DNA from: an uncultured Myxococcales bacterium
GTDB taxonomy: Bacteria > Myxococcota_A > Polyangia > Polyangiales > Polyangiaceae
NCBI GenBank assembly: GCA_937902985.1
Contig: CALFNG010000205.1
Coordinates: 1-64,000 of the forward strand
Length of the DNA stretch: 64,000 nt
Direction of reading: 5' to 3'
Of this stretch, positions 1 through 64,000 are shown piece by piece. A program made the translations under genes and the position numbers. The notes below the pieces were generated by a model that did not search any database, was not told where the DNA came from, and saw only the letters and a list, made by a program, of their open reading frames with translations. The number at the start of each line of letters is the position of its first letter. The stretch's first letter is position 1.

Positions 1-55
1 CTTCTTCTTCTTCTTCTTCTTCTTCTTCTTCTTCTTCTTCTTCTTCTTCTTCTTC
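1..55. repeat. (CTT)18 trinucleotide microsatellite, truncated by the window edge
   Basis: Direct reading: cttcttctt... uninterrupted from base 1 to 55. Confidence 0.95.
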
Positions 56-245
56 GCGCCTTTGCGCCTTCGCGGTTCTCCCACCGACTCAGCCGCTGAA
101 CGCCGAAGCCATAACCCGCCCGAACGCGGTGCGTGCCTGGCAGCGCGCCGCCCAGGCGGTCACCGCAGGGGTGTAGTAATACGCGATGGCCATGACGGGC
201 GACGATACCGCAAGGTCTCGGACGCCGCGACGCTCACGCTCACGA

Positions 246-321
246 GAGAACCGCAAAGGCGCAAAGGCGCCACGATCCTCTCCGCCGCTCCCTTTTGCGT
301 TGCGCCTCTGCGCCTTTGCGG
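246..321. repeat. Inverted-repeat element CCGCAAAGGCGCAAAGGCGC ... GCGCCTCTGCGCCTTTGCGG
   Basis: Left arm 251-270, right arm 302-321, 19 of 20 positions complementary, 31-nt spacer. Confidence 0.92.
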
Positions 322-375
322 TGTCCCGCCACGCCTCTGGACGGACGCGCGGGTTTGCACCATGGTCGACGGGTG

Positions 376-1293
376 ATGGCGCGCGTGCTCATGCCGATCC
401 CCAACCACGATTTCGATCCGTCCGAAGTCGCGGTGCCGTGGCAAGTGCTGCAGGGCGCTGGACACGACGTCGTCTTCGCCACCCCCGATGGCGAGCCCGG
501 CCAGGCCGACGACCTCATGGTGACCGGTCGCGGCCTCGACCTCTGGGGCTTCGTGCCCGGCCTCGACCGCATGAAGCTCGTCGGGCTCATTCTCCGGGCC
601 AACCGCGCCGCGCGCGACGCGTACGCGAAGCTCGAGCTCTACCCCGCGTTCCAGCGCCCCCGCCGCTACGACGACCTTCGCGTAACCGACTACGACGCGC
701 TCGTGCTCCCGGGAGGGCACCGCGCGCGCGGGATGCACGCGTACCTCGAGAGCCACGTGCTGCGGTCGTTCGTGGCCGACTTCTTCGACAGCGGCAAGCC
801 CGTGGGCGCCATCTGCCACGGCGTGCTCCTCGCCGCGAACTCCATCTCGAAGAAGACGGGCCGCTCGGTGCTTTACGGCAAGAAAACGACGTCGCTCACG
901 TGGGCGCTCGAGCGCACGGCCTGGTCGGTCGGTCGCGTCTTTCGTTTCTGGGATCCGCACTACTACCGCACGTACCTCGAAGGCGCCGACGCGGCGCCTG
1001 GAGACCGCAGCGTCGAGGCCGACGTGAAGCGCGTGCTCGCCTCGCCGTCCGACTACCTCGACGTGCCGGCCGACGATCCGCACCGTACGGCAAAGACCAG
1101 CGGCCGCAAGCGCGACTCGATGGACGACGACACGCCGTCGTTCGTCGTGCGCGACGGCAACTACGTGTCCGCGCGATGGCCCGGCGACGTGCACGCCTTC
1201 GCCAGGACGCTCGCCCAGGTCATCGCCCAGGTCATCGCCGGCGCCGAGAGCTCGTCGCGCGATCGGCCGACAGCGCCGCGGATCACGGGATGA
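376..1293 (+). CDS. DJ-1/PfpI (class I glutamine amidotransferase-like) family protein
   Basis: Translation MARVLMPIPNHDFDPSEVAVPWQVLQGAGHDVVFATPDG...LPGGHRARGMHAY...GKPVGAICHGV; nucleophile elbow AICHG. Start placed at internal ATG 376 of ORF 295..1293. Confidence 0.85.
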   Translation: MARVLMPIPNHDFDPSEVAVPWQVLQGAGHDVVFATPDGEPGQADDLMVTGRGLDLWGFVPGLDRMKLVGLILRANRAARDAYAKLELYPAFQRPRRYDDLRVTDYDALVLPGGHRARGMHAYLESHVLRSFVADFFDSGKPVGAICHGVLLAANSISKKTGRSVLYGKKTTSLTWALERTAWSVGRVFRFWDPHYYRTYLEGADAAPGDRSVEADVKRVLASPSDYLDVPADDPHRTAKTSGRKRDSMDDDTPSFVVRDGNYVSARWPGDVHAFARTLAQVIAQVIAGAESSSRDRPTAPRITG

Positions 1294-2851
1294 GCGACGC
1301 GATGCGCTCGGCGAGAGCGCCGATCGTTCGCGAGGGGTTCACGCCGAGCGCCTCGGGCACGATCGCGCCGTCGGCGACGTAGAGACCGGGATACCCGAAC
1401 ACGCGACCGGCGTGGTCCACGACGCCGGTCGCCACGTCGACCCCCATGTTGCAGCCCCCGAGCGGGTGCGGCGTGATGAGGTTCTTGAAGAGCGTCCACG
1501 TCGGCGGCACCAGCGGCTCGCCGTTCGTCGCATACGAGAGCCGCTTGTGCATGCTGACGATGGCGTCGATCACCTCCTTCGACCGCTCGATCTCCCAGTC
1601 GAGGCACAAGCGCAGACGCGGGTCGACCGCCGACCGCGGGCCCAGGGTCAAGACGCCGTTGGCCGCGTCGACGCCCTGCGCGAACCAGGGCATCACGCCC
1701 TTGAGAGGGTCGTCGCGCCGGAGGAGCCACTGCATCGACTCGAGCAGCGCCTTGGTCTCGAAGCCGGTCGCCGGATCGGCGCGCATGCGATCGAGGTAGT
1801 CCCGCGTCAGGTTCGGGAGCCCCCCGTCCTGGATCCAGAAGGTCGCGTCGGCGTCCCCGTCGTAGAGGTCGATGGCGCTGGCGATGGTCGGCCCCACCGT
1901 CGGGCTGCAGTCGCGGGACGCGTAGAACGCGGGGGTCAAGAAGTCGCCGTTGCTGCTCCAGTCCCTGCCGAGAAAGCCGCTCAGGTTCGGGAGCGACCCG
2001 GTGACGTCGCGACACCGGAGCAGGAGCTCCGTCGACCCGAGGGACCCGGCCGCCACGATGACGAGCTTCGCCGTCTCGCTGCCCGCGATCCGAGCGCCGT
2101 TCTCCAGTCGATCGAACGACACACGGTAGCCGCCGCCGGCGAGCGGCTCGATGTTCGTGACGATCGTCAGCGCGCGCACCTCGGCGCCGGCCTTCTCGGC
2201 GACGAAGAGGTAGTTCCTGTCGAGCGTGTTCTTGGCGTGCACGTCGCAACCGATGTCGCAATTGCCGAGGTGCACGCACGTGCCTTGCTCGGCGCCGTGC
2301 GCGTTCAGGCTCGATCGGCTCGCCGCCGCGCCCTTCGCCAGGTCGTCGTACGTGAACGCCTCGTCGAACGTGACGGCGAGCTCGAGCTTCCGGAAGCGAT
2401 CTCCGAGGCCGACCTTCTCGGCGCCCTCCTTCATGAGGCGCATGCGCGGCGTCCACTGGTTGTCGGGGACCTCGCGCACGTTCATGAACGCCTTGACGGT
2501 GTCGTAGTGGGGCTTCAGCTCGTCGTACGTGATCTCCGGCGGCCACCCCTTCGCGAAGCGCCACCGCGGCGCCTCGCGCGAGATGTTCGCGTAGATCAGC
2601 GACCCGCCTCCGACCGCCGCGCCAACGGCCACGGACATGTGCGGGAACGTTCGGAGCTCGAGCCAGCCGTTGCAGTGCTCGGGCTTGTCCGAGTCCCAGA
2701 CCCAGGCGTCTTCCGGCCCGCGCGGGAAGTTCGTCTTGTCCCACCGCCGCCCGCGCTCCAGAACGAGCACGCGGTACCCCTTCTGTTGCAACCGGCAGCT
2801 CGTGATCGCGCCGCCGAATCCGCTCCCGATGACGATGACGTCGAAGGCCAT
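1283..2851 (-). CDS. GMC-type oxidoreductase (cholesterol oxidase-like)
   Basis: N-terminal FAD-binding MAFDVIVIGSGFGGAITSCRLQQKGYRVLVLERG; GGGSLIYANI; C-terminal HPLGGCNMG...GLYVADGAIVPEALGVNPSRTIGALAERIA. Start at MAFDV (2851). Confidence 0.88.
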   Translation of the reverse strand: MAFDVIVIGSGFGGAITSCRLQQKGYRVLVLERGRRWDKTNFPRGPEDAWVWDSDKPEHCNGWLELRTFPHMSVAVGAAVGGGSLIYANISREAPRWRFAKGWPPEITYDELKPHYDTVKAFMNVREVPDNQWTPRMRLMKEGAEKVGLGDRFRKLELAVTFDEAFTYDDLAKGAAASRSSLNAHGAEQGTCVHLGNCDIGCDVHAKNTLDRNYLFVAEKAGAEVRALTIVTNIEPLAGGGYRVSFDRLENGARIAGSETAKLVIVAAGSLGSTELLLRCRDVTGSLPNLSGFLGRDWSSNGDFLTPAFYASRDCSPTVGPTIASAIDLYDGDADATFWIQDGGLPNLTRDYLDRMRADPATGFETKALLESMQWLLRRDDPLKGVMPWFAQGVDAANGVLTLGPRSAVDPRLRLCLDWEIERSKEVIDAIVSMHKRLSYATNGEPLVPPTWTLFKNLITPHPLGGCNMGVDVATGVVDHAGRVFGYPGLYVADGAIVPEALGVNPSRTIGALAERIASLIP

Positions 2852-2874
2852 GGCTCCGCTCCCCTCGCTTGGCG

Positions 2875-4395
2875 TCAGATGGGCCCGTACGGCAAGATCT
2901 GGACGGCATAGACATCCCAGAGCTTGCCGAGAAAGAGCGCGCCGAACCGCGCGAAGGCCGCGGTGCGGTCGGCCAGCGTGGGCCCCTCGACCCGGAAGGT
3001 GGTCAGCTGCTTCAAGAAGTCGGCGAGGTAAATCTTGAGGATGCCCGCGGCGAGGACCTTGCTGCCGCCGTCTTCGTCGCGCGTGCGATGCCCCTCGAGC
3101 ACGCGGGTGTAGAGCGTGGTCGTGTCGGACCAGACGTCGAACCCGGGATCGTCTTTGACGTCCTTGTAGCCGAGGAGCGTCAGCGGCTTGCCCGCCGCGT
3201 CCTCGAACCACAGGCAGTAGTACATCGCTTTATGGTGCGGATCGCCGTCGTCGACGAGCAGATTGAACGTGCCCTTCGAGATGGGGCGACGGCCGCCGAA
3301 CGCCGCGCACTCGAACCAGCCCTCGGCAACGGCCTCGTGCCTCGGGTCGGTGATGAACCGGTTGACGCCGTTCATCTCGATGGTGAGCTGGAAGCTGGCG
3401 GGCGAGTCCAACGCCTTGCCCCGCGACGCGCCGGCCTCGTAGTCGACCTCGCCGGCGGCGACGAAGCCCTTCATCACCTCGGTGAACTGGAGCTTCGTCT
3501 CCACGGTGTGCACTTCCGTCGGAGCGGTGCCCCCCGGCCGGAGCGCCAGCCCTCGGTCTTTGCACCACTGCCTCGCCGTTTGAACGCCGAGGTTCACCGA
3601 CTCGACCAGCCGGTCCTGGCTGAAGTTCACGAGGTAGTGAACCGGGACCTCGGCCTGCAAGACCTTGAGATCGATCTTGCGCCCGAACTCGCCGGGCCTG
3701 CCCTGCGCCAGGAGCTCGTTATTGGCCGCGATCCGCTGCGCGATGCGCTTGAAGTGCCCGTTGGCGGCGGCCTCGATGATCTGGAAGTAGTTGTTCACGA
3801 ACCCGTCGCCCCAGTCGCCGCGCGTGCTCACCGTCCAGATGCACCAGATCTCGTCGGCGCCGCGGCGGATGGCCTCTTCGACGTTCGCGTCGGTCACGTA
3901 GACCGCGTCGATGTACTGGTCGCCCCCGAGCGCGATCGGCGGGAACCACATCGGGAGCGACACGCAGGCGCAGAGCGTGTCTTCATTCATCTCCTTCGCC
4001 GAGAAGGTGACAAGCTCCTGCTTCGAGAAGTTGAACGCGTTGAACGTCGCGACGTTGGTCGACGCGTTGATCTTCGTCCAGTCGAGGCCCCACGTCGGGA
4101 AGACGTTTCGCCGGTACCCGTCGAGGGTGAAGATCGAGCGCGCCCACAGGAGCCTCGCGAGCTGCCCGGCGTCGAGCGAGATGCCGTCGACCGGCTTCGT
4201 TCGTCGCCAGGCGTCGGCGATCTGGGCGCCGGTCATGCCCTGGCACCACATCGCCAGGTTGAACGCGCCTCCGCTCGCCCCGTCGGCGTGGTCGAAGGTC
4301 AGGCCCGCTTCGTCGAGCCAGACCTGAAGTACCCCTGCCTGGAAGGCGACTTTGACGCCTCCGCCTGCCAAGATCAGCGATCGCTTGATGGCCAT
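2875..4395 (-). CDS. Patatin-like phospholipase with an additional C-terminal domain
   Basis: MAIKRSLILAGGGVKVAFQAGVL (oxyanion hole), GASGG (GxSxG nucleophile), DAVYVTDANVEEAIRRGADEI; C-terminal ~200 aa MNGVNRFITDPRHEA...LLGYKDVKDDPGFDVWSDTTTLYTRVLEG. Confidence 0.8.
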   Translation of the reverse strand: MAIKRSLILAGGGVKVAFQAGVLQVWLDEAGLTFDHADGASGGAFNLAMWCQGMTGAQIADAWRRTKPVDGISLDAGQLARLLWARSIFTLDGYRRNVFPTWGLDWTKINASTNVATFNAFNFSKQELVTFSAKEMNEDTLCACVSLPMWFPPIALGGDQYIDAVYVTDANVEEAIRRGADEIWCIWTVSTRGDWGDGFVNNYFQIIEAAANGHFKRIAQRIAANNELLAQGRPGEFGRKIDLKVLQAEVPVHYLVNFSQDRLVESVNLGVQTARQWCKDRGLALRPGGTAPTEVHTVETKLQFTEVMKGFVAAGEVDYEAGASRGKALDSPASFQLTIEMNGVNRFITDPRHEAVAEGWFECAAFGGRRPISKGTFNLLVDDGDPHHKAMYYCLWFEDAAGKPLTLLGYKDVKDDPGFDVWSDTTTLYTRVLEGHRTRDEDGGSKVLAAGILKIYLADFLKQLTTFRVEGPTLADRTAAFARFGALFLGKLWDVYAVQILPYGPI

Positions 4396-4489
4396 CGGTC
4401 CCTCCCGCCCTCGTGGGCCCTCGTAGGTCGTTTCCGGTCTCACCTGCTCGGTCGAGCCCATCGACTCGACCGCGTTCATCGATTCACGG

Positions 4490-6007
4490 TCAGTCGCCGC
4501 TCACGCAGAAGTCGAACACGCTGCTCCAGAGCCTGTCGAACTGGGCCTGGGTGAACTTGAGCTCCGTCTGGAAGAAGTCGTACGCATAGAACCGCCGTCC
4601 GCCGGGCTCGGGTCGCGCCAGCGCCTTGAGCTCGAAGTGCCCGATCACGTCGCCGTGGTCGGCGTCGACCAGGTCGACGCCATGGGCGGTGGGGTCGGCG
4701 GAATCGTAGGGCCAAAACATCGAGAGCGTGTTGACGACGCCGTCGCTGTCGCCCACCGCGATCTCGGTGCGCGCCACGGCCGCCGTGGACCCGAGCCGCC
4801 GGAAGGTGGGCGCGAGGCTGCCCGGCGCGATCGTGTCGGGATCGCGAAAGGGGCCGCGCGCGTCGGCGCAGGCCGCGTGGAAGATATCGAAGATGAGGCT
4901 CGGGTGCTGACCGAGGAGGCTGAGCAAGAGCGGCAGGCCGACGATCTCGCCTGCCCGTGCGGCCTCGAGCCCGAGCGCCACGGGGGGCAGGAGCCATTTC
5001 GCGGGCCCGCGGGGGGTGACTTTGGCCGCGAAATCAAGGAACGGAGACGCCCAGTGCAGCCCGGTCACGAGGCCACGGGCCACGCCCGACGCGGCGACGT
5101 CGCGCGGCGGGATGCGCGACGCGTACGTATGGGTCTTGATCCCGTACTTCTTCCACGTGTCGAGCTCGCCGTGGCGCTCCGCGGCGCTGAAATGGGCCGG
5201 GCTCTTCGGATGCGGAGGGACCTTGGGATCGTCGGCCGTGTTCGCAGGCGTCTCGCTGCGCAGGTCTTCGATGATCGAGAAGTCGTTGGCGATGTTGTCG
5301 AGCCACGACGTGAGCTGGAACCGCGCTTCGCGCTGGCGGGCCCGCTGCGCGGCGGTCCCCGCCGAGCGCTCGTCGCTCTCGTCGAGCGTATCGACCAGCG
5401 CGAGCACGAAGTTCGACGGGCTGCTCTCGAGCGGGGCGAAGAGCTGGCGGCGGACCTGGCCGAGCGCGCCGTGATTGAGCTGCAGCCCGACGACCGCGTC
5501 GGCCGAGAGGCCCTGGATCATGTTGCTGAAGCGATAGGCGAAATCGGCGATGTTCGTTCCGTACTGGGGCACGGAGAGGAACGCGATGCGCTTGGTCATC
5601 GCCAGGATCTCGTCGTGCCGGACGGGACAGCAGCCGTCGACCGTCAAGACCGCCGCTTCGTCGGCGGCCATGTCGAAGAGCGCCTTCCGGATGTCGAGCC
5701 CGCCGGTCGAGTGGCCGATCAGGGCGAGCGTGTCGCCGGGCGCGAACTCGCCGCGCGCGATCCGTTCGGCGATGTAGCCGCGCAGGCGCGTCGCGCGGAG
5801 CTCGACGGAGGCGGTGGGGAAGTTGTCGAAGTAGTGGATCGAGACGCGCCGGGGGTCCTGGTTCGCGGGGTCGTTCCAGCTGTCGAAGACCTGCGTGACC
5901 CCCGCGTAATAATCGAGCTGGCCGAGCGCATCGAACCCGACGAAGCCCGGAACGAGCACGAGGTGATGGCGAGAAGTGCCGCTGGCGAGTCCCCTGTTTT
6001 CGGCCAC
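4490..6007 (-). CDS. Alpha/beta hydrolase / lipase-like esterase
   Basis: HHLVLVPGFVGFDALGQLDYYAG...LALIGHSTGGLDIRKAL (GHSTGG nucleophile elbow). Confidence 0.78.
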   Translation of the reverse strand: MAENRGLASGTSRHHLVLVPGFVGFDALGQLDYYAGVTQVFDSWNDPANQDPRRVSIHYFDNFPTASVELRATRLRGYIAERIARGEFAPGDTLALIGHSTGGLDIRKALFDMAADEAAVLTVDGCCPVRHDEILAMTKRIAFLSVPQYGTNIADFAYRFSNMIQGLSADAVVGLQLNHGALGQVRRQLFAPLESSPSNFVLALVDTLDESDERSAGTAAQRARQREARFQLTSWLDNIANDFSIIEDLRSETPANTADDPKVPPHPKSPAHFSAAERHGELDTWKKYGIKTHTYASRIPPRDVAASGVARGLVTGLHWASPFLDFAAKVTPRGPAKWLLPPVALGLEAARAGEIVGLPLLLSLLGQHPSLIFDIFHAACADARGPFRDPDTIAPGSLAPTFRRLGSTAAVARTEIAVGDSDGVVNTLSMFWPYDSADPTAHGVDLVDADHGDVIGHFELKALARPEPGGRRFYAYDFFQTELKFTQAQFDRLWSSVFDFCVSGD

Positions 6008-6098
6008 GACAGATACGCGATTTTATACATGCGGCCCGGCCCCGAGAGCAACGGCCGTCACTTTTTGACTAGGGCGCTCGATGGCGCGGCCGGCATGG

Positions 6099-6296
6099 TC
6101 TCCTGGTCTGGAGACGACGTTCTCCCGACCTGGAGACGAAGTTCTCCTGGTCTGGAGACGACACTCTCCAGGTCTGGAGACGAAGCTCTCACCGCCTGGA
6201 GACGACACTCTCCAGGTCTGGAGATGACGCTCTCCACTTCTGGAGACGACGCCCTCCAGGTCTGGAGATGGCCCCCTCCTCGCCTGGGGTTGCTCC
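6099..6296. repeat. 22-bp tandem array, 9 imperfect units, consensus ~TCTCCAGGTCTGGAGACGACGC
   Basis: Phase-locked units at 6099, 6121, 6143, 6165, 6187, 6209, 6231, 6253, 6275; several contain the palindrome CTCCAG-GT-CTGGAG. Confidence 0.95.
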
Positions 6297-6502
6297 GCTC
6301 TTCGTCAGGAGAACGCTGTTTCCCGGCCCGAAGCGGCCCTGCTCATCGCCGGGAGAGGCATGACGCATCCCCTCCCGGAGCCCGGCCCCTCACGACCCAA
6401 CGCACCCTATCCCACCTATTTTGACTATGTTTCCGACAAACCCCGACTCGCACCGCTCTATCCACTGAGAAGGCACAAGCCTCCTCGGCTCCTCATACCC
6501 TT

Positions 6503-6524
6503 CACGCCTCTGCGCCTTTGCGGA
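6503..6524 (-). repeat. Solo copy of the dispersed GCGCAGAGG/GCGCAAAGG-type element
   Basis: cacgcctctgcgcctttgcgga, same core as 302-321. Confidence 0.7.
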
Positions 6525-6575
6525 TCCCCCCCCAGCGCCGGTGCCCGCACCGAATTTCGAAGTTTTTTTCGGCCG

Positions 6576-6597
6576 ACCGGCCCTCTGGTTGGCCGGT
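6576..6597. other. Perfect 7-bp inverted repeat ACCGGCC-(8 nt)-GGCCGGT upstream of the 6679 gene
   Basis: Direct reading of accggccctctggttggccggt. Confidence 0.7.
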
Positions 6598-6678
6598 AGA
6601 TCATGAGGCGTCGGCGCGAAGCATGGTGCTCCGCGGCGGCGAGCTCACGACACCAACGCAAACGAGAGAGAGAGACCC

Positions 6679-7242
6679 ATGAGCATCAACAGCAAAATCA
6701 ATCGTGACGTTCAGAACACCGCCGATCAAAAGATGATCGATGGACTCACAGCCAAGCAACAGAGCCTTCCTTCCTTCACGTTCGGCAACGCGACGCACAC
6801 GACGGTAGACATCGTCGCCAACCTCCAAGAACGCATCAAAGCCGCCGACGCGGCGGATCTGACCAGGGCCGCCTGGCAGACCGCCGTGAAAGCAAACCGG
6901 GATCTTCAGGCGAACACCGCCCCGATGATCTCGGGCGTTCGACAGTCGCTCCAGACGATGTTCGCCGGATCGATCGACACGCTCGCCGAGTTCGGGCTGA
7001 AGCCGCGCAAAACACGCGCGGCGCTCACGGCCGAAGAGAAGGTCGCCATGGTCCAGAAGGCCACGGCGACGCGAAAGGCGCGCAACACGATGGGCCCGAA
7101 GCAGAAGGCGAAGATCAAAGGCACGGTCCCCGCGACCGCGCCGGTGACCCCGCCCGCTGCGACGGCGTCGATCGTCACGCCCGCTTCGCCCGCCACGCCG
7201 GCCTCCGTGCCGTCCGTGTCGGTCGTCGCGCCGCGTAGCTAG
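6679..7242 (+). CDS. Conserved hypothetical protein with basic middle segment and Ala/Pro/Ser-rich tail
   Basis: MSINSKINRDVQNTADQKMIDGLTAKQQSLPSFTFG...GLKPRKTRAALTAEEKVAMVQKATATRKARNTMGPKQKAKIKGTVPA; purine-rich gagagagaga before ATG. Confidence 0.75.
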   Translation: MSINSKINRDVQNTADQKMIDGLTAKQQSLPSFTFGNATHTTVDIVANLQERIKAADAADLTRAAWQTAVKANRDLQANTAPMISGVRQSLQTMFAGSIDTLAEFGLKPRKTRAALTAEEKVAMVQKATATRKARNTMGPKQKAKIKGTVPATAPVTPPAATASIVTPASPATPASVPSVSVVAPRS

Positions 7243-7267
7243 TCGCTCGTCGAATCGCCAAGCACTC

Positions 7268-7303
7268 CCCCCCGGCCCGCCTGCATCCGCGGGGGCCGGG
7301 GGG
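7268..7303 (+). terminator. GC-rich hairpin, terminator-like (no long U tract)
   Basis: CCCCCCGGCCC (7268-7278) pairs with GGGCCGGGGGG (7293-7303), 14-nt loop, ~25 bp after the stop of the 6679 CDS, followed by TT. Confidence 0.45.
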
Positions 7304-7430
7304 TTGGGCCGTTCCGTTCAGCCCGCGTGGGCTCGCAGGAGAGAACGCCGCCGTGTGGCTGGGAACCTGCCCCTGCGCTTCGATGTCTGAACGGGCGTGC
7401 GCAGCTTCCGCGGCCGCGCCGGAGGTAGCG

Positions 7431-8204
7431 ATGAACATGAACGTTCGTGGCGCGCTCGCGACGCTGTCGCTGATCGCGGGGGCCGCCGGCTGCGCGGCGC
7501 CCGCCGGGGATGACCCGCCAGAAGAAGCCCCCGCGGCGGACCAGCCCCTCGACCTCACCATCGATTCGCTCGACGTCGTCCACGGCGCGCTGCGCGTCAG
7601 CGCGACGATGGTGGACGGAGCCGCTGACGTGTCGGTGCGCCTCGGCGGAGAGTGCGAACACCGGGAGGTCGGCGGCGGGCTATCGACCCTTTCGACGCTC
7701 GTCTGGTCTCTGGGCGACAGCGAGGTAGCCGAGGCCACGAGCTGCGGCCTCGTCGTGCGCGCCCGCGTCCGGGAGGGCACGCGCTACGTGAACAAGGTCG
7801 CAGACCTCGAGGTGACGGTCGACATGGGCGCGCAGGCGCAGAACCCCGACGACGGGCCCCAGCTCCAGGCGGTCGCGCCGTCGGAGCTCGGCGTCTCCGC
7901 GGTCTTCTCGCCGGTGACGCGAGGCGCCCGCCTGACGACCGGCGACAGCGTCCTCGAGGCCGCGCTGCCCGGCGCGGGAGACGGGGACCCCGCGCCCGGC
8001 GACGTCGCAGGTCGGTTCACCATCCCGCGGATCGATTTCGCGCGCTCCGTTCTGCGGGGCAGACCGCTGTCTCTCGAGGGCTCGCTCTTCGCGACCTCGC
8101 TGTCCGTCGGGGGAACATCGCTCCAGACCGAGGCGCCACCGTCCGACGAGCCCGAGGAGGAACAAGAAGAGCCGTCCCCCGGGGAGCCACCGGATGAGGG
8201 GTAG
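7431..8204 (+). CDS. Hypothetical lipoprotein
   Basis: MNMNVRGALATLSLIAGAAGCAAPAGDD: signal peptide with lipobox-like AAGC; acidic Pro/Glu tail. Confidence 0.6.
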   Translation: MNMNVRGALATLSLIAGAAGCAAPAGDDPPEEAPAADQPLDLTIDSLDVVHGALRVSATMVDGAADVSVRLGGECEHREVGGGLSTLSTLVWSLGDSEVAEATSCGLVVRARVREGTRYVNKVADLEVTVDMGAQAQNPDDGPQLQAVAPSELGVSAVFSPVTRGARLTTGDSVLEAALPGAGDGDPAPGDVAGRFTIPRIDFARSVLRGRPLSLEGSLFATSLSVGGTSLQTEAPPSDEPEEEQEEPSPGEPPDEG

Positions 8205-8320
8205 CCGCTCCCGTCGCGACGGAGGCCGGAGTCACGGACGGCTCGAGCGGCGGTCGGGGGCGGCGGCGGGTGGAGCGCGACGCTCCGCTGACTGATACCC
8301 TTGAAGCGGAGGGTGATCGG

Positions 8321-9046
8321 ATGACGACCGACGACATCGTACGGCGGCGCGCCTGGGAGCAAGACGGGTTCTTCATCGCGCGAGGCCTGATTCGACCGCA
8401 ACGCGCGAGAGAGCTCTCGGACGCGTGCGACCACGTGCTGCAGCAAGTCCGCGCCGCGTCGAGCGCTCAGGGCCATCTCGGCACGCACGTCTCCGACTTG
8501 CTCGCCCCGGAGTATTTCGTCGAGCAGCCGGAGGCCCGGATGCGACTCGCGGACTACATGAGCTCGCGCGAGGTCGTGACGATCATCCACGATCTCGGTC
8601 GCGCGGGCGAGGGGCTCTTGAACGTGCGCGACGCCCAGTATTTCCACGAGCCCTCGACGCGCGATTACGACGGCGCGTGGCATCGCGACGGCGACGGCGC
8701 TGCCCCGCCAGTCGACGCCGTCCCCTCGCGCCCGACGCTCCTGCGATTCCGGGTCGCGTTCGCGCACGACGATCATCTCGAGTACGTCCCTGGCTCGCAC
8801 GCGCGCCCCGATACGCCGGAAGAGCGGAGCGTGCTCAAGGGAGCCGTGCGGAACACCAAGCTCGCGTCGGGACCGGTCCGGATCGAGCTCCAGCCCGGCG
8901 ACGCGTGTGTATTCAACACCTGGGGCATTCATCGAGCGCGCTATCGGCGCGATCGCATCCGCAGGACCCTCGATCTGCTGTTCGGCTTCGGTCCGCGCAA
9001 GCCGGTCGTCTTCGGGGCCCGCCTCTGGCTCGCGACGCTGACCTGA
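8321..9046 (+). CDS. Phytanoyl-CoA dioxygenase (PhyH)-family protein
   Basis: RRAWEQDGFFIARGLIRPQRARELSDACD...AWHRDGDGA (HxD)...LEYVPGSHARP...GDACVFNTWGIHRARYRRDRIRRTLDLLFG. Confidence 0.8.
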   Translation: MTTDDIVRRRAWEQDGFFIARGLIRPQRARELSDACDHVLQQVRAASSAQGHLGTHVSDLLAPEYFVEQPEARMRLADYMSSREVVTIIHDLGRAGEGLLNVRDAQYFHEPSTRDYDGAWHRDGDGAAPPVDAVPSRPTLLRFRVAFAHDDHLEYVPGSHARPDTPEERSVLKGAVRNTKLASGPVRIELQPGDACVFNTWGIHRARYRRDRIRRTLDLLFGFGPRKPVVFGARLWLATLT

Positions 9047-9081
9047 GGTGAGCGGTTGCCCGCAGATGCTCAGAGGGGCTT

Positions 9082-10005
9082 CTAGGCGGGCGCCTTCGCC
9101 CCGGTGGGCGCGTCCACCAGGGGTTCTCGAAGGCTCTGCGAGAGGTCGACGCCGCGCGCGTGCAGGCGGCGCACGTAGAAGATCATGGCGACGGCATAGA
9201 GGAACAGCACGATGCACGACCACTGCGCCGGGGTGAGATCGCCGTAGCGCGTGTCGCCCCCGTCGTTGGCGGGGATGCGGAGGAAGTCCATCGCGAACCG
9301 CACCGGCGCGTACGCGAGGCCCGAAGCGATGACGTAGGTGCCGATCGGCAGCCGCCGCCGCCAGGCGAGCGCGAAGCTGGCCGCGAGGATGATCGTGAAG
9401 ATGAGCTCAAGAAAACCGAGGTCGAAGCGCGGATCGTGCCCGTGAATGAACTCGATGAATCCGAACTTCGTGACCACGCCGTCGCCCGGGTGTCTCGGAT
9501 ACGCGACCGCGAGGAACGTGTCGGCCGTGGTTCGCGCGCCCGGGTGATCGTGCACCGTGGAGCAGCCCGCGCGGCCGAACATCCACCCGATCGGAAAGAC
9601 CGACAAGACGAGATCGGCGAATGGAAGAATGGGAGCAGGGCGCAGCCGCCGATGGGGCCACGTGTCTTCTACGACGAAGTACTTCCAGAGGAGGATCCCG
9701 ATGAGGCCGCCGACGAAGCCGCCGAACGAGCTCAGGCCTTCCCACAGCATGATGACCGACCAGGGCCGGCGAACGACTTCATCCCAGTGGTAGAAGATCG
9801 AATCGAGGATGTGCGAGCAGACGAATGCCGACACGAGCATCCACGTAACGAACGAATTGAGCTGCAAGACGTCGTATCCGAGCTTCCGCGCCCGACGCGC
9901 CGTGATCGACGTGCCCACCAGCACTCCCGTGGCGACGAGAATGCCGAAGGGGTGGAGCGGCAGCGGGCCGATGTGCAGGTCGGGGACGTGGATGTACGGG
10001 ACCAT
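9082..10005 (-). CDS. lgt: Prolipoprotein diacylglyceryl transferase
   Basis: Multi-TM; HPFGILVATGVLVG..., SSFGGFVGGLIGILLW, MFGRAGCSTVHDHPG, RFAMDFLRIPANDGGDTRYGDLTPAQW. Confidence 0.82.
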   Translation of the reverse strand: MVPYIHVPDLHIGPLPLHPFGILVATGVLVGTSITARRARKLGYDVLQLNSFVTWMLVSAFVCSHILDSIFYHWDEVVRRPWSVIMLWEGLSSFGGFVGGLIGILLWKYFVVEDTWPHRRLRPAPILPFADLVLSVFPIGWMFGRAGCSTVHDHPGARTTADTFLAVAYPRHPGDGVVTKFGFIEFIHGHDPRFDLGFLELIFTIILAASFALAWRRRLPIGTYVIASGLAYAPVRFAMDFLRIPANDGGDTRYGDLTPAQWSCIVLFLYAVAMIFYVRRLHARGVDLSQSLREPLVDAPTGAKAPA

Positions 10006-10025
10006 GAAAGACGACGAGAGCCTTA

Positions 10026-11252
10026 TCACATACGGTTGACGCGTACCCTGGGCTTCGCGCCCAGGAGCGCGAGCTGACCACATGCGGCGTTGACGTCGTC
10101 TCCGCGGCGCCTTCGAATGAAGCACGAGTACCCGGCGTCGCAGAGGATCTGCTGAAACTCGAGCACGCCGCGCATGCTCGGCGGCTCGAGCGAGCTCGCG
10201 GCGATCGGGTTCATGGGAATGAGATTCACTTTGACCGGGAGTCCACGGAGGAGCTTCGCGACCTTCTTGGCTTCGAGGCTCGAGTCGTTCCGCCCCGCCA
10301 CGAGCGTGTACTCGATCGTGATGCGGCGCCGCCGCGGGAGCGGATAGGCGCGGAGCGCGTCCATCAATACGGGCAACGGGTACTTCTTGTTGATCGGCAT
10401 GAGGCGCGTGCGCGTCTCGTCGTCTGCCGCATGAAGCGATATCGCGAGCCCGATATTCCCGGCGAAGTCGGCGCCCAGGCGCGCGATCTCCGGAACGAGC
10501 CCGCTCGTCGAGACCGTGATGCGCCGGGCGGAGAGGGCGATGCCGTCTCGATGGGTGAGGAGGCGCAGCGAGAGCGCGGTCGCGTCGTAGTTGTGGAGGG
10601 GCTCGCCCATTCCCATGTAGACGACGTTCCGGAGGCGCTCGTTCGGGTCGAGCCGCGAGCGGCCGACCAGCACTTGACCCACGATCTCGTCGGCGCCGAG
10701 GTGACGCTTGAGCCCCGCGACGCCGCTCGCGCAAAAGACGCAGCCCATTGCGCACCCGACCTGGGTCGAGATGCATTGCGTGACGCGGATCGGCTCGTCG
10801 GCGCCGTCGGCGGTCTTGTCGCGTGGTCCTTCCTCGCCGTCTTCGTCGTCGCCGTCATCGACAGCCGCGGCAGCGTCGGCGTCGAGCTCCAGCGCGAGAG
10901 CGGGCGACGGCAGGTCGGTCTTGCCGCCCGTCACGCCGGGTATGAGCACGGTCTCGACCGTGGCGCCGTCGCCGAGGCGTACGAGCAGCTTGCGGGTGTC
11001 GTCGGTCGACCGGCGCTCTTCGGCCACCTGGAGCACCTGGTCCATGCCCAGCGACGCCAGCGAGCCCCGGAGGTCTCTCGGCAGATCGGTCATTCGCTCG
11101 GCGTCGAGCACGCCGCGCGACTGGATCCACTTGAAGATCTGACGCCCGTGGAAAGGTCGGCCGCCGAGAGGGACGACAGCCGTGGCCCACTCCTCGGGCG
11201 ACCGCGCGAGAGGCGGCACGGGAGCCCCGGCGTCGGTTCGAGCTCGCAGCAC
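10026..11252 (-). CDS. rlmN: Dual-specificity RNA methyltransferase RlmN (radical SAM) with acidic insertion
   Basis: GRPFHGRQIFKWI; CISTQVGCAMGCVFCASG (CxxxCxxC); NVVYMGMGEPLHNYD; TVSTSGLVPEI; SLHAADDETRTRLMPINKKYP; RRGDDVNAACGQL. GTG start at 11252 inferred to avoid overlap with mazG. Confidence 0.93.
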   Translation of the reverse strand: MLRARTDAGAPVPPLARSPEEWATAVVPLGGRPFHGRQIFKWIQSRGVLDAERMTDLPRDLRGSLASLGMDQVLQVAEERRSTDDTRKLLVRLGDGATVETVLIPGVTGGKTDLPSPALALELDADAAAAVDDGDDEDGEEGPRDKTADGADEPIRVTQCISTQVGCAMGCVFCASGVAGLKRHLGADEIVGQVLVGRSRLDPNERLRNVVYMGMGEPLHNYDATALSLRLLTHRDGIALSARRITVSTSGLVPEIARLGADFAGNIGLAISLHAADDETRTRLMPINKKYPLPVLMDALRAYPLPRRRRITIEYTLVAGRNDSSLEAKKVAKLLRGLPVKVNLIPMNPIAASSLEPPSMRGVLEFQQILCDAGYSCFIRRRRGDDVNAACGQLALLGAKPRVRVNRM

Positions 11253-11253
11253 G

Positions 11254-12276
11254 CTAAGGCCCCTCGCGCCCGCCCTCGCCCTGGCCGTTGCCGCGGGGGA
11301 GACCGTGGCCGGCGTCGGTGCCATGGCGCTCGCCCTGGTCGCGGCTCTCGCCCGCGCCCCGCTTGGCTTCGTCCCAGTAGCGATCGAGGATCGCGAGAGG
11401 GATGTGCTCGTCGCCTTGACCGGCTTCGCCCCAGCCGCCGTGCTCGTCGTGAACACGCCGCTCGACGTGCGCGAAGCGTCGCGTGAACTTGTCGCTCGCG
11501 CGCCGGAGCGCCCCCTCGGCGTCGACCTTCAGGTGTCGCGAGAGATTCACGAGCGCGAAGATGAGGTCGCCCAGCTCTTCCTCGACGGCGCGCGCGTCGC
11601 TGCCGGCGATGGCGCGATCGAGCTCGCCGAGCTCTTCGACGACCTTGGCACGCGAGCCCCGGGCGTCGGGCCAGTCGAAACCGACGCGAGAGACCTTCTC
11701 GCCAATGCGCTGCGCGCGCGTCAGGGCCGGCATGCTCCGGGGAACGCCCGAGAGCAGGCCCCGCCGGCCTCTCTCCTGCGCCTTCAGCTTCTCCCAGTTG
11801 CGGAGCACGTCGTCGGCGTCGGCGGCCGAGAGATCCCCGAAGACGTGCGGGTGACGCTTCACCAGCTTGCTCACGATGCCTTCGACGACGTCGTCGATGG
11901 CGAACGTCCCTTCGCGGCGCCCGAGCTCGGCCTGGAAGACCACCTGCAGCAAGAGGTCCCCGAGCTCTTCGCGCAGGGCCCCGCGGTCGCCGGAGTCGAT
12001 CGCATCGATGACTTCGCAGGCCTCTTCGAGCACATACTTGCGGAGGGTCTCGTACGTTTGCTCGCGGTCCCAGGGGCAGCCATCAGGACCGAGCAGACGT
12101 CGCATCACGCCGACCAGGCGCTCGAGGGTCGTGCCATCTTGACGCGCGAGCGGCGGCACGGGGCGCGGGGCGTCCTCGTCGAACGGGGCAAGCTCGCCGG
12201 TCGGCAGCTCGCTGGTCCGGCGCGAGAGACCCTCGGCAGCCGGCTGGACGGGCGGGACAGGCTTTGCTTCAGGCAT
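11254..12276 (-). CDS. mazG: Nucleoside triphosphate pyrophosphohydrolase MazG
   Basis: GPDGCPWDREQTYETLRKYVLEEACEVIDAI; EELGDLLLQVVFQAEL; KLVKRHPHVFGD; second repeat KVVEELGELDRAI...EEELGDLIFALVNLSRH. Confidence 0.92.
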   Translation of the reverse strand: MPEAKPVPPVQPAAEGLSRRTSELPTGELAPFDEDAPRPVPPLARQDGTTLERLVGVMRRLLGPDGCPWDREQTYETLRKYVLEEACEVIDAIDSGDRGALREELGDLLLQVVFQAELGRREGTFAIDDVVEGIVSKLVKRHPHVFGDLSAADADDVLRNWEKLKAQERGRRGLLSGVPRSMPALTRAQRIGEKVSRVGFDWPDARGSRAKVVEELGELDRAIAGSDARAVEEELGDLIFALVNLSRHLKVDAEGALRRASDKFTRRFAHVERRVHDEHGGWGEAGQGDEHIPLAILDRYWDEAKRGAGESRDQGERHGTDAGHGLPRGNGQGEGGREGP

Positions 12277-12403
12277 GGCGCCAGGCAGGCTACATTGAGA
12301 CTGGCGAATGTCGACCCGACCCGGCCTCGACCGACCACAGGCTGGATCCGCTGGAGCCGCCACCACGGGCGGCCCAGACGAACGGACGTCGTCCTATCCC
12401 CCG

Positions 12404-13486
12404 ATGTCGACGGCGTTCGCCGGTAAGTCGTTCCGCCGGGGGATCGCGATCGGGGCCGGTCTCGCCATCTTAACCCTGGCGTACGTGCTCCGCGGGGTGC
12501 TGGTTCCGCTCTTCTTCGCGTTCCTGCTCGCGTATGCGCTGGACCCGTTCGTCGACTGGCTCGAGGCCAAGAAGGTGCCCCGGGCGCTGGCGGCGCCTGT
12601 CGTCATGCTCGCGATCGCGGCGCTCTTCGCGCTCGTCTTGTTCTTCGCGATCCCGATGTTCCTCGACGAGCTGCGTGCGGCCGGAGCCGAGCTCCCTTCG
12701 CAGCTCGGGCGCCTCCAGCCCACGGTCGAGCCCTGGCTCTGGCAGAACTTTCACGTCAAGCCGCCCCACACGATGAGCGAGCTCGGCACGGACCTGCGCG
12801 ACAAGCTGCAGGCCGAGTTCCCGAACCTGCTCAGCGCCGCGAGCGAGGCCCTCTTCGGGACGCTCAGTTACATCTCGGTCATCCTGAGCGCGCTCATCGT
12901 GCCAGTGTTCGCGCTCTACCTCCTCATCGACTTCGACCGCATCGTCGCCCGCACCGGACAGCTCGTGCCCCGGCGCTGGTATCCGCAGGTGGCCGAGGTC
13001 GGCCGGCAAGTGCACCGGACGCTCGGCGGGTACGTGCGCGGCCAGCTCACGGCGAACATCGTGCTCGGCGCCCTTTACGCCATGGGCCTTCGCTTCATCG
13101 ACGTCCGCCTCGCGGTCCCCATCGGCGTGCTCACGGGGATGCTCGCATTCATGCCGTACATCGGCTTTGGGTGCGGGCTCTTCGTCGCGACCACGATGGC
13201 AGCCCTCGACTGGCAGGGACCCGGCCGGCTGCTCGGCGTCTTCGCCGTCATGCTGGGGGTGCAGGTGCTCGACGGGCTGGTCGTCACGCCCCGCATCGTG
13301 GGCCGCTCGGTCGGGCTCGCGCCGCTCGAGGTACTGTTGACGATGATGGCGGCAGGCACGCTCTTCGGGTTCTTCGGGGTGTTGCTCGCCGTTCCCCTTG
13401 GCGCCGTGGTGAAGATCCTGGTTCACCGGGTGGTCAAGGCGTACCTGGGCTCGGACTTCTATGGTCGCAGCCGGCTCCGCGACTGA
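12404..13486 (+). CDS. AI-2E (PerM-like) family transporter
   Basis: RGVLVPLFFAFLLAYALDPFVDWLEAKKVPRALA...GGYVRGQLTANIVLGALYAMGLRFIDVRLAVPIGVLTGMLAFMPYIG...VTPRIVGRSVGLAPLEVLLTMMAAGTLFGFFGVLLAVPLGAVVKIL. Start at MSTAFAGK inferred. Confidence 0.85.
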   Translation: MSTAFAGKSFRRGIAIGAGLAILTLAYVLRGVLVPLFFAFLLAYALDPFVDWLEAKKVPRALAAPVVMLAIAALFALVLFFAIPMFLDELRAAGAELPSQLGRLQPTVEPWLWQNFHVKPPHTMSELGTDLRDKLQAEFPNLLSAASEALFGTLSYISVILSALIVPVFALYLLIDFDRIVARTGQLVPRRWYPQVAEVGRQVHRTLGGYVRGQLTANIVLGALYAMGLRFIDVRLAVPIGVLTGMLAFMPYIGFGCGLFVATTMAALDWQGPGRLLGVFAVMLGVQVLDGLVVTPRIVGRSVGLAPLEVLLTMMAAGTLFGFFGVLLAVPLGAVVKILVHRVVKAYLGSDFYGRSRLRD

Positions 13487-13523
13487 GCGAACCGCGGAAA
13501 ATGCGGAAAGAAGAGGGAAAGTC

Positions 13524-14306
13524 ATGGCCGATGTGGTGCTCGTCGAGGCGGTGGAACGCACCCGCATCGTCACGATCAATCGCCCTCAGGCTCGCAACGC
13601 GCTGACTCGCGCGGTCCTCGCGGAGGCGCGGCGTGCGCTCGACGGCGCGTCGAGCGACCCGGCTGTACGTTGCGTCGTGTTGTGCGGAGCCGACGGTCAC
13701 TTCTGCTCCGGCGCCGACCTTCGACAAAACATCGCCGACGATCCGGAGATGATGGACCACCTCGACGTGTACATGGACGACTTCCACGGGCTCGTGAAAA
13801 GCGTCGTCCGATGCGACAAGCCCACCATCGCGATGATGGACGGCGGCGCCGTGGGCTTCGGCGCGGACCTCGCGTTCGCGTGCGATCTGCGCATCGCGTC
13901 GACCCGGGCCTACGCCCAGGAGAAGTTCGTGAAAATCGGGCTCATGCCTGACGGTGGCGGCACGTTCTGGCTCCCTCGCCTCGTCGGCACGGCCCGCGCG
14001 ATGCAAATGATCCTTCTCGGGGAGAAGGTCGAGGCGCCGGAGCTCCATCGTCTCGGGGTCGTTGCCAAGGTCGTCGAAGCGGCGTCGCTCCGCGAGACGA
14101 CGCTCGCGATGGCGCGCCAACTCGAAGCCGGCCCGCCTCTCGCGTTCGCGGCTATCAAGCGATCGCTCTATGCGAGCTGGGGGGCCTTCGAGGACGCCCT
14201 GCATCGCGAGCGCGCGGAACAGCTCAAGCTCCTTCGAAGCGCAGACTCCTTCGAAGGCGTCGCCGCCTGGATGCAAAAGCGCGAGCCTGACTTCAAGGGG
14301 CAGTAG
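13524..14306 (+). CDS. Enoyl-CoA hydratase/isomerase (crotonase) family
   Basis: VTINRPQARNALTRAVL...VVLCGADGHFCSGADLRQ...KPTIAMMDGGAVGFGADLAFACDLRIAS. Confidence 0.88.
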   Translation: MADVVLVEAVERTRIVTINRPQARNALTRAVLAEARRALDGASSDPAVRCVVLCGADGHFCSGADLRQNIADDPEMMDHLDVYMDDFHGLVKSVVRCDKPTIAMMDGGAVGFGADLAFACDLRIASTRAYAQEKFVKIGLMPDGGGTFWLPRLVGTARAMQMILLGEKVEAPELHRLGVVAKVVEAASLRETTLAMARQLEAGPPLAFAAIKRSLYASWGAFEDALHRERAEQLKLLRSADSFEGVAAWMQKREPDFKGQ

Positions 14307-14327
14307 GCGCGCTCTTCGGACCAGAGC

Positions 14328-14358
14328 GAGATTGGCAGAGGCGCAGAGAACGCAGAGG
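14328..14358 (+). repeat. Dispersed GAGATTGGC..AGAGGCGCAGAG-type element
   Basis: gagattggcagaggcgcagagaacgcagagg; shares gagattgg + gcagaggcgcagag with 63664-63687. Confidence 0.7.
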
Positions 14359-14390
14359 TCTAGGTCCCGCCTCGAGAGAGACCGAGAGGG

Positions 14391-15302
14391 TCAAAAGAGA
14401 TAGCGCTCGCCGCTGTCGCACAGGATCGTGACAACGAGGCCCTTGCCGAGCTCGGCGGCGACTTCACACGCCGCGTGGACGTTGGCTCCCGAGGAAGGGC
14501 CCACGAGCAACCCCTCTTCACGCGCGAGGCGGGCCGCCATTCGCTCGGCGGCGACGTCGGTGACGGTGATGACCCGGTCGATGAGCTCTCGCTGCAGGAT
14601 GTCGGGAACGAACCCCGCCCCGAGACCCTGGATGCCATGCATTCCCGCGGGCTTTCCGCTGAGTACGGCGCTCGCAGCGGGCTCGACCGCGATGACGCGC
14701 ACCGCGGGTCGCTCGCGCTTGAGGACGCGGCCGACCCCGGTGATCGTGCCCCCGGTTCCGACGCCGGCGACGAACGCCGCGAGGTCGCCCCCCGTCGCCT
14801 CGAGGATCTCGCGCGCCGTTGTCTGTTCATGAGCGAGCGGGTTCGCCGGGTTCGAGAACTGGCGGGCCATGAACGAGCCCGGGGTCTCGCGCGCGATCTG
14901 CTCGGCCTTCGAGACGGCTCCCGACATTCCCTCTTCGGCCGGCGTGAGGACGATCTCGGCCCCGTACGCGCGGAGCACGTAGCGCCGCTCGAGGCTCATG
15001 TCTTCGGGCATGACGAGCACGCATCGGTACCCGCGCACCGCCGCGATCATCGCGAGCGAGATGCCCGTGTTGCCGCTGGTGGCGTCGACGATGACCGCTC
15101 CCGGGCCGATCCGTCCTGCGTGCTCGGCCGCTCGGACCATAGCGAGCGCCGGTCTGTCTTTGACGCTCGCCCCGGGGTTCTTCACCTCGAGTTTTCCTAC
15201 GACCGTGGCTCCCCGGGTACAGACCCGACCGAGGCGCACCATCGGCGTCCTGCCGATGAGGTCGAGTACGCTCTCTGCGATCCCCGGAAGCGGTGGGCCC
15301 AT
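14391..15302 (-). CDS. cysK: Cysteine synthase (PLP-dependent)
   Basis: IGRTPMVRLGRV; KLEVKNPGASVKDRPALAM; DATSGNTGISLAMIAAVRGY; GVGTGGTITGVGRVLK; QGLGAGFVPDIL. Confidence 0.9.
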   Translation of the reverse strand: MGPPLPGIAESVLDLIGRTPMVRLGRVCTRGATVVGKLEVKNPGASVKDRPALAMVRAAEHAGRIGPGAVIVDATSGNTGISLAMIAAVRGYRCVLVMPEDMSLERRYVLRAYGAEIVLTPAEEGMSGAVSKAEQIARETPGSFMARQFSNPANPLAHEQTTAREILEATGGDLAAFVAGVGTGGTITGVGRVLKRERPAVRVIAVEPAASAVLSGKPAGMHGIQGLGAGFVPDILQRELIDRVITVTDVAAERMAARLAREEGLLVGPSSGANVHAACEVAAELGKGLVVTILCDSGERYLF

Positions 15303-15312
15303 GGCGCTCCGC

Positions 15313-15915
15313 TCAGAATACGCGCTGCCCGACCTTGATTGTATCTCCGGCTTGCAGGGGCACGTCGCTGAGCCGCCCGTCGGTGATGTCGTCGACGCTG
15401 ACCGCGGCTGTCACGGTGCGGTTGCCAGGCAGGACGCGCGTGACGAGCACGTGGTCGCCATCGGCGAGCGAGGTCAGCCCGCCTGCGAGCGAGATCGCCT
15501 CGACGAGCTTCATTCCTTCGGTCCAGGGGAGGCTGCCGGGCTTTTGTACGGCGCCGACGATGCTTACTTTCTTCGAATTGTATTGCGTGACGACGAGGGT
15601 GACCTGCGGATTCGAGAGGATCTTCCGATCCACGAGCGCCTTCTTGATGGCCTCTTCGATCTGTTGAGGCTCGAGCCCCGCGACCATCAAGCGGTCGATG
15701 TAAGGGAAATCGACGCTCCCGTCCGGCTGGATGCGAAAGACCTTGGGAAGGTCTTTCTCTCCGAGGACCGACACCTCGAAGAGATCGCCCGGGCCGACCA
15801 CGGTGCTCTGGCTGGGCGTCGGAAGATTGGGAGGACCAGGGTGCGACCGGCCGCATCCCAGAAGGACGAGGGCGGCCAGCACGAGCGTCGACAAGCATCG
15901 CAGGACGAAAGCCAT
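15313..15915 (-). CDS. Polysaccharide biosynthesis/export (OPX, Wza-like) lipoprotein, short form
   Basis: Lipobox ALVLLGCGRS; VVGPGDLFEVSVLGEKDLPKVFRIQPDGSVDFPYIDRLMVAGLEPQQIEEAI; SKKVSIVGAVQKPGSLPWTEGMKLVEAISLAGG; ends GDTIKVGQRVF. Confidence 0.85.
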   Translation of the reverse strand: MAFVLRCLSTLVLAALVLLGCGRSHPGPPNLPTPSQSTVVGPGDLFEVSVLGEKDLPKVFRIQPDGSVDFPYIDRLMVAGLEPQQIEEAIKKALVDRKILSNPQVTLVVTQYNSKKVSIVGAVQKPGSLPWTEGMKLVEAISLAGGLTSLADGDHVLVTRVLPGNRTVTAAVSVDDITDGRLSDVPLQAGDTIKVGQRVF

Positions 15916-15980
15916 CTTTGTTGATGAGAGCACTACTGGCACAGCTCCGAGACGCCCATCCGCCCGAGGCGGCGTGCCCG

Positions 15981-17444
15981 CTAGAGGAACCAGCGAAGAC
16001 CCAGGTAGGCCTCGAAGCGCTTCCACTCCATGGCGTATTCGTCCGCCGCCGCCACTGGAGCATTCGCCATCGTCGCCTCGGCCACCGGGAGGACGACGTT
16101 GCTGACGTTGGCGGTGAACCGGAGTGTCCCGTTGATACCGAAGGTCGGGGTGAAGCGGTACTCGCTGAACAGCGTGGCATCGGCGCGCACGTCGGTGAAC
16201 GCGTTGTGCCGCAGGCTGCCGTCGGCCCAGATCAAATTCGGGTATTCGATTGCGCCGACGCCGCCCTCGAGCGACACCACGAGGCTGCTCCCGTAGAGGT
16301 AACTGAACTTCAGATAACCGCGATCCTCGGTGTAGAAGCTGCCCAGATAGCTGTTCTGGAAGTCGCGTGTGTATCCGAGAGCGACCGACGAGAGCGCCAG
16401 CCCGACGTCGGTGATCTTGGCGATCCCCGGGGACGCCGAGAGGTACCAGCGCAATTCTGCCTGGGCGATGATGCTGTCGAACTGAGGCTGGTTCGGGACC
16501 AACGTGTCGTAGAAGCTGGCTCCCCAACCAATCATTGCGAGCGCGGCGAAGCGCTCGGTGATGAGCCCGTCGAGCCCGATTCGGGCTCGCACCGGCGTCG
16601 ACGTATCGAGGTTGACCTGCGTCGCGGTGTTGCTCGAATAAGTGATGAAACGCAGCGACGCGTCGTAGATGAGCGCCGTGCGGGGGCGGAACTTCCAGCG
16701 ACCTTGCGTGTAAACTTGGTGAACGAGGTTGTCGTACGGGGTACCGGCGGACTTCTCGAAGATCGTGGCGTTTATGCGATAGCCGAGATGCCAGTCGAGC
16801 GTGCCGCTGCCCGGCTGCGCGACGATCTCGGCGCCCCCGCCGACGACGTCCGAGTTGAACGACAGGTCGGGGTTGGCATCGACGGTGTTCGGCTGGATGC
16901 TGCGCGTGTAGTTGGCGTAGAGCGACCCGCCCCACGGACGCTCGGGAAGGATGTCGAGGCGCGCGTCGGCGGCACCGCCGAAGTTTCGCTGCTGCGAGAT
17001 GTCGTTCGTGCCGGAGCCCGCGTTCGGGTCGCTGGAGACGCTGATGAGTTCCCTATAGGTTCCGTTGACGCCCGCCCGAAACGCGATCGGCGCCGGGCCG
17101 CCGCCGCCCTCTTCGGAGCGGCGAAGCTTGCCCAATGTGGATATGTAGAGCGAGGGCGTGACCATCAACTCGAGCGCCGGAATGACCGGCGCGGCCGTCG
17201 GGCCGTTGGAGAACCCGCCGGTCTTGTCCGTTCGGTACAAGTAGTTCGAGTCGTACCCGAACTGGGCGCCAATGGCCGGGTGAAGCTCGAAGTCACCCGC
17301 CCTCAGCCCCTGCCCTTCGTTGAACCGCCGGTCCGTCAGCCACACTGGGCTATTCGGCGCGGTCGGTTGCGATTGCGCGGTCGCTGCCCGCGACACGAGC
17401 AGAACGACTGCAACTGCGGACGATGCAAGGGCTCTCGTGGTCAT
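15981..17444 (-). CDS. Outer-membrane beta-barrel protein (exopolysaccharide-export-associated candidate)
   Basis: Signal peptide MTTRALASSAVAVVLLVSRAATAQS; alternating aromatic/polar strands; C-terminus ends in LGLRWFL. Confidence 0.7.
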   Translation of the reverse strand: MTTRALASSAVAVVLLVSRAATAQSQPTAPNSPVWLTDRRFNEGQGLRAGDFELHPAIGAQFGYDSNYLYRTDKTGGFSNGPTAAPVIPALELMVTPSLYISTLGKLRRSEEGGGGPAPIAFRAGVNGTYRELISVSSDPNAGSGTNDISQQRNFGGAADARLDILPERPWGGSLYANYTRSIQPNTVDANPDLSFNSDVVGGGAEIVAQPGSGTLDWHLGYRINATIFEKSAGTPYDNLVHQVYTQGRWKFRPRTALIYDASLRFITYSSNTATQVNLDTSTPVRARIGLDGLITERFAALAMIGWGASFYDTLVPNQPQFDSIIAQAELRWYLSASPGIAKITDVGLALSSVALGYTRDFQNSYLGSFYTEDRGYLKFSYLYGSSLVVSLEGGVGAIEYPNLIWADGSLRHNAFTDVRADATLFSEYRFTPTFGINGTLRFTANVSNVVLPVAEATMANAPVAAADEYAMEWKRFEAYLGLRWFL

Positions 17445-17564
17445 CGGTAAGGCGAAGGTACACCAGACAATGGGCGTGGCGACTGCGAAACGCACAAGGC
17501 TCGTCGTGAAAAGAGACGATTCGGACGACGGCGCAATCCCTAGGAATGCGGCCGTAGGTCTACG

Positions 17565-18182
17565 TCACTTCACGGGAGAGACAGCGATCGGCGGCACGTA
17601 AGTAAACGGCGGATCGATGGGCGGCAACCCCGTGGTGTCGTCACCCGGCAATGGACTCGTGTAGTCGACCGAGACCTGAGTCTGACCGACGAACGCGAGG
17701 TCTTCACCAATGCACTGATTGGCTTCTGCAATCAGCTGTTCGCCGCGCTGGCGAAGGACCGTCAGCATCGTGAATTCGTGGTTCGAGAGCTCGCCGTCGT
17801 TGCGCTGCGCGGCGGCTTGCAGCGCGGTCTGCCGATCCTTCGCCGAGCGAGTGGCAACATCGATCTGCGAGAGCTTGTCACTGAGACAGAGTGACTTGAC
17901 CACGTCGCGGTGTTCGCGCGCGGCGTCGAGCTGCCTGCGGACAGTGGCAGCCGCCTGGTTCATGCGACCGATGACCGCGTCGGCCTGACCGACTTCTTCT
18001 GCCGGCGACAGCTGAGGACGGCGCTCGAACCCGAGCTGCGGGTTCGCTGGCGGAGGCGGGGCAGGAGCAGGGCCCGCGCCCGTTGACTGGGCCACGGCGG
18101 AACCCGGAGCCGCAAGAACGACGGCGGCCACCGCAAACCACCGGAGACTGGAACCGAGACGCTTCACGTCAAAAGCTGTCAC
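17565..18182 (-). CDS. Secreted hypothetical protein
   Basis: Signal peptide ...WFAVAAVVLAAPGSAVAQS; helical middle; Pro-rich C-terminus. Confidence 0.6.
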   Translation of the reverse strand: MTAFDVKRLGSSLRWFAVAAVVLAAPGSAVAQSTGAGPAPAPPPPANPQLGFERRPQLSPAEEVGQADAVIGRMNQAAATVRRQLDAAREHRDVVKSLCLSDKLSQIDVATRSAKDRQTALQAAAQRNDGELSNHEFTMLTVLRQRGEQLIAEANQCIGEDLAFVGQTQVSVDYTSPLPGDDTTGLPPIDPPFTYVPPIAVSPVK

Positions 18183-18605
18183 GAAGAGGCCTCCACGTAG
18201 TGAGAGCAGATTGAGACTCTAGTGGTCTGATTTCTGAGTGTCAATGCGTCACCTAGCCACGCCTGCGACTTTGCTAGCAATCTAGGCAGTACCGAGCGAG
18301 CCGGACGGTAGGAGTCGGTGTGGGGCATAGGCTGCTCCTACTCGTTTCCGATGCACGGGCCGACGCGCGCATTCACCGACCATGGCACCCGTGCCACCCA
18401 TGCCACGCCGCGCAGGCCCGACGCGTCAGAGCGCTTGGCCCCGTCTCTCGCGCGCCTCGCGCGCCTCGCGCGAGCAGCGCAGACCAAAGGGCTCGACGAA
18501 ACAGCCAGCGACCGACGCCACGGCATGGCGCGCCCGCGGCGAACGTCGCCTTGGCGGGCGACCAAGGCCGATCGCCCGACACCAGCGAAGCCCGCAAGAG
18601 CGCGA

Positions 18606-20015
18606 TCAGCTGCCTTGCTTCACGAAGTTGAAGGGAATGCTGATGCTCGAGCCGTTCGCGCCCGGGGCGTCGAACTTCGCCCTTCGCGCCACGCCGGAGA
18701 TGCAGGCAGCCACGGACGCGGAGAGGCCGGTGTTGCTCGACGCCGTGGCCGAGTCGACTTCACCGCTGGGGGCCACCTTGATGAGAATGACGAGCTTGCC
18801 GGCCTGCGTCGGGTCCTGCTCGAGACCCCGCTGGTAGCAGCGCTTTGCGCCAGGGAAGATCTGGCTTCGAATGATGGCTTCGGCGTTGGACACAGGAACG
18901 CTCATTTGCGAGCCACCGTATTGAACGTCGCCGACGGGGACGACCTTGGTCGCCTGCCCTGCCGAGGTCGACGCGCCGCCCGTCTGGCCGCCGTGAATAT
19001 CCTGCAGGCCGCCGCTCCTGCCCGGCTGGATCGGACCGCCGCCGCCCATCCCGGTCACGAGGCTGTTGCTGTTCGTGAAGCCGCCTGATCGGTTGGCTAG
19101 GCTGTTGAGGTCGACGGGGGCGCCGTTGTCGTCGTTCATCGCGCCCTTGATGTTGGCGCCGCCGTTCAGCGCCGCGAGAATGGCGATCCTCGCTTGATCG
19201 GCCTCGTTCATCAGGCCGGCGACGACCTTCGCGTCGGGCGCCGGCGAGCCGTTGGCCTTGTTCTGGGCGGCCGCCTTGGGCGCCTGCGTCGGCGCGGGAG
19301 CGGTATCCGTCGCCGTGGCGCTCGCGGTCGGCGTCTCTTCGGCGGTCTCGGTGGGCGGCGGGACCGTGCGCTGGAGAATGTCGAGCAGGCTGGCACTGAT
19401 GTCGTCGTTGACGACCGGGTCCATCCAGTCGCTGTACATCGCGCCCACGAGGCCGAAGTGGAGCAGAAAGCTGAAGGCTGCGATGATCGTCAGGCTCCAG
19501 TCAATCTGGCTCGCGAGGCCACCTTTGACCGAGAGCGGGAGCTGCGGACGCGGCTGAACCGGCGGCGGCGCCACGAACTGGAAGAGGAACGTCATCTCGC
19601 CGATGACGATCTTTCCGCGGGCTTCGTCGGTGAGCCTCACCTGGTATGCGGGACCGACGCGCTTCGCCTGCCCCTTGAGAGCGACGAGATCCGTGATGCC
19701 CGTCGCGAGCGCGATTCGCCCGGTCATTCCGTCGAGGAAGTTCAGGTAGTAATCGCTGCCAATCAGCTCGAAGAGCTTGAACTGGGTGGGCAGATTCGCC
19801 TGAACGACGAAGGTGGACTTCTCGCTCGGCCCCACGGTGACGCTCGTGCGCTGCTTGACGATCCGCTCCTCGAGGATTCGCCCCGCAGCGACGAGCCCGA
19901 TGCGCAGGACCTTGGGGCCGGTCGCCTGCTGCATGGCGCGCATGACGGCCGTCATCTGGCCGGGGCGACCGGACGGGCCTGCCTGCGGACCGAAGCCCTG
20001 GTTCATCTGCGACAT
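18606..20015 (-). CDS. AgmX/PglI C-terminal-domain, TonB-like protein (GltG/NfsG-like candidate)
   Basis: Single TM IDWSLTIIAAFSFLLHFGLVGAM after a cytoplasmic domain, Pro/Ala linker, C-terminus IIRSQIFPGAKRCYQRGLEQDPTQAGKLVILIKVAPSGEVDSATASSNTGLSASVAACISGVARRAKFDAPG typical of AgmX/PglI C-terminal domains. Confidence 0.75.
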   Translation of the reverse strand: MSQMNQGFGPQAGPSGRPGQMTAVMRAMQQATGPKVLRIGLVAAGRILEERIVKQRTSVTVGPSEKSTFVVQANLPTQFKLFELIGSDYYLNFLDGMTGRIALATGITDLVALKGQAKRVGPAYQVRLTDEARGKIVIGEMTFLFQFVAPPPVQPRPQLPLSVKGGLASQIDWSLTIIAAFSFLLHFGLVGAMYSDWMDPVVNDDISASLLDILQRTVPPPTETAEETPTASATATDTAPAPTQAPKAAAQNKANGSPAPDAKVVAGLMNEADQARIAILAALNGGANIKGAMNDDNGAPVDLNSLANRSGGFTNSNSLVTGMGGGGPIQPGRSGGLQDIHGGQTGGASTSAGQATKVVPVGDVQYGGSQMSVPVSNAEAIIRSQIFPGAKRCYQRGLEQDPTQAGKLVILIKVAPSGEVDSATASSNTGLSASVAACISGVARRAKFDAPGANGSSISIPFNFVKQGS

Positions 20016-20149
20016 GCCTGAGGCGCCTTTCTCTCGGAGAGGTTTCGTCGTGCGGGTCCGATCAGAGGTTGGACGCCCGAGACGACGCAAAGTTTCCCAC
20101 TACGACTCTGCCCGACCGAAGGTACACGATGCGGGGGAACGGGAAAAGG

Positions 20150-20743
20150 TCACGCGCTGCGTCGAGCCGTATCCGACATGGACCGCAAGCGCTCAACCAG
20201 AGCATCGACCGCCGCCCGCTTCGCTTTTGCCGCCCGCCCGGCCCGCAAGTGGACGGCCACGCAAAACGACGTCGCCGCGACGCCAAGGGAGACCCCCCCG
20301 AGCGCGGAAGCGAGCGCGGCCTGGATGGCGTCGTTGCCCCCGTCGCCGCCGGGAAGCGCGAGGCCCTGCAACAGCGCGATGGACCCCAGGAGGAGGCCGC
20401 CGCTCGTGGCGATGCTCGCGCACACGCGCGGCACCCGCACCCACCGGTCCGTTCGGCCTTCGAACTCGAGCAACTGCTCGTTGACCAGGCCGTCTCGGGT
20501 CGCCCCCTCGGGCTCATCGAAGGCGGCGAAGAGCTCGTGCTCCCAGCGAAACCTGCCGTCACGCGCGAACTCGCGTGCCAGGGTCTCGCGCATGGCGTGC
20601 CTGTCGTCTCCGCCGTCTCCCTTCAGCGCACCGCAAAGGAGGCGCGGATCGAGTCGTGTCGGCACGACCGCCCACACCAGCCGGCGCCCGGCCGCGACCA
20701 CGCAGGTCAGCGCCATGAGGGCAGCGCCGAGCGTGATCAGCAC
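20150..20743 (-). CDS. MotA/TolQ/ExbB-like membrane protein
   Basis: Three predicted TM segments (MLITLGAALMALTCVVAAG; ASIATSGGLLLGSIALLQGLA; ALASALGGVSLGVAATSFCVAVHL) with large cytoplasmic loop between TM1 and TM2. Confidence 0.55.
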   Translation of the reverse strand: MLITLGAALMALTCVVAAGRRLVWAVVPTRLDPRLLCGALKGDGGDDRHAMRETLAREFARDGRFRWEHELFAAFDEPEGATRDGLVNEQLLEFEGRTDRWVRVPRVCASIATSGGLLLGSIALLQGLALPGGDGGNDAIQAALASALGGVSLGVAATSFCVAVHLRAGRAAKAKRAAVDALVERLRSMSDTARRSA

Positions 20744-20746
20744 GGG

Positions 20747-21028
20747 CTAGAACGGATCCTTGCGGACCGCCTCTTCGATGCGATCGAGGAACGGCTGGCG
20801 GAGCTCGGCCAGCGTCAGCTTCGGTTGAATTTTGGCCACGTCGACGGCGGCGATCGGCTTCTGGACGCGCCCCACGATCGTGATCTCGCCAATCTGGAGG
20901 ACGCCGGCCCCCTGCTTGGCCGTCGTTCTCTGGGGCGTATCCTGCGCCCAGGCGTCCGGCGCGCCGGCGCCCAGGGTGACGACCACGCACGCAAGGGCGG
21001 AGGCGATCGATCGAGCGGTGTGAATCAT
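20747..21028 (-). CDS. Small secreted hypothetical protein (GltF/NfsF-position candidate)
   Basis: Signal peptide MIHTARSIASALACVVVTLGAGAPDAWAQD; VLQIGEITIVGRVQKPIAAVDVAKIQPKL. Confidence 0.6.
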   Translation of the reverse strand: MIHTARSIASALACVVVTLGAGAPDAWAQDTPQRTTAKQGAGVLQIGEITIVGRVQKPIAAVDVAKIQPKLTLAELRQPFLDRIEEAVRKDPF

Positions 21029-21095
21029 GGTTGCTTCCTCCCGATGCGGGGCGTGTCCGTCGCTCTCGTCGCTTGTCTTGCGCGCGTTGCGGACA

Positions 21096-22487
21096 TCACT
21101 TACGTCCCTTCGTGGGGGCCGGAGAGGCCGACCCTGCGGGCGCCGCGCCGGGGGTCGCCGACCCGGCAGGCGCGGCCGAGGCCGACGCCGCGGCGGCTGC
21201 GGCTTGCTTCTTCACTTGCAGCTCTCCCTGCTTGCGCTTTGCGGTACTAAGGAGCTCGTCGACGTCGTCGCCCGGGCCTTTCAACGTCTTCGCGCCGCGC
21301 ATCGACTTGAACGTCTCGAGCTCTTGAATGGCCCGAACGAGCTGATCGTCCTGGTTCGACGCGCCCGGCACGGTCGGTGAGAAGAGATAGAGCAGGCCGA
21401 GGTCGTAGTGGACCCCGGCGAGGGTGGAGTCCATGGTGAGGGCCTTGTCGAGCTCCGACTTGGAGTCGCCGGGCCGACCAAGAAGGCGATAGCAATCCCC
21501 GAGATCGAGGTGCGCGACGGCGACGTTCGGGGCATACCGCACGGCCTTCTCTAGAGGCGCCTGCCCCTCGGTCGCGTTCCCGGCTTCGAGCTTCATTTCG
21601 CCCAGGCTGATGTACGCCTCGAACAGGTCCGGCCGCCTGGCGATCGCGTGCTCGAAGTCGCTGATGGCCGCCTTGCGCTGGCCCTGGTCGCGCTCGATGA
21701 GGCCGCGCATCAAGAGCGCCTCGGGGTTGTCCTTGTCGCGCGGCGGAATCGACCCGTCGTCTGGGCCGTCGAGAATGGCTTGCAGCGCGTATTTGGCAAG
21801 GTCCCAGCGGCGGTTTCGGTAGTAGTCGCGCGCGATGACGACCATCGCGTCTTTGAAGTCGGGCTGCTTGATGAGCGCCTGTTGCGCGAGCAGCTGGCAG
21901 CCCGCGCTGTCGCCCTCGATCGACTTCACCTCGGCGAGATACGTCGTGTACCGAACCGAGTCGGGGTTTTGAGAGCGCTTGTCGCCGAGCAGCATCTCCG
22001 CATCGGGCCCGTGCCCCGTACGCGCCATCAAGAGCGCATAGGCCCCGACTGCGACGTCGTATTTCGGGTTGGCGACGTACGCCGAACGATAAGCGTCGAG
22101 GGCTCCTTGCGTGTCGCCCTGACGCTCGAGGACGCAGCCGAGCGAGTACTTGGGGCCGCCCGCCTTGGGTGCCTTGCTCGACGCATCGAGGAACGCGCTC
22201 TTCGCCCCGGCGAGATCGCCGGTCACCCACGCCTGGAACCCACGGTCGTAGGCGTCTTTCGCGGCCCCGGTGAGCCCATCGTCTCCGGAGATGAGACCCA
22301 CCTGCTGCCCCGAGCCGTTCACGACCGGGCCCGGCGCGGGGCCCGACGCCGACCCCGTTGCTGCGACGTTGCCGGCCGACTTTGCTGCCTGGTTGCTCCC
22401 CCCGCACGCTCCCATGGCCGCCGGCAACGGCATGAGAAGGATCGCCAGCGCCAAACCGTTCAACCGACCGCGCAATCGACCTCGCAT
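21096..22487 (-). CDS. TPR-repeat lipoprotein (AglT/GltE-like candidate)
   Basis: Signal peptide with lipobox (...AAMGACGGS); repeated TPR motifs AYDRGFQAWVTGDLAGAKSAFLDASSKAP, ALLMRGLIERDQGQRKAAISDFEHAIARRPDLFEAYISLGEMKLEAGN. Confidence 0.72.
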   Translation of the reverse strand: MRGRLRGRLNGLALAILLMPLPAAMGACGGSNQAAKSAGNVAATGSASGPAPGPVVNGSGQQVGLISGDDGLTGAAKDAYDRGFQAWVTGDLAGAKSAFLDASSKAPKAGGPKYSLGCVLERQGDTQGALDAYRSAYVANPKYDVAVGAYALLMARTGHGPDAEMLLGDKRSQNPDSVRYTTYLAEVKSIEGDSAGCQLLAQQALIKQPDFKDAMVVIARDYYRNRRWDLAKYALQAILDGPDDGSIPPRDKDNPEALLMRGLIERDQGQRKAAISDFEHAIARRPDLFEAYISLGEMKLEAGNATEGQAPLEKAVRYAPNVAVAHLDLGDCYRLLGRPGDSKSELDKALTMDSTLAGVHYDLGLLYLFSPTVPGASNQDDQLVRAIQELETFKSMRGAKTLKGPGDDVDELLSTAKRKQGELQVKKQAAAAAASASAAPAGSATPGAAPAGSASPAPTKGRK

Positions 22488-22522
22488 GATCAAGCCTCTC
22501 CTGCCCTGCTCCCGCTCTGACC

Positions 22523-25500
22523 CTACGGCGACGCCGGCAACGGCGACGGCTGCCCGTTCCCCGGCGGTGTCGCCACGACGCCCGAGCGCCACTGCAAGAA
22601 CTCGCCGTTGACGTAGACCAGCTTGCTGCTGGGTTCGGCCGGATCGGGCGTGTTCTCGACGTACGGCTTCATCTTGTCGTCCCCGAGGTAGTCCGTGAAA
22701 AACGCCAGTCGAGACACCGCGTTCTGGACCGCGGCGTTCTTCACGTTGTACGTGCGCGCGATCATCGCCGCCGTGACGTACTTGCCGATCATCTTCTGGT
22801 TGCAGACCTCGAGGTACTGGTCCTTGGTCGCGCGCCACTTGCTACGAACGGCGTCCTTGGTGTCGTCGATCGACTTCTGGACCTGATCGGCCTTGTCGGC
22901 CTGGCCGGCGTCATTCAGCTTGTCGGCGACGCCCTGCAGCTTCTTGAGGAGCGCGTCTTGCTGGGGCGTGAAGTAGTTCGGCGCCACGAGGTCGAGCCCC
23001 GTGCGGATCGAGTCGTAGAGCGTCCCGATTCGCGCGGTCGCAGCTGCAGCCCACTCGAACGAGCCGTACTCGGTCGCGACGTGCTCGAGCAAGGGTCGCC
23101 ACTTCTTCTCGGCCTCGCCGAGGTCCTTGTCGAGCGCCTTGGTGACGTCGACGACGTTGCCCGCGTAGTGGTGGTGTCCCGTTGCGTAGTCGAAGTCGCT
23201 GCGCACCTGCTCGTCGGCGAGCGTGTAGTCGGCCTCGCCGCCGTAGTCCGAGTACGGGGCATCGCTCGACGTGATCTTGCCGGCCTTGCCGCCGGCTCCG
23301 ACCGTCGCCATGGGATACGACTTGAAGTACTCCCAGTCGGCGATCGCCGTCTTGAACCAGGTGCGGTACCCGGGGTCGCCCACGGCCTGGTCCATCTTCG
23401 CGATGCGGTAGGCCGCCTCGAGCTCGTAGCGAGCCGCCTCCGGCTTGCCCTTGTTCGCGGAGTGGAACTGCGTCAGCGCCGCGATGGCCTGCGTTCGCGC
23501 CGACCCGTTGCCGCCGGAGTCGCCGGTCGAGGGATTCCATTGCCCGTAGTCGAAGCTCGCGCGCAGGTAATCGGCTTCGACCCGCTTGTCGGCCGGCAGG
23601 CGGACCTTGGGGTCGACCTGGATCGCGTACATCTTGTTCATGTTCGCGCGGTCGCCGAGGTTCGAATAGAGGACCATCCCCACGTGCGCCGCGTTGGCGC
23701 GCTGGGTGTCGTCGAAGCGCGGATTCGTCGCGATCTTGCCGAACGACTCGGCGGCGTTCTGGTAGGCGAAGAAGCCGTAGTAGGTCGTCGACAGGGCGTC
23801 GTACGCCATGCCGAGGTACTTGATCCGCTCCTTGTACTCGTCCGGATTCGGGCCCACCTTGGCCTGCTTCTCAGGGTCGGTCCCGCCGTTCTGCAGGCGG
23901 TTCAAGATGTCTTCGCTGCCGTAGTTGTCGATGAACTTCTTGTAGAGTTGAATCGCCGTGTCGAACTCGCCGACCTGCTTGTAGCAATACGCCGAGTTGA
24001 TCGCGGCGGCCGGCGCGTCCTTGTGGGAAGGGGCGGCGTTCAGCGCCGCCGCGTACATGCCGCCGGCCTTTCGCCAGAGCGCGTCCTTCTGCCGACCGGG
24101 CGGCGCCGCCTTGGCCTGCTCGTAGACCCTGTTCGCGTCCTCGAACGCCGCGTTCTGAAGGACCATGTCCGTCAGACCCCCGCCCTTCTCTTCTGCGACC
24201 TGGAGATCGGTCTTCGCACACGAGCTCTTCTTCTCGGCTTCGGCCAGCTGGCGCGAGCGCTCGGCGTTCTTCTGCAGGTTGCTCATCACGATGAGGCGCT
24301 TCCACGCCTCGTAGCCGAGCGCATCCTTGCCGCAGCGCTCCTTGTAGATCGCCTCGAACCGCGGCTCGGCCTGATCGAAGTGACCGTAGAGGTAGTACTG
24401 ATCGGCCGCGTAGAACGCGTAGTCGGCGCCGTGGTTCTGCTTGTCGCGCTCGGGAGGAACGCGCTGGATGTACTCGTCACGGGCGCTCATCGAGCGCTGG
24501 ATGACGTCGGGGAAGGCGTCGACGACGACCTTCTTGTCGCCGTCGGGTCCCTCGAGCTTCGGATCCTTTCGAGGCTCGACGCCCTGGGTGCCGCCCGAAT
24601 CTTGCCAGCGCTGGAACGCGAGGTCGCGGTCGACGTCGGCCAGGTCGACCACGAAGAGGCCCGCGTTGTCGATGAACTGATCGTCCTCGTCGGAGTCGCG
24701 CACGTCGACCGCAGCCTGCTCCGCCGTCGCGATCTCTTGAGACGTAGGCTCCGGATACTGCTTGGGGTCGAACTGATGCAGCGCGACCTCGAGGCGAACC
24801 TCGTTGTGGAGTGCGTCGGCGTAGAAGTAGCGGCTCTTGTACGCGTCGGGAGCGTTCTCGTCTTGCTTCAGGTAGCCGAGCCAGCCGATCGCCGCGAGCT
24901 TGTACTCTTGCAGCGCGTACGTCGTCAGACGAAGCTTCTCTCTCGGGTCGCCCGTTTGATCCGCCTGTTCGAGCGCCGATTGGCCGTTACGCGTGTGCGT
25001 GACCGCGGCGCCTTTGAGGCCCGTGCGAACGAGCTCTTCGGCGCGTTGCAAGGCGACGGGGTTGTCCTTGTTCGCGTCGACCCAGGGCGCATCGCCGATG
25101 TACTTCGACAGCGACGTACGCGCCTCGAGCACCTTGCGCTCGTAGTCGCTCCGCTCGACGCCGATCCGGGTCTGTCTGGCGAGCAGATCGTAGACCTCGG
25201 CGATCGCGTTCTGGTTGTCGGGCGCCGACGGATCCATCGGCCACTTGTCGAGCATGAGCTGGTACATGGCCAGCGCGTTCTTGTACTGGTTGATCGTCCG
25301 GTACTCGATGGCGAGCCCCTTGTAGATCTCGATGGTCCACGGCTTGTCTTGCGGGATCAGGCGCGGGTCTTGAACGCGATCGATCGCGATGCGGAGCTTC
25401 GTCTCCGCTTCGGTGGGGCTCTTCGCGGTATCGAGGATGTCGGGACGCGCGATATACGGCTCTTCGGGCGCGGGGCCGATGAAGTCGGAGTTGTCGAGCG

Positions 25501-26854
25501 AGCCGGCGATGTACGTGTACGCCTCTTGACGGAAGTCGGCGCCCGGATCGCCCGTCAGCTTCTCTTGCTCGTCGGTGTACGTGAGCAGGTGAACGAACTC
25601 GTGGGCAGCGGCTTCGTAGCGCTGCTGCTTGAACAGCGTCCAGGCGTACTTGTAGAGCGCGACCCCGAAGAGCGGCGGCTTCTTGTACTTCATCGACTGC
25701 GTGTAGGCGCCGGCCGCGCGGTCGTAGTCCCACACCGCCGACGGCTCGAAGTCGACCACGCCGCCGCGGAGGTCGAGCTGATCGAACTCCCAGTCGCCGA
25801 TGCGCCACCAGATCTCGGCCACGTACTTGGGATCGGCCCCTGCAGGGACCGTGGGCTGGGCGACGATGGCGCAGTCGCTCGGGAACGGATCGTTGAACGA
25901 CGTGTCGTCCCTGGGGCCCTTCTTCAGCGACGCGGGCGTCGGGTACTTCGCGCGCCAACTCTTCCAGTACGTTTCGTCGTGATCTTGCGGCATCGGCATG
26001 ATCGGATCGACGTCGGACCCGGGATTCTTGGGGTCGGCCGGTACGGGATAGGCATAGTGGTTGTGGCAGACAAGCGACCGCCACACCTGCTGCGCTTCGT
26101 CGACGCGACGCGAGTCGTTGAGCGCGTGGCCGAGAAAGTAATAGATCCCCGCGAGCTCGTTGTACTGGGGGAACTCGCGGATGACGCGCCGGTAGAGCCC
26201 GATGGCGGGCTTGAGCGTGATCGCGAAATCGGCGTTGGGATCGTCGTCGGAGCGGGCGCGCTCTTCGTAGAGCGCGGCGAGCCGGTACATCGCGTCGGGT
26301 GTGGCCTCGGGCTGGGCGTCGGGGCCGCTGTAGTGGGCCACGAAGTCTTCGAGACGCTTGATCGCAGTCTCGCGCGCCTTCTTGAGCTCGTCCTTCTCGA
26401 TCCCGATCTCGCGATCGAGGCCGCTCAGAATGGCCTTCTTCTTCTCTTCGTAGTGAAGCGTCACGATCGTCGTGATGGCTTCCTTGTAGTCGCTCGCGCC
26501 ACGCTGATAGACCTCCGACTGCTGGCGCATCGCCTCGAACGCGGCCGCCTGCTCCGGGGTCGGGGGCGGCAACGGCGCCGAACGGGTGTGGAAGGTCGGC
26601 ACCGGCGCGGTGCGCGGAGTCATCGCCGGAGCCGGTGCACCGGCCTCGGCGACGGACGGCGACGCGACCGCCCCCCCGTCGGCGGTGGCCAACGCAGTGA
26701 CCGACGAAGCAGGCGCCGGCGGAGGGGCCCCCGCGTCGGCCGTTCGCGGCGCTGCCGGCACCGCCGGCTTCGTCTGCGCCGAGACGGTCAACGCGACCAC
26801 CAGCGAAGAGGCTGCGACAGCCCCTCCCAACCACCTCGAAGTTCGCCTTGCCAT
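22523..26854 (-). CDS. Large TPR-repeat periplasmic protein (AgmU/GltD-like candidate), ~1444 aa
   Basis: MARRTSRWLGGAVAASSLVVALTVSAQ signal peptide; multiple TPR-like helices (AGIYYFLGHALNDSRRVDEAQQVWRSLV; EIYKGLAIEYRTINQYKNALAMYQLMLDKWP; INSAYCYKQVGEFDTAIQLYKKFIDNYG). Confidence 0.75.
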   Translation of the reverse strand: MARRTSRWLGGAVAASSLVVALTVSAQTKPAVPAAPRTADAGAPPPAPASSVTALATADGGAVASPSVAEAGAPAPAMTPRTAPVPTFHTRSAPLPPPTPEQAAAFEAMRQQSEVYQRGASDYKEAITTIVTLHYEEKKKAILSGLDREIGIEKDELKKARETAIKRLEDFVAHYSGPDAQPEATPDAMYRLAALYEERARSDDDPNADFAITLKPAIGLYRRVIREFPQYNELAGIYYFLGHALNDSRRVDEAQQVWRSLVCHNHYAYPVPADPKNPGSDVDPIMPMPQDHDETYWKSWRAKYPTPASLKKGPRDDTSFNDPFPSDCAIVAQPTVPAGADPKYVAEIWWRIGDWEFDQLDLRGGVVDFEPSAVWDYDRAAGAYTQSMKYKKPPLFGVALYKYAWTLFKQQRYEAAAHEFVHLLTYTDEQEKLTGDPGADFRQEAYTYIAGSLDNSDFIGPAPEEPYIARPDILDTAKSPTEAETKLRIAIDRVQDPRLIPQDKPWTIEIYKGLAIEYRTINQYKNALAMYQLMLDKWPMDPSAPDNQNAIAEVYDLLARQTRIGVERSDYERKVLEARTSLSKYIGDAPWVDANKDNPVALQRAEELVRTGLKGAAVTHTRNGQSALEQADQTGDPREKLRLTTYALQEYKLAAIGWLGYLKQDENAPDAYKSRYFYADALHNEVRLEVALHQFDPKQYPEPTSQEIATAEQAAVDVRDSDEDDQFIDNAGLFVVDLADVDRDLAFQRWQDSGGTQGVEPRKDPKLEGPDGDKKVVVDAFPDVIQRSMSARDEYIQRVPPERDKQNHGADYAFYAADQYYLYGHFDQAEPRFEAIYKERCGKDALGYEAWKRLIVMSNLQKNAERSRQLAEAEKKSSCAKTDLQVAEEKGGGLTDMVLQNAAFEDANRVYEQAKAAPPGRQKDALWRKAGGMYAAALNAAPSHKDAPAAAINSAYCYKQVGEFDTAIQLYKKFIDNYGSEDILNRLQNGGTDPEKQAKVGPNPDEYKERIKYLGMAYDALSTTYYGFFAYQNAAESFGKIATNPRFDDTQRANAAHVGMVLYSNLGDRANMNKMYAIQVDPKVRLPADKRVEADYLRASFDYGQWNPSTGDSGGNGSARTQAIAALTQFHSANKGKPEAARYELEAAYRIAKMDQAVGDPGYRTWFKTAIADWEYFKSYPMATVGAGGKAGKITSSDAPYSDYGGEADYTLADEQVRSDFDYATGHHHYAGNVVDVTKALDKDLGEAEKKWRPLLEHVATEYGSFEWAAAATARIGTLYDSIRTGLDLVAPNYFTPQQDALLKKLQGVADKLNDAGQADKADQVQKSIDDTKDAVRSKWRATKDQYLEVCNQKMIGKYVTAAMIARTYNVKNAAVQNAVSRLAFFTDYLGDDKMKPYVENTPDPAEPSSKLVYVNGEFLQWRSGVVATPPGNGQPSPLPASP

Positions 26855-26879
26855 CGTCATTCTCGGTCGTGCGCCCCCG

Positions 26880-29258
26880 TCACTTGCTCGGCTGCCCGGG
26901 CTCGACGCCATCGTCTCGGACTTCTTTCAGCTCTTCGTCGAGGAGCTGTTCCTGACGGGCGCGCTCTCCCTGCAGGCTGCGAACCCGACCGAGCTCCTCT
27001 TCGCGGACTTCCCACGCCTGCTCGGTGATGCCGACGTCGGCGCGGAGGACGATCCCCCGCAGGCGGTCGCGTACGATGCCGAAGTTGCGCTGGGCGACGT
27101 GGCCGACGAGATCGCGCGCCTGGTTGTCGTACCCGTCGAGCTGTTGCTGGTAGGTCGCTACGTTGACCTTCTCGCTGTCGATCTTCTGCTGCAAGCTCAC
27201 CGCGCGATCGGACACTTGCGCTTCGATCTGCGAAATGGTGGCGACGAGGCTCGCTTCGTACTGTCTCGCCTGCGCGAGCACGGGGCTCGCCTGCCCTGCG
27301 AACGCCCGGGAGTCGGCGCCCGCCGTGCCCGCGCCCGCGAGCTGCACTTCGCGTTCGAGCGCGTCTCGAAACTGATCGCGCGCCGCCGCGTCGTTCTGAT
27401 AGCGCGCGTCGCCGAGGCCTATCTGCGCGCGGCCCATCTCCACCTGGTGCCGCATTTCGGTCATCGCGTCGCGATCGAGCTTCAAGGCGCGCTCGTTGGC
27501 CACGAGCTCGGCCTGGAACCTCTCGAGGCTCACGGGATCGCGCGCGACGCCCTGCGAAGGCCCATCGTTCAGCACACGGCGCAGCCCGTTGATCGTAGCC
27601 TGCAGCGAGTCGACCTCGGCGGCCCTCGCCGTCAGCGACTGCGACAGCCTGTTCCACTGCGCCACGCCCTGGCGGTCGCGCCGGGCGAAATCGCCGGGCT
27701 CCAGCGGGAGACCCTCGATGGCGATCATGAGCTCGCGGCGCTGCTGGCGCACGGAGCCTATCTCGCCGGAGAGCTCCTGCGGCTCGCTTTCGTCGAGCGC
27801 GTGAGCCAGCGTAAGGCGGGCGCGCGAGACGCGGTTCAGGAGCGCGAGCGCCGTCTGCTCGCCGGCGGCGAGCTCCGGGAACGCGCGCACCCGCGTGGGC
27901 GCGAACATGAGCGCCGTCAGCCTGTCGACCAGCTCGGTCGATTGCCGGAGCAGCGTCTTGCACTCGTTCACGTCGTCGATCACGGCGAACGCGAGCGGGC
28001 CGTCTTCGGCCTCGCGAGCCCAGCGAATGGCGACGGGCGGGAGCTGAGCGTCCTGGTCGAGGAGATCGAGCTGCTGCTGGGCGAGCCGGTCATAGTAGAC
28101 GCTGACGTCCTTGGTCGAGTCGAGAAACGACGCCACCTTCGCTCGAGTCGGTTCGTACTGGGTACGCACGCTGTCGTAGAGCTGCAGGGCGCGGTCGAAC
28201 GAGCCCGAGCGCAAGAGGAGGTCGGCCCGCAGGAGCGTCCCGTCGCCGATGTACTCGCTGTCGGGATCGACGACCGAGAGGACCTCGAGCGATCGTTCGG
28301 CGCGCTCGACGTCGCCAAGCCGCACGTAGACCCACGCGAGCTCGTAGAGCATCGTGTCGAACTCGGGGCTCTCGCGATCGACCTTGGAGTAGGCCTCCGC
28401 GGCCTGCTGGTACTGCTCCATCTCGTAGAACAGGCGGCCCACCGCCATCCACGACAGGTCGATGACGTGCTTGTGCTCGGGCGTGTCGGGCGGCAGGTCG
28501 GTGACCCCGCGAAACGCGACGATCGCCGGCTTGTAGTCGACGCGCGCCGGGGACTTGGACGCCTTGTCGGTGCCGGCGTTGAGCCGTGCGACCTTCATCG
28601 CGACGAGGCCCTGGAAGTAGCGCGCCTGATGCGAGTACTGGCCGCCGTTGCCCACCTGCGAGAACGCGCCGCTCGCGTCGTTCAAGGAGCCCTGACGGTA
28701 GTAAGCCTTACCCTTGGCGTAGAGAAGCGCCGCGTCGACTTGCGAGGGCGGGACCTGGTTGAACTTCTCGAAGATCGAAGCGAGCGCCTCGGGTGGCTCG
28801 TTGAGGCGGAGCGACACGTCCACGAGCCGAGCGAGGGCCTTGCCGAAGTAGGTTGTGTAGCGAGACTCGGCCCCGTGGTCGACGATGAGCCGGTAGTCGC
28901 GCCGCGCGGCCAGGTAGTCTTGCCGCGCGTAATAAGTCTCGCCGCGAAGCCAGAGGGCGTCCGGGTAGCTGACCGTGTTCGGGAACTCTTCGATGATCTC
29001 GCTGAGAACGGTGGAGGCGCGGGTGTAGTCCTTCATCCGGTAGAGCAGCTCGCCCGTGGCGAGCCGCTGCTCGGCCGTCTGCCGCTGGGCCTTCACCTGC
29101 TGAACGGTGACCTGGATATGATCGAGCCCGGCGCCTACAGACGTAAGATCGGCCCGCGCCGAGCTGAGCGCGTCGTCCGAACTGGCTCGTGCCTCCCCGG
29201 AGTGGACGGCCCACGCGAGCGCAAGAGCCCCAATCGCGCCGAGCCGCGTCAGGTTCAC
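26880..29258 (-). CDS. TPR / coiled-coil periplasmic protein, ~793 aa (Glt-cluster-associated candidate)
   Basis: GTG start overlapping previous gene's TGA (GTGA); signal MNLTRLGAIGALALAWAVHSGEARA; TPR segments GELLYRMKDYTRASTVLSEIIEEFPNT; C-terminal coiled coil. Confidence 0.72.
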   Translation of the reverse strand: MNLTRLGAIGALALAWAVHSGEARASSDDALSSARADLTSVGAGLDHIQVTVQQVKAQRQTAEQRLATGELLYRMKDYTRASTVLSEIIEEFPNTVSYPDALWLRGETYYARQDYLAARRDYRLIVDHGAESRYTTYFGKALARLVDVSLRLNEPPEALASIFEKFNQVPPSQVDAALLYAKGKAYYRQGSLNDASGAFSQVGNGGQYSHQARYFQGLVAMKVARLNAGTDKASKSPARVDYKPAIVAFRGVTDLPPDTPEHKHVIDLSWMAVGRLFYEMEQYQQAAEAYSKVDRESPEFDTMLYELAWVYVRLGDVERAERSLEVLSVVDPDSEYIGDGTLLRADLLLRSGSFDRALQLYDSVRTQYEPTRAKVASFLDSTKDVSVYYDRLAQQQLDLLDQDAQLPPVAIRWAREAEDGPLAFAVIDDVNECKTLLRQSTELVDRLTALMFAPTRVRAFPELAAGEQTALALLNRVSRARLTLAHALDESEPQELSGEIGSVRQQRRELMIAIEGLPLEPGDFARRDRQGVAQWNRLSQSLTARAAEVDSLQATINGLRRVLNDGPSQGVARDPVSLERFQAELVANERALKLDRDAMTEMRHQVEMGRAQIGLGDARYQNDAAARDQFRDALEREVQLAGAGTAGADSRAFAGQASPVLAQARQYEASLVATISQIEAQVSDRAVSLQQKIDSEKVNVATYQQQLDGYDNQARDLVGHVAQRNFGIVRDRLRGIVLRADVGITEQAWEVREEELGRVRSLQGERARQEQLLDEELKEVRDDGVEPGQPSK

Positions 29259-30124
29259 TTCTTTCCTCCCCCGATCGACAGCGTGCCCGTGGCCGAGGCT
29301 CCGCCCGCAGGAAGCGTGGCGGCCGACGCCGGCTGCGTTGCCGGCACGGGCGCCGTGGCCGCGACGGCGCTGAGCGGCTGAAAGCGCTCGTGCCACTGGA
29401 TGTCGGGACGCTGCTCGAGCGGCGTCGTCGCCCCGCCCTTTTCGTACGCCGTTGCCGTCACCGTGAGAGCCTTGCCCTCGACCGCTGTGAAGGCATGGCT
29501 CGACTTGACCTCGAACTTGATGCCCTTCATGTACGAAAAGACGCCATAACCATTGCCCTGGAAGGTGAGCGCCACCTGAATGGTGTGGTCGCCCGGCGGC
29601 ATCGTGCCCGTGTAGATCGGGATGCTCTTCTGGTCTGCGAGGGCCCCGGTCTCGTCTTGCCGGTTGTACTGAACCTGGCCGTCGATCACGATGAGCGCTC
29701 GCGTCAACTCGAACGCGTTCGACATCTCGTTCTCGAAGTCGACCTCCGCTCGGGAGCCCGCCGTTCCGCCGCCGATGATCGTATCGCTGAGGAGCGCCAG
29801 ACGCGTGTGGCTGCGGCGTATCTGGTCCTTCAACTCGTCGACTCGCTGCTCGAGATCGCGGAGCCGAACCGAGTAGGTGGCGCCGTTCATCGCCGTGTCC
29901 GGCGGCTTCGAGGTCATGTCGACGCTCACGGCCGGCGGGGGAACCGGACCGGTCACGGCGGCTGAGGCCGCTGTAGGTGTAGCCGACGACGCAGCCGAAG
30001 CGGACGCCGTTGCGGCGACCGCTGCGTGGGTCGTCTTCGGCTTGGCCGTCTGCGCCGACGCGACCCACGAGTATGCAGCCAGAGGGACCGCCAAGGTCAA
30101 AACCATCGTCAGTCGACGTTGCAT
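29255..30124 (-). CDS. Secreted Ala-rich hypothetical protein (GltC/NfsC-position candidate)
   Basis: MQRRLTMVLTLAVPLAAYSWVASAQ signal; coiled coil YSVRLRDLEQRVDELKDQIRRSHTRLALL; beta-rich domain ARALIVIDGQVQYNRQDETG...IPIYTGTMPPGDHTIQVALTFQGNG. Confidence 0.65.
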   Translation of the reverse strand: MQRRLTMVLTLAVPLAAYSWVASAQTAKPKTTHAAVAATASASAASSATPTAASAAVTGPVPPPAVSVDMTSKPPDTAMNGATYSVRLRDLEQRVDELKDQIRRSHTRLALLSDTIIGGGTAGSRAEVDFENEMSNAFELTRALIVIDGQVQYNRQDETGALADQKSIPIYTGTMPPGDHTIQVALTFQGNGYGVFSYMKGIKFEVKSSHAFTAVEGKALTVTATAYEKGGATTPLEQRPDIQWHERFQPLSAVAATAPVPATQPASAATLPAGGASATGTLSIGGGKK

Positions 30125-30456
30125 GCGAAGTTTCCCCTTCTTTCGAGCCAATTCCCCAAGCGTGCTTCAAGGGGACCTGCGGACCCCGCAACCCAGGCGC
30201 AGCGAGTCTATGTTCGTGTGCGTCTCATTTGCAACTGCGCACGGAGGCTGACGTTTTTCGCTCCTCAAAGGGCCGAGCCGACTGGAAATCGGAGGCCGTA
30301 ATGAGCGAAGATCGAACGGACAGTCTCGCGCGTCAGATCCTCTGGAAGGATTTCCAAGGACGCATGCTCTCTACGCGCGGCAGAATCGACGTGGCCAGGC
30401 TTGGTCGAGAAGCAGGACGCCCGGACCTCGGGCTACGACTAGAACGATTGTGCGGG

Positions 30457-30504
30457 CGAACGTCAGCTCGAACGTCAGGGCGAATATCAGGGCGAACATT
30501 AGGG
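30457..30504 (+). repeat. 12-bp tandem array x4 (CGAACGTCAGGG-like) ending 1 nt before the ECF sigma start
   Basis: cgaacgtcagct / cgaacgtcaggg / cgaatatcaggg / cgaacattaggg, then a-ATG at 30506. Confidence 0.9.
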
Positions 30505-30505
30505 A

Positions 30506-31135
30506 ATGCGTGTGAACGACGCGGCAGCCTCACGCAGCGAAGCGACCGACGAAGCGCTCATGATCCGGTTTCAGAGCGGCGATCGTTCGGCTTTCGCGTC
30601 GCTCGTCCGGAGGCATCAGGCGCCCCTCTACAACTTCGCCGTGCGGCTGCTCAGGAACCCGCCGGCAGCCGAGGAGGTCGTTCAAGACGCGTTCGTGCGC
30701 GTGGTGATGAACGCCGGAGAGTTCAAGCACGCGGCCAAGTTCTCGACCTGGCTCTACGCAATCACCCGGAACCTGTGCATCGACCAGGTACGGAAGAGGA
30801 AGCTCAGGAACCACCCATCGCTCGACGAGGCGAAGGGCGACGAACGCGGAGAGGGACCGACCTTGGGCGAGCGAACGGCCGACGGCCGGGCCAACGTGGA
30901 GCGCTCGGCCGTATCGGTCGAGATCCGCGAGCGGCTCGTCGCGGCCGTCGACGACCTTCCCGACGAGCAGCGCGAGGTGTTTCTCTTGCGCGAGGTCTCG
31001 AACGTGCCGTTCCGGGAGATCGCCGAGATCGTCGGGGTGCCGGAGAACACGGTAAAGAGCCGCATGCGCTACGCGCTCGAGCGTCTGCAGGCGGCCCTCA
31101 GCGACTTCGAGGAGTACGCGCGCGCTCTGCGCTGA
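30506..31135 (+). CDS. ECF-type RNA polymerase sigma factor (RpoE-like)
   Basis: Region 2: LYNFAVRLLRNPPAAEEVVQDAFVRVVMNAGEFKHAAKFSTWLYAITRNLCIDQVRKR; region 4: LPDEQREVFLLREVSNVPFREIAEIVGVPENTVKSRMRYALERLQ. Confidence 0.93.
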   Translation: MRVNDAAASRSEATDEALMIRFQSGDRSAFASLVRRHQAPLYNFAVRLLRNPPAAEEVVQDAFVRVVMNAGEFKHAAKFSTWLYAITRNLCIDQVRKRKLRNHPSLDEAKGDERGEGPTLGERTADGRANVERSAVSVEIRERLVAAVDDLPDEQREVFLLREVSNVPFREIAEIVGVPENTVKSRMRYALERLQAALSDFEEYARALR

Positions 31136-31220
31136 CGTAGCGCCAGGACCCATGGCCCCGATCCGCGCCCCAATCCGACACCCGACCGACGAGACCGACG
31201 GAGACGCCAACTAGAGCGAC

Positions 31221-32510
31221 ATGGATTGCGAGAAGTTCGAATCAGCGCTGATGGACGAGCTCTATGGAGAGCTCGACGAACTCACCAGCGCCGCCACGCG
31301 GAGGCACATCGAGGGGTGTGCTCGCTGCGCGGCGCTCATGAGTGGCCTCCGCGCGACGCGGCGGGTGGCGGCGCTGCCTCGTATCGATCCCCCCCCGGAT
31401 CTCGAGCGACGGATCCTTGCGGCGGCGGCCGCAGCGACGCCGAAGGTCGTCCCCTTCCGCGGGCGGATGGCGCGAGCCGTGTCGCTCGCCGGAAACTGGG
31501 CGATGCGCCCTCAGACGGCGATGGCCGCCGTCTTTCTCGTGATGATCGGTACGAGCGTGCTCCTCTTGCGAGGCAAATCGTCGCGAGCGCCGGCGAGCAC
31601 CTACGTGACGGTGACCGAAGAGGGGACGCCTGCCCCGGCGACTCCGCCAGCGACGGGCCTGGCCGCGCCACCCCCTGACCCGGCGGCAGCGCCCGCCGCG
31701 TCGGCGATCGTCGCGGCCCGCTCGCAAGATCGCGTCCCCACCGCGGCCTCGCCGGCGGGAGCAGCCGGAGGCGCGGGAGCCACCGGGGCGACGGGAGCGA
31801 CGGGAGCGACGGGAGCGACGGGAGCGACGGGAGCGACGGGAGCGACGGGAGCGACGGGAGCGACGGGAGCGACGGGACAGTGGGCGCAACCGCCGTCCGA
31901 GGCGCTCGACGACTCGCGCGTCGCCGATGGCTCTCGTGGGCGCGCGCCAGCCAAGCCGAGCGTCGCGAAGGCCGACGATGCTCCTGGGGCCGTTGCCCTG
32001 AACGCCGCTCCTCGACGCGCCATTCGCGAGAGCGCCGATCTCCCCTCCCCCGCGCCCCCGGCGCAAGCGGCGCCGGCATCCGGCGTCGGGTTCGCCGTCG
32101 CGCCGGCAAGCGAGGCCGAGAAGGCGGCCGAGCCCGCCGACCCGGCCGACGAGCTCTGGGCCGCGCGCGCTGCGAGAGACGCGGCTGCGCGCCAGGGTCG
32201 TCCGTGTCCGTCGGGACCCCGCTTCGACGACGTCGCGAGTCGATCTCCCGGCTCGCCGACGGGATGGGACGCGCTGTACGAAGGAGCGCTCTGCTACGAG
32301 AGCGCCGGGGACTACGGGAGCGCGCGGACGCGACTCGGCACCTTGCTCGGAGTTCCGTCGCACCGCGATCGGGCGCGGTACACGCTCGATCGAATCAACA
32401 AGGAACAGCGCGGCGGGTCGGCTTCCGCGGCTCGAGCGGGTCCGAAAACGGCGCCTGCCGCGACCCCTCCCGCCGCAGCGGCGCCTGCCGCCACCAACTC
32501 GGCCCACTGA
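31221..32510 (+). CDS. Anti-sigma factor, zf-HC2 type, with collagen-like (Gly-Ala-Thr) tract
   Basis: MDCEKFESALMDELYGELDELTSAATRRHIEGCARCAALM (HxxxCxxC), single TM MRPQTAMAAVFLVMIGTSVLLL, directly downstream of ECF sigma. Confidence 0.82.
   Translation: MDCEKFESALMDELYGELDELTSAATRRHIEGCARCAALMSGLRATRRVAALPRIDPPPDLERRILAAAAAATPKVVPFRGRMARAVSLAGNWAMRPQTAMAAVFLVMIGTSVLLLRGKSSRAPASTYVTVTEEGTPAPATPPATGLAAPPPDPAAAPAASAIVAARSQDRVPTAASPAGAAGGAGATGATGATGATGATGATGATGATGATGATGATGQWAQPPSEALDDSRVADGSRGRAPAKPSVAKADDAPGAVALNAAPRRAIRESADLPSPAPPAQAAPASGVGFAVAPASEAEKAAEPADPADELWAARAARDAAARQGRPCPSGPRFDDVASRSPGSPTGWDALYEGALCYESAGDYGSARTRLGTLLGVPSHRDRARYTLDRINKEQRGGSASAARAGPKTAPAATPPAAAAPAATNSAH
31776..31874 (+). 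repeat. 9-bp coding tandem repeat x11 (GGAGCGACG), encodes (Gly-Ala-Thr)11
   Basis: In frame within the anti-sigma ORF: GATGATGATGAT...GATGQW. Confidence 0.95.
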
Positions 32511-32523
32511 GCGCGCGGTCCCG

Positions 32524-33114
32524 ATGACGTCGACGACGGAATCCGCAGCGTGGGTCGACGCCTGGTGCGCGATCGATGCAGCCACGGCGGTTCTCGGCGC
32601 CGACCGCGAGGTCATCGCGGCATCGCGATCGGTGCGTTCGCTGATCGTCGACTTCGCCCGCGCCGGCGGATCCGACGAAGAGATCTACGACGCCTGCGCG
32701 GCGCTCGGCCGCCTGATCGCCGAGCACCACGGATCAGGGACCCTCGCGTCGTCGACGATCGACAATGCTGCCGCGGTGCTCACCGGTTGCAACGCCTCGT
32801 GGGTCCCCTTCGGGAGGGCGGCCGTCGTCGAGGCGTTCACGTCCTCACTCGTCGAGGAAGCGCGGCAAGACGGGTATCGAAGCTGGGAGTTTCCGGCCTG
32901 CGTCGTCCCCTTGCCCGATGGCTGCATCGCGATTGCCGCGGGCCACCCGTCGACCGAGGCTGAAGATCTGGCCGCCTGGGCCGCGCGCATCGCGCAAGCC
33001 GCCGCGCTCAAGGGCGTTCGCCGGGCGTTCGTCGCCGGGCCGGACGGCTCGCGCCGGACCGTGGAGGAAGCGCTCGACGTGGTCGGCGTAGCTTACGAGG
33101 GGTCGCGCACGTAG
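32524..33114 (+). CDS. Hypothetical protein
   Basis: ORF 13 bp after the anti-sigma gene, MTSTTESAAWVDAWCAIDAATAVLGADREVIAASRS...; 196 aa; no family recognised. Confidence 0.6.
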   Translation: MTSTTESAAWVDAWCAIDAATAVLGADREVIAASRSVRSLIVDFARAGGSDEEIYDACAALGRLIAEHHGSGTLASSTIDNAAAVLTGCNASWVPFGRAAVVEAFTSSLVEEARQDGYRSWEFPACVVPLPDGCIAIAAGHPSTEAEDLAAWAARIAQAAALKGVRRAFVAGPDGSRRTVEEALDVVGVAYEGSRT

Positions 33115-33539
33115 GCGATCGTGCGGACCACCTCGACGAGGCGCTCGCGATCGTCGGGCAAGAGATTCACGAAGCGCACTCCGATGCCAGGGTTCGGGTT
33201 GTCCCCGTTGTCGCGGAGCGGGTTGATCCAGGCCACCTCGCCCTCGAGCTTGAACGGCTCGTAGCCGGGCGGGGCGAACGACAGGACGAGGCTCGTGCCG
33301 ATGGCGAGCGGGTCGGTCGTCTTCACGAAGATGCCCATCGCGCTGATGTTCGTGATCGACGCGTAGAGGAAGGTGTCTTCCGCGACGCAGTCGACGGCCC
33401 ACTCGACATCGAAGCGGTCGTGGCTGCGGCGCTCATCGCGGGTCGGCATCGGATCGGGTTGCTCGAGGGCGGGGGCCAGCACGGGCGCGTTCGGGTTCTT
33501 GGTTGATGTGCCCACGATCACCCTCCTCGTAAACGTCAA
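33093..33539 (-). CDS. PilZ-domain protein (c-di-GMP-binding-type)
   Basis: RRSHDRFDVEWAVDC...NISAMGIFVKTTDPLAIGTSLVLSFAPPG...EGEVAWIN...NPGIGVRFVNL. Exact start uncertain (MPTRDERR at ~33450 possible). Confidence 0.8.
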   Translation of the reverse strand: MTFTRRVIVGTSTKNPNAPVLAPALEQPDPMPTRDERRSHDRFDVEWAVDCVAEDTFLYASITNISAMGIFVKTTDPLAIGTSLVLSFAPPGYEPFKLEGEVAWINPLRDNGDNPNPGIGVRFVNLLPDDRERLVEVVRTIAYVRDPS

Positions 33540-33595
33540 CGGTAGCGTACAGCGAACGCCCGAGGGCTGCCGACTGATCCGACTACGCGACCGTG

Positions 33596-33667
33596 ACTAT
33601 TGCACCCACTGTTGCACCCACTATTGCACCCACTATTGCGCCCACTGTTGCACCCACTATTGCACCC
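33596..33667. repeat. 12-bp tandem array x6 (ACTATTGCACCC) overlapping the stop codon of the 33657-36596 CDS
   Basis: Units at 33596, 33608, 33620, 33632, 33644, 33656, differing at one or two positions. Confidence 0.95.
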
Positions 33668-36596
33668 GCAGCGGGCCGCCGTTGATGCGATTGTCGCCGT
33701 CGTTCGGACCGCTTTTGACCTTGAGGCGCGTATCGCCCACGAACAAGCCGAAGTAAATCGTATAGCTCCCCGGCGTGAAATTCGGCTCGAGCTTGAATTC
33801 GTGATCGTCCATTATGAGATCGCCGGGAAGCCAGAGCGACATCGGATACTTGCCGTTCGTTGGCTTGTGGTCGCCGTTGTGGCGCCGGTGGTACCCGTCG
33901 ATGTGAATGAACGCCTCCCACTCGGTCGTCACCGGGGCGAGGACCCGGTAGTACGTCTTCATGTGGTAGGTCCGGCCCGGGCTGATCCCGTCGACCAGGC
34001 GCCCGCGCTCGTCGGCCAGGTCGAAGCCGATGACCTCGAGCTTGTCCTCCATGTTCGCGTCAAGCCGGCGCTGCGGGGTCGGCGGCGCAGTGAGCAAGAT
34101 CGACACGAGCGGCGACTCGTTCTTCTCGCCATCGCTCAGGAGAGACGACGCGAGCAAGATCTGGCTCGAGCGGGCATCGAGGATCGGCAGGTTGGTCCTG
34201 GGATCGGCCTTTTCGCGCCAGAGGCGATTGAGCTGCGGGAGCTCGTCGGCCTTGAGCGCCAGGCAGCGGCGCTGTGACGGCTCGGCGGTCAGCCACCGAA
34301 ACGCGCCGGCGGGGTCGGTGAGCGTTTGCGGCTGCCCCCCCGCGTAGTACGCGGCGGTGCGACCGCCGACGCCAAGCATCGCGAGCGGCGCCCCCGGACA
34401 CACGCGTCGGTAGCTCTCGAAGACCTCTTTGGGCGAGAGCTGGTTGGCCAGCGCCGGATAGTAGAAGAAGCACAACACGAAGCCGACGACGGCGCCGCCG
34501 AGCGCCAGCCCCGGCGCGCGATGGCGGAGCGTGTCACCCACGAGGCCCATCGCCAGGAAGAAGACGATCCCGGCCGGCACCGCCAGCGCGACGGAGATGA
34601 GGGCCGAGTGCCCCGTCTCGTGCAACCCCTCGAACGCAACGGCCGGCACGGCCAGGAGCATCAGGGGGGCGATCACCGCGACGCCGACCCACCAGTCGTA
34701 GGCCGGGAGCGCGGGCTCGCTCTCGGCTGGAAAGAGCCGGGCGAGGAGCCCCTCGAAGGGCTCGAAGCCGCGCGTCAGGGACGCCGTGGAGAGTGCCTTC
34801 GACTTGCCGAACGCCCAGAGCCAGACATCGCACGCGAACAGGAGCCCGAAGATCGCGCCGAGGGGGATGAACGAGATGCGCCACCACGCGTTCAACACCT
34901 GATCGCGGATGGTCGAGGACATCTGCGGGAGCCAGTGGGCGTGCATTCGCGTACCGATGACGACGAGCAGACCGGCAATCGACGCCCCCGCGACGGTCGC
35001 GAAATAGATGAGCGCGAGCACTCCGTCGTACGCCTCGCGGAGCGCTCGCAGCACCTTCGCGTAGCTCGACGGGTCGAACGGCTCGCGCTCGGCGTCGCGC
35101 TCGACCCACGTCAGGAGGGCGAGGAGCGCGAACCCGCCGAGCACCACCCACCAGAGGGCGAGGGCCGTGTCCTTGAAGCCTTCGGGGAATGGCGCATTCG
35201 AGATCCCGAAGGCCTGGAACGCCTTCTCCGGCAGCTCGTGGAAGTCGTGGTGGATGACGGCGGCGAGGATCAGCGTGCCGAGGCCCACCGCGATGGAGGC
35301 GTGCGCGCCGCGCTCGAAGTCGCGGAGCGCCACCGCGCACGCCACGGCGCAGATCGCAGCCCCGGTGAAGACGACGAGATCCGTGCGAGCGGCGATGAAC
35401 GCGTGCGCCACGAAGGCGACCGCGGCGCCGACCAGGACGGCCGTGCGGCCGAGGCTCTCGCGCTGTCGCTGACCGCCGGCCATGGCCGACGTCTGAACGG
35501 GCGTGAGCAGGAGGCGACCGAGCGCGAACGGCAAGAACGCACTCCAGGGTGCCATCGCGTGGCCGATGGCCGCGACGTAGAAGTCGAAGGTCGGGTACTT
35601 GGCAGGCGCGTGCCCGAGCGTTCCCACCCAGAGGTCGAGGTCTTTCGAGTCGCTCGCGACGCCGCGCACCGCGAGCGCCGCGACCGCCGCCCCGGCGACG
35701 ATCGAGACGATCCCGACCCCGTCGCCGAGGGGGTCTTTCAGTCGCGTCGCGGAGGGCACCGTCGCCACCCGCGCCGCCGCCCAGGCCAGCCCGACCGCGA
35801 GCAGCGGCACTCCCAGCCCGAGGAGCCCGCCGCGGCTCTCGAAGCCGACGACGAGGCCGGCCACGCCCATGAGGATCCAGGGCAACCGTTCGCGAATTCC
35901 GGTCGGTACGACCGGGCCGTCCGCGCCCGAACCTGCATGTTCGGCGTGCTGGCGGTCGAAGGCCGCGACGGCGAGCCCGCCGAAGGCCATCGCGAGGCCG
36001 GACATCGTGCAGATGTCGCCGAGGATCGAGCGCGCCTGCACGAAGTAGACAGGCATGGTCGCGAGGATGACCGCCGCGTAGGCGCCCGTCCGCCGGTCGA
36101 ACAGGCGCGCGACGAACGCGTACGTCGCGAGGACGCCGAGCAGCCCCCAGAGAGCCAGCGGCAAGCGACCGGCCCATTCGTGCAAACCGAACAGCTTGAA
36201 CCCCAGCGCGACCGACGAGAACGGCAACTGCGGACGGCCGAGATCGTTCAGGTGCGGCAGCGTGTTGTCGGCCCCCTCGAGAACGAGGCTCGCCGCACCG
36301 TAGAGGTTGAGCGCGACGCGACGCGAGAGGTCGGCGACGTTGAGCTCGTAGGGGTCCCACAGGCCGCTCGTCGTCAGCGGCGGAAACAAGAAGAACAGGA
36401 GGGTCGGGACGGCTGCCGCGACCGCGAGCGGGGCCCAGCGCGCCCAGGGCGGCGACGGCTCGAGGGCGCCCGCGGGAGGCTCGGCGGGAGCCGACGGCGG
36501 CGCCGCGGCGGCGGCCGGGTCGTTCTCTGCCATGGCGCCGCCGGGAGCCGTGGCTGGAGAGGCGCCGGAGGCGGGAGGATTCGGGTCTTCGGGCAA
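33657..36596 (-). CDS. Glycosyltransferase family 39 / ArnT-PMT-like integral membrane protein
   Basis: Pro/Ala-rich N-terminus, then many TM segments; GLWDPYELNVADLSRRVALNLYG; HEWAGRLPLALWGLLGVLATYAFVARLFDRRTGAYAAVILATMPVYFVQARSILGD. Confidence 0.78.
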   Translation of the reverse strand: MPEDPNPPASGASPATAPGGAMAENDPAAAAAPPSAPAEPPAGALEPSPPWARWAPLAVAAAVPTLLFFLFPPLTTSGLWDPYELNVADLSRRVALNLYGAASLVLEGADNTLPHLNDLGRPQLPFSSVALGFKLFGLHEWAGRLPLALWGLLGVLATYAFVARLFDRRTGAYAAVILATMPVYFVQARSILGDICTMSGLAMAFGGLAVAAFDRQHAEHAGSGADGPVVPTGIRERLPWILMGVAGLVVGFESRGGLLGLGVPLLAVGLAWAAARVATVPSATRLKDPLGDGVGIVSIVAGAAVAALAVRGVASDSKDLDLWVGTLGHAPAKYPTFDFYVAAIGHAMAPWSAFLPFALGRLLLTPVQTSAMAGGQRQRESLGRTAVLVGAAVAFVAHAFIAARTDLVVFTGAAICAVACAVALRDFERGAHASIAVGLGTLILAAVIHHDFHELPEKAFQAFGISNAPFPEGFKDTALALWWVVLGGFALLALLTWVERDAEREPFDPSSYAKVLRALREAYDGVLALIYFATVAGASIAGLLVVIGTRMHAHWLPQMSSTIRDQVLNAWWRISFIPLGAIFGLLFACDVWLWAFGKSKALSTASLTRGFEPFEGLLARLFPAESEPALPAYDWWVGVAVIAPLMLLAVPAVAFEGLHETGHSALISVALAVPAGIVFFLAMGLVGDTLRHRAPGLALGGAVVGFVLCFFYYPALANQLSPKEVFESYRRVCPGAPLAMLGVGGRTAAYYAGGQPQTLTDPAGAFRWLTAEPSQRRCLALKADELPQLNRLWREKADPRTNLPILDARSSQILLASSLLSDGEKNESPLVSILLTAPPTPQRRLDANMEDKLEVIGFDLADERGRLVDGISPGRTYHMKTYYRVLAPVTTEWEAFIHIDGYHRRHNGDHKPTNGKYPMSLWLPGDLIMDDHEFKLEPNFTPGSYTIYFGLFVGDTRLKVKSGPNDGDNRINGGPLRVQ

Positions 36597-36784
36597 GGCC
36601 GCGGGACACTACTTCCAAGGTCTGGCGCGGCGCAACCCCGGCTCTCCTGCTACAAGCGCTGTCCGCGTTTGCGGGCACCCCCGGGTGCCTCGGGCGCGGC
36701 GAGGCGAGCGGCGCGACGTGCGCGACCGGGCCCGCGGAAGCCAGTTGCAGACGTGCGCGAGCGCAGACGACCCGTGATTCAGCC

Positions 36785-37801
36785 ATGAGCAAGCCCCGTT
36801 CGCAGCCTCGACCCATGCCGCCCGCGCCGCGCGCGCCGCCCGCGCCATCGCCGCCGGCGCCGCCGGCGCCGGCGGAGCCCGACGATGCCGCCAAGGGCGT
36901 CGACCCTGGCCCCGTTCGCTCGGGTCGGGTCGCGCTCATCGGTCGTCCCAACGTCGGCAAGAGCACCCTCCTCAATGCGCTCCTCGGCGAGCCCATCGCC
37001 ATCACGAGCCTGCACCCCCAGACCACACGAGACACGGTGCGCGGCGTGCTCACGATGGGCGAGACCCAGTTCGTGTTCGTCGACACCCCCGGCTTGCACG
37101 AGCCGCGCACCCGCCTCGGCCACTGGATGAACGACACGGCGCGCCAGGCCGCGCGCGACGCGGACGTCCTGGTCCTCGTCGTCGAGGCGCCTCGCGACGG
37201 CCGAGCACCACGGCCGGTCGAGGCCGATCTGGCGCTCGCCGGCGAGCTCCCACAGGTGCCCACCGTGCTGGCCATCAACAAGGTCGACCTACTCAAAGAC
37301 AAGACGCAGCTCTTGCCGTTGCTCGCGGCCTTCGCCGGACGGCACACGTTCTCGGCCACGGTTCCCATAAGCGCCAAGCGCACCAACGGAACCGATCGCC
37401 TGCTCCGCGAGGTGCGCGAGCTCCTTCCGGTTCAGCCGTTCCTCTTCGAGGCCGACACGCTCTCCGACCAGCCGGTACGGTTCTTCGTCGCCGAGTTCGT
37501 GCGCGAGCAGATCCTCAAGCAAACGTTCCAAGAGGTTCCGCACGGCGTTGCCGTCATCGTCGAGCGGTTCGACGAGAGCGGGAAGATGCCGCACATCGAG
37601 GTCGCCGTGCACGTGGCCCGCGAGGCCCACAAGAAGATCCTCATCGGCGCGCAGGGCCAGATGATGAAGACGATCGGAACCGCGGCGCGGCAGCGGGTCG
37701 AGCAGATGCTGTCTCGCAGGGTTCACTTGCAGATCTGGGTGCGAGCCACCCCCGGCTGGATGGACGATCCCGCTCGGCTGAAAGAGCTGGGATACTCATG
37801 A
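36785..37801 (+). CDS. era: GTPase Era
   Basis: VALIGRPNVGKSTLLNALLGEPIAITSLHPQTTRDTVRGV; DTPGLHEP; NKVDLL; KH domain VHVAREAHKKILIGAQGQMMKTIGTAARQRVEQML. Confidence 0.95.
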   Translation: MSKPRSQPRPMPPAPRAPPAPSPPAPPAPAEPDDAAKGVDPGPVRSGRVALIGRPNVGKSTLLNALLGEPIAITSLHPQTTRDTVRGVLTMGETQFVFVDTPGLHEPRTRLGHWMNDTARQAARDADVLVLVVEAPRDGRAPRPVEADLALAGELPQVPTVLAINKVDLLKDKTQLLPLLAAFAGRHTFSATVPISAKRTNGTDRLLREVRELLPVQPFLFEADTLSDQPVRFFVAEFVREQILKQTFQEVPHGVAVIVERFDESGKMPHIEVAVHVAREAHKKILIGAQGQMMKTIGTAARQRVEQMLSRRVHLQIWVRATPGWMDDPARLKELGYS

Positions 37802-39270
37802 CCAAACACTATCCGGCGCCCACCGCGCGAACGGCTTCGATTCCGGGCGGCAAGAGCGGCTCGCCGATCGTGGCCATCGTGGGCCGGCCCAACGTGGGCA
37901 AGTCGACGCTCTTCAACCGGCTGGCGCGCGCGCGCATCGCCATCGTTCACGACGAGCCCGGCGTGACGCGCGACCGGAAGTACGCCGACACGAGCGCCTT
38001 CGGGAAGCCATACACGGTGATCGACACGGGCGGGTTCGACCCGAGCGACGAAGACCCGATGAAGGCGGGGATCGCGACGCACGTGCGCGCGGCGATCAAA
38101 GAGGCCGACGCCATCGTCTTCGTCACCGACGCGACGACGCCGCTTACCGACGCAGACCACGCCGCCGTGAAGCTCCTCCGCTCGAGCGGCAAGCCGGTCT
38201 TCTACGCCGCCAACAAGGCCGATTCACCCCAGGCCGACGCCGAGGCCTTCGAGCTCTATCGCGCGGGCGTCGACCGCGTGTTCTGCGTGAGCGCTCTCCA
38301 CGGGCGAGGCATCGGCGATCTCGAAGCCGCGCTCCTCGAGACGCTCCCGGACACCTCGGTCGACGAGGACGCGGACGACGAGAGCGCCCCTCCCCGCATC
38401 GCGCTGATCGGACGGCCGAACGCCGGCAAGAGCAGCCTGCTCAACCGCATCCTCGGCGAGGACCGCGTGCTCGTCGATCACCGGCCCGGGACGACCCGCG
38501 ACGCGATCGACGCGCTCGTCGAGCGAGAGGGCAAGCGGTACGTGTTCATCGACACGGCCGGCATCCGCCGCAAATCGAAGGTCGCCAAGGAGGGCAGCAC
38601 GGTCGAATCGCTCAGCGTCCACTCGGCCATTCGCGGCATCGAGCGCGCGCACGTCGTGGTCTTGATGTGCGACCCGGTCGAGGGGGTCGCCGAGCAAGAC
38701 GCGAAGATCATGGGCCTGGCCGAGGAGCGTGGGCGAGCGATGATCGTGGTCCTCAACAAGAGCGACCTCCTCTCGAAGGCCGACCGCGTGAAGGCCGAAG
38801 CAACCGCGCGCGAGAAGCTGTCGTTCGTACCCTACGTCCCCATCGTCCACACGAGCGCCAAGACCGGGCGGGGCGTCAACGATCTCTTCGCGACGCTCGA
38901 CAAGGTTCGGGCGAGCTTCTTTCAGCGAGTCTCGACCGGCGCGCTCAATCGCTTCTTCGAACAGGTCATCGAGCTCAAGCCGCCGCCTACGATGGGCGCC
39001 AAGTCGCCGCGCCTCTATTACGTGACGCAGGCGGAGGTCGCGCCGCCCACGTTCATCGCCATGACGAACTGGCCCGACGCGATCCACTTCTCGTATCGAC
39101 GATTCGTGACCAACCAGCTCCGCGAGCACTTCGGCTTCGAAGGCGTGCCGGTGCGGGTGCACTACAAGGCGCGGCGACGCCGGACCCTCGAGGAGGCGCC
39201 CGCAGCCGCGGGCGCGGGCGGCGGACGCGGCGCCCGGAGCTCACGCGGCGGCCGACCCAGCAAGGGCTAG
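37798..39270 (+). CDS. der: GTPase Der (EngA), two G domains
   Basis: VAIVGRPNVGKSTLFNRLARARIAIVHDEPGVTRDRKY; second IALIGRPNAGKSSLLNRILGEDRVLVDHRPGTTRDAID; ATGA overlap with era. Confidence 0.96.
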   Translation: MTKHYPAPTARTASIPGGKSGSPIVAIVGRPNVGKSTLFNRLARARIAIVHDEPGVTRDRKYADTSAFGKPYTVIDTGGFDPSDEDPMKAGIATHVRAAIKEADAIVFVTDATTPLTDADHAAVKLLRSSGKPVFYAANKADSPQADAEAFELYRAGVDRVFCVSALHGRGIGDLEAALLETLPDTSVDEDADDESAPPRIALIGRPNAGKSSLLNRILGEDRVLVDHRPGTTRDAIDALVEREGKRYVFIDTAGIRRKSKVAKEGSTVESLSVHSAIRGIERAHVVVLMCDPVEGVAEQDAKIMGLAEERGRAMIVVLNKSDLLSKADRVKAEATAREKLSFVPYVPIVHTSAKTGRGVNDLFATLDKVRASFFQRVSTGALNRFFEQVIELKPPPTMGAKSPRLYYVTQAEVAPPTFIAMTNWPDAIHFSYRRFVTNQLREHFGFEGVPVRVHYKARRRRTLEEAPAAAGAGGGRGARSSRGGRPSKG

Positions 39271-39276
39271 GAGAGG

Positions 39277-40434
39277 CTAAACGCCGCCGTGCATGAGCGT
39301 CTCGGCGATCTCGCCGAGGTTCTTCAGATCGTGCACGTCGCTCGCGAGCTCCGCGACCCGCACGATGGGGACCGAGTCAGAGGCTCGCGCTCGCAAGGTG
39401 CCTACCAGCGCGGCGTCGCGCGCGGCCAGGCGCACGGCGGCGGCATGGGCCTGGACGACCCGGATCGGCGCGTCGTCTTCGAGGTGAAGGCCGTGCGACG
39501 CGATCGCGCTCGCGGCATCGGCGACCGTGGGCTGCCGGTCGGCCGAGAGCGGCGGTAGCCGGAACCGGTTCACGACGAAGGCGCCGCGAGGCATGTTCGC
39601 TCGCGCCAGGCGCTCGCTGAAGAAGATGACCTCTTCGAGGCTCATGGGCGCGGGGCTCGTCACGAGGACGAACGAAACCTCAGGGCTTCGGAGAGAGCTC
39701 TCGACCATCTGGGCCCGCTCCTTGAAGCCGCCGAAGAGATCGTTGAGCTCGGTGATGAACTCGGCCATGGCCGCGAGGAAGCCGCCGCCGGTGATGCGGC
39801 CGAGCCCGCGCAGCACCACCGCCGCCGAGCGGGCGAGCAGATTGAACCCGACCTTGCCGGTCGACTCGAACGCCTGCACGAACCATCGCATGGTCGGCGA
39901 GTCGACGGCTTCGACGAGCCGCGCGGGGGCGTCGAGGAAATCGAGCGCGTTCGCGGTGGGCGGCGTATCGAGAATGACGAGATCGAACCGCGGATCGCGC
40001 TGGACGGCGACGAGCTTCTCCATCGCCATGTACTCCTGCGTGCCCGCGAGCGAGGTGGAGACGTACTGGTAGAGCTTGTTGTCCATCAGCTTGCGCGCGC
40101 GCGCGGGCGACGAGGAGTATTTCACCACGAGCTCGTCGAAGGTGCGCTTCGTGTCGAGCATCATCGCCGTCAACGAGCCCTTCAGCGTGACGCCCGCCGC
40201 GACGAAGAGCGACGGGTCGATGGTCTGCTCCTCGCTCGACATACGCTCGAGCCCGAGCGCCTCGGCGAGCCGACGCGCGGGGTCGATGGTGAGGCAGAGG
40301 ACGCGCTTGCCCCGCGACGCCGCGGCGACGCCCAGCGCGGCCGCCGTCGTCGTCTTGCCGACGCCCCCCGCGCCGACCGCTACGAGCACTCGACGCGTCA
40401 TCACCAGCTGATCGAGTGTTTCTCCGGCCATCAC
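39277..40434 (-). CDS. ArsA/GET3-family anion-transporting-type ATPase
   Basis: RRVLVAVGAGGVGKTTTAAALGVAAASRGKRVLCLTIDPARRLAEALG; DLVILDTPPTANALDFLDAP. Confidence 0.85.
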   Translation of the reverse strand: MMAGETLDQLVMTRRVLVAVGAGGVGKTTTAAALGVAAASRGKRVLCLTIDPARRLAEALGLERMSSEEQTIDPSLFVAAGVTLKGSLTAMMLDTKRTFDELVVKYSSSPARARKLMDNKLYQYVSTSLAGTQEYMAMEKLVAVQRDPRFDLVILDTPPTANALDFLDAPARLVEAVDSPTMRWFVQAFESTGKVGFNLLARSAAVVLRGLGRITGGGFLAAMAEFITELNDLFGGFKERAQMVESSLRSPEVSFVLVTSPAPMSLEEVIFFSERLARANMPRGAFVVNRFRLPPLSADRQPTVADAASAIASHGLHLEDDAPIRVVQAHAAAVRLAARDAALVGTLRARASDSVPIVRVAELASDVHDLKNLGEIAETLMHGGV

Positions 40435-40467
40435 GCGCTGGGCTCACACGCTTAGCAGATTTACCGA

Positions 40468-41958
40468 TCACCCCTCGGGGCTTTCGCACTCGCCCTCCGG
40501 CAGATTATCGAACCGCGTGTACTGCGCGTCGAACCGCACCTTGGCCGTGTCGGTGGGCCCGTTTCGCTGCTTCGCGATGATGAGCTCCGCCACGCTGCGC
40601 TCGGCCGACTCCTTGTTGTAGTAGTCGTCGCGGTAGATGAAACAGATGTTGTCGGCGTCTTGCTCGATGGCACCCGACTCGCGAAGGTCGGAGAGCTGGG
40701 GCCGCTTGCTCTTCTCGCCGCGGGTTTCCACGGCTCGGTTGAGCTGACTGAGGGCGATGACCGGCAAGCTGAGCTCCTTGGCCAGCTGCTTCAGGCCCCG
40801 GGAGATCTCGCTGATCTCTTGCTCGCGGGAGTTGGCGTTCTCGCGCCCCTTCATCAGCTGCAGGTAGTCGACCATCACGAGGCCGACGCGCTGCTTCTTC
40901 TCGCCGGTCGCTGGATCCACGCGGTCGAACTCCGCCTGCAGGCGGCGCACCTTCGACCTCAGCTCGAGGATCGACAGGGCCGCGCTGTCGTCGACCCAGA
41001 CGTTCAGCGTGTTCAGGTGGGCGGCGGCTTGCGTCAACTTGCTCCAGTCGCTGGGCGCGAGCATGCCGGTTCGCACGCGGCTGACGTCGACGCGCGCCTC
41101 GGAGCAGAGCATGCGGTTCACGATTTGCTCGCGCGGCATCTCGAGCGAGAAGACGACGACGGCGTACCCCGGCTCCTGCCAGCGGTCGTTCGGGTCGCGC
41201 GAGCTCTCGAGCTCCTGAGGGCTGGCGACGTTGATCGCCATGTTGAGAACGAGGCTCGTCTTACCCATACCGGGTCGCGCCGCGACGATGGTCAGTTCGC
41301 CGTCGTGGAGACCGCTCGTCAAGCGGTCGTACCGATCGAAGCCGGTCGAGATCCCGGTCATCCGGGCGCCCCGCTCCGTCGCCTTCATCATGCGGCGGAA
41401 GGTCTCCTGCATGACGTCGCGGAGCGGAAACAGGCTCGTCGACTCGCGTGTGCGCGCGATGTCGTAGACAGCCTGCTCCGCCGAATCGATGAACTGCTGG
41501 GCCTCGCCGTACCCCGCGTAGCCCTGCGCGGTCACCCGCTGGCACGCGAGGATGAGCTGCCTCACCCGGTACTTCTCGTGGATCGTCTTGCCGTAGGCCA
41601 CCACGTTGGCCACCGCCGGGGCGGCGTTGAGCACCTCGGTGAGGTAGGCCATGCCGCCCACCTGGGCGAGGCGCTCGCGATCGCGCAGCCACGTGGCCAC
41701 CTGGACGACATCGACCGGCTTGCCCTCGGAGCTGAGCTCGACGCACGCCTCGTGAATGCGACGGTGCGCTTCGGAGTAGAAGTGCTCCGGGCGCAGGAAC
41801 TCGTTCACCTTGTCGAGGGCGAGCGGGTCGAGCATGACCGCCGACAGCACGGCGGCCTCGGCGTCGAGATCGTGGGGAGGCACGCGCGCCTCGACGTGCG
41901 CGGACTCCGTCGTTTCACCACCGAACGCGCGCAGGTTCTCCACAGGGCGACCCTCCAA
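40468..41958 (-). CDS. dnaB: Replicative DNA helicase
   Basis: PPHDLDAEAAVLSAVMLD; GLHDGELTIVAARPGMGKTSLVLNMA; VGLVMVDYLQLM; LPVIALSQLNRAVE; QLSDLRESGAIEQDADNICFIYRDDYY. Confidence 0.96.
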   Translation of the reverse strand: MEGRPVENLRAFGGETTESAHVEARVPPHDLDAEAAVLSAVMLDPLALDKVNEFLRPEHFYSEAHRRIHEACVELSSEGKPVDVVQVATWLRDRERLAQVGGMAYLTEVLNAAPAVANVVAYGKTIHEKYRVRQLILACQRVTAQGYAGYGEAQQFIDSAEQAVYDIARTRESTSLFPLRDVMQETFRRMMKATERGARMTGISTGFDRYDRLTSGLHDGELTIVAARPGMGKTSLVLNMAINVASPQELESSRDPNDRWQEPGYAVVVFSLEMPREQIVNRMLCSEARVDVSRVRTGMLAPSDWSKLTQAAAHLNTLNVWVDDSAALSILELRSKVRRLQAEFDRVDPATGEKKQRVGLVMVDYLQLMKGRENANSREQEISEISRGLKQLAKELSLPVIALSQLNRAVETRGEKSKRPQLSDLRESGAIEQDADNICFIYRDDYYNKESAERSVAELIIAKQRNGPTDTAKVRFDAQYTRFDNLPEGECESPEG

Positions 41959-41965
41959 CGCAGGA

Positions 41966-41992
41966 CGCCCCGACCTCAGAGAGGCCGGGGCG
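41966..41992 (-). other. 12-bp stem / 3-nt loop hairpin between rplI and dnaB (terminator or processing-site candidate)
   Basis: CGCCCCGACCTC-AGA-GAGGCCGGGGCG, one mismatch in the stem; no U tract. Confidence 0.55.
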
Positions 41993-42015
41993 CCGGGCGA
42001 CCAACCCTTATGGCA

Positions 42016-42471
42016 CTACTTGGCGACGACTTCTACTTTGAGAGTCGCGGCCACGTCGGATACGAGGGTCGCTTTCAGCTCGAACGTGCCCGTGGCCTTG
42101 ATCGGCTCCGGGAGCTCGATCTTCCGCCGGTCGATGACGATGCCCTTGGCTGCGAAGGCGGCCGCGATGTCTTTCGTCGTCACGGACCCGAAGAGGCGCC
42201 CATCGTCGCCCGCTTTTTGCGTGATCGTGACGCCGATCGCGCTGATCTTCGCGGCCACGTCGCGGGCCTCTTTCTTCGCCTTCTCGGCGCGCACCAGGGC
42301 GACGGCCGTGTCGTGCTCGATGCGCTTCACCGCCGACGAAGTCGCGGCCACCGCGAGCTCCCGCGGAAGGAGATAGTTACGCGCGAAGCCGGGGCGCACG
42401 CGCACCAGCTCCCCGCTCTTACCGAGCTTGTTGACGTCGTGCTGCAGAACGACCTGAATGTTGGCAGGCAT
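42016..42471 (-). CDS. rplI: 50S ribosomal protein L9
   Basis: MPANIQVVLQHDVNKLGKSGELVRVRPGFARNYLLPRELAVAAT; start at 42471. Confidence 0.95.
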   Translation of the reverse strand: MPANIQVVLQHDVNKLGKSGELVRVRPGFARNYLLPRELAVAATSSAVKRIEHDTAVALVRAEKAKKEARDVAAKISAIGVTITQKAGDDGRLFGSVTTKDIAAAFAAKGIVIDRRKIELPEPIKATGTFELKATLVSDVAATLKVEVVAK

Positions 42472-42539
42472 GAACTCTCTCGTTTTCTCGGGGCCACCCA
42501 CGACCAAGCTCGCGAAGGCCTGTTCCGGGTGGGGGGTTT

Positions 42540-42563
42540 GGGGGGAGCGGCCGCGCTCCCCCC
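42540..42563 (-). other. Perfect 10-bp stem / 4-nt loop hairpin between rpsR and rplI
   Basis: GGGGGGAGCG-GCCG-CGCTCCCCCC. Confidence 0.65.
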
Positions 42564-42571
42564 GAACTCGA

Positions 42572-42853
42572 TCAATGCGTGACGGTGAAGGGCAGGAGCG
42601 CGATGTTGCGCGCGCGGCGAACGGCGAGCTGCACCTTGCGCTGGTGGCGCGCGCAGTTTCCGCTGATGCGGCGGGGCACGATCTTGCCGCGCTCGGTCAC
42701 GAAGTACTTGAGCGCCTGCGGGTCCTTGTAGTCGATGACCAGCGTCTTCTCGGCGCAGTAGCGGCAGATGCGGCGCTTGCCGCGGCGGCGGCCGACGTCT
42801 GCGTTCAGATCCGGGCCGCGGTTGATGTCCCTGTCGTCGTCCATCATCGCCAT
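42572..42853 (-). CDS. rpsR: 30S ribosomal protein S18
   Basis: [68 protein letters not shown]. Confidence 0.96.
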
Positions 42854-42855
42854 GG

Positions 42856-43449
42856 CTACTTCTCCTCACCAGGTTCTTCGGCCTTCGCTGCGGCCGGCGG
42901 CTCCTCGAGGGGAGCTGCCACGGAGGGCGGCTCGTCGCCGAACTCCTCGGGATCGCCCTCGGGCCCGCGATGCTGCGACCGCGTGTCCGGCCCGAAGTCG
43001 ACGAGGCCGAGCTGCTTCTCGCGCGACTCTTCTTTCTCGTCTTCGGGGGCGAGCTCGATCTTGCCGAGCTTCGTCTCTTCGGGATCGACGGTGATGGCCG
43101 CGATGTCGACGGCGTCGGCCGTCTGCACCGTCATGTACTTCACGACCGCGTCTTGCAGCTTCAGGTTGCGCTCGACCTCGGCCACGAGGCCGCCGCCGCC
43201 CACGTACTTCAGGTAGACGTAAACGCCTTTGCGCTGCTTGCCGATCGGGTACGCCAGCTTGCGGCGGCCCCACGACTCGACCTTGACGAGCTTGCCCTGC
43301 TCGCGCTCGAGCGCGTCTGCGACGCGGCCCTGGACGCGCTCGGCGGCCTCGGCGTCGACGTCGGAGCGCAGGACGTAGATGGTTTCGTATTCTTTTGCGC
43401 GTCCGGGCGCCTTCGAGGCCACCGGTGCGTTCGGGGTCGGAACGGTCAA
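42856..43449 (-). CDS. rpsF: 30S ribosomal protein S6 with long acidic C-terminal tail
   Basis: [64 protein letters not shown]; tail rich in E/P/D. Confidence 0.93.
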
Positions 43450-43626
43450 GATGTCACTCCGCTCCCCCTCTAGGGCTCGTTCGGCGGGATGCCGGACGCG
43501 GGCCCGTGGAACGCGATGCCCACGAGCAAGGGGGGCGGGTTCTTTAGCACGAGCCGGGCCCTCTACAAACGCCTCGCTACTTTTCCGCCACTCGGGCCCT
43601 CCCCCCCTCCCCCCTTACTTGCTGCC

Positions 43627-44247
43627 CTACTTGCCGGCCTTGTTCGAAGGGGCGTTGGCCTTGCCGCCGGCCGCGGGCACCGTGTTCACCACGTTCATGG
43701 CTGCGGCGACGCCGTCGTCGACCACGCGGCGAACGGCGGCCATGGCGCGGTCGACGACCTCGGGCAGCTCGGCCCACTCGATCGCGTCGAAGCCGGAGAG
43801 GACCCAGTCGGCTCCCCCGCCCCGAAAGCCGGCCGGGGGCTTGCCGATGCCGATCCTGACGCGAACGAACTCGGGGGTTCCGAGGCGCTGAATCACGCTC
43901 CGCACGCCGTTATTGCCGGCATGCCCGCCGCCGACCTTGATGCGCACCTCGCGCCACGGCAGGTCGAGCTCGTCGTGAACGACGATCACTCCCGACGGTG
44001 GCACCTTGAAGAAGGCCACCGCCGGCTGAACGCTGTCGCCCGAGAGGTTCATGAACGTCTGCGGCTTCAGCAGGGCAACGGGCGCCCCACTCGGGAGGGC
44101 GCCGCGCGTCCACACGCCGGAGAACTTCTGCTTGTAGTCGGGCCAGCCCCCCCCCTCGCGGAGGGCATCGGCCACGATGAAACCGACGTTGTGCCGGCTT
44201 CGCTCGTACTCGCGCCCAGGATTGCCGAGGCCGACGACGAGATGCAC
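43627..44247 (-). CDS. pth: Peptidyl-tRNA hydrolase
   Basis: MHLVVGLGNPGREYERSRHNVGFIVADAL; LKPQTFMNLSGDSVQPAVAFFKV; VVHDELDLPWREVRIKVGGGHAGNNGVRSVIQRLGTPEFVRVRIGIGKPP. Confidence 0.95.
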   Translation of the reverse strand: MHLVVGLGNPGREYERSRHNVGFIVADALREGGGWPDYKQKFSGVWTRGALPSGAPVALLKPQTFMNLSGDSVQPAVAFFKVPPSGVIVVHDELDLPWREVRIKVGGGHAGNNGVRSVIQRLGTPEFVRVRIGIGKPPAGFRGGGADWVLSGFDAIEWAELPEVVDRAMAAVRRVVDDGVAAAMNVVNTVPAAGGKANAPSNKAGK

Positions 44248-44259
44248 GGCAAACCTCGA

Positions 44260-44946
44260 CTACTTCTTCTTGTCGTCCTTCTTGTCGTCCTTCTTCGCGT
44301 CGGCCGCAGGGGCCACGCCCGCCGCCGGAGCGCCTGCAACCGCCGCGGGGGCTGCGCCGGGGGCCGGCGTCTCTTCGACTTCCTTCTCCGGGGCGACGAC
44401 GGCCACGAGGGTCTGCTCGGCGGGCAGGCGAACGGTCACGCCCTCCGGAAGTTTCAGATCCTGGGTTGCGATGTGCTCGCCGAGCTCGAGGTGCGTGACG
44501 TCGGTCTCGATCTTGGCCGGGATGCGGTCCGGCAGGCACCGCACCGGAACGAGGCGGTGCACGATGCGGAGGATGCCGCCCTTGGCGACGCCGGCCGCCT
44601 TGCCTGTCGTCAGCAGCGGGACCGACACGTCGACCGGCTGATCGAGCTTCACTTCGACGAAGTCGACGTGCTCCAGGTTTCGCTTCACCGGGTGCAAGGT
44701 GAAGTCGCGGATCATCGCGAGGAGCTTCTTGCCGTCGAGCGACAGCTCGAGAACGGTGTTCTTTCCGAGCTCGCTTCGCAGGACCGCGGCGATCTCCCGC
44801 GGCGGGACGGCGATCGGCGTCGAAGGAAAGCCCTTGCCGTAAGCGACGGCGGGCACGAGGCCGCTCTTGCGGAGGCGCCTCGCCTCGGTCTTGCCTGCGG
44901 CAACGCGGGGCTGGGCCTGAAGAACGGTCATGTTGGCTGCGGTCAT
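44260..44946 (-). CDS. rplY: 50S ribosomal protein L25/general stress protein Ctc
   Basis: KTEARRLRKSGLVPAVAYGKG; AMIRDFTLHPVKRNLEHVDFVEV; long Ala/Pro/Lys tail ending DAKKDDKKDDKKK. Confidence 0.9.
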   Translation of the reverse strand: MTAANMTVLQAQPRVAAGKTEARRLRKSGLVPAVAYGKGFPSTPIAVPPREIAAVLRSELGKNTVLELSLDGKKLLAMIRDFTLHPVKRNLEHVDFVEVKLDQPVDVSVPLLTTGKAAGVAKGGILRIVHRLVPVRCLPDRIPAKIETDVTHLELGEHIATQDLKLPEGVTVRLPAEQTLVAVVAPEKEVEETPAPGAAPAAVAGAPAAGVAPAADAKKDDKKDDKKK

Positions 44947-45108
44947 GGGGCTCCGATCACCTGTCCGCCCGTGCCGCCCGTGTCCGGGTCGGTGAGCATA
45001 GGGGGTTACGATGGGGCCGCAGCGTTTAGCAGACCTCGGCCGCTCGCGCAAAGCGGAGACCGCGGCGGCGCGCCGGACGCGCGCGCCAGCGCGTCTTCGA
45101 GGCGACCG

Positions 45109-46053
45109 CTACGCGAACAGCGAGCTGACGCTGTCGGAGCTATGGATGCGCTTGATGGCCTCGCCGAGGAGGCGCGCGATCGACACTTGCTTGATCTTCG
45201 GGCACGCCTTCGCGCTCTCCGACAGCAGGATCGAGTCGCTGATGATCACCTCGGTCAGCGGCGAGTCGGTGATCCGTTGAACGGCCGGACCCGAGAGGAC
45301 GCCGTGGGTCGCGCAGGCGACGACGCGCTTCGCGCCCTTCTCGGCGAGCGCCCGGGCTGCGCCGCAGAGCGTGCCCGCCGTGTCGATGATGTCGTCGATG
45401 ATGATGCAGTCCTTGCCCTTGACCTCGCCGATGAGGTTCACCACCTCGGAGACGTTGGCCCGCTCGCGGCGCTTGTCGATGATGGCGAGACTCGCGTCGA
45501 GTCGCTTCGAATAGGCGCGGGTTCGCTCGACCCCCCCGGCATCGGGCGACACGAAGACGGCCGACGAGTCGAACCGCTTCTTCAGGTAGTCCTCGAGGAA
45601 GACCGGCATCGCGTAGAGGTGATCGAAGGGAATGTTGAAGAACCCCTGGATCTGACCGGCGTGCAGGTCGACCGAGACGACCCGGTTGACCCCGGAGATC
45701 TGCACGAGGTCGGCCACGAGCTTCGACGTGATCGGCGTGCGAGGCGCGACCTTTCGGTCCTGGCGGCCGTAGCCGTAATAGGGGATGACCGCCGTGATGG
45801 AGCCGGCCGACGCGCGGCGCAGCGCATCGGTCATGATGAGCAGCTCCATCACGTTGTCGTTCGTGGGAACGCTGGTCGGCTGGATGATGAACGCGTCGAC
45901 CCCGCGAACGTTCTCGCCAATCTCGACGAAGCTCTCGCCGTCGCTGAACCGCGTGACCTTGCACTTGCCCAGTGGGGTCTCGAGATACTGCCCGATGGCG
46001 GCGGCGAGCTCCGGGTTTGCATTGCCGGAGAAGAGGCACACCTTTTTGAACAC
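45109..46053 (-). CDS. prs: Ribose-phosphate pyrophosphokinase
   Basis: [95 protein letters not shown]. Confidence 0.96.
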
Positions 46054-46150
46054 TCGCGAACCTCCTCGAGAAATCCGCCGCGAACGCTCCTTTCACCTAG
46101 CTCGCAATGTCGCATCCTGTCAACGGACGGTCGAACGGCACGTGACCTTT

Positions 46151-46199
46151 GCGTGGCGCGTGGCGCGTGGCGCGTGGCGCGTGGCGCGTGGCGCGTGGC
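46151..46199. repeat. 7-bp tandem array x7 (GCGTGGC)
   Basis: Exact gcgtggc x7. Confidence 0.97.
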
Positions 46200-46229
46200 G
46201 CTCGCGTGCGGTTCGAGCTGGCCCGGGGG

Positions 46230-46901
46230 TCAGCCGCCGTCGCCACGCGGCGCGGGTCGGTAGAGGACAGGCGACGGCGGATCGGTGACGAGCGGCGCGC
46301 CTGGAGGAGGCTCCGCGGCGGGGAGCGCTTCGACGGCCGCCGGCGCATAGTCGTCGGTCGTCGGCAGCGCGGCCTTGACGATCGCCGCCAGGCACAACGC
46401 CGCCGAGACACCCACCGCCCCCATCACGTACTTCGCGAAGCGCGCCCGGCGGCGGACCACCGTGTCGGTCATCTTCAGTACGAAGCGGGGATCGCGCAGC
46501 TCGAGCTCGTGCGCGAGCCACGACTCTGCAGGTGTCTCGTCGAAGAAAAGCAGCTCGAATGCGCCCGAGGACGACGGCGAGGGCGCTGGGGCGGCTTGCG
46601 CGGCGTGTTCGTCGGGCGCCAGGAGGTCGACCGCGCTCGGCGGCGGCGTCAGCTCGTCGCCCCCCATAGGACCGCTCGGCGGCGCGCTGTCGGTCGCGCT
46701 CGCGGGCCCATGCCCGGGCGCGTTCTCGGTGGGACCGGATGCCTCTGTGGAAGAGGCAGGAGACGCCTCGAGTGATTCAAGGGCCGCCTCGCGCGACGAG
46801 TCGGGCGCGATCGAAGGCGAACGCTCGGCCTCGGGGCCGGCGTTCGTTCGCTTCTCTCCACCCGAATGACTCCTTCGGCCTCGGCGGCCTCTCCTGCTCA
46901 T
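46230..46901 (-). CDS. Low-complexity single-pass membrane hypothetical protein
   Basis: MSRRGRRGRRSHSGGEKRTN..., Ser/Pro/Ala-rich, one TM segment FAKYVMGAVGVSAALCLAAIVKAAL. Confidence 0.5.
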   Translation of the reverse strand: MSRRGRRGRRSHSGGEKRTNAGPEAERSPSIAPDSSREAALESLEASPASSTEASGPTENAPGHGPASATDSAPPSGPMGGDELTPPPSAVDLLAPDEHAAQAAPAPSPSSSGAFELLFFDETPAESWLAHELELRDPRFVLKMTDTVVRRRARFAKYVMGAVGVSAALCLAAIVKAALPTTDDYAPAAVEALPAAEPPPGAPLVTDPPSPVLYRPAPRGDGG

Positions 46902-47156
46902 GCTGTCTGCGCCTCCCTGGACCGATGTCCGAGCCGGAGCGAGCATCGCGCGGGCCGGCGCCCGCAGCAAACGCTCGAAGAACCCGAGCGCCCGCCTGAG
47001 TCGAAAATCAGTGCGAGCGTTCGCCACTCCTCCTACCCACTTTGGGGTCTCCATCTCTCCAAGTGCAAGTGTAGAACGGCCCCTTGAATCGATCATCGTC
47101 ACGATCTGAAACGGTCGCGCCGTTTCGCGACGCGGACGCAACGTGGGGGCAACGAG

Positions 47157-48338
47157 ATGCGCGTCGTGCGTGACATCGTCCTCAAACAAGCGTCGACCGC
47201 CGATCGGCTCGGCCGTGGCCACCCCTGGGTGTGGCGCGACGCGATCGCGCGCGGGCTCGACGGCGCCTCCGTGGGCGAAGAGGTGCAGCTCCTGACTCCA
47301 GACGGCACGCCCGCCGGCCGAGGCTTCGTGGATCCCGGCTCGCCGATCGCCGTCCGCCGGTGGACGAAGCGCCGCGAACCGATAGACGCCGCGCTGTGGC
47401 GATCGAGGGCCGGGCGCGCCTGCGAGCGCCGCGCGCCGATGTTCGTCGGCGCCAAGACCGACGCGTTTCGCGTCGTGCACGGCGAAGGCGACCGCATGCC
47501 GGGCTTCGTCGTCGACCGCTACGGCCCGGTCGCCGTCGCGCGCGCCGACGGCGCGGCGGCGGTGGCTCAGGTCGGCGCTCTCGCCGATGCGGTCTGGCCG
47601 TCGCTCGAGGCGTGGGGCGTCCGCACGCTCGTGCTTCGCACCGGCGCGAAGGGCGAGAAGCCCAGCCTCGAGGTCTTGCGCGGGGCGCCGGCGCCCGACA
47701 CCGTCGAGGTCACCGAGTACGGGGTTCCGTTCGTGGTCGATCTCGCGCGGGGCCAGAAGACGGGCGCCTTCCTCGACCAGCGCGACAACCGGCGGCGCGT
47801 CGGTGAGCTCGCGCGGGACCGGCGCGTCCTCAATCTGTTCTCGTATGCGGGCGGGTTCTCGCTGCACGCCGCGCTCGGGGGCGCTGCGCACGTGACGAGC
47901 GTCGACATCGCCTCGGCGGCGCACGCCACCGCGCACGCCAGCTTCCGCGCCGCCGGAGTCGACCCCGGGGCGCACGCTTTCGTGACGGCCGAGGTGAGCG
48001 CGTTCCTCGAGGGCGCCGCGACGCGCGGCCAGCAATGGGACATCGTCATCAGCGATCCGCCGAGCTTCGCGCCGAGCGAGAAGGCGCTGCCTCGCGCGCT
48101 CTCCGCCTACCGCAGCTTGCACGGCGCGTGCGCGCGCGTGCTCGCCCCGCGAGGCATCTTCTGCGCTGCCTCGTGCTCGAGCCACGTCGACGCAGCCACG
48201 TTCCTGTCGACGCTCGACGACGCGGCGGTCGGGGATCGCGAGCTCGCGCTGCTCGAGCTCCGAGGCGCGGGCCTCGATCACCCGACCCTCCCCGCCTTCC
48301 CCGAGGGTCGGTACCTCAAGTTCGCCGTGCTGGCCTGA
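47157..48338 (+). CDS. Class I SAM-dependent rRNA methyltransferase (RlmI-like, PUA + Rossmann)
   Basis: GRGHPWVWRDAIAR; GFVDPGSPIAVRRW; FLDQRDNRRRVGELARDRRVLNLFSYAGGFSLHAALGGAAHVTSVDIA; DIVISDPPSFAPSEKAL. Confidence 0.87.
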   Translation: MRVVRDIVLKQASTADRLGRGHPWVWRDAIARGLDGASVGEEVQLLTPDGTPAGRGFVDPGSPIAVRRWTKRREPIDAALWRSRAGRACERRAPMFVGAKTDAFRVVHGEGDRMPGFVVDRYGPVAVARADGAAAVAQVGALADAVWPSLEAWGVRTLVLRTGAKGEKPSLEVLRGAPAPDTVEVTEYGVPFVVDLARGQKTGAFLDQRDNRRRVGELARDRRVLNLFSYAGGFSLHAALGGAAHVTSVDIASAAHATAHASFRAAGVDPGAHAFVTAEVSAFLEGAATRGQQWDIVISDPPSFAPSEKALPRALSAYRSLHGACARVLAPRGIFCAASCSSHVDAATFLSTLDDAAVGDRELALLELRGAGLDHPTLPAFPEGRYLKFAVLA

Positions 48339-48402
48339 CGTTCGCCGTGCTGCCCTGAGCGGGAGCGTCTCGCCTCTCGCTCCCCTCCCCCGCTGTGCGG
48401 GC

Positions 48403-48987
48403 TCAGGCCCGTTCGAGCTCGTAGAAGACCTTGTCTCCACCGCGCACGTGGTGGAGCCCGCAGCCGACGGGCTCGAAGTGCGTCGACAGTGCCTGACGAT
48501 AGAACCGGGCCGGGCGCGCCCGGACGCGGACGTCGGTCCGGGTGCGATCGCACACGTCTTTCAGATCGCGCGCGGTGATCGCCTCGAGGTAAAGAAACCC
48601 GCGGCACATCGCCCCCATGTTCGCGATCGCCCGCTTGCAGGCCTCGTCTTCGAGGTATGGCAAGACGCCCTGGCACACGACGAGGTCGTATTTCTCGCGG
48701 CCCTTCCATGTCGCGATGTCACGGCGCTCGTGCCCGTAGGTGATGCAGGCGTACTCGCTGACGTCGAGGGATCGGTAGCGGACCTTCGGCAGGTTGGCGC
48801 GAAACCAGGCGCCCCAGAGGCCCGTGCCCGCGCCCACGTCGAGGACGCGCTCGAGCTCCCCCCCGAACCACTGCACGAACCCCGTCACGCCGCGCGCGAG
48901 GAAGTCGACCTGCTCCTCTCCGTAAACGCGGGAGCGGCGCGATTCGTAGAAACGGCGGAAGTACGACGCGTCGAAGGCAACGGCCAT
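48403..48987 (-). CDS. SAM-dependent methyltransferase
   Basis: VLDVGAGTGLWGAWFRANLP...YDLVVCQGVLPYLEDEACKRAIANMGAMCRGFLYLE; start MAVAFDASYF at 48987. Confidence 0.75.
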   Translation of the reverse strand: MAVAFDASYFRRFYESRRSRVYGEEQVDFLARGVTGFVQWFGGELERVLDVGAGTGLWGAWFRANLPKVRYRSLDVSEYACITYGHERRDIATWKGREKYDLVVCQGVLPYLEDEACKRAIANMGAMCRGFLYLEAITARDLKDVCDRTRTDVRVRARPARFYRQALSTHFEPVGCGLHHVRGGDKVFYELERA

Positions 48988-49179
48988 GCGGCGACTCTTA
49001 CTCCATCTCGGCCGCGCGCGACTCGAGCATCGGCGCGAGCTAAAGGCGCAGGCGCGCCACCGCGGCGTAGCGCTCGGTCCCCGGCCAATCGGGCGGCAAA
49101 TCGTGCGACGCGGCGTTTCTCCTTGGGACGGGCGTCCAGCGGACTTCCCTTCATTCGGTCCGTCTCCCAGAATACCCGC

Positions 49180-50124
49180 ATGCGCACCCTCGTCATCGTC
49201 AACCCGCGCTCGGGCCGGGGCCACGCGTCCAGGACCGTGGGCGAGGTGCGCGCGCTCCTCGAACGACGGCTCGGCAGTGTCGACCTGGAACTCACGACGC
49301 GCCCGGGCCACGGGATCGACCTCGCGCGCGACGCGACGCAGCGAGGCTGCCCGCTCGTCGTGGCGGTCGGGGGCGACGGGACGTTGCACGAGGCAGCCAA
49401 CGGGATCCTCGACGCCGGCGGCGGGGCGGCCCTCGGGTACGTCGGACTCGGAACGGGTGGCGACTTCCGGCGCACCTTGGGCGTCGCGCACCGGCTCGAC
49501 GCCTACGTCGACGCCATCGCGTCGGAGCGCGAGCAGGCCATCGACGTGGGGAAGCTGACTTATCGTCGCCCGGACGGGACGGTCGCGACGCGCTGGTTCG
49601 TCAACGTCCTGTCGGCGGGCCTGGGCGGGCTGGTCGACCGGTACGTCGCCCGCACGCCCAAGTCGCTCGGGGGACGCGCCGCCTATTTCGCGGCGAGCGC
49701 GCGCGCGCTCCTCGCGTCCGAGCGCGGACACCTGCGGTGCGGAGTCACGCTCGGCGACGAGCGCCACGAGCTCCAGCTCGCCACCTACATGATCGCGATC
49801 TGCAACGGCCGGTACTTCGGCGGCGGGATGCACGTGGCCCCGATGGCCAAGCTCGACGACGGGCGGTTCGAGGTGGTCTCGATGGATGGCGCGAGCAAGC
49901 TCGCGTTCGCGGCTTACTCGGCGCGGATCTACGACGCGAGACACCTCTCGAGCCCCGACGTCCGGCACTTCGGCTGCGATCGGCTCATGCTCGATCTCGA
50001 GAACGACCGCGCCCGCGGCGTCTTTCTCCTCGATGTCGACGGTGAGCCCCTCGGCGGACTCCCGGTCGAGATCGAGCTCGTCCCGCGAGCGCTACGGATC
50101 CGCGTCGCGACGCACACGTCGTAG
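49180..50124 (+). CDS. Diacylglycerol kinase-family (YegS-like lipid kinase) protein
   Basis: MRTLVIVNPRSGRG; VVAVGGDGTLHEAANGIL; LGYVGLGTGGDFRRTLGV; GRYFGGGMHVAPMAKLDDGRFEVV. Confidence 0.87.
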   Translation: MRTLVIVNPRSGRGHASRTVGEVRALLERRLGSVDLELTTRPGHGIDLARDATQRGCPLVVAVGGDGTLHEAANGILDAGGGAALGYVGLGTGGDFRRTLGVAHRLDAYVDAIASEREQAIDVGKLTYRRPDGTVATRWFVNVLSAGLGGLVDRYVARTPKSLGGRAAYFAASARALLASERGHLRCGVTLGDERHELQLATYMIAICNGRYFGGGMHVAPMAKLDDGRFEVVSMDGASKLAFAAYSARIYDARHLSSPDVRHFGCDRLMLDLENDRARGVFLLDVDGEPLGGLPVEIELVPRALRIRVATHTS

Positions 50125-50208
50125 CGTGTGCTGATGCTGCGCAGGCAGTCGCAGCGATCGTATGCGCGGCCCCTCGGCCGAGCTGGACGAAATGCCCATG
50201 GATTGACA

Positions 50209-51567
50209 ATGAAGGAGTCTACGAAAGGGCTGCGACCGCCATCCAACATGTCTAGTTCAGCGCCCAGTGCCGTATCTCGTTTTCCCGGCCGCTCAAGCTC
50301 GCCCGGGCCACACGCCAGCTCGGCACCAAAGAGGTCGCCGTCGAGCCGGGACCTGACCGGAGACGAAGACTCGATCCGGGCATACTACCGGAAGCTCGGG
50401 CGGGTGCCGCTCTTGACCCGCGAAGGCGAGGTCGCGCTGGCGCGGCGAATCGAAGAAGCGCAAGGGCACGTCGTTCGCGCGCTCGTCGCGTCGCCCCTCG
50501 CCGTTCGCGAGCTCGCGACCGTGGGCGACCAGCTCCGCGAGGGGAAGCTCCGCGCGCGAGACGTGACGCGGAACCCGGCCGACGAGGAAGAAGAGGCGGT
50601 CGCGCTCCACCGGCTTCTGGAGCTCTTCTCGGCGGTCCATCTCCTCGATCGCGGGCACCTGAGGCGCGAGCGCGGGCTGGCCGCGCAACGCACGGCGGCC
50701 TGCTCGGCCCTCGACGAGATGCGGCTCACCCGCTCGGTGCTCGTGCGCGTCGTCGCCTGCATGCGCCGCCACGCGACCGGGCCCGACGGGTCCGCCGTTC
50801 AATCGATGCTCGAGGCGGTCCGCTGCGGCGAGCACGACGCCGACCGCGCGAAGGGCGATCTCATCGGAGCGAACCTGCGGCTCGTCGTCGCCATCGCGCG
50901 CAAGCACTCGGGCCAGGGGCTCCTCTTCTCGGATCTCATCCAGGAGGGCAACATCGGCCTCATGCGCGCGGTCGACAAGTTCGACTACAAGCGTGGCTTC
51001 AAGTTCTCGACGTATGCGACCTGGTGGATTCGCCAGTCGATCACCCGCGCGATCGCCGACCAGGGGCGCACCATTCGCACCCCGGTTCACATGGTCGAGA
51101 CCGGCAACCGCCTCGCCTCGGCGCGCAGCCGCCTCGCGCAGGCCCAGGGCCGAGAGCCCACGATCGAAGAGCTGGCCGACGAGGTCGGGCTCCCCGTTGC
51201 CAAGACGCGCATGGCGCTCATGGCGCGGCGCGAGCCGGTCAGCCTCGAGGCGCCGGCCGGCGAAGACGGCAGCGCGCGCCTCGTCGATTTCGTGGCCGAC
51301 CGAGACGGCAGCGACGCGCTCGACACGCTGGTGCAAAAGAGCTTCGTCGAAGGCGCGCGCGAGCTCCTCGCGACGCTGACCGCGCGAGAAGCGCAGGTCC
51401 TCAGCATGCGCTTCGGGCTCGATGGCGGGGTCGAGCGTACGCTCGCCGAGATCGGCGTGTCGTTCGCGCTCACGCGGGAGCGCATCCGGCAGATCGAGAA
51501 CCAGGCACTACGAAAGCTTCGCTTGCCGACCCGGGTCAAACGGATCCGCGCCATGTTCGACGGCTGA
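50209..51567 (+). CDS. Sigma-70-family RNA polymerase sigma factor (group 2/3-like, without region 1.1)
   Basis: [29 protein letters not shown] (1.2); [71 protein letters not shown] (2); [19 protein letters not shown] (4). Confidence 0.93.
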
Positions 51568-51639
51568 CCTTCGTTCGGTCTGGCGCCGCTGCAACCCGAC
51601 ATTCTCGAACGTCAAACGCCTCGCGCTTTCGGGCCCGGC

Positions 51640-52125
51640 TCACGCCCGGGGCGCTCGTCGCCGGTATACACGGCGCGTGAGGGCAGGCTCGTCTTCGTGG
51701 GGGACGAGCGGCGATGGTTCGAAGGCGCGCTCGTCGATCGCGGGGGCGTAAACGGCGTCCGCCGTGCTGATTCGGTCGGGGACATGAACCACGTCGATGA
51801 GGTCGACGTACTTCATCGCCTCGGCGTAGATGCGCGCACCACCGATGAACCAGACGTCGGCGTCGCCCGCGCGTTCGAGCGCTTCGTCGAGGCTCCGCAC
51901 GACCTCGATCCCCGACACGTCGAGCGCCCGGCTCGTGACGATCACGTTGCGGCGCCCCGAGAGCGGGCGGCTTCGCATCGACTCGAAGGTCGCGCGGCCC
52001 ATGACCACGGTGGAGCCGAGGGTCAGGCGCTTGAACCGCTTCAGGTCGCCCGGGTAGCGCCACGGGATCGTGCCGCCCGAGCCGATGATCCCTTCGGGCG
52101 ACTCGGCCCAGAGCATGGCCCTCAT
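51640..52125 (-). CDS. folA: Dihydrofolate reductase
   Basis: MRAMLWAESPEGIIGSGGTIPWRYPGDLKRFKRLTLGSTVVMGRATFESM; DVWFIGGARIYAEAMKYVDLIDVV. Confidence 0.9.
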   Translation of the reverse strand: MRAMLWAESPEGIIGSGGTIPWRYPGDLKRFKRLTLGSTVVMGRATFESMRSRPLSGRRNVIVTSRALDVSGIEVVRSLDEALERAGDADVWFIGGARIYAEAMKYVDLIDVVHVPDRISTADAVYAPAIDERAFEPSPLVPHEDEPALTRRVYRRRAPRA

Positions 52126-52153
52126 GGGAGCCGCCTCATCGACGACGGCGCAT

Positions 52154-53065
52154 CTACACGGCAACCTTGAAAGGGATCGCCGGGTGCGGCTCGTAGCCGC
52201 TGAGCGTGAAGTGCTTCATGACCGCCGGCGTGTCGGCGTCGAGCAAGGGCCGCAGGTCGTCGAGGGACCGGATCGCCGGATCGATGGTGAGCCGGGGCAG
52301 CTTCCTGGGCGCGCGTTCGAGCTGCGCCTGGAGCCCGGGCACGTGGTCGTACTCGGCCATGCTGCCGTCGGCCTTCCGCGTGTAGACGTGCGCGTCGACC
52401 ATCGTGTGCCCGAAGATTCCCGGCCGGATGCCCGTGAACCGCGAGAAGAGCTCGAGCAAGAACGCGTAGCCGGCGATGTTGTAGGGGACTCCGAGCGCCA
52501 CGTCGGCGCTGCGCTGCGTGAGGTGCAGGCAGAGCATCGGCTCGCCGCGCTCGTCTTGCTGCACGTTGAACATGAAGAGCAGATGGCACGGCGGGAGTTG
52601 GCTCGTCTGCGCGTTGCCCGGAGCCCAGGCCGTGACGACGAGGCGCCGGCTCATGGGGTTTCGCTTGATCTCGTCGGCGACCCACCGGATCTGGTCGTTG
52701 AAGGCGACGCGGACGCCGGGCCCCGCGCCGTCGGGCGCGCTCTCGTGCACGGGAAAGTGCCGCCAGAAGTTCCCGTAAGCGCTCGGAACCCGTCCGCTCT
52801 CGTCGGCCCACGGATCCCAGAACTTGCAGCCGTGCTTCTTGAGGAGGCCGATGTGCGTCTCGCCGCTCAGGAACCAGAGGTTCTCGACGACGATGTTCTT
52901 CCACGAGATCTCCTTGGTCGTGAGGAGCGGGAAGCCTTCGCGAAGGTCGATCTCGTAGTTCTCGTTGAAGGTGGAGAGCGTATCGACTCCGGTGCGATTC
53001 GGCTTGCGTGTCCCCTTCTGGAGCACGGAGCGAACGAGATCGAGATACTGCTTCACCCTGCTCAT
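52154..53065 (-). CDS. thyA: Thymidylate synthase
   Basis: KQYLDLVRSVLQKGTRKPNRTGVDTLSTF; FPLLTTKEISWKNIVVENLWFLSGET; NAQTSQLPPCHLLFMFNVQ; QRSADVALGVPYNIAGYAFLLEL. Confidence 0.96.
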   Translation of the reverse strand: MSRVKQYLDLVRSVLQKGTRKPNRTGVDTLSTFNENYEIDLREGFPLLTTKEISWKNIVVENLWFLSGETHIGLLKKHGCKFWDPWADESGRVPSAYGNFWRHFPVHESAPDGAGPGVRVAFNDQIRWVADEIKRNPMSRRLVVTAWAPGNAQTSQLPPCHLLFMFNVQQDERGEPMLCLHLTQRSADVALGVPYNIAGYAFLLELFSRFTGIRPGIFGHTMVDAHVYTRKADGSMAEYDHVPGLQAQLERAPRKLPRLTIDPAIRSLDDLRPLLDADTPAVMKHFTLSGYEPHPAIPFKVAV

Positions 53066-53130
53066 TTGTCTCCGCCCGCGCCCCGCGTCAACCTTGAGCG
53101 CTGGCTCGGGCCTCCGTCGTGGCGCGCAAG

Positions 53131-53170
53131 GGAAGAAACCGCGAAGGCGCGAAGGCGCGAAGGCGCGAAG
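53131..53170 (+). repeat. Dispersed GCGAAGGC-type repeat (8-bp units) related to elements at ~56-84, 246-321 and 6503
   Basis: ggaagaaaccgcgaaggcgcgaaggcgcgaaggcgcgaag. Confidence 0.85.
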
Positions 53171-53260
53171 TTTGGCAAGCCAATCGTCGGCGGCGTAGCT
53201 CCTTCGACTCCCTCGAGGAGCCCGTCGATCAACGGCGCGACCCGATCGGCTCGCCTGAAA

Positions 53261-53596
53261 GACCCGTCCCTCAGCGAACCAGACCAGTCGGCTCGCCCGA
53301 GAGACCCGTCCCTCAGCGAACCAGACCAGTCGGCTCGCCCGAGAGACCCGTCCCTCAGCGAAGTAGCCCGATCGGCTCGTCTGAGAGACCCGTCCCTTAG
53401 CGATGTAGCCCGGTCCGCTCGCCTGGGAGACGCGTCCCTCAGCGAAGCCGCCCAGTCGGCTTGCCTGAGAGACGCGTCCCTCAGCGAAGCCGCCCGATCG
53501 GCTCGCCTGAGAGACGCGTCGCTCAGCGAAGCCGCCCAGTCGGCTCGCCTGAGAGACGCGTCGCTCAGCGAAGCCGCCCGATCGCCTCGCCTCGGA
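53261..53596. repeat. 42-bp tandem array, 8 phase-locked units plus degenerate flanking copies
   Basis: Units start at 53261, 53303, 53345, 53387, 53429, 53471, 53513, 53555; consensus GACGCGTCCCTCAGCGAAGCCGCCCRRTCGGCTCGCCTGAGA. Confidence 0.96.
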
Positions 53597-53759
53597 GACA
53601 CGTCGCTCAGCGAAGGCGGCCCGCGCCTCAGCGGAGCCGATCGCCCGGTCAGCGCGAGCCATCACCCTACCCCGCCGAAGGATGCGGGCCTTGGCGAAGC
53701 TCGTGAATCTCCCGGCGCAAGAGACCCGGTCACGAGCGAAGCCGACCGCTCTGCGAGCA

Positions 53760-53856
53760 GGTCGAGATGCTGCTTCACCCTGCTCATTTCGTCTCCGCCC
53801 GGGTGTCTCCGCCCGGGCCGGCGTCAACCATGAGCGCTCGCTCGGGCTTCAGTCGT
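53760..53856 (-). pseudogene. Partial duplicate of thyA start codon and 5' flank (fragment MSRVKQHLDL...)
   Basis: gtcgagatgctgcttcaccctgctcatttcgtctccgcccggg...gcgtcaaccatgagcgctcgctcgggcttcagtcgt parallels 53038-53120 at the thyA start. Confidence 0.85.
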
Positions 53857-54262
53857 CTGCGGCCTCGCTCGCGGCCCCGGTGTCGCCCGGGTCGGTCGCG
53901 TCGCCGGCGTCGGGAAGGCCAACGGCGCCGTCGGGTGCGGCGGCCTCGCCGGCATCCGCGCCAGAGGACGCATCGGCGGCTGCGTCGCCTGCGTCGGGCG
54001 GCGGCGCCTCTCCGGCATCGGGCTCGCCGGAGTCGCCAGGCAGGGCCCCGTCGTCGCTGTCACCGGCACCGTCGTCGCCGGAGGCCTGGTCGGACGGCGC
54101 GTCACCGGTAGCGTCGCCCGTCACATCGTCGCCCGCATCGCCCCCTTCGGTCGTCGCGTCAGACGAGCCTCCACCCCGCGTGGACCCGTCGGGGAACGGG
54201 AGGCTGTCGACGTCGACCCCCACGAGCGCGTCGCATCCTGCCAGAACGAGCGCGGTGGCCAC
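53849..54262 (-). CDS. Asp/Gly/Ala-rich acidic putative lipoprotein
   Basis: ATALVLAGCDALVGVDVDSLPFPDGSTRGGGSSDATTEGGDAGDD...; lipobox VLAGC; start uncertain. Confidence 0.5.
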   Translation of the reverse strand: MATALVLAGCDALVGVDVDSLPFPDGSTRGGGSSDATTEGGDAGDDVTGDATGDAPSDQASGDDGAGDSDDGALPGDSGEPDAGEAPPPDAGDAAADASSGADAGEAAAPDGAVGLPDAGDATDPGDTGAASEAADD

Positions 54263-54500
54263 GACGAGAGCGCTCGGGAACGACGACCGCGTCTTCAGAC
54301 GTGAGCGTCGCTTCGTGCGCCGGCCGATTCCCCTCCTGGGCCACTATCAGCGAAATATGGCAGATGGGGAGCCAGGCTGACAACCGCCGACACGCGGATT
54401 GCGTCCCGGGCGGCCCGACTGGCCTGCGACGCGGCGCAACAACACCCGGGGGCGTTGGACCCTTGCCGCGCCTCAACCCCGGCTCGCGTCGGCCGACGCG

Positions 54501-55415
54501 TCACCGCGCGATCAAGGCCTTCTCTTCTTGCCCGAGCGCCCCGATGGCCTCGAGGCACCGCTCGGCGAGCGCGCGGTACGTCTTCGGGCCGCCGGGCCTC
54601 TGGAGCAGCGCCCCGAAGTCGACCGGGGCGCCGAACACCATGTGGATCGGCGTGCCGCGGCCGGTGATGCCGCCGCGAACCTGCGCGACGAGGTCGTTGC
54701 CCAGGCCATTCACGAAGACCGGGACGACGGGCACGCGCGCCTTGTGAATGACGCGCCCGACGCCGCTCTGGGCCGGGAGGAACGTGTAGGGGTCGTCGTC
54801 TTTCTTGCGGGTGCCTTCGGGGTGAAGCCCGACGAAAAATCCGCCCCTGCGGAGAAGCGCGGCCACCTCGTCGAGGCTCGCGAGGTTCAGGACCGCCCGG
54901 CTACGCTCGCGAAAGATGGGGGGGTACATCGCGAAGAAGCTCATCGCGCCGTTCACGAAGGGCCCGAGCGGGTTGTCGTAGAAGAACGTCGACCGCACCG
55001 GGAAGAGAATGCGGTGCGGCAATCCGCGGGCGACGAGCTCGGCGGCCGTGACGTAGAGGTCGAAGAACGAGCGATGGTTCGAGACCAGGATGACGCTCTT
55101 CGCGTCGCCCCAGGCGGGCAGGCGCTCGAGGCCGTGCACGTTCCGCAGCCTGGCGGTGGCGGTGCGGATCCACCATTGCCCGACCGTGCGCTGGAGCGCG
55201 CGGATGCCGTCGTCGAGGAGCCCCGGCTCGAGGCTCGCCCGAACGAGGCGAATCTGCGCCCGCTCGAGGCGCGAGAGAGACGACTCTCCGAGCTCGAGGA
55301 GATCGTGGTCGCTCGCCTCACCGGGCGCGTCGCCGGGAGGCCGACCGGGGCGAGGGGGCCCCTCGGACCGAGAGCGGCGCGAATGGGCGCCGAGGTGGAA
55401 ATTGGAGGTACTCAT
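54501..55415 (-). CDS. PlsC-family 1-acylglycerol-3-phosphate acyltransferase
   Basis: SVILVSNHRSFFDLYVTAAEL (NHx4D); FFVGLHPEGTRKKDDDPYTFLPAQSGVGRVIHKARVPVVPVFVNGL. Confidence 0.88.
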   Translation of the reverse strand: MSTSNFHLGAHSRRSRSEGPPRPGRPPGDAPGEASDHDLLELGESSLSRLERAQIRLVRASLEPGLLDDGIRALQRTVGQWWIRTATARLRNVHGLERLPAWGDAKSVILVSNHRSFFDLYVTAAELVARGLPHRILFPVRSTFFYDNPLGPFVNGAMSFFAMYPPIFRERSRAVLNLASLDEVAALLRRGGFFVGLHPEGTRKKDDDPYTFLPAQSGVGRVIHKARVPVVPVFVNGLGNDLVAQVRGGITGRGTPIHMVFGAPVDFGALLQRPGGPKTYRALAERCLEAIGALGQEEKALIAR

Positions 55416-55463
55416 CGCCCGGCCCCCTAGAGATACACGAGAACCGTTGACAGTCGCGTCGCC

Positions 55464-56186
55464 GTGGACAATAGCCAGGCCTCAGTGCCAGCCAGCTTTT
55501 TCGACGTCGACGGCACCCTCGTACATACGAACCTGCTGCACCCGACTGTCTTCTACCTGACGAATCAGCCGAACCCCCTCCGGAGCCTCGGCGCCCTGGC
55601 GCGCGCGGCCCTCGGCGGGCCCCGGATGGTCCTCGCGGAGCTGGTCGATCGCCGGCGGTTCAACGAGCTCCTGTTCGCGAACTACGAGGGCATCTCGAGC
55701 GACCGCCTGCTGACCCTCGCGGACGAGGCCTTCGACTCCGTGATGAAGCGCGCCGTCTATCCCGGCGCGCGCGACCTCGTGCAGCGCTGCCTGGGCGAAG
55801 GGCACGACGTGGTGCTCGTCTCGGGGGCGCTCGACTTCTTGATGGAGCGGCTCGCGCGCCACCTGGGCGCGACCGCCGTCATCGCCAACCGCCTCGACTT
55901 CAAAGACGGCTACGCGACCGGCAAGGTGCTGCGGCCCATCGTGGCCGGCCCGGAGAAGGCGCGCCTCGTTCGCGAGTGGGCCAGGGACCACGGCCACGAC
56001 CTCGGCGACTGCTTCGGATACTCCGACAGCTACTCCGACGTGCCCATGCTCTCGGTCGTCGGCCACCCCTGCGCCGTCAACCCCGACTATCGCCTGGCCA
56101 AGCTCGCGCTGACCTATTCCTGGCCGGTCATCCACCTCGGTAAGAGGCCCGCCGTGGAGTCTCGCATGCTGGAGCGCCTTCCATGA
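55464..56186 (+). CDS. HAD-IB family hydrolase (phosphoserine phosphatase-like)
   Basis: SFFDVDGTLVHTNLLHP; VVLVSGALDFLMERLARHLGA; GDCFGYSDSYSDVPMLSVVGHPCAVNPD. Confidence 0.88.
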   Translation: MDNSQASVPASFFDVDGTLVHTNLLHPTVFYLTNQPNPLRSLGALARAALGGPRMVLAELVDRRRFNELLFANYEGISSDRLLTLADEAFDSVMKRAVYPGARDLVQRCLGEGHDVVLVSGALDFLMERLARHLGATAVIANRLDFKDGYATGKVLRPIVAGPEKARLVREWARDHGHDLGDCFGYSDSYSDVPMLSVVGHPCAVNPDYRLAKLALTYSWPVIHLGKRPAVESRMLERLP

Positions 56187-57895
56187 CCACCCCGTCGTCG
56201 TCCGGACCGAAACCGCCGCAGCACGCGGTGGCCGTCACGTTGCCGGTTCGAGTCAAGAGCCTCGAGACCCCTGCCCCGCCGTCGTCGCCGGCGCTGGTCT
56301 CGCGCGCGCGCGGGCGCGCCGACCATCCACTGGTGGTCACGATCGACAAGCGAAGCGCGGCGCGAAGCGTCTTCAGCGGCGACACCGTGCTCGAGGTCGA
56401 GCTGCCCGTGGGCTCGCGCGTCATCTACCCGCGGCCGCCCATGGAGGCACTCAAAGACGTCGCGGCGGCCGTTCGCTACGCATGCAACCACCCGCTGAAG
56501 AGCGACCCGCTGCACGCGAAGCTCCGCCCGGGCATGAAGGTCGTCATCGCGATCGACGACGTCTCGGTGCCCCTCCCGAGCATGCGCCGGCCCGACGCCC
56601 GCGAGCAGGTCCTCACCGTCGTTCTCGAGCTCCTCGCCGATCACGGCGTCGAGGACGTCGAGATCATCATCGCCACGTCGATCCACCGGCGCATGACCGC
56701 GGCCGAAGTGCGCCACGCCGTGGGCGACCGCATCTTCGGAGCCTACTGGCCCGACCGCCTCTACAACCACGACGCCGAAGATCCCAAGGGCATGAAGACC
56801 CTCGGCACCACCGAGCACGGCGAGGTCGTCGAGATCAACCGGCGCGCCGCGGAGGCCGACCTCCTCATCTACGCGAACGTGAACATGGTCCCCATGAGCG
56901 GCGGCCACAAATCCGTGGCCGTCGGCCTCTGCGGCTACGAGAGCCTGCGCGCGCACCACAACCCGCGCGTCATGCGCGACTGCTGGTCGTACATGGACCC
57001 GGCGTCGAGCGCGCTCGCGACGAGCATCGAGCGCATGGGGCGCCTCGCGGAGAAGGCGCTCGACGTCTTCCACATCGAGACCACGATCAACAACCGCATG
57101 TTCGACGCGCCGCTCTCGTTTTTTCACAAGAGCGAAGACGACTGGACCGGCGGCGAGCGCGCGGCGTTCAAGGGGCTCGCCTTCACGCTCTCGAAGCTGC
57201 CGAGCGCCGCCCGGCAGGCAATCTTCCAGCGCGTTCCCTCGCCCTACGGGGTCACCGGCGTCAACGCCGGCGAGTGCGAAGCCGTGCACGAGAAGACCCT
57301 CGAGAAGAGCTTCGCGCAGTACCTCGTGCCGGTAGTCGGGCAGTGCGACGTGCTCGTCACGGGCATTCCGTACATCAGCCCGTACAACGTCAACTCGTTC
57401 CTGAACCCGCTGCTCGTGCAGGTGATGGCGCAGGGATACCTCTTCAACTTCTACAGGGGGGCGCCGCTCGTCAAGAAGGGGGGCACGATGATCGTCTTTC
57501 ATCCGTGCACCGACCAGTTCGACAAGGAGCACCACGCTCCGTACATCGAGTTCGTGCACGACGTGCTCGCGCAGACCCGCGACGCCGCCGAGATGCACCA
57601 CAAGTTCGAAGAGAAGTTCGCGAGAAACCCGGCGTACGTCGAGTTGTACCGGAAGGGCCACGCGTACCACCCGGCCCACCCCTTTTACATGTGGTACTGG
57701 GGCGAGGCCGGCCGCCAGCACCTCGGGCGGGTCATCGTCGTCGGCGCAGACAACGACTACATCCCGAAGCTCCTCGGCTGGGAGACCGCGCGAACGTTCG
57801 CCGAGGCCCTTGCGATGGCCAAGGGCTCGAAGCGCGACCCGGAGATCACCATGCTTCACGTGCCGCCGATCGTGATGGCGGACGTCACCGTGTGA
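56183..57895 (+). CDS. LarA/DUF2088-like (lactate racemase N-terminal domain superfamily) protein
   Basis: RPGMKVVIAIDDVSVPLPSMRRPDAREQVLTVVLELLADHGVEDVEIIIATSIHRRMTAAEVRHAVG...LLIYANVNMVPMSGGHKSVAVGLCGYESLRAHHNP; ATGA overlap with upstream HAD gene. Confidence 0.7.
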   Translation: MTTPSSSGPKPPQHAVAVTLPVRVKSLETPAPPSSPALVSRARGRADHPLVVTIDKRSAARSVFSGDTVLEVELPVGSRVIYPRPPMEALKDVAAAVRYACNHPLKSDPLHAKLRPGMKVVIAIDDVSVPLPSMRRPDAREQVLTVVLELLADHGVEDVEIIIATSIHRRMTAAEVRHAVGDRIFGAYWPDRLYNHDAEDPKGMKTLGTTEHGEVVEINRRAAEADLLIYANVNMVPMSGGHKSVAVGLCGYESLRAHHNPRVMRDCWSYMDPASSALATSIERMGRLAEKALDVFHIETTINNRMFDAPLSFFHKSEDDWTGGERAAFKGLAFTLSKLPSAARQAIFQRVPSPYGVTGVNAGECEAVHEKTLEKSFAQYLVPVVGQCDVLVTGIPYISPYNVNSFLNPLLVQVMAQGYLFNFYRGAPLVKKGGTMIVFHPCTDQFDKEHHAPYIEFVHDVLAQTRDAAEMHHKFEEKFARNPAYVELYRKGHAYHPAHPFYMWYWGEAGRQHLGRVIVVGADNDYIPKLLGWETARTFAEALAMAKGSKRDPEITMLHVPPIVMADVTV

Positions 57896-57908
57896 GCGAG
57901 GCGCGGCG

Positions 57909-60900
57909 ATGGCGAACGGAACCCTGACGCCCGGCAGCACGCACGCGCCGCCCGGCCCCGGCGACAGCCCCGCCGGCGCGCGCACGCAGCCGCCGGTGCT
58001 CGACGTCGCGCACGTCTTTCGCGGAGCGCACCTCGTCATCCTCGGCGGGACCGGGTTCCTCGGGAAGGTCTTCTGGGGGATGCTCCTCGATCGCTATCCC
58101 GAGGTCGAGCGCGTCTATCTCGTCGTCCGGTCGAAGGCAGGCGCGACGCCCGCGGCGCGCTTCTGGAACGACATCGCGACGAGCGAGGCGCTCGGCCCGC
58201 TGCGGCGCACGCACGGCGAGCGTTACAAGGAGTTCCTTCGCGAAAAGATCGTCCCCATCGACGGCGACATGGGGCGACCCCTCTGCGGCCTCGACGACGC
58301 GCTCGTCCGCGAGCTCGCGGGCACGATCGACGCGGTGATCAACGTGGCCGGCGTGGTCGATTTCAACCCGCCGCTCGACGCGGCGATCGGCGCGAACGCC
58401 TTCGGGGCGCAGAACCTCGTCGCCCTGGCCCGTGCGCTCGGCACGGCCGACACGCGCGACTCGACCGGCTCGGCGGGCGCGAAGGCCCGACGCGCCGCGA
58501 TCTTCCATACGAGCACGTGTTACGTGGCGGGCCGGCGCGACGGCCCCATCTACGAAGAAGACCCGCGAGAGCATCCGTTCCCGCGCTCCGACGAACTCGG
58601 GGCCGACGCGTGGGAGCCGGAGCGCGAGATCGCCGAGTGCCTCGACCTCGTCGAGCAGGCGAAGCATCGCGCCGACGACGCGTTCCGCCAGAGCGAGTTC
58701 GCCGAGGCGGCGCGCAAGAGCCTCGCGTCGCGCGGCGAACCGGTGGAGGGCCCTGCGTACGACGACGAGTTCGGGCGCGTGAAGCGCCGGTTCGTCGCCG
58801 AGCGCATCATCGAGGGGGGCCTCGATCGCGCGACGCACTGGGGCTGGCCCAACATCTATACGTACACCAAGGCCATCGGCGAGCAGATCATCGCCTCGAG
58901 CGGCGTCCCCTTCACGATCGCGCGCCCGGCGTGCTGCGAGTCGTGCCTCGAGTTCCCGGAGCGCTCGTACAGCGAAGGCATCAACACGAGCGCCCCCCTG
59001 CTCTACCTGATGATGAAGGGCCAGGTGCAGATCCTGGCCAAGCACGTCCCGCTCGACCTCATCCCGACCGACTACGTCGTGGCTGGGATGATCCTCGCGC
59101 TCGCGGAGCTCGTCGAGGGCACGGCGGCGCCCGTCTACCAGTTCGGCGCCAGCGACGTGAACCCGTGCTCGGCGCAGCGCTTCGGCGAGATGGTCGGGAT
59201 GTACAAGCGCAAGTACCTGCAGCGCGGCGGCAGCGGCAGCCCGTTCCAGGCCGCGCTCGCCCGCGTCGCGTCCCGCGTCGAGCCGAGCTTCGTCGACCGC
59301 GCGCGGTTCGATCTCGTCGGGCCGCCGGCCCTCGCGAAGGCCGCGCGCGGCCTCGCGTCGCTCATGCGCGGCGCGTCGCCGGCGTTCGCCCCCGTGGCCA
59401 AAGCCCTCGAGAGCACCGCCTACCGCACGGCCAAGATCGCCGAGATCCAGCGCCTCTTCGAGCCCTTCAGTTCGAAGCTCAACGGCCCCTTCGACTGCTC
59501 CAACACGCGCGCCGCGTTCGCCCGCGCGACGGACGCAGACAAGGCCAGGCTCCGATGGGCGCCCGAGTCGATCGACTGGCTCGACTGGATGATGAACATC
59601 CACATGCCGGCCATCGAGAAGCGCGTCATCCCGGAGATGGACCGGCGCCTCAAGAAGGAGCCGCGACCCCTCACGGCGCACACGACGATCGTCTCGATGG
59701 TCGAGCAGATGGCGACGCGCCACGATCTCGCCCTCGCCCTGCAGCAAGTCACCGCCGACGGCCTGACGCGAACGACGTTCCGCGACGTGAAGCGCGGCGC
59801 CGACGCGATGGCCGCGCGCCTCGCGGCCGTCGGCGTGACCAAAGGCCAGCGGGTCGTCCTCGCCGCGCAGAGCCACCCCGACTGGGCGGTCGCGTACTTC
59901 GGCATCGTCCGCGCAGGCGCCGTGGCCGTGCCGATCGACCCGGCGCTCGACGCCCTCGGCTGGCGGAGCATCCTCGCCGAGAGCGAAGCCTCGGTGGTCG
60001 TCTGGGACGAAGCCGTCCCCGGGCGCGACGCGATCAGCGCCGCCCACCCGGAGCTCGTTCCGCTCGACCTGCGGGCGGCGGTGCTCGCCGACGACTCGCT
60101 CGCACCGCCCGACGTGGCGATCGCGCCGGGCGACGTCGCGAGCCTGCTCTTCACGAGCGGGACCACCTCGCGCCCCAAGGGCGTCATGCTGACGCACGCG
60201 AACTTCACGTCGCTCGTCGCCGGGCTCGCGCCGATCTTCCCGCTGTCGCGCGGGGACGCGGTGCTCAGCGTGCTCCCGCTCCACCACACGTTCGAGTTCA
60301 CGTGCGGCCTCCTGCTGCCTCTCTCGCGGGGCGCGCGGGTCGTCTACGTCGGCGAGCGCACCGGCGAGGGGATCAGCGAAGGGCTGCGCGCCGCCCGCGC
60401 GAGCGCGATGGTGGGCGTGCCCGCGCTCTGGCAGCTCCTCGAGCGGCGCATCTTGCAGCAGGTCGACGCGAGCGGCCCGATGGCGCGCGCGGCGTTCGAC
60501 GCGGCCACGGCGGCCAACGCGTGGCTCTCGACGAACCTCGGGGTCGACGCCGGGCGCGTGCTCTTCGGCGCGGTCCACGGCCACCTGGGCGGTCAGATGA
60601 AGTGGCTCATCTCGGGCGGCGCCGCGCTGCCGCGCGAGACGCAGGAGCTCTTCTTCGGGCTGGGGCTCCGGCTGACGCAGGGGTACGGCTTGACCGAGGC
60701 GGCTCCGGTCCTCACCGTGACCCGGCCCGGCGCGCGCCTCGAAGCCGGCGTCGGCAAGCCGGTCCCGGGCGTCGAGCTGCGCATCGACGACGCCGACGAC
60801 CGGGGCGTGGGTGAGGTCATCGCGCGCGGCGCCAACGTGATGGTCGGGTACACCGATCCCGGCGCCACCCGCGAGGCGATCGACGCCGAGGGCTGGCTGC

Positions 60901-62651
60901 ACACGGGCGACGTCGGTCGCATCGACAAGAAGGGCCGGCTGGAGATCCTCGGGCGCGTCAAGGACGTGGTCATCGCGCCCAACGGCGAGAACGTCTACCC
61001 CGACGACGTCGAGCGCCGCCTCGGAGCGGTGCCGAACGTCGACGAGCTCGCGGTCGTCGGGGTCGACGTGCGCGGAGCCGAGCGCCTCGCGTGCCTCGCG
61101 GTGCCTTCGCGCGGCGACGACGCCTCGCCGCGCGGCGATCGGAGCGACCGCGCGCGCGTGTCGCTCCGCGCCGCCATCGAGGGCCTCCCGCCCGCGCAGC
61201 GGCCCGCGATCGTGCATCTCTACGCGGCTCCCCTGCCTCGCACCGCGACGCGCAAGGTCAAGCGCGACGACGTCCGCGCCATCCTCGCTCGCCTCGTGGC
61301 GGCGAGCGCGCGGCCCGAGAACGGCGCGGGCGACCTGAGCCCGGCGCGGGCCGCCATCGCCGCCGTCAGCGGCGCGCCGGTCGACTCTATCGGGCCCCAC
61401 ACCAGCTTGCAGGGCGAGCTCGGGTTCGACTCGCTGCTCCTGACCGAGCTGCTCGAGGCCCTCGAGACGCGCTTCGGGCCCGTCGACGCGCAGCGCCTGC
61501 AAGCCTGCGTGACGGCCGCCGACGTCGACGAGCTCGTCGCGGAGCTCGGGCGCGCGCCGGTCGAGCGCGCGGCCCCGCCCGACCGACCGCGAGTGCCCGC
61601 GGCGCCGATCGTGTTGCCCGAGCCGGTTCAAGACTTCGGCCGTGCGCTCCTCGGCAAGGCGCAGGACTTCTTCTATGGCGAGGTCATGAAGCCCCGCGTC
61701 TACGGCCGCGCGCACATCCCGCACAACCGGAACGTCATCGTCGTCGCGAACCATGCGAGCCACCTCGACATGGGCCTCGTCCGCCACGCGCTCGGCCGGT
61801 ACGGCGAAGACATCGTGTCGCTCGCGGCGCAGGACTACTTCTTCGAGAACCGCCTCAAACGCGCGTTCTTCGAGAACCTGACCAACCTGCGCGCGATCGA
61901 CCGCAAGGCGTCGCTCCGGCAGTCGATCCGCCAGGCGAGCGACCTCCTCGAGCGGGGCAAGACGCTGCTCGTCTTTCCCGAGGGCACGCGCGGCAGCTCG
62001 GGCGACGTGCAAGAGTTCAAGCCGCTCGTCGGCCACCTGTCGATCGCGAACGGCGTGGATCTGCTGCCGCTCTACCTCGGCGGCACGCACGCGGCGATGC
62101 CGAAGGGCTCGCCGGTGCCCATCAAGCGAGCCGTCCTCGCGCGCATCGGGCCGCCTCTGTGCGTCGCCGACCTTCGCCGCTTGACCGCCGAGATGACGCC
62201 CGCCGACGCCGCTCGCGAGGTCGCGCGGATCGCGCACGCCGCGGTCGTGGCGCTCCGCGACGGGCAGGTGCTCGACCTGGCCCGCGCGGAGAGCGCCGAC
62301 CTGGCGGTCGATGCCGAGAACCCGCTCATCGACCTCTTCGCCGAGCTCGAGACCAAGTTTCGCGCCGGCGAGGTCGAGAGGCCCGTCAGCTACTACGTGT
62401 CGCTCGGGAACGACGACCTCGCGAAGTGGACCGTGCGCGTGGACGCCGCCCGGTGCGACGTGCGCCCCGGCAGACCGCAGGGCGGCGAGGCCGACTGCGT
62501 CCTCAAGACGAGCCCGGAGATCTTCGCCAAGATCGTGCGCGAGGCGTACGTGCCGAGCCCCGCCGACTTCATGTCGGGGGTCTTCAAGTCGAACGACGTC
62601 GCGCTCCTCATGACGTTCCAGCGGGTCTTCCATCTGGACCAGGCGTCGTAA
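57909..62651 (+). CDS. Multidomain lipid megasynthase: fatty-acyl-CoA reductase - AMP-dependent acyl ligase - acyl carrier domain - PlsC acyltransferase - SCP2-like (ElbD-like)
   Basis: VILGGTGFLGKVFWGMLLDRYPEVERVYLVVRSK and YTYTKAIGEQII (NAD-binding reductase); LLFTSGTTSRPKGVMLTH, GYGLTEAAPVL, GWLHTGDVGRIDKKGRLEILGRVKDVVI (ligase); LGFDSLLLTELLEALE (phosphopantetheine site); NVIVVANHASHLDMGLV and VFPEGTRGSSG (PlsC); C-terminal VLKTSPEIFAKIVREAYVPSPADFMSGVFKSNDVALLMTFQRVF (SCP2-like). Confidence 0.9.
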   Translation: MANGTLTPGSTHAPPGPGDSPAGARTQPPVLDVAHVFRGAHLVILGGTGFLGKVFWGMLLDRYPEVERVYLVVRSKAGATPAARFWNDIATSEALGPLRRTHGERYKEFLREKIVPIDGDMGRPLCGLDDALVRELAGTIDAVINVAGVVDFNPPLDAAIGANAFGAQNLVALARALGTADTRDSTGSAGAKARRAAIFHTSTCYVAGRRDGPIYEEDPREHPFPRSDELGADAWEPEREIAECLDLVEQAKHRADDAFRQSEFAEAARKSLASRGEPVEGPAYDDEFGRVKRRFVAERIIEGGLDRATHWGWPNIYTYTKAIGEQIIASSGVPFTIARPACCESCLEFPERSYSEGINTSAPLLYLMMKGQVQILAKHVPLDLIPTDYVVAGMILALAELVEGTAAPVYQFGASDVNPCSAQRFGEMVGMYKRKYLQRGGSGSPFQAALARVASRVEPSFVDRARFDLVGPPALAKAARGLASLMRGASPAFAPVAKALESTAYRTAKIAEIQRLFEPFSSKLNGPFDCSNTRAAFARATDADKARLRWAPESIDWLDWMMNIHMPAIEKRVIPEMDRRLKKEPRPLTAHTTIVSMVEQMATRHDLALALQQVTADGLTRTTFRDVKRGADAMAARLAAVGVTKGQRVVLAAQSHPDWAVAYFGIVRAGAVAVPIDPALDALGWRSILAESEASVVVWDEAVPGRDAISAAHPELVPLDLRAAVLADDSLAPPDVAIAPGDVASLLFTSGTTSRPKGVMLTHANFTSLVAGLAPIFPLSRGDAVLSVLPLHHTFEFTCGLLLPLSRGARVVYVGERTGEGISEGLRAARASAMVGVPALWQLLERRILQQVDASGPMARAAFDAATAANAWLSTNLGVDAGRVLFGAVHGHLGGQMKWLISGGAALPRETQELFFGLGLRLTQGYGLTEAAPVLTVTRPGARLEAGVGKPVPGVELRIDDADDRGVGEVIARGANVMVGYTDPGATREAIDAEGWLHTGDVGRIDKKGRLEILGRVKDVVIAPNGENVYPDDVERRLGAVPNVDELAVVGVDVRGAERLACLAVPSRGDDASPRGDRSDRARVSLRAAIEGLPPAQRPAIVHLYAAPLPRTATRKVKRDDVRAILARLVAASARPENGAGDLSPARAAIAAVSGAPVDSIGPHTSLQGELGFDSLLLTELLEALETRFGPVDAQRLQACVTAADVDELVAELGRAPVERAAPPDRPRVPAAPIVLPEPVQDFGRALLGKAQDFFYGEVMKPRVYGRAHIPHNRNVIVVANHASHLDMGLVRHALGRYGEDIVSLAAQDYFFENRLKRAFFENLTNLRAIDRKASLRQSIRQASDLLERGKTLLVFPEGTRGSSGDVQEFKPLVGHLSIANGVDLLPLYLGGTHAAMPKGSPVPIKRAVLARIGPPLCVADLRRLTAEMTPADAAREVARIAHAAVVALRDGQVLDLARAESADLAVDAENPLIDLFAELETKFRAGEVERPVSYYVSLGNDDLAKWTVRVDAARCDVRPGRPQGGEADCVLKTSPEIFAKIVREAYVPSPADFMSGVFKSNDVALLMTFQRVFHLDQAS

Positions 62652-62657
62652 AGGGCG

Positions 62658-63641
62658 ATGCGAATGAAATACCTCGTCACCGGCGCCACGGGCTTTCTCG
62701 GTACGCACCTCACGACGGCGCTCGAGGCGTACGGCCACGACGTCGTGCGCTTCGCGCGCTCCACCGGCGGCGACGTGCTCGACGGCGCCAGCGTCCGCGC
62801 GGCGGCGGCAGGGTGCGCCGGCGCCTTCCACTGCGCCGGGGTCGTGTCGCGCAAGCCGGCCGACGCCGAGGAGCTCTATCGCGTGCACGTCGGCGGCACG
62901 AAGAGCGTGCTCGACGCGTGCGAAGCGGCGGGCGTGGCGCGCGTCGTCCTCGCGTCGACCAGCGGCACCGTGGCCGTGAGCGAGAGCGCGGAGACCCTCG
63001 GCCGCGAAGATGACGAGGCGCCCATCGGGCTCGTCGGGCGCTGGCCCTACTATCGCGCGAAGCTCTTCGCCGAGCGCGCCGCGCTCGCGCGGAGCAGCGC
63101 CCGACTCGAGGTCGTCAGCGTCAACCCGAGCCTGGTCCTCGGCCCGGGCGACGTGAACGGCTCGTCGACCGAAGACGTGCGCCTCTTTCTCGAGGGCGCG
63201 ATCGCCGCCGTCCCCGCCGGCGGCCTCTCGTTCGTCGACGTACGCGACGCCGTCGAGGCGATGCGCCTCGCGATGGAGCGCGGGCGACCCGGCGAGCGTT
63301 ACCTCGTCGGCGCCATCAACCTCACCGTCCGCGATTTCTTCGCGAAGCTCGCCCGCATCTCCGGCGTCCGCGCGCCGTGGCTCCCCTTGCCTCGCTCGCG
63401 CGAGCTCGCACGAACGGGCGCCGCCTGGGTCGACCGCCTGGCGACGCGCGCCGGCTTCCGCGCGCCCGTCGATCCCGTCTCCGTCGAGATGGCCCAGTGC
63501 TTCTGGTACCTCGACTCCACCAAGGCCGAGACCGAACTCGGTTGGACCGCCCGCGACCCCAACGCGACCCTCCACGACACCGTCGAAGATCTGCGGCGAC
63601 GCGGCGTCGTCTGGCCTCGAGCCAGCGCCGGCGTCGCGTGA
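62658..63641 (+). CDS. NAD(P)-dependent epimerase/dehydratase (extended SDR, dihydroflavonol-reductase-like)
   Basis: YLVTGATGFLGTHLTTALEAYGHDVVRFAR; RVVLASTSGTVAVS; YYRAKLFAERAAL (YxxxK); VNPSLVLGPGD. Confidence 0.87.
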   Translation: MRMKYLVTGATGFLGTHLTTALEAYGHDVVRFARSTGGDVLDGASVRAAAAGCAGAFHCAGVVSRKPADAEELYRVHVGGTKSVLDACEAAGVARVVLASTSGTVAVSESAETLGREDDEAPIGLVGRWPYYRAKLFAERAALARSSARLEVVSVNPSLVLGPGDVNGSSTEDVRLFLEGAIAAVPAGGLSFVDVRDAVEAMRLAMERGRPGERYLVGAINLTVRDFFAKLARISGVRAPWLPLPRSRELARTGAAWVDRLATRAGFRAPVDPVSVEMAQCFWYLDSTKAETELGWTARDPNATLHDTVEDLRRRGVVWPRASAGVA

Positions 63642-63663
63642 CGGTGCTCACGTAGGGGAGAAA

Positions 63664-63807
63664 GAGATTGGCCGCAGAGGCGCAGAGCAGTGATCGGGGT
63701 CGAAGACTCGCGACGTGCGCTGCGAGTGCGCGCAGCGTGCGCAAAACCCTCTGTCCTCTGCGCCCTCTGCGCCCTCTGCGCCCTCTGCGCCCTCTGCGGC
63801 CAATCTC
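63664..63807. repeat. Inverted-repeat element: GAGATTGGCCGCAGAGGCGCAGAG ... CTCTGCGCCCTCTGCGGCCAATCTC, with 9-bp CTCTGCGCC tandem repeats in the right arm
   Basis: Left arm 63664-63687, right arm 63783-63807 (reverse complement with one extra base); tandem CTCTGCGCC from 63756. Confidence 0.92.
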
Positions 63808-63809
63808 CC

Positions 63810-64000
63810 TCAGGGGCGGGTTCTGCGGAACTTGGTGCGCCATTCGCGGGTTAGGGTCGGTAAGCGGTACTCTAGGAAGATGCCGACGATCTCGCCGCCG
63901 GCGCGAAAAAAGTCGCCTCCCTTGACCCGGGAGTCGCCGACGTCTGCCCACTTCTTCAAGGGCAGCTCGTACAACCCCTCCGGGGTGCCCGAGGCCGCAA
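63810..64000 (-). CDS. C-terminal fragment of a CDS running off the right edge (unknown function)
   Basis: Open minus frame from the window end: ..AASGTPEGLYELPLKKWADVGDSRVKGGDFFRAGGEIVGIFLEYRLPTLTREWRTKFRRTRP*; absent from the ORF track because it lacks its start here. Confidence 0.5.
   Translation of the reverse strand, partial: AASGTPEGLYELPLKKWADVGDSRVKGGDFFRAGGEIVGIFLEYRLPTLTREWRTKFRRTRP

Follow-up and report, generated by a model that had tools for sequence, protein, structure and literature searches.

The closest described relative of the locus presented here is the elbA-E cluster of Myxococcus xanthus, which encodes an SDR, a HAD protein, a protein labelled 'unknown', ElbD and another SDR (PMC9131029). 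ElbD, and possibly ElbE, is required for the ether lipids of this species, elbA has been reported to be dispensable for them, and the ACS and ACP activities of ElbD have been demonstrated in vitro (PMC9131029). The product of elbC was described as having an 'unknown function' in this 2022 review, which gives no phenotype for an elbC mutant (PMC9131029). The ether-forming enzyme that is known, AGPS of the MXAN_1676 type, is an FAD enzyme with a fold unlike that of ElbC and is encoded outside the elb operon. Because the AGPS homologue MXAN_1676 contributes little to the ether lipids of M. xanthus, ether-bond formation in the elb pathway lacks an explanation (PMC9131029). Acidobacteriota also carry elb genes, which have been discussed as a source of the ether bonds found in those bacterial membrane lipids that serve as climate proxies (PMC10087280, PMC11868695).

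In this study, a stretch of 64,000 nucleotides from an uncultured Myxococcales bacterium (hereafter the window) was analyzed. Judged by its genes and their order, the segment 55464-63641 is an unexceptional example of the elb (ether-lipid biosynthesis) cluster known from myxobacteria, namely elbB-elbC-elbD-elbE (Table 1). The four plus-strand genes lie in series, with an ATGA overlap between elbB and elbC and gaps of 13 bp between elbC and elbD and 6 bp between elbD and elbE; a divergent PlsC gene begins 48 bp from elbB. The preliminary description had listed these four genes and the divergent neighbour with their coordinates, gaps and overlap, all of which were confirmed by the open reading frames and by Pfam domains above the cut-off. 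A promoter and terminator scan and an Rfam search detected nothing.

Table 1. Features of the elb operon and its divergent neighbour in the window.
Feature	Position	Strand	Evidence
elbB: HAD-IB family phosphatase, 240 aa	55464..56186	+	PF12710 132 bits; TIGR01490 139 bits (cut-off 98)
elbC: LarA-superfamily protein, 570 aa	56183..57895	+	Pfam Lar_N PF09861 136 bits; NCBIfam NF052592 819 bits (cut-off 740)
elbD: FAR - acyl-CoA/ACP synthetase - ACP - acyltransferase - SCP2 fusion, 1580 aa	57909..62651	+	Pfam domains; ElbD clade
ElbD C-terminal SCP2 lipid-transfer domain	62259..62648	+	PF02036 24.4 bits (cut-off 21.3)
elbE: extended SDR, NAD-dependent epimerase/dehydratase family, HpnA-like, 327 aa	62658..63641	+	Pfam Epimerase 107 bits
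PlsC-family acyltransferase, divergent neighbour, outside operon	54501..55415	-	PF01553 62 bits

The order elbB-elbC-elbD-elbE recurs across Myxococcota and Acidobacteriota in a comparison of the neighbourhoods of related loci, and such recurrence indicates that the arrangement is not due to chance. For gene order, 80 related loci were kept; M. xanthus was not among them, and two Myxococcus genomes (L148 and L152) served as stand-ins. Both carry elbA-B-C-D-E, and the comparison of gene order that had been suggested in the preliminary description yielded, for elbB to elbE, the order of the window, as it did in many other loci. With respect to M. xanthus elbA-E (Lorenzen et al., 2014, as reviewed in PMC9131029), the window shares the elbB-C-D-E order and the protein families, whereas it lacks elbA, bears an SCP2 domain on ElbD and has a divergent PlsC gene upstream, in a genome without a CarF homologue. 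No elbA was present upstream of the window's elbB, where the PlsC gene is found instead.

The fusion enzyme comprises FAR (approximately residues 46-590), ACS (600-1125), ACP (1147-1205), AT (1262-1389) and SCP2 (approximately 1498-1574) domains, and the Pfam scores of NAD_binding_4 (FAR; 138), AMP-binding (242), PP-binding (37) and Acyltransferase (68) all exceed the cut-off. Across related loci, the SCP2 domain is an extra feature of the window ElbD, absent from Myxococcus and acidobacterial ElbD. Full-length homologues occur once per genome, and the copy from Myxococcus dinghuensis is 42% identical. The resemblance to ElbD had been put forward previously, with a position outside the ElbD clade named as its refutation; in a tree of ACS domains the fusion was placed within that clade with support of 100/100, in agreement with its architecture and gene order. 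By this evidence, the fusion is an orthologue of Myxococcus ElbD and not another acyl-CoA synthetase, and for the same reason an alkyl-ether-lipid operon is the appropriate reading of the locus. A separate tblastn match (L109) was rejected as an ElbD, since the tree places it among ordinary ACS paralogues.

The motif FDVDGTL of elbB and the YxxxK motif of elbE are intact. The elbB gene lies immediately 5' of elbC (<1.5 kb) in 86 of 99 related loci, and a homologue of elbE follows elbD in Myxococcus as it does in the window. The initial proposal of an operon for an unusual ether- or alcohol-linked lipid is therefore retained in its alkyl-ether-lipid form, but its view of the HAD, LarA-like and SDR genes as extra components is abandoned: they are elbB, elbC and elbE, the standard elb genes of the Myxococcus loci and of the reviewed cluster (PMC9131029). 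Its expectation that the core would not be novel holds, as the operon is of the known elb kind with the same order in Myxococcus. Of the three partners, the LarA-like ElbC is the interesting one. The PlsC gene is located just upstream, as had been described; however, it is not a conserved neighbour of elb genes and not part of the operon. It was rejected as a fifth member since it adjoins elbB solely in a genome of the same genus (L035/L111) and once elsewhere (L103, 40% identity).

Light-induced carotenoid colour in M. xanthus depends on plasmalogens. The CarF/PEDS1 desaturase (PF10520) was not found in the window's genome, which is 96% complete, whereas the Myxococcus positive control scored 205 bits; in the absence of a CarF homologue the product should be a plasmanyl (alkyl) lipid and not a plasmalogen. 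An AGPS homologue is encoded elsewhere in the genome (L158), a point against the reading of ElbC favoured below. An operon resembling MXAN_1674-1676 was considered around it and discarded, because no FAR, AT or SDR match was found within L160, and the AGPS-like gene alone is claimed.

The previously uncharacterized elbC can be equated, by homology and position, with the LarA-like gene of the window; its partnership with ElbD and its features of an NPN (nickel-pincer nucleotide) enzyme are the new part. None of the papers searched links ElbC to LarA or NPN. ElbC has a Lar_N domain and, in the predicted structure, a LarA fold. The predicted fold (AlphaFold, pLDDT 93) resembles that of LarA-type enzymes with a single catalytic His, and the best PDB matches were 9q3k and 9q3j with a TM score of 0.85 by target. 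Residues Asp126, His168, Lys243 and His259 of ElbC correspond to Asp72, His108, Lys184 and His200 of LarA, a set that comprises the ribose Asp, the covalent Lys, the Ni-binding His and the first catalytic His, and a residue census found these to be invariant in 44 of 44 ElbC proteins. Structurally solved single-His LarA proteins keep the same set of four residues (PMC12611868). The second catalytic His (LarA His174) is missing in all 44, where GGHK is not preceded by a His in the loop YxNxNxVPM(D/N)GGHK, and ElbC was accordingly not classed as a two-His LarA racemase. Furthermore, LarA Arg75, which contacts the NPN phosphate and the substrate carboxylate, is not kept and is replaced by Leu, Val or Met in 44 of 44. 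Because this carboxylate-holding Arg is lost, the substrate of ElbC is probably a glycerol-type lipid precursor and not a hydroxy acid.

The nearest solved fold is that of the single-His LarA-like enzymes of Blautia wexlerae and Streptococcus plurextorum (9q2u, 9q3k and 9q3j; PMC12611868). These share the four cofactor residues and the loss of the second His with ElbC at only ∼20% identity; however, they have Lys at the Arg75 site and are encoded near sugar genes, in contrast to the hydrophobic residue and lipid operon of ElbC. The NCBIfam model NF052592, 'NPN-dependent hydroxyacid isomerase, LarAH14/15/16 family', matches Myxococcus ElbC with 847 bits and window ElbC with 819 bits (cut-off 740). 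Its name assumes a hydroxy-acid isomerase, whereas window ElbC lacks the carboxylate Arg and the second His and is tied to a lipid operon.

Among 237 Myxococcota genomes, ElbC and ElbD co-occur in 67 of 68 cases in each direction, and both exceptions are located at contig ends. The genes are adjacent in 49 of the Myxococcota pairs and apart in 18; ElbC is thus a core partner of ElbD, tied to it even where the genes lie apart. LarC is present in 67 of 68 Myxococcota genomes with ElbC compared with 70 of 130 without any LarA, and in all 26 genomes in which ElbC is the sole Lar_N protein, these being raw counts that ignore phylogeny. It was likewise present in every one of 19 genomes with ElbC, a set spanning Acidobacteriota, Myxococcota and one genome labelled Cyanobacteria. 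In two loci (L040 and L192), larC-larE-larB diverges from the elb operon, with ElbC as the sole Lar_N match; in L040 the lar genes are located ∼80-120 bp from elbB. These loci represent two genera of one family, and the adjacency may reflect a single event. The window's genome encodes LarB, LarC and LarE, all above the cut-off; because it has further Lar_N matches besides ElbC, these genes may instead supply NPN to other proteins.

The explanation that we favour, with a probability of about 0.78, is an alkyl-ether-lipid operon elbB-C-D-E in a Polyangia-type myxobacterium with ElbC as a core LarA-type NPN enzyme. The ACS domain of ElbD would activate a fatty acid that is then carried by its own ACP, the FAR domain would reduce the fatty acyl group to an aldehyde or alcohol, and the AT domain would acylate the glycerol backbone; the SCP2 domain would probably hold or pass on a greasy intermediate. 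ElbE may reduce a carbonyl and ElbB may act in dephosphorylation. We propose that ElbC is a one-sided hydride-transfer enzyme that, as we infer, depends on NPN and is needed for ether-lipid synthesis, and that would take a hydride from a secondary alcohol and return it, using a single face.

A different alcohol-linked compound, such as a wax ester, fatty alcohol or glycolipid, could in principle be the product instead of glycerol alkyl ethers, because FAR, ACS and AT activities can also yield wax esters. An ElbD homologue does not guarantee ether lipids either: cultured Black Sea Pontiella had no detectable ether lipid, although Pontiella MAGs from the same sea carry ElbD homologues (PMC11868695). 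We regard such a product as improbable, since both the orthology of ElbD and the complete set of genes agree with the M. xanthus locus, the mutants of which lose ether lipids. In an otherwise ordinary elb operon, ElbC might also be a relative of LarA that has no cofactor and serves as a structural protein or chaperone, or it might act independently of NPN. This would suit the missing second catalytic His and carboxylate Arg, as well as the lack of all tested activities in a group 14 LarAH from Frankia and the view that group 16 does not bind NPN (PMC7583248). However, invariant covalent Lys, Ni His, catalytic His and ribose Asp are hard to explain without a cofactor, and the lar genes adjoin elb in L040 and L192. 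In addition, a divergent ElbC copy without the cofactor residues (P0006) accompanies a decayed ElbD with no ACP or AT matches, and a cofactor-free ElbC is considered distinctly unlikely.

ElbC may alternatively be a one-way epimerase that forms no bond but inverts a stereocentre, either at sn-2 in a glycerol (phospho)lipid or in a hydroxy acid attached later. One-way epimerization has been suggested for single-His LarA proteins (PMC12611868), and the stereochemistry of the neutral ether lipid TG-1 of M. xanthus is written as racemic (PMC9131029). The lost carboxylate Arg argues against a hydroxy acid. We know of no inverted sn-2 lipid from elb organisms, which counts against an epimerase, and we consider this role unlikely. 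ElbC could also supply the step that the ElbD pathway lacks, forming the ether bond or enabling its formation through NPN hydride transfer at the C2 hydroxyl, a role to which we give only a slim chance. NPN would remove the hydride from the C2 hydroxyl of a 1-acyl-glycerol-3-phosphate-type substrate, giving a transient ketone in which the fatty alcohol from ElbD would displace the acyl group at sn-1, in the manner of AGPS, before the same hydride is handed back on one face.

In the favoured reading of the operon, ElbC combines the full residue set for an organometallic nickel cofactor with the loss of what a hydroxy-acid racemase needs, which points to a new use of NPN in lipid synthesis. Were ElbC to form or enable the ether bond, its redox-neutral, nickel-organometallic chemistry would parallel that of the flavin-dependent AGPS and would take NPN catalysis for the first time beyond hydroxy-acid and sugar-acid isomerization.

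The operon of the window is the elb operon, an already known kind. In M. xanthus, this operon consists of elbA (SDR), elbB (HAD), elbC (unknown function), elbD (FAR-ACS-ACP-AT) and elbE (SDR); mutation of elbD abolishes most of the vinyl and alkyl ether lipid and that of elbE lowers the amount, elbA is dispensable and the effect of the elbB mutant was ascribed to polarity (PMC9131029). All five reading frames of the preliminary description were reproduced with their coordinates and spacings, and every assigned domain was confirmed by domain search (see table); its proposal that the LarA-like, HAD and SDR genes are extra components is rejected, as these are standard elb genes. When named bacterial genomes were scanned with an ElbC alignment, at least 576 relatives emerged, and among the 80 kept the order SDR-HAD-ElbC-ElbD-SDR was found in two Myxococcus genomes, M. 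dinghuensis (L148) and Myxococcus sp. CA023 (L152). The set elbB-C-D-E is common to Myxococcus and the window, whereas elbA occurs only in the former and was not found in the elb operon of the window.

Features of the elb locus of the window and of compared loci (domains from domain search; window motifs from translation, all intact)
Feature	Position	Strand	Description
elbB	window 55464-56186	+	HAD-IB phosphatase; FDVDGTL
elbC	window 56183-57895	+	Lar_N protein
elbD	window 57909-62651	+	1580-aa fusion: FAR (NAD_binding_4; GGTGFLGK, YTYTK), AMP-binding synthetase (TSGTTSRPKG), PP-binding carrier (serine motif GFDSLLL), acyltransferase (NHASHLD, FPEGTRG), C-terminal SCP2 (24.4 bits, cut-off 21.3)
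elbE	window 62658-63641	+	extended SDR; GATGFLG, YYRAK
PlsC gene	window 54501-55415	-	divergent from operon
42-bp tandem repeat	window 53241-53623		~9 copies (alternatively 126 bp x 3), upstream of PlsC gene
9-bp tandem repeat CCTCTGCGC	window 63747-63798		4.9 copies, ~100 bp past elbE
AGPS homologue	L158 775-2964		window's own genome (C217); HHHGVG
larC-larE-larB	L040 2292-5246		divergent, ~80-120 bp from elbB
larC-larE-larB	L192 4176-7074		divergent, one dihydroorotase (PyrC) gene before elb operon
elb operon, decayed or repurposed	L069 4568-9998		G072, same family
ElbC, elbB-like gene	L109 10001-11557		record labelled Cyanobacteria RYN_339

The genomes of the window, Myxococcus, Polyangium and Minicystis each encode one full-length ElbD homologue, the next-best matches being plain acyl-CoA synthetases. 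A maximum-likelihood tree built on the synthetase domain places the fusion of the window with Myxococcus and acidobacterial ElbD in a clade (support 100/100) separate from all synthetase paralogues, and not outside it, the outcome that the preliminary description had set against its own reading. ElbD carries the SCP2 domain in the lineage of the window and in several further myxobacterial lineages, and lacks it in Myxococcus, acidobacterial and some related forms; because the sampled SCP2-free forms group in one nested clade (100/99), a single loss within it would fit the tree as rooted at its midpoint.

The locus itself varies, with elbBC separated from elbDE in many Polyangia, and the divergent PlsC gene adjoins elb only in the window's genus and, at 40% identity, in one relative (L103). 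At L069 elbB is kept, the ElbC-like protein has lost its nickel-pincer nucleotide (NPN) residues (290 bits against a cut-off of 740) and the ElbD-like protein (1006 aa) comprises FAR and a very divergent synthetase without recognisable ACP or AT. The ElbC of L109 is full length, and ElbD was not detected in the stretch examined there, which stops 0.8 kb past ElbC.

ElbC is strictly paired with ElbD. Among 237 Myxococcota genomes that are at least 85% complete (raw counts, uncorrected for shared ancestry), 68 encode true ElbC, 68 ElbD and 67 both, the two exceptions (G290 and G262) having these genes at contig ends. The pairing persists across many families, and since the two genes are adjacent in 49 genomes and apart in 18, the co-occurrence is more than inherited neighbourhood. 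No ElbC was found in nine genomes carrying other, shorter FAR proteins.

ElbC sequences from the window, Myxococcus, Acidobacteria and Polyangium all exceed the cut-off of NCBIfam NF052592 (LarAH14/15/16). The confident AlphaFold model (pLDDT 93) best matches two solved single-His LarA-like proteins, 9q3k and 9q3j (TM 0.85 by target), followed by lactate racemases. All 44 sequences compared, which come almost entirely from Myxococcota and Acidobacteriota, keep the ribose Asp, the first catalytic His, the Lys that carries NPN and the His that binds Ni, these being the residues listed as common to single-His and ordinary LarA proteins (PMC12611868). The second catalytic His, which LarAH groups 14 and 15 do not have (PMC12611868), is absent from ElbC, where the loop has the conserved form YxNxNxVPM(D/N)GGHK, and at the site of the Arg with which LarA holds the NPN phosphate and the substrate carboxylate all 44 have Leu, Val or Met. 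ElbC thus looks like an NPN enzyme other than a hydroxy-acid racemase. In PMC7583248, another hydride-mediated reaction was suggested for such proteins, and the sole group-14 enzyme assayed there, from Frankia, had none of the tested activities.

The cofactor could be supplied in the window's genome, which encodes LarB, LarC and LarE above curated cut-offs, with larB and larC adjacent (L001); it has additional Lar_N matches, so these genes are not exclusive to ElbC. LarC occurs in 67 of the 68 Myxococcota ElbC genomes, in 26/26 whose only Lar_N protein is ElbC and in 19/19 ElbC genomes reached via named loci, Acidobacteriota included, compared with 70/130 Myxococcota genomes without any LarA. 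Most telling are the lar genes beside elb in L040 and L192, two genera of one family in the window's class; in both genomes no Lar_N protein other than ElbC was detected. L069 provides a natural counter-example: its ElbC-like protein has lost the NPN residues, and the neighbouring ElbD-like protein has no recognisable ACP or AT. Separately, approximately 70 Myxococcota genomes with LarC and no detectable LarA-family protein suggest NPN users that have escaped recognition, or a different function of LarC.

In the proposed mechanism, ElbD would produce an activated acyl chain and then an aldehyde or alcohol, and would acylate the backbone; ElbE would reduce a carbonyl, ElbB would remove a phosphate and ElbC would transfer hydride on one face of a secondary alcohol, for which the glycerol C2-OH is the simplest candidate. 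In published work, ElbD showed ACS and ACP domain activity in vitro, whereas FAR and AT activities were not detected; elbD mutants lack i15:0 aldehyde, and the AGPS homologue of M. xanthus reportedly makes only a small contribution to ether lipids (PMC9131029). On its chemistry, ElbC might be the ether-forming counterpart of AGPS, which we consider improbable. The window's genome encodes an AGPS homologue of its own, whose top match in the PDB is 2uuu, an alkyldihydroxyacetonephosphate synthase, and no CarF homologue was found in it, the Myxococcus positive control giving a match; plasmanyl rather than vinyl-ether lipids are therefore the expected products.

Among the papers accessible to the literature search, none was found that describes ElbC as a nickel-pincer enzyme of lipid synthesis. 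The part that deserves specialist attention is ElbC, which is probably a nickel-pincer enzyme acting in lipid synthesis.
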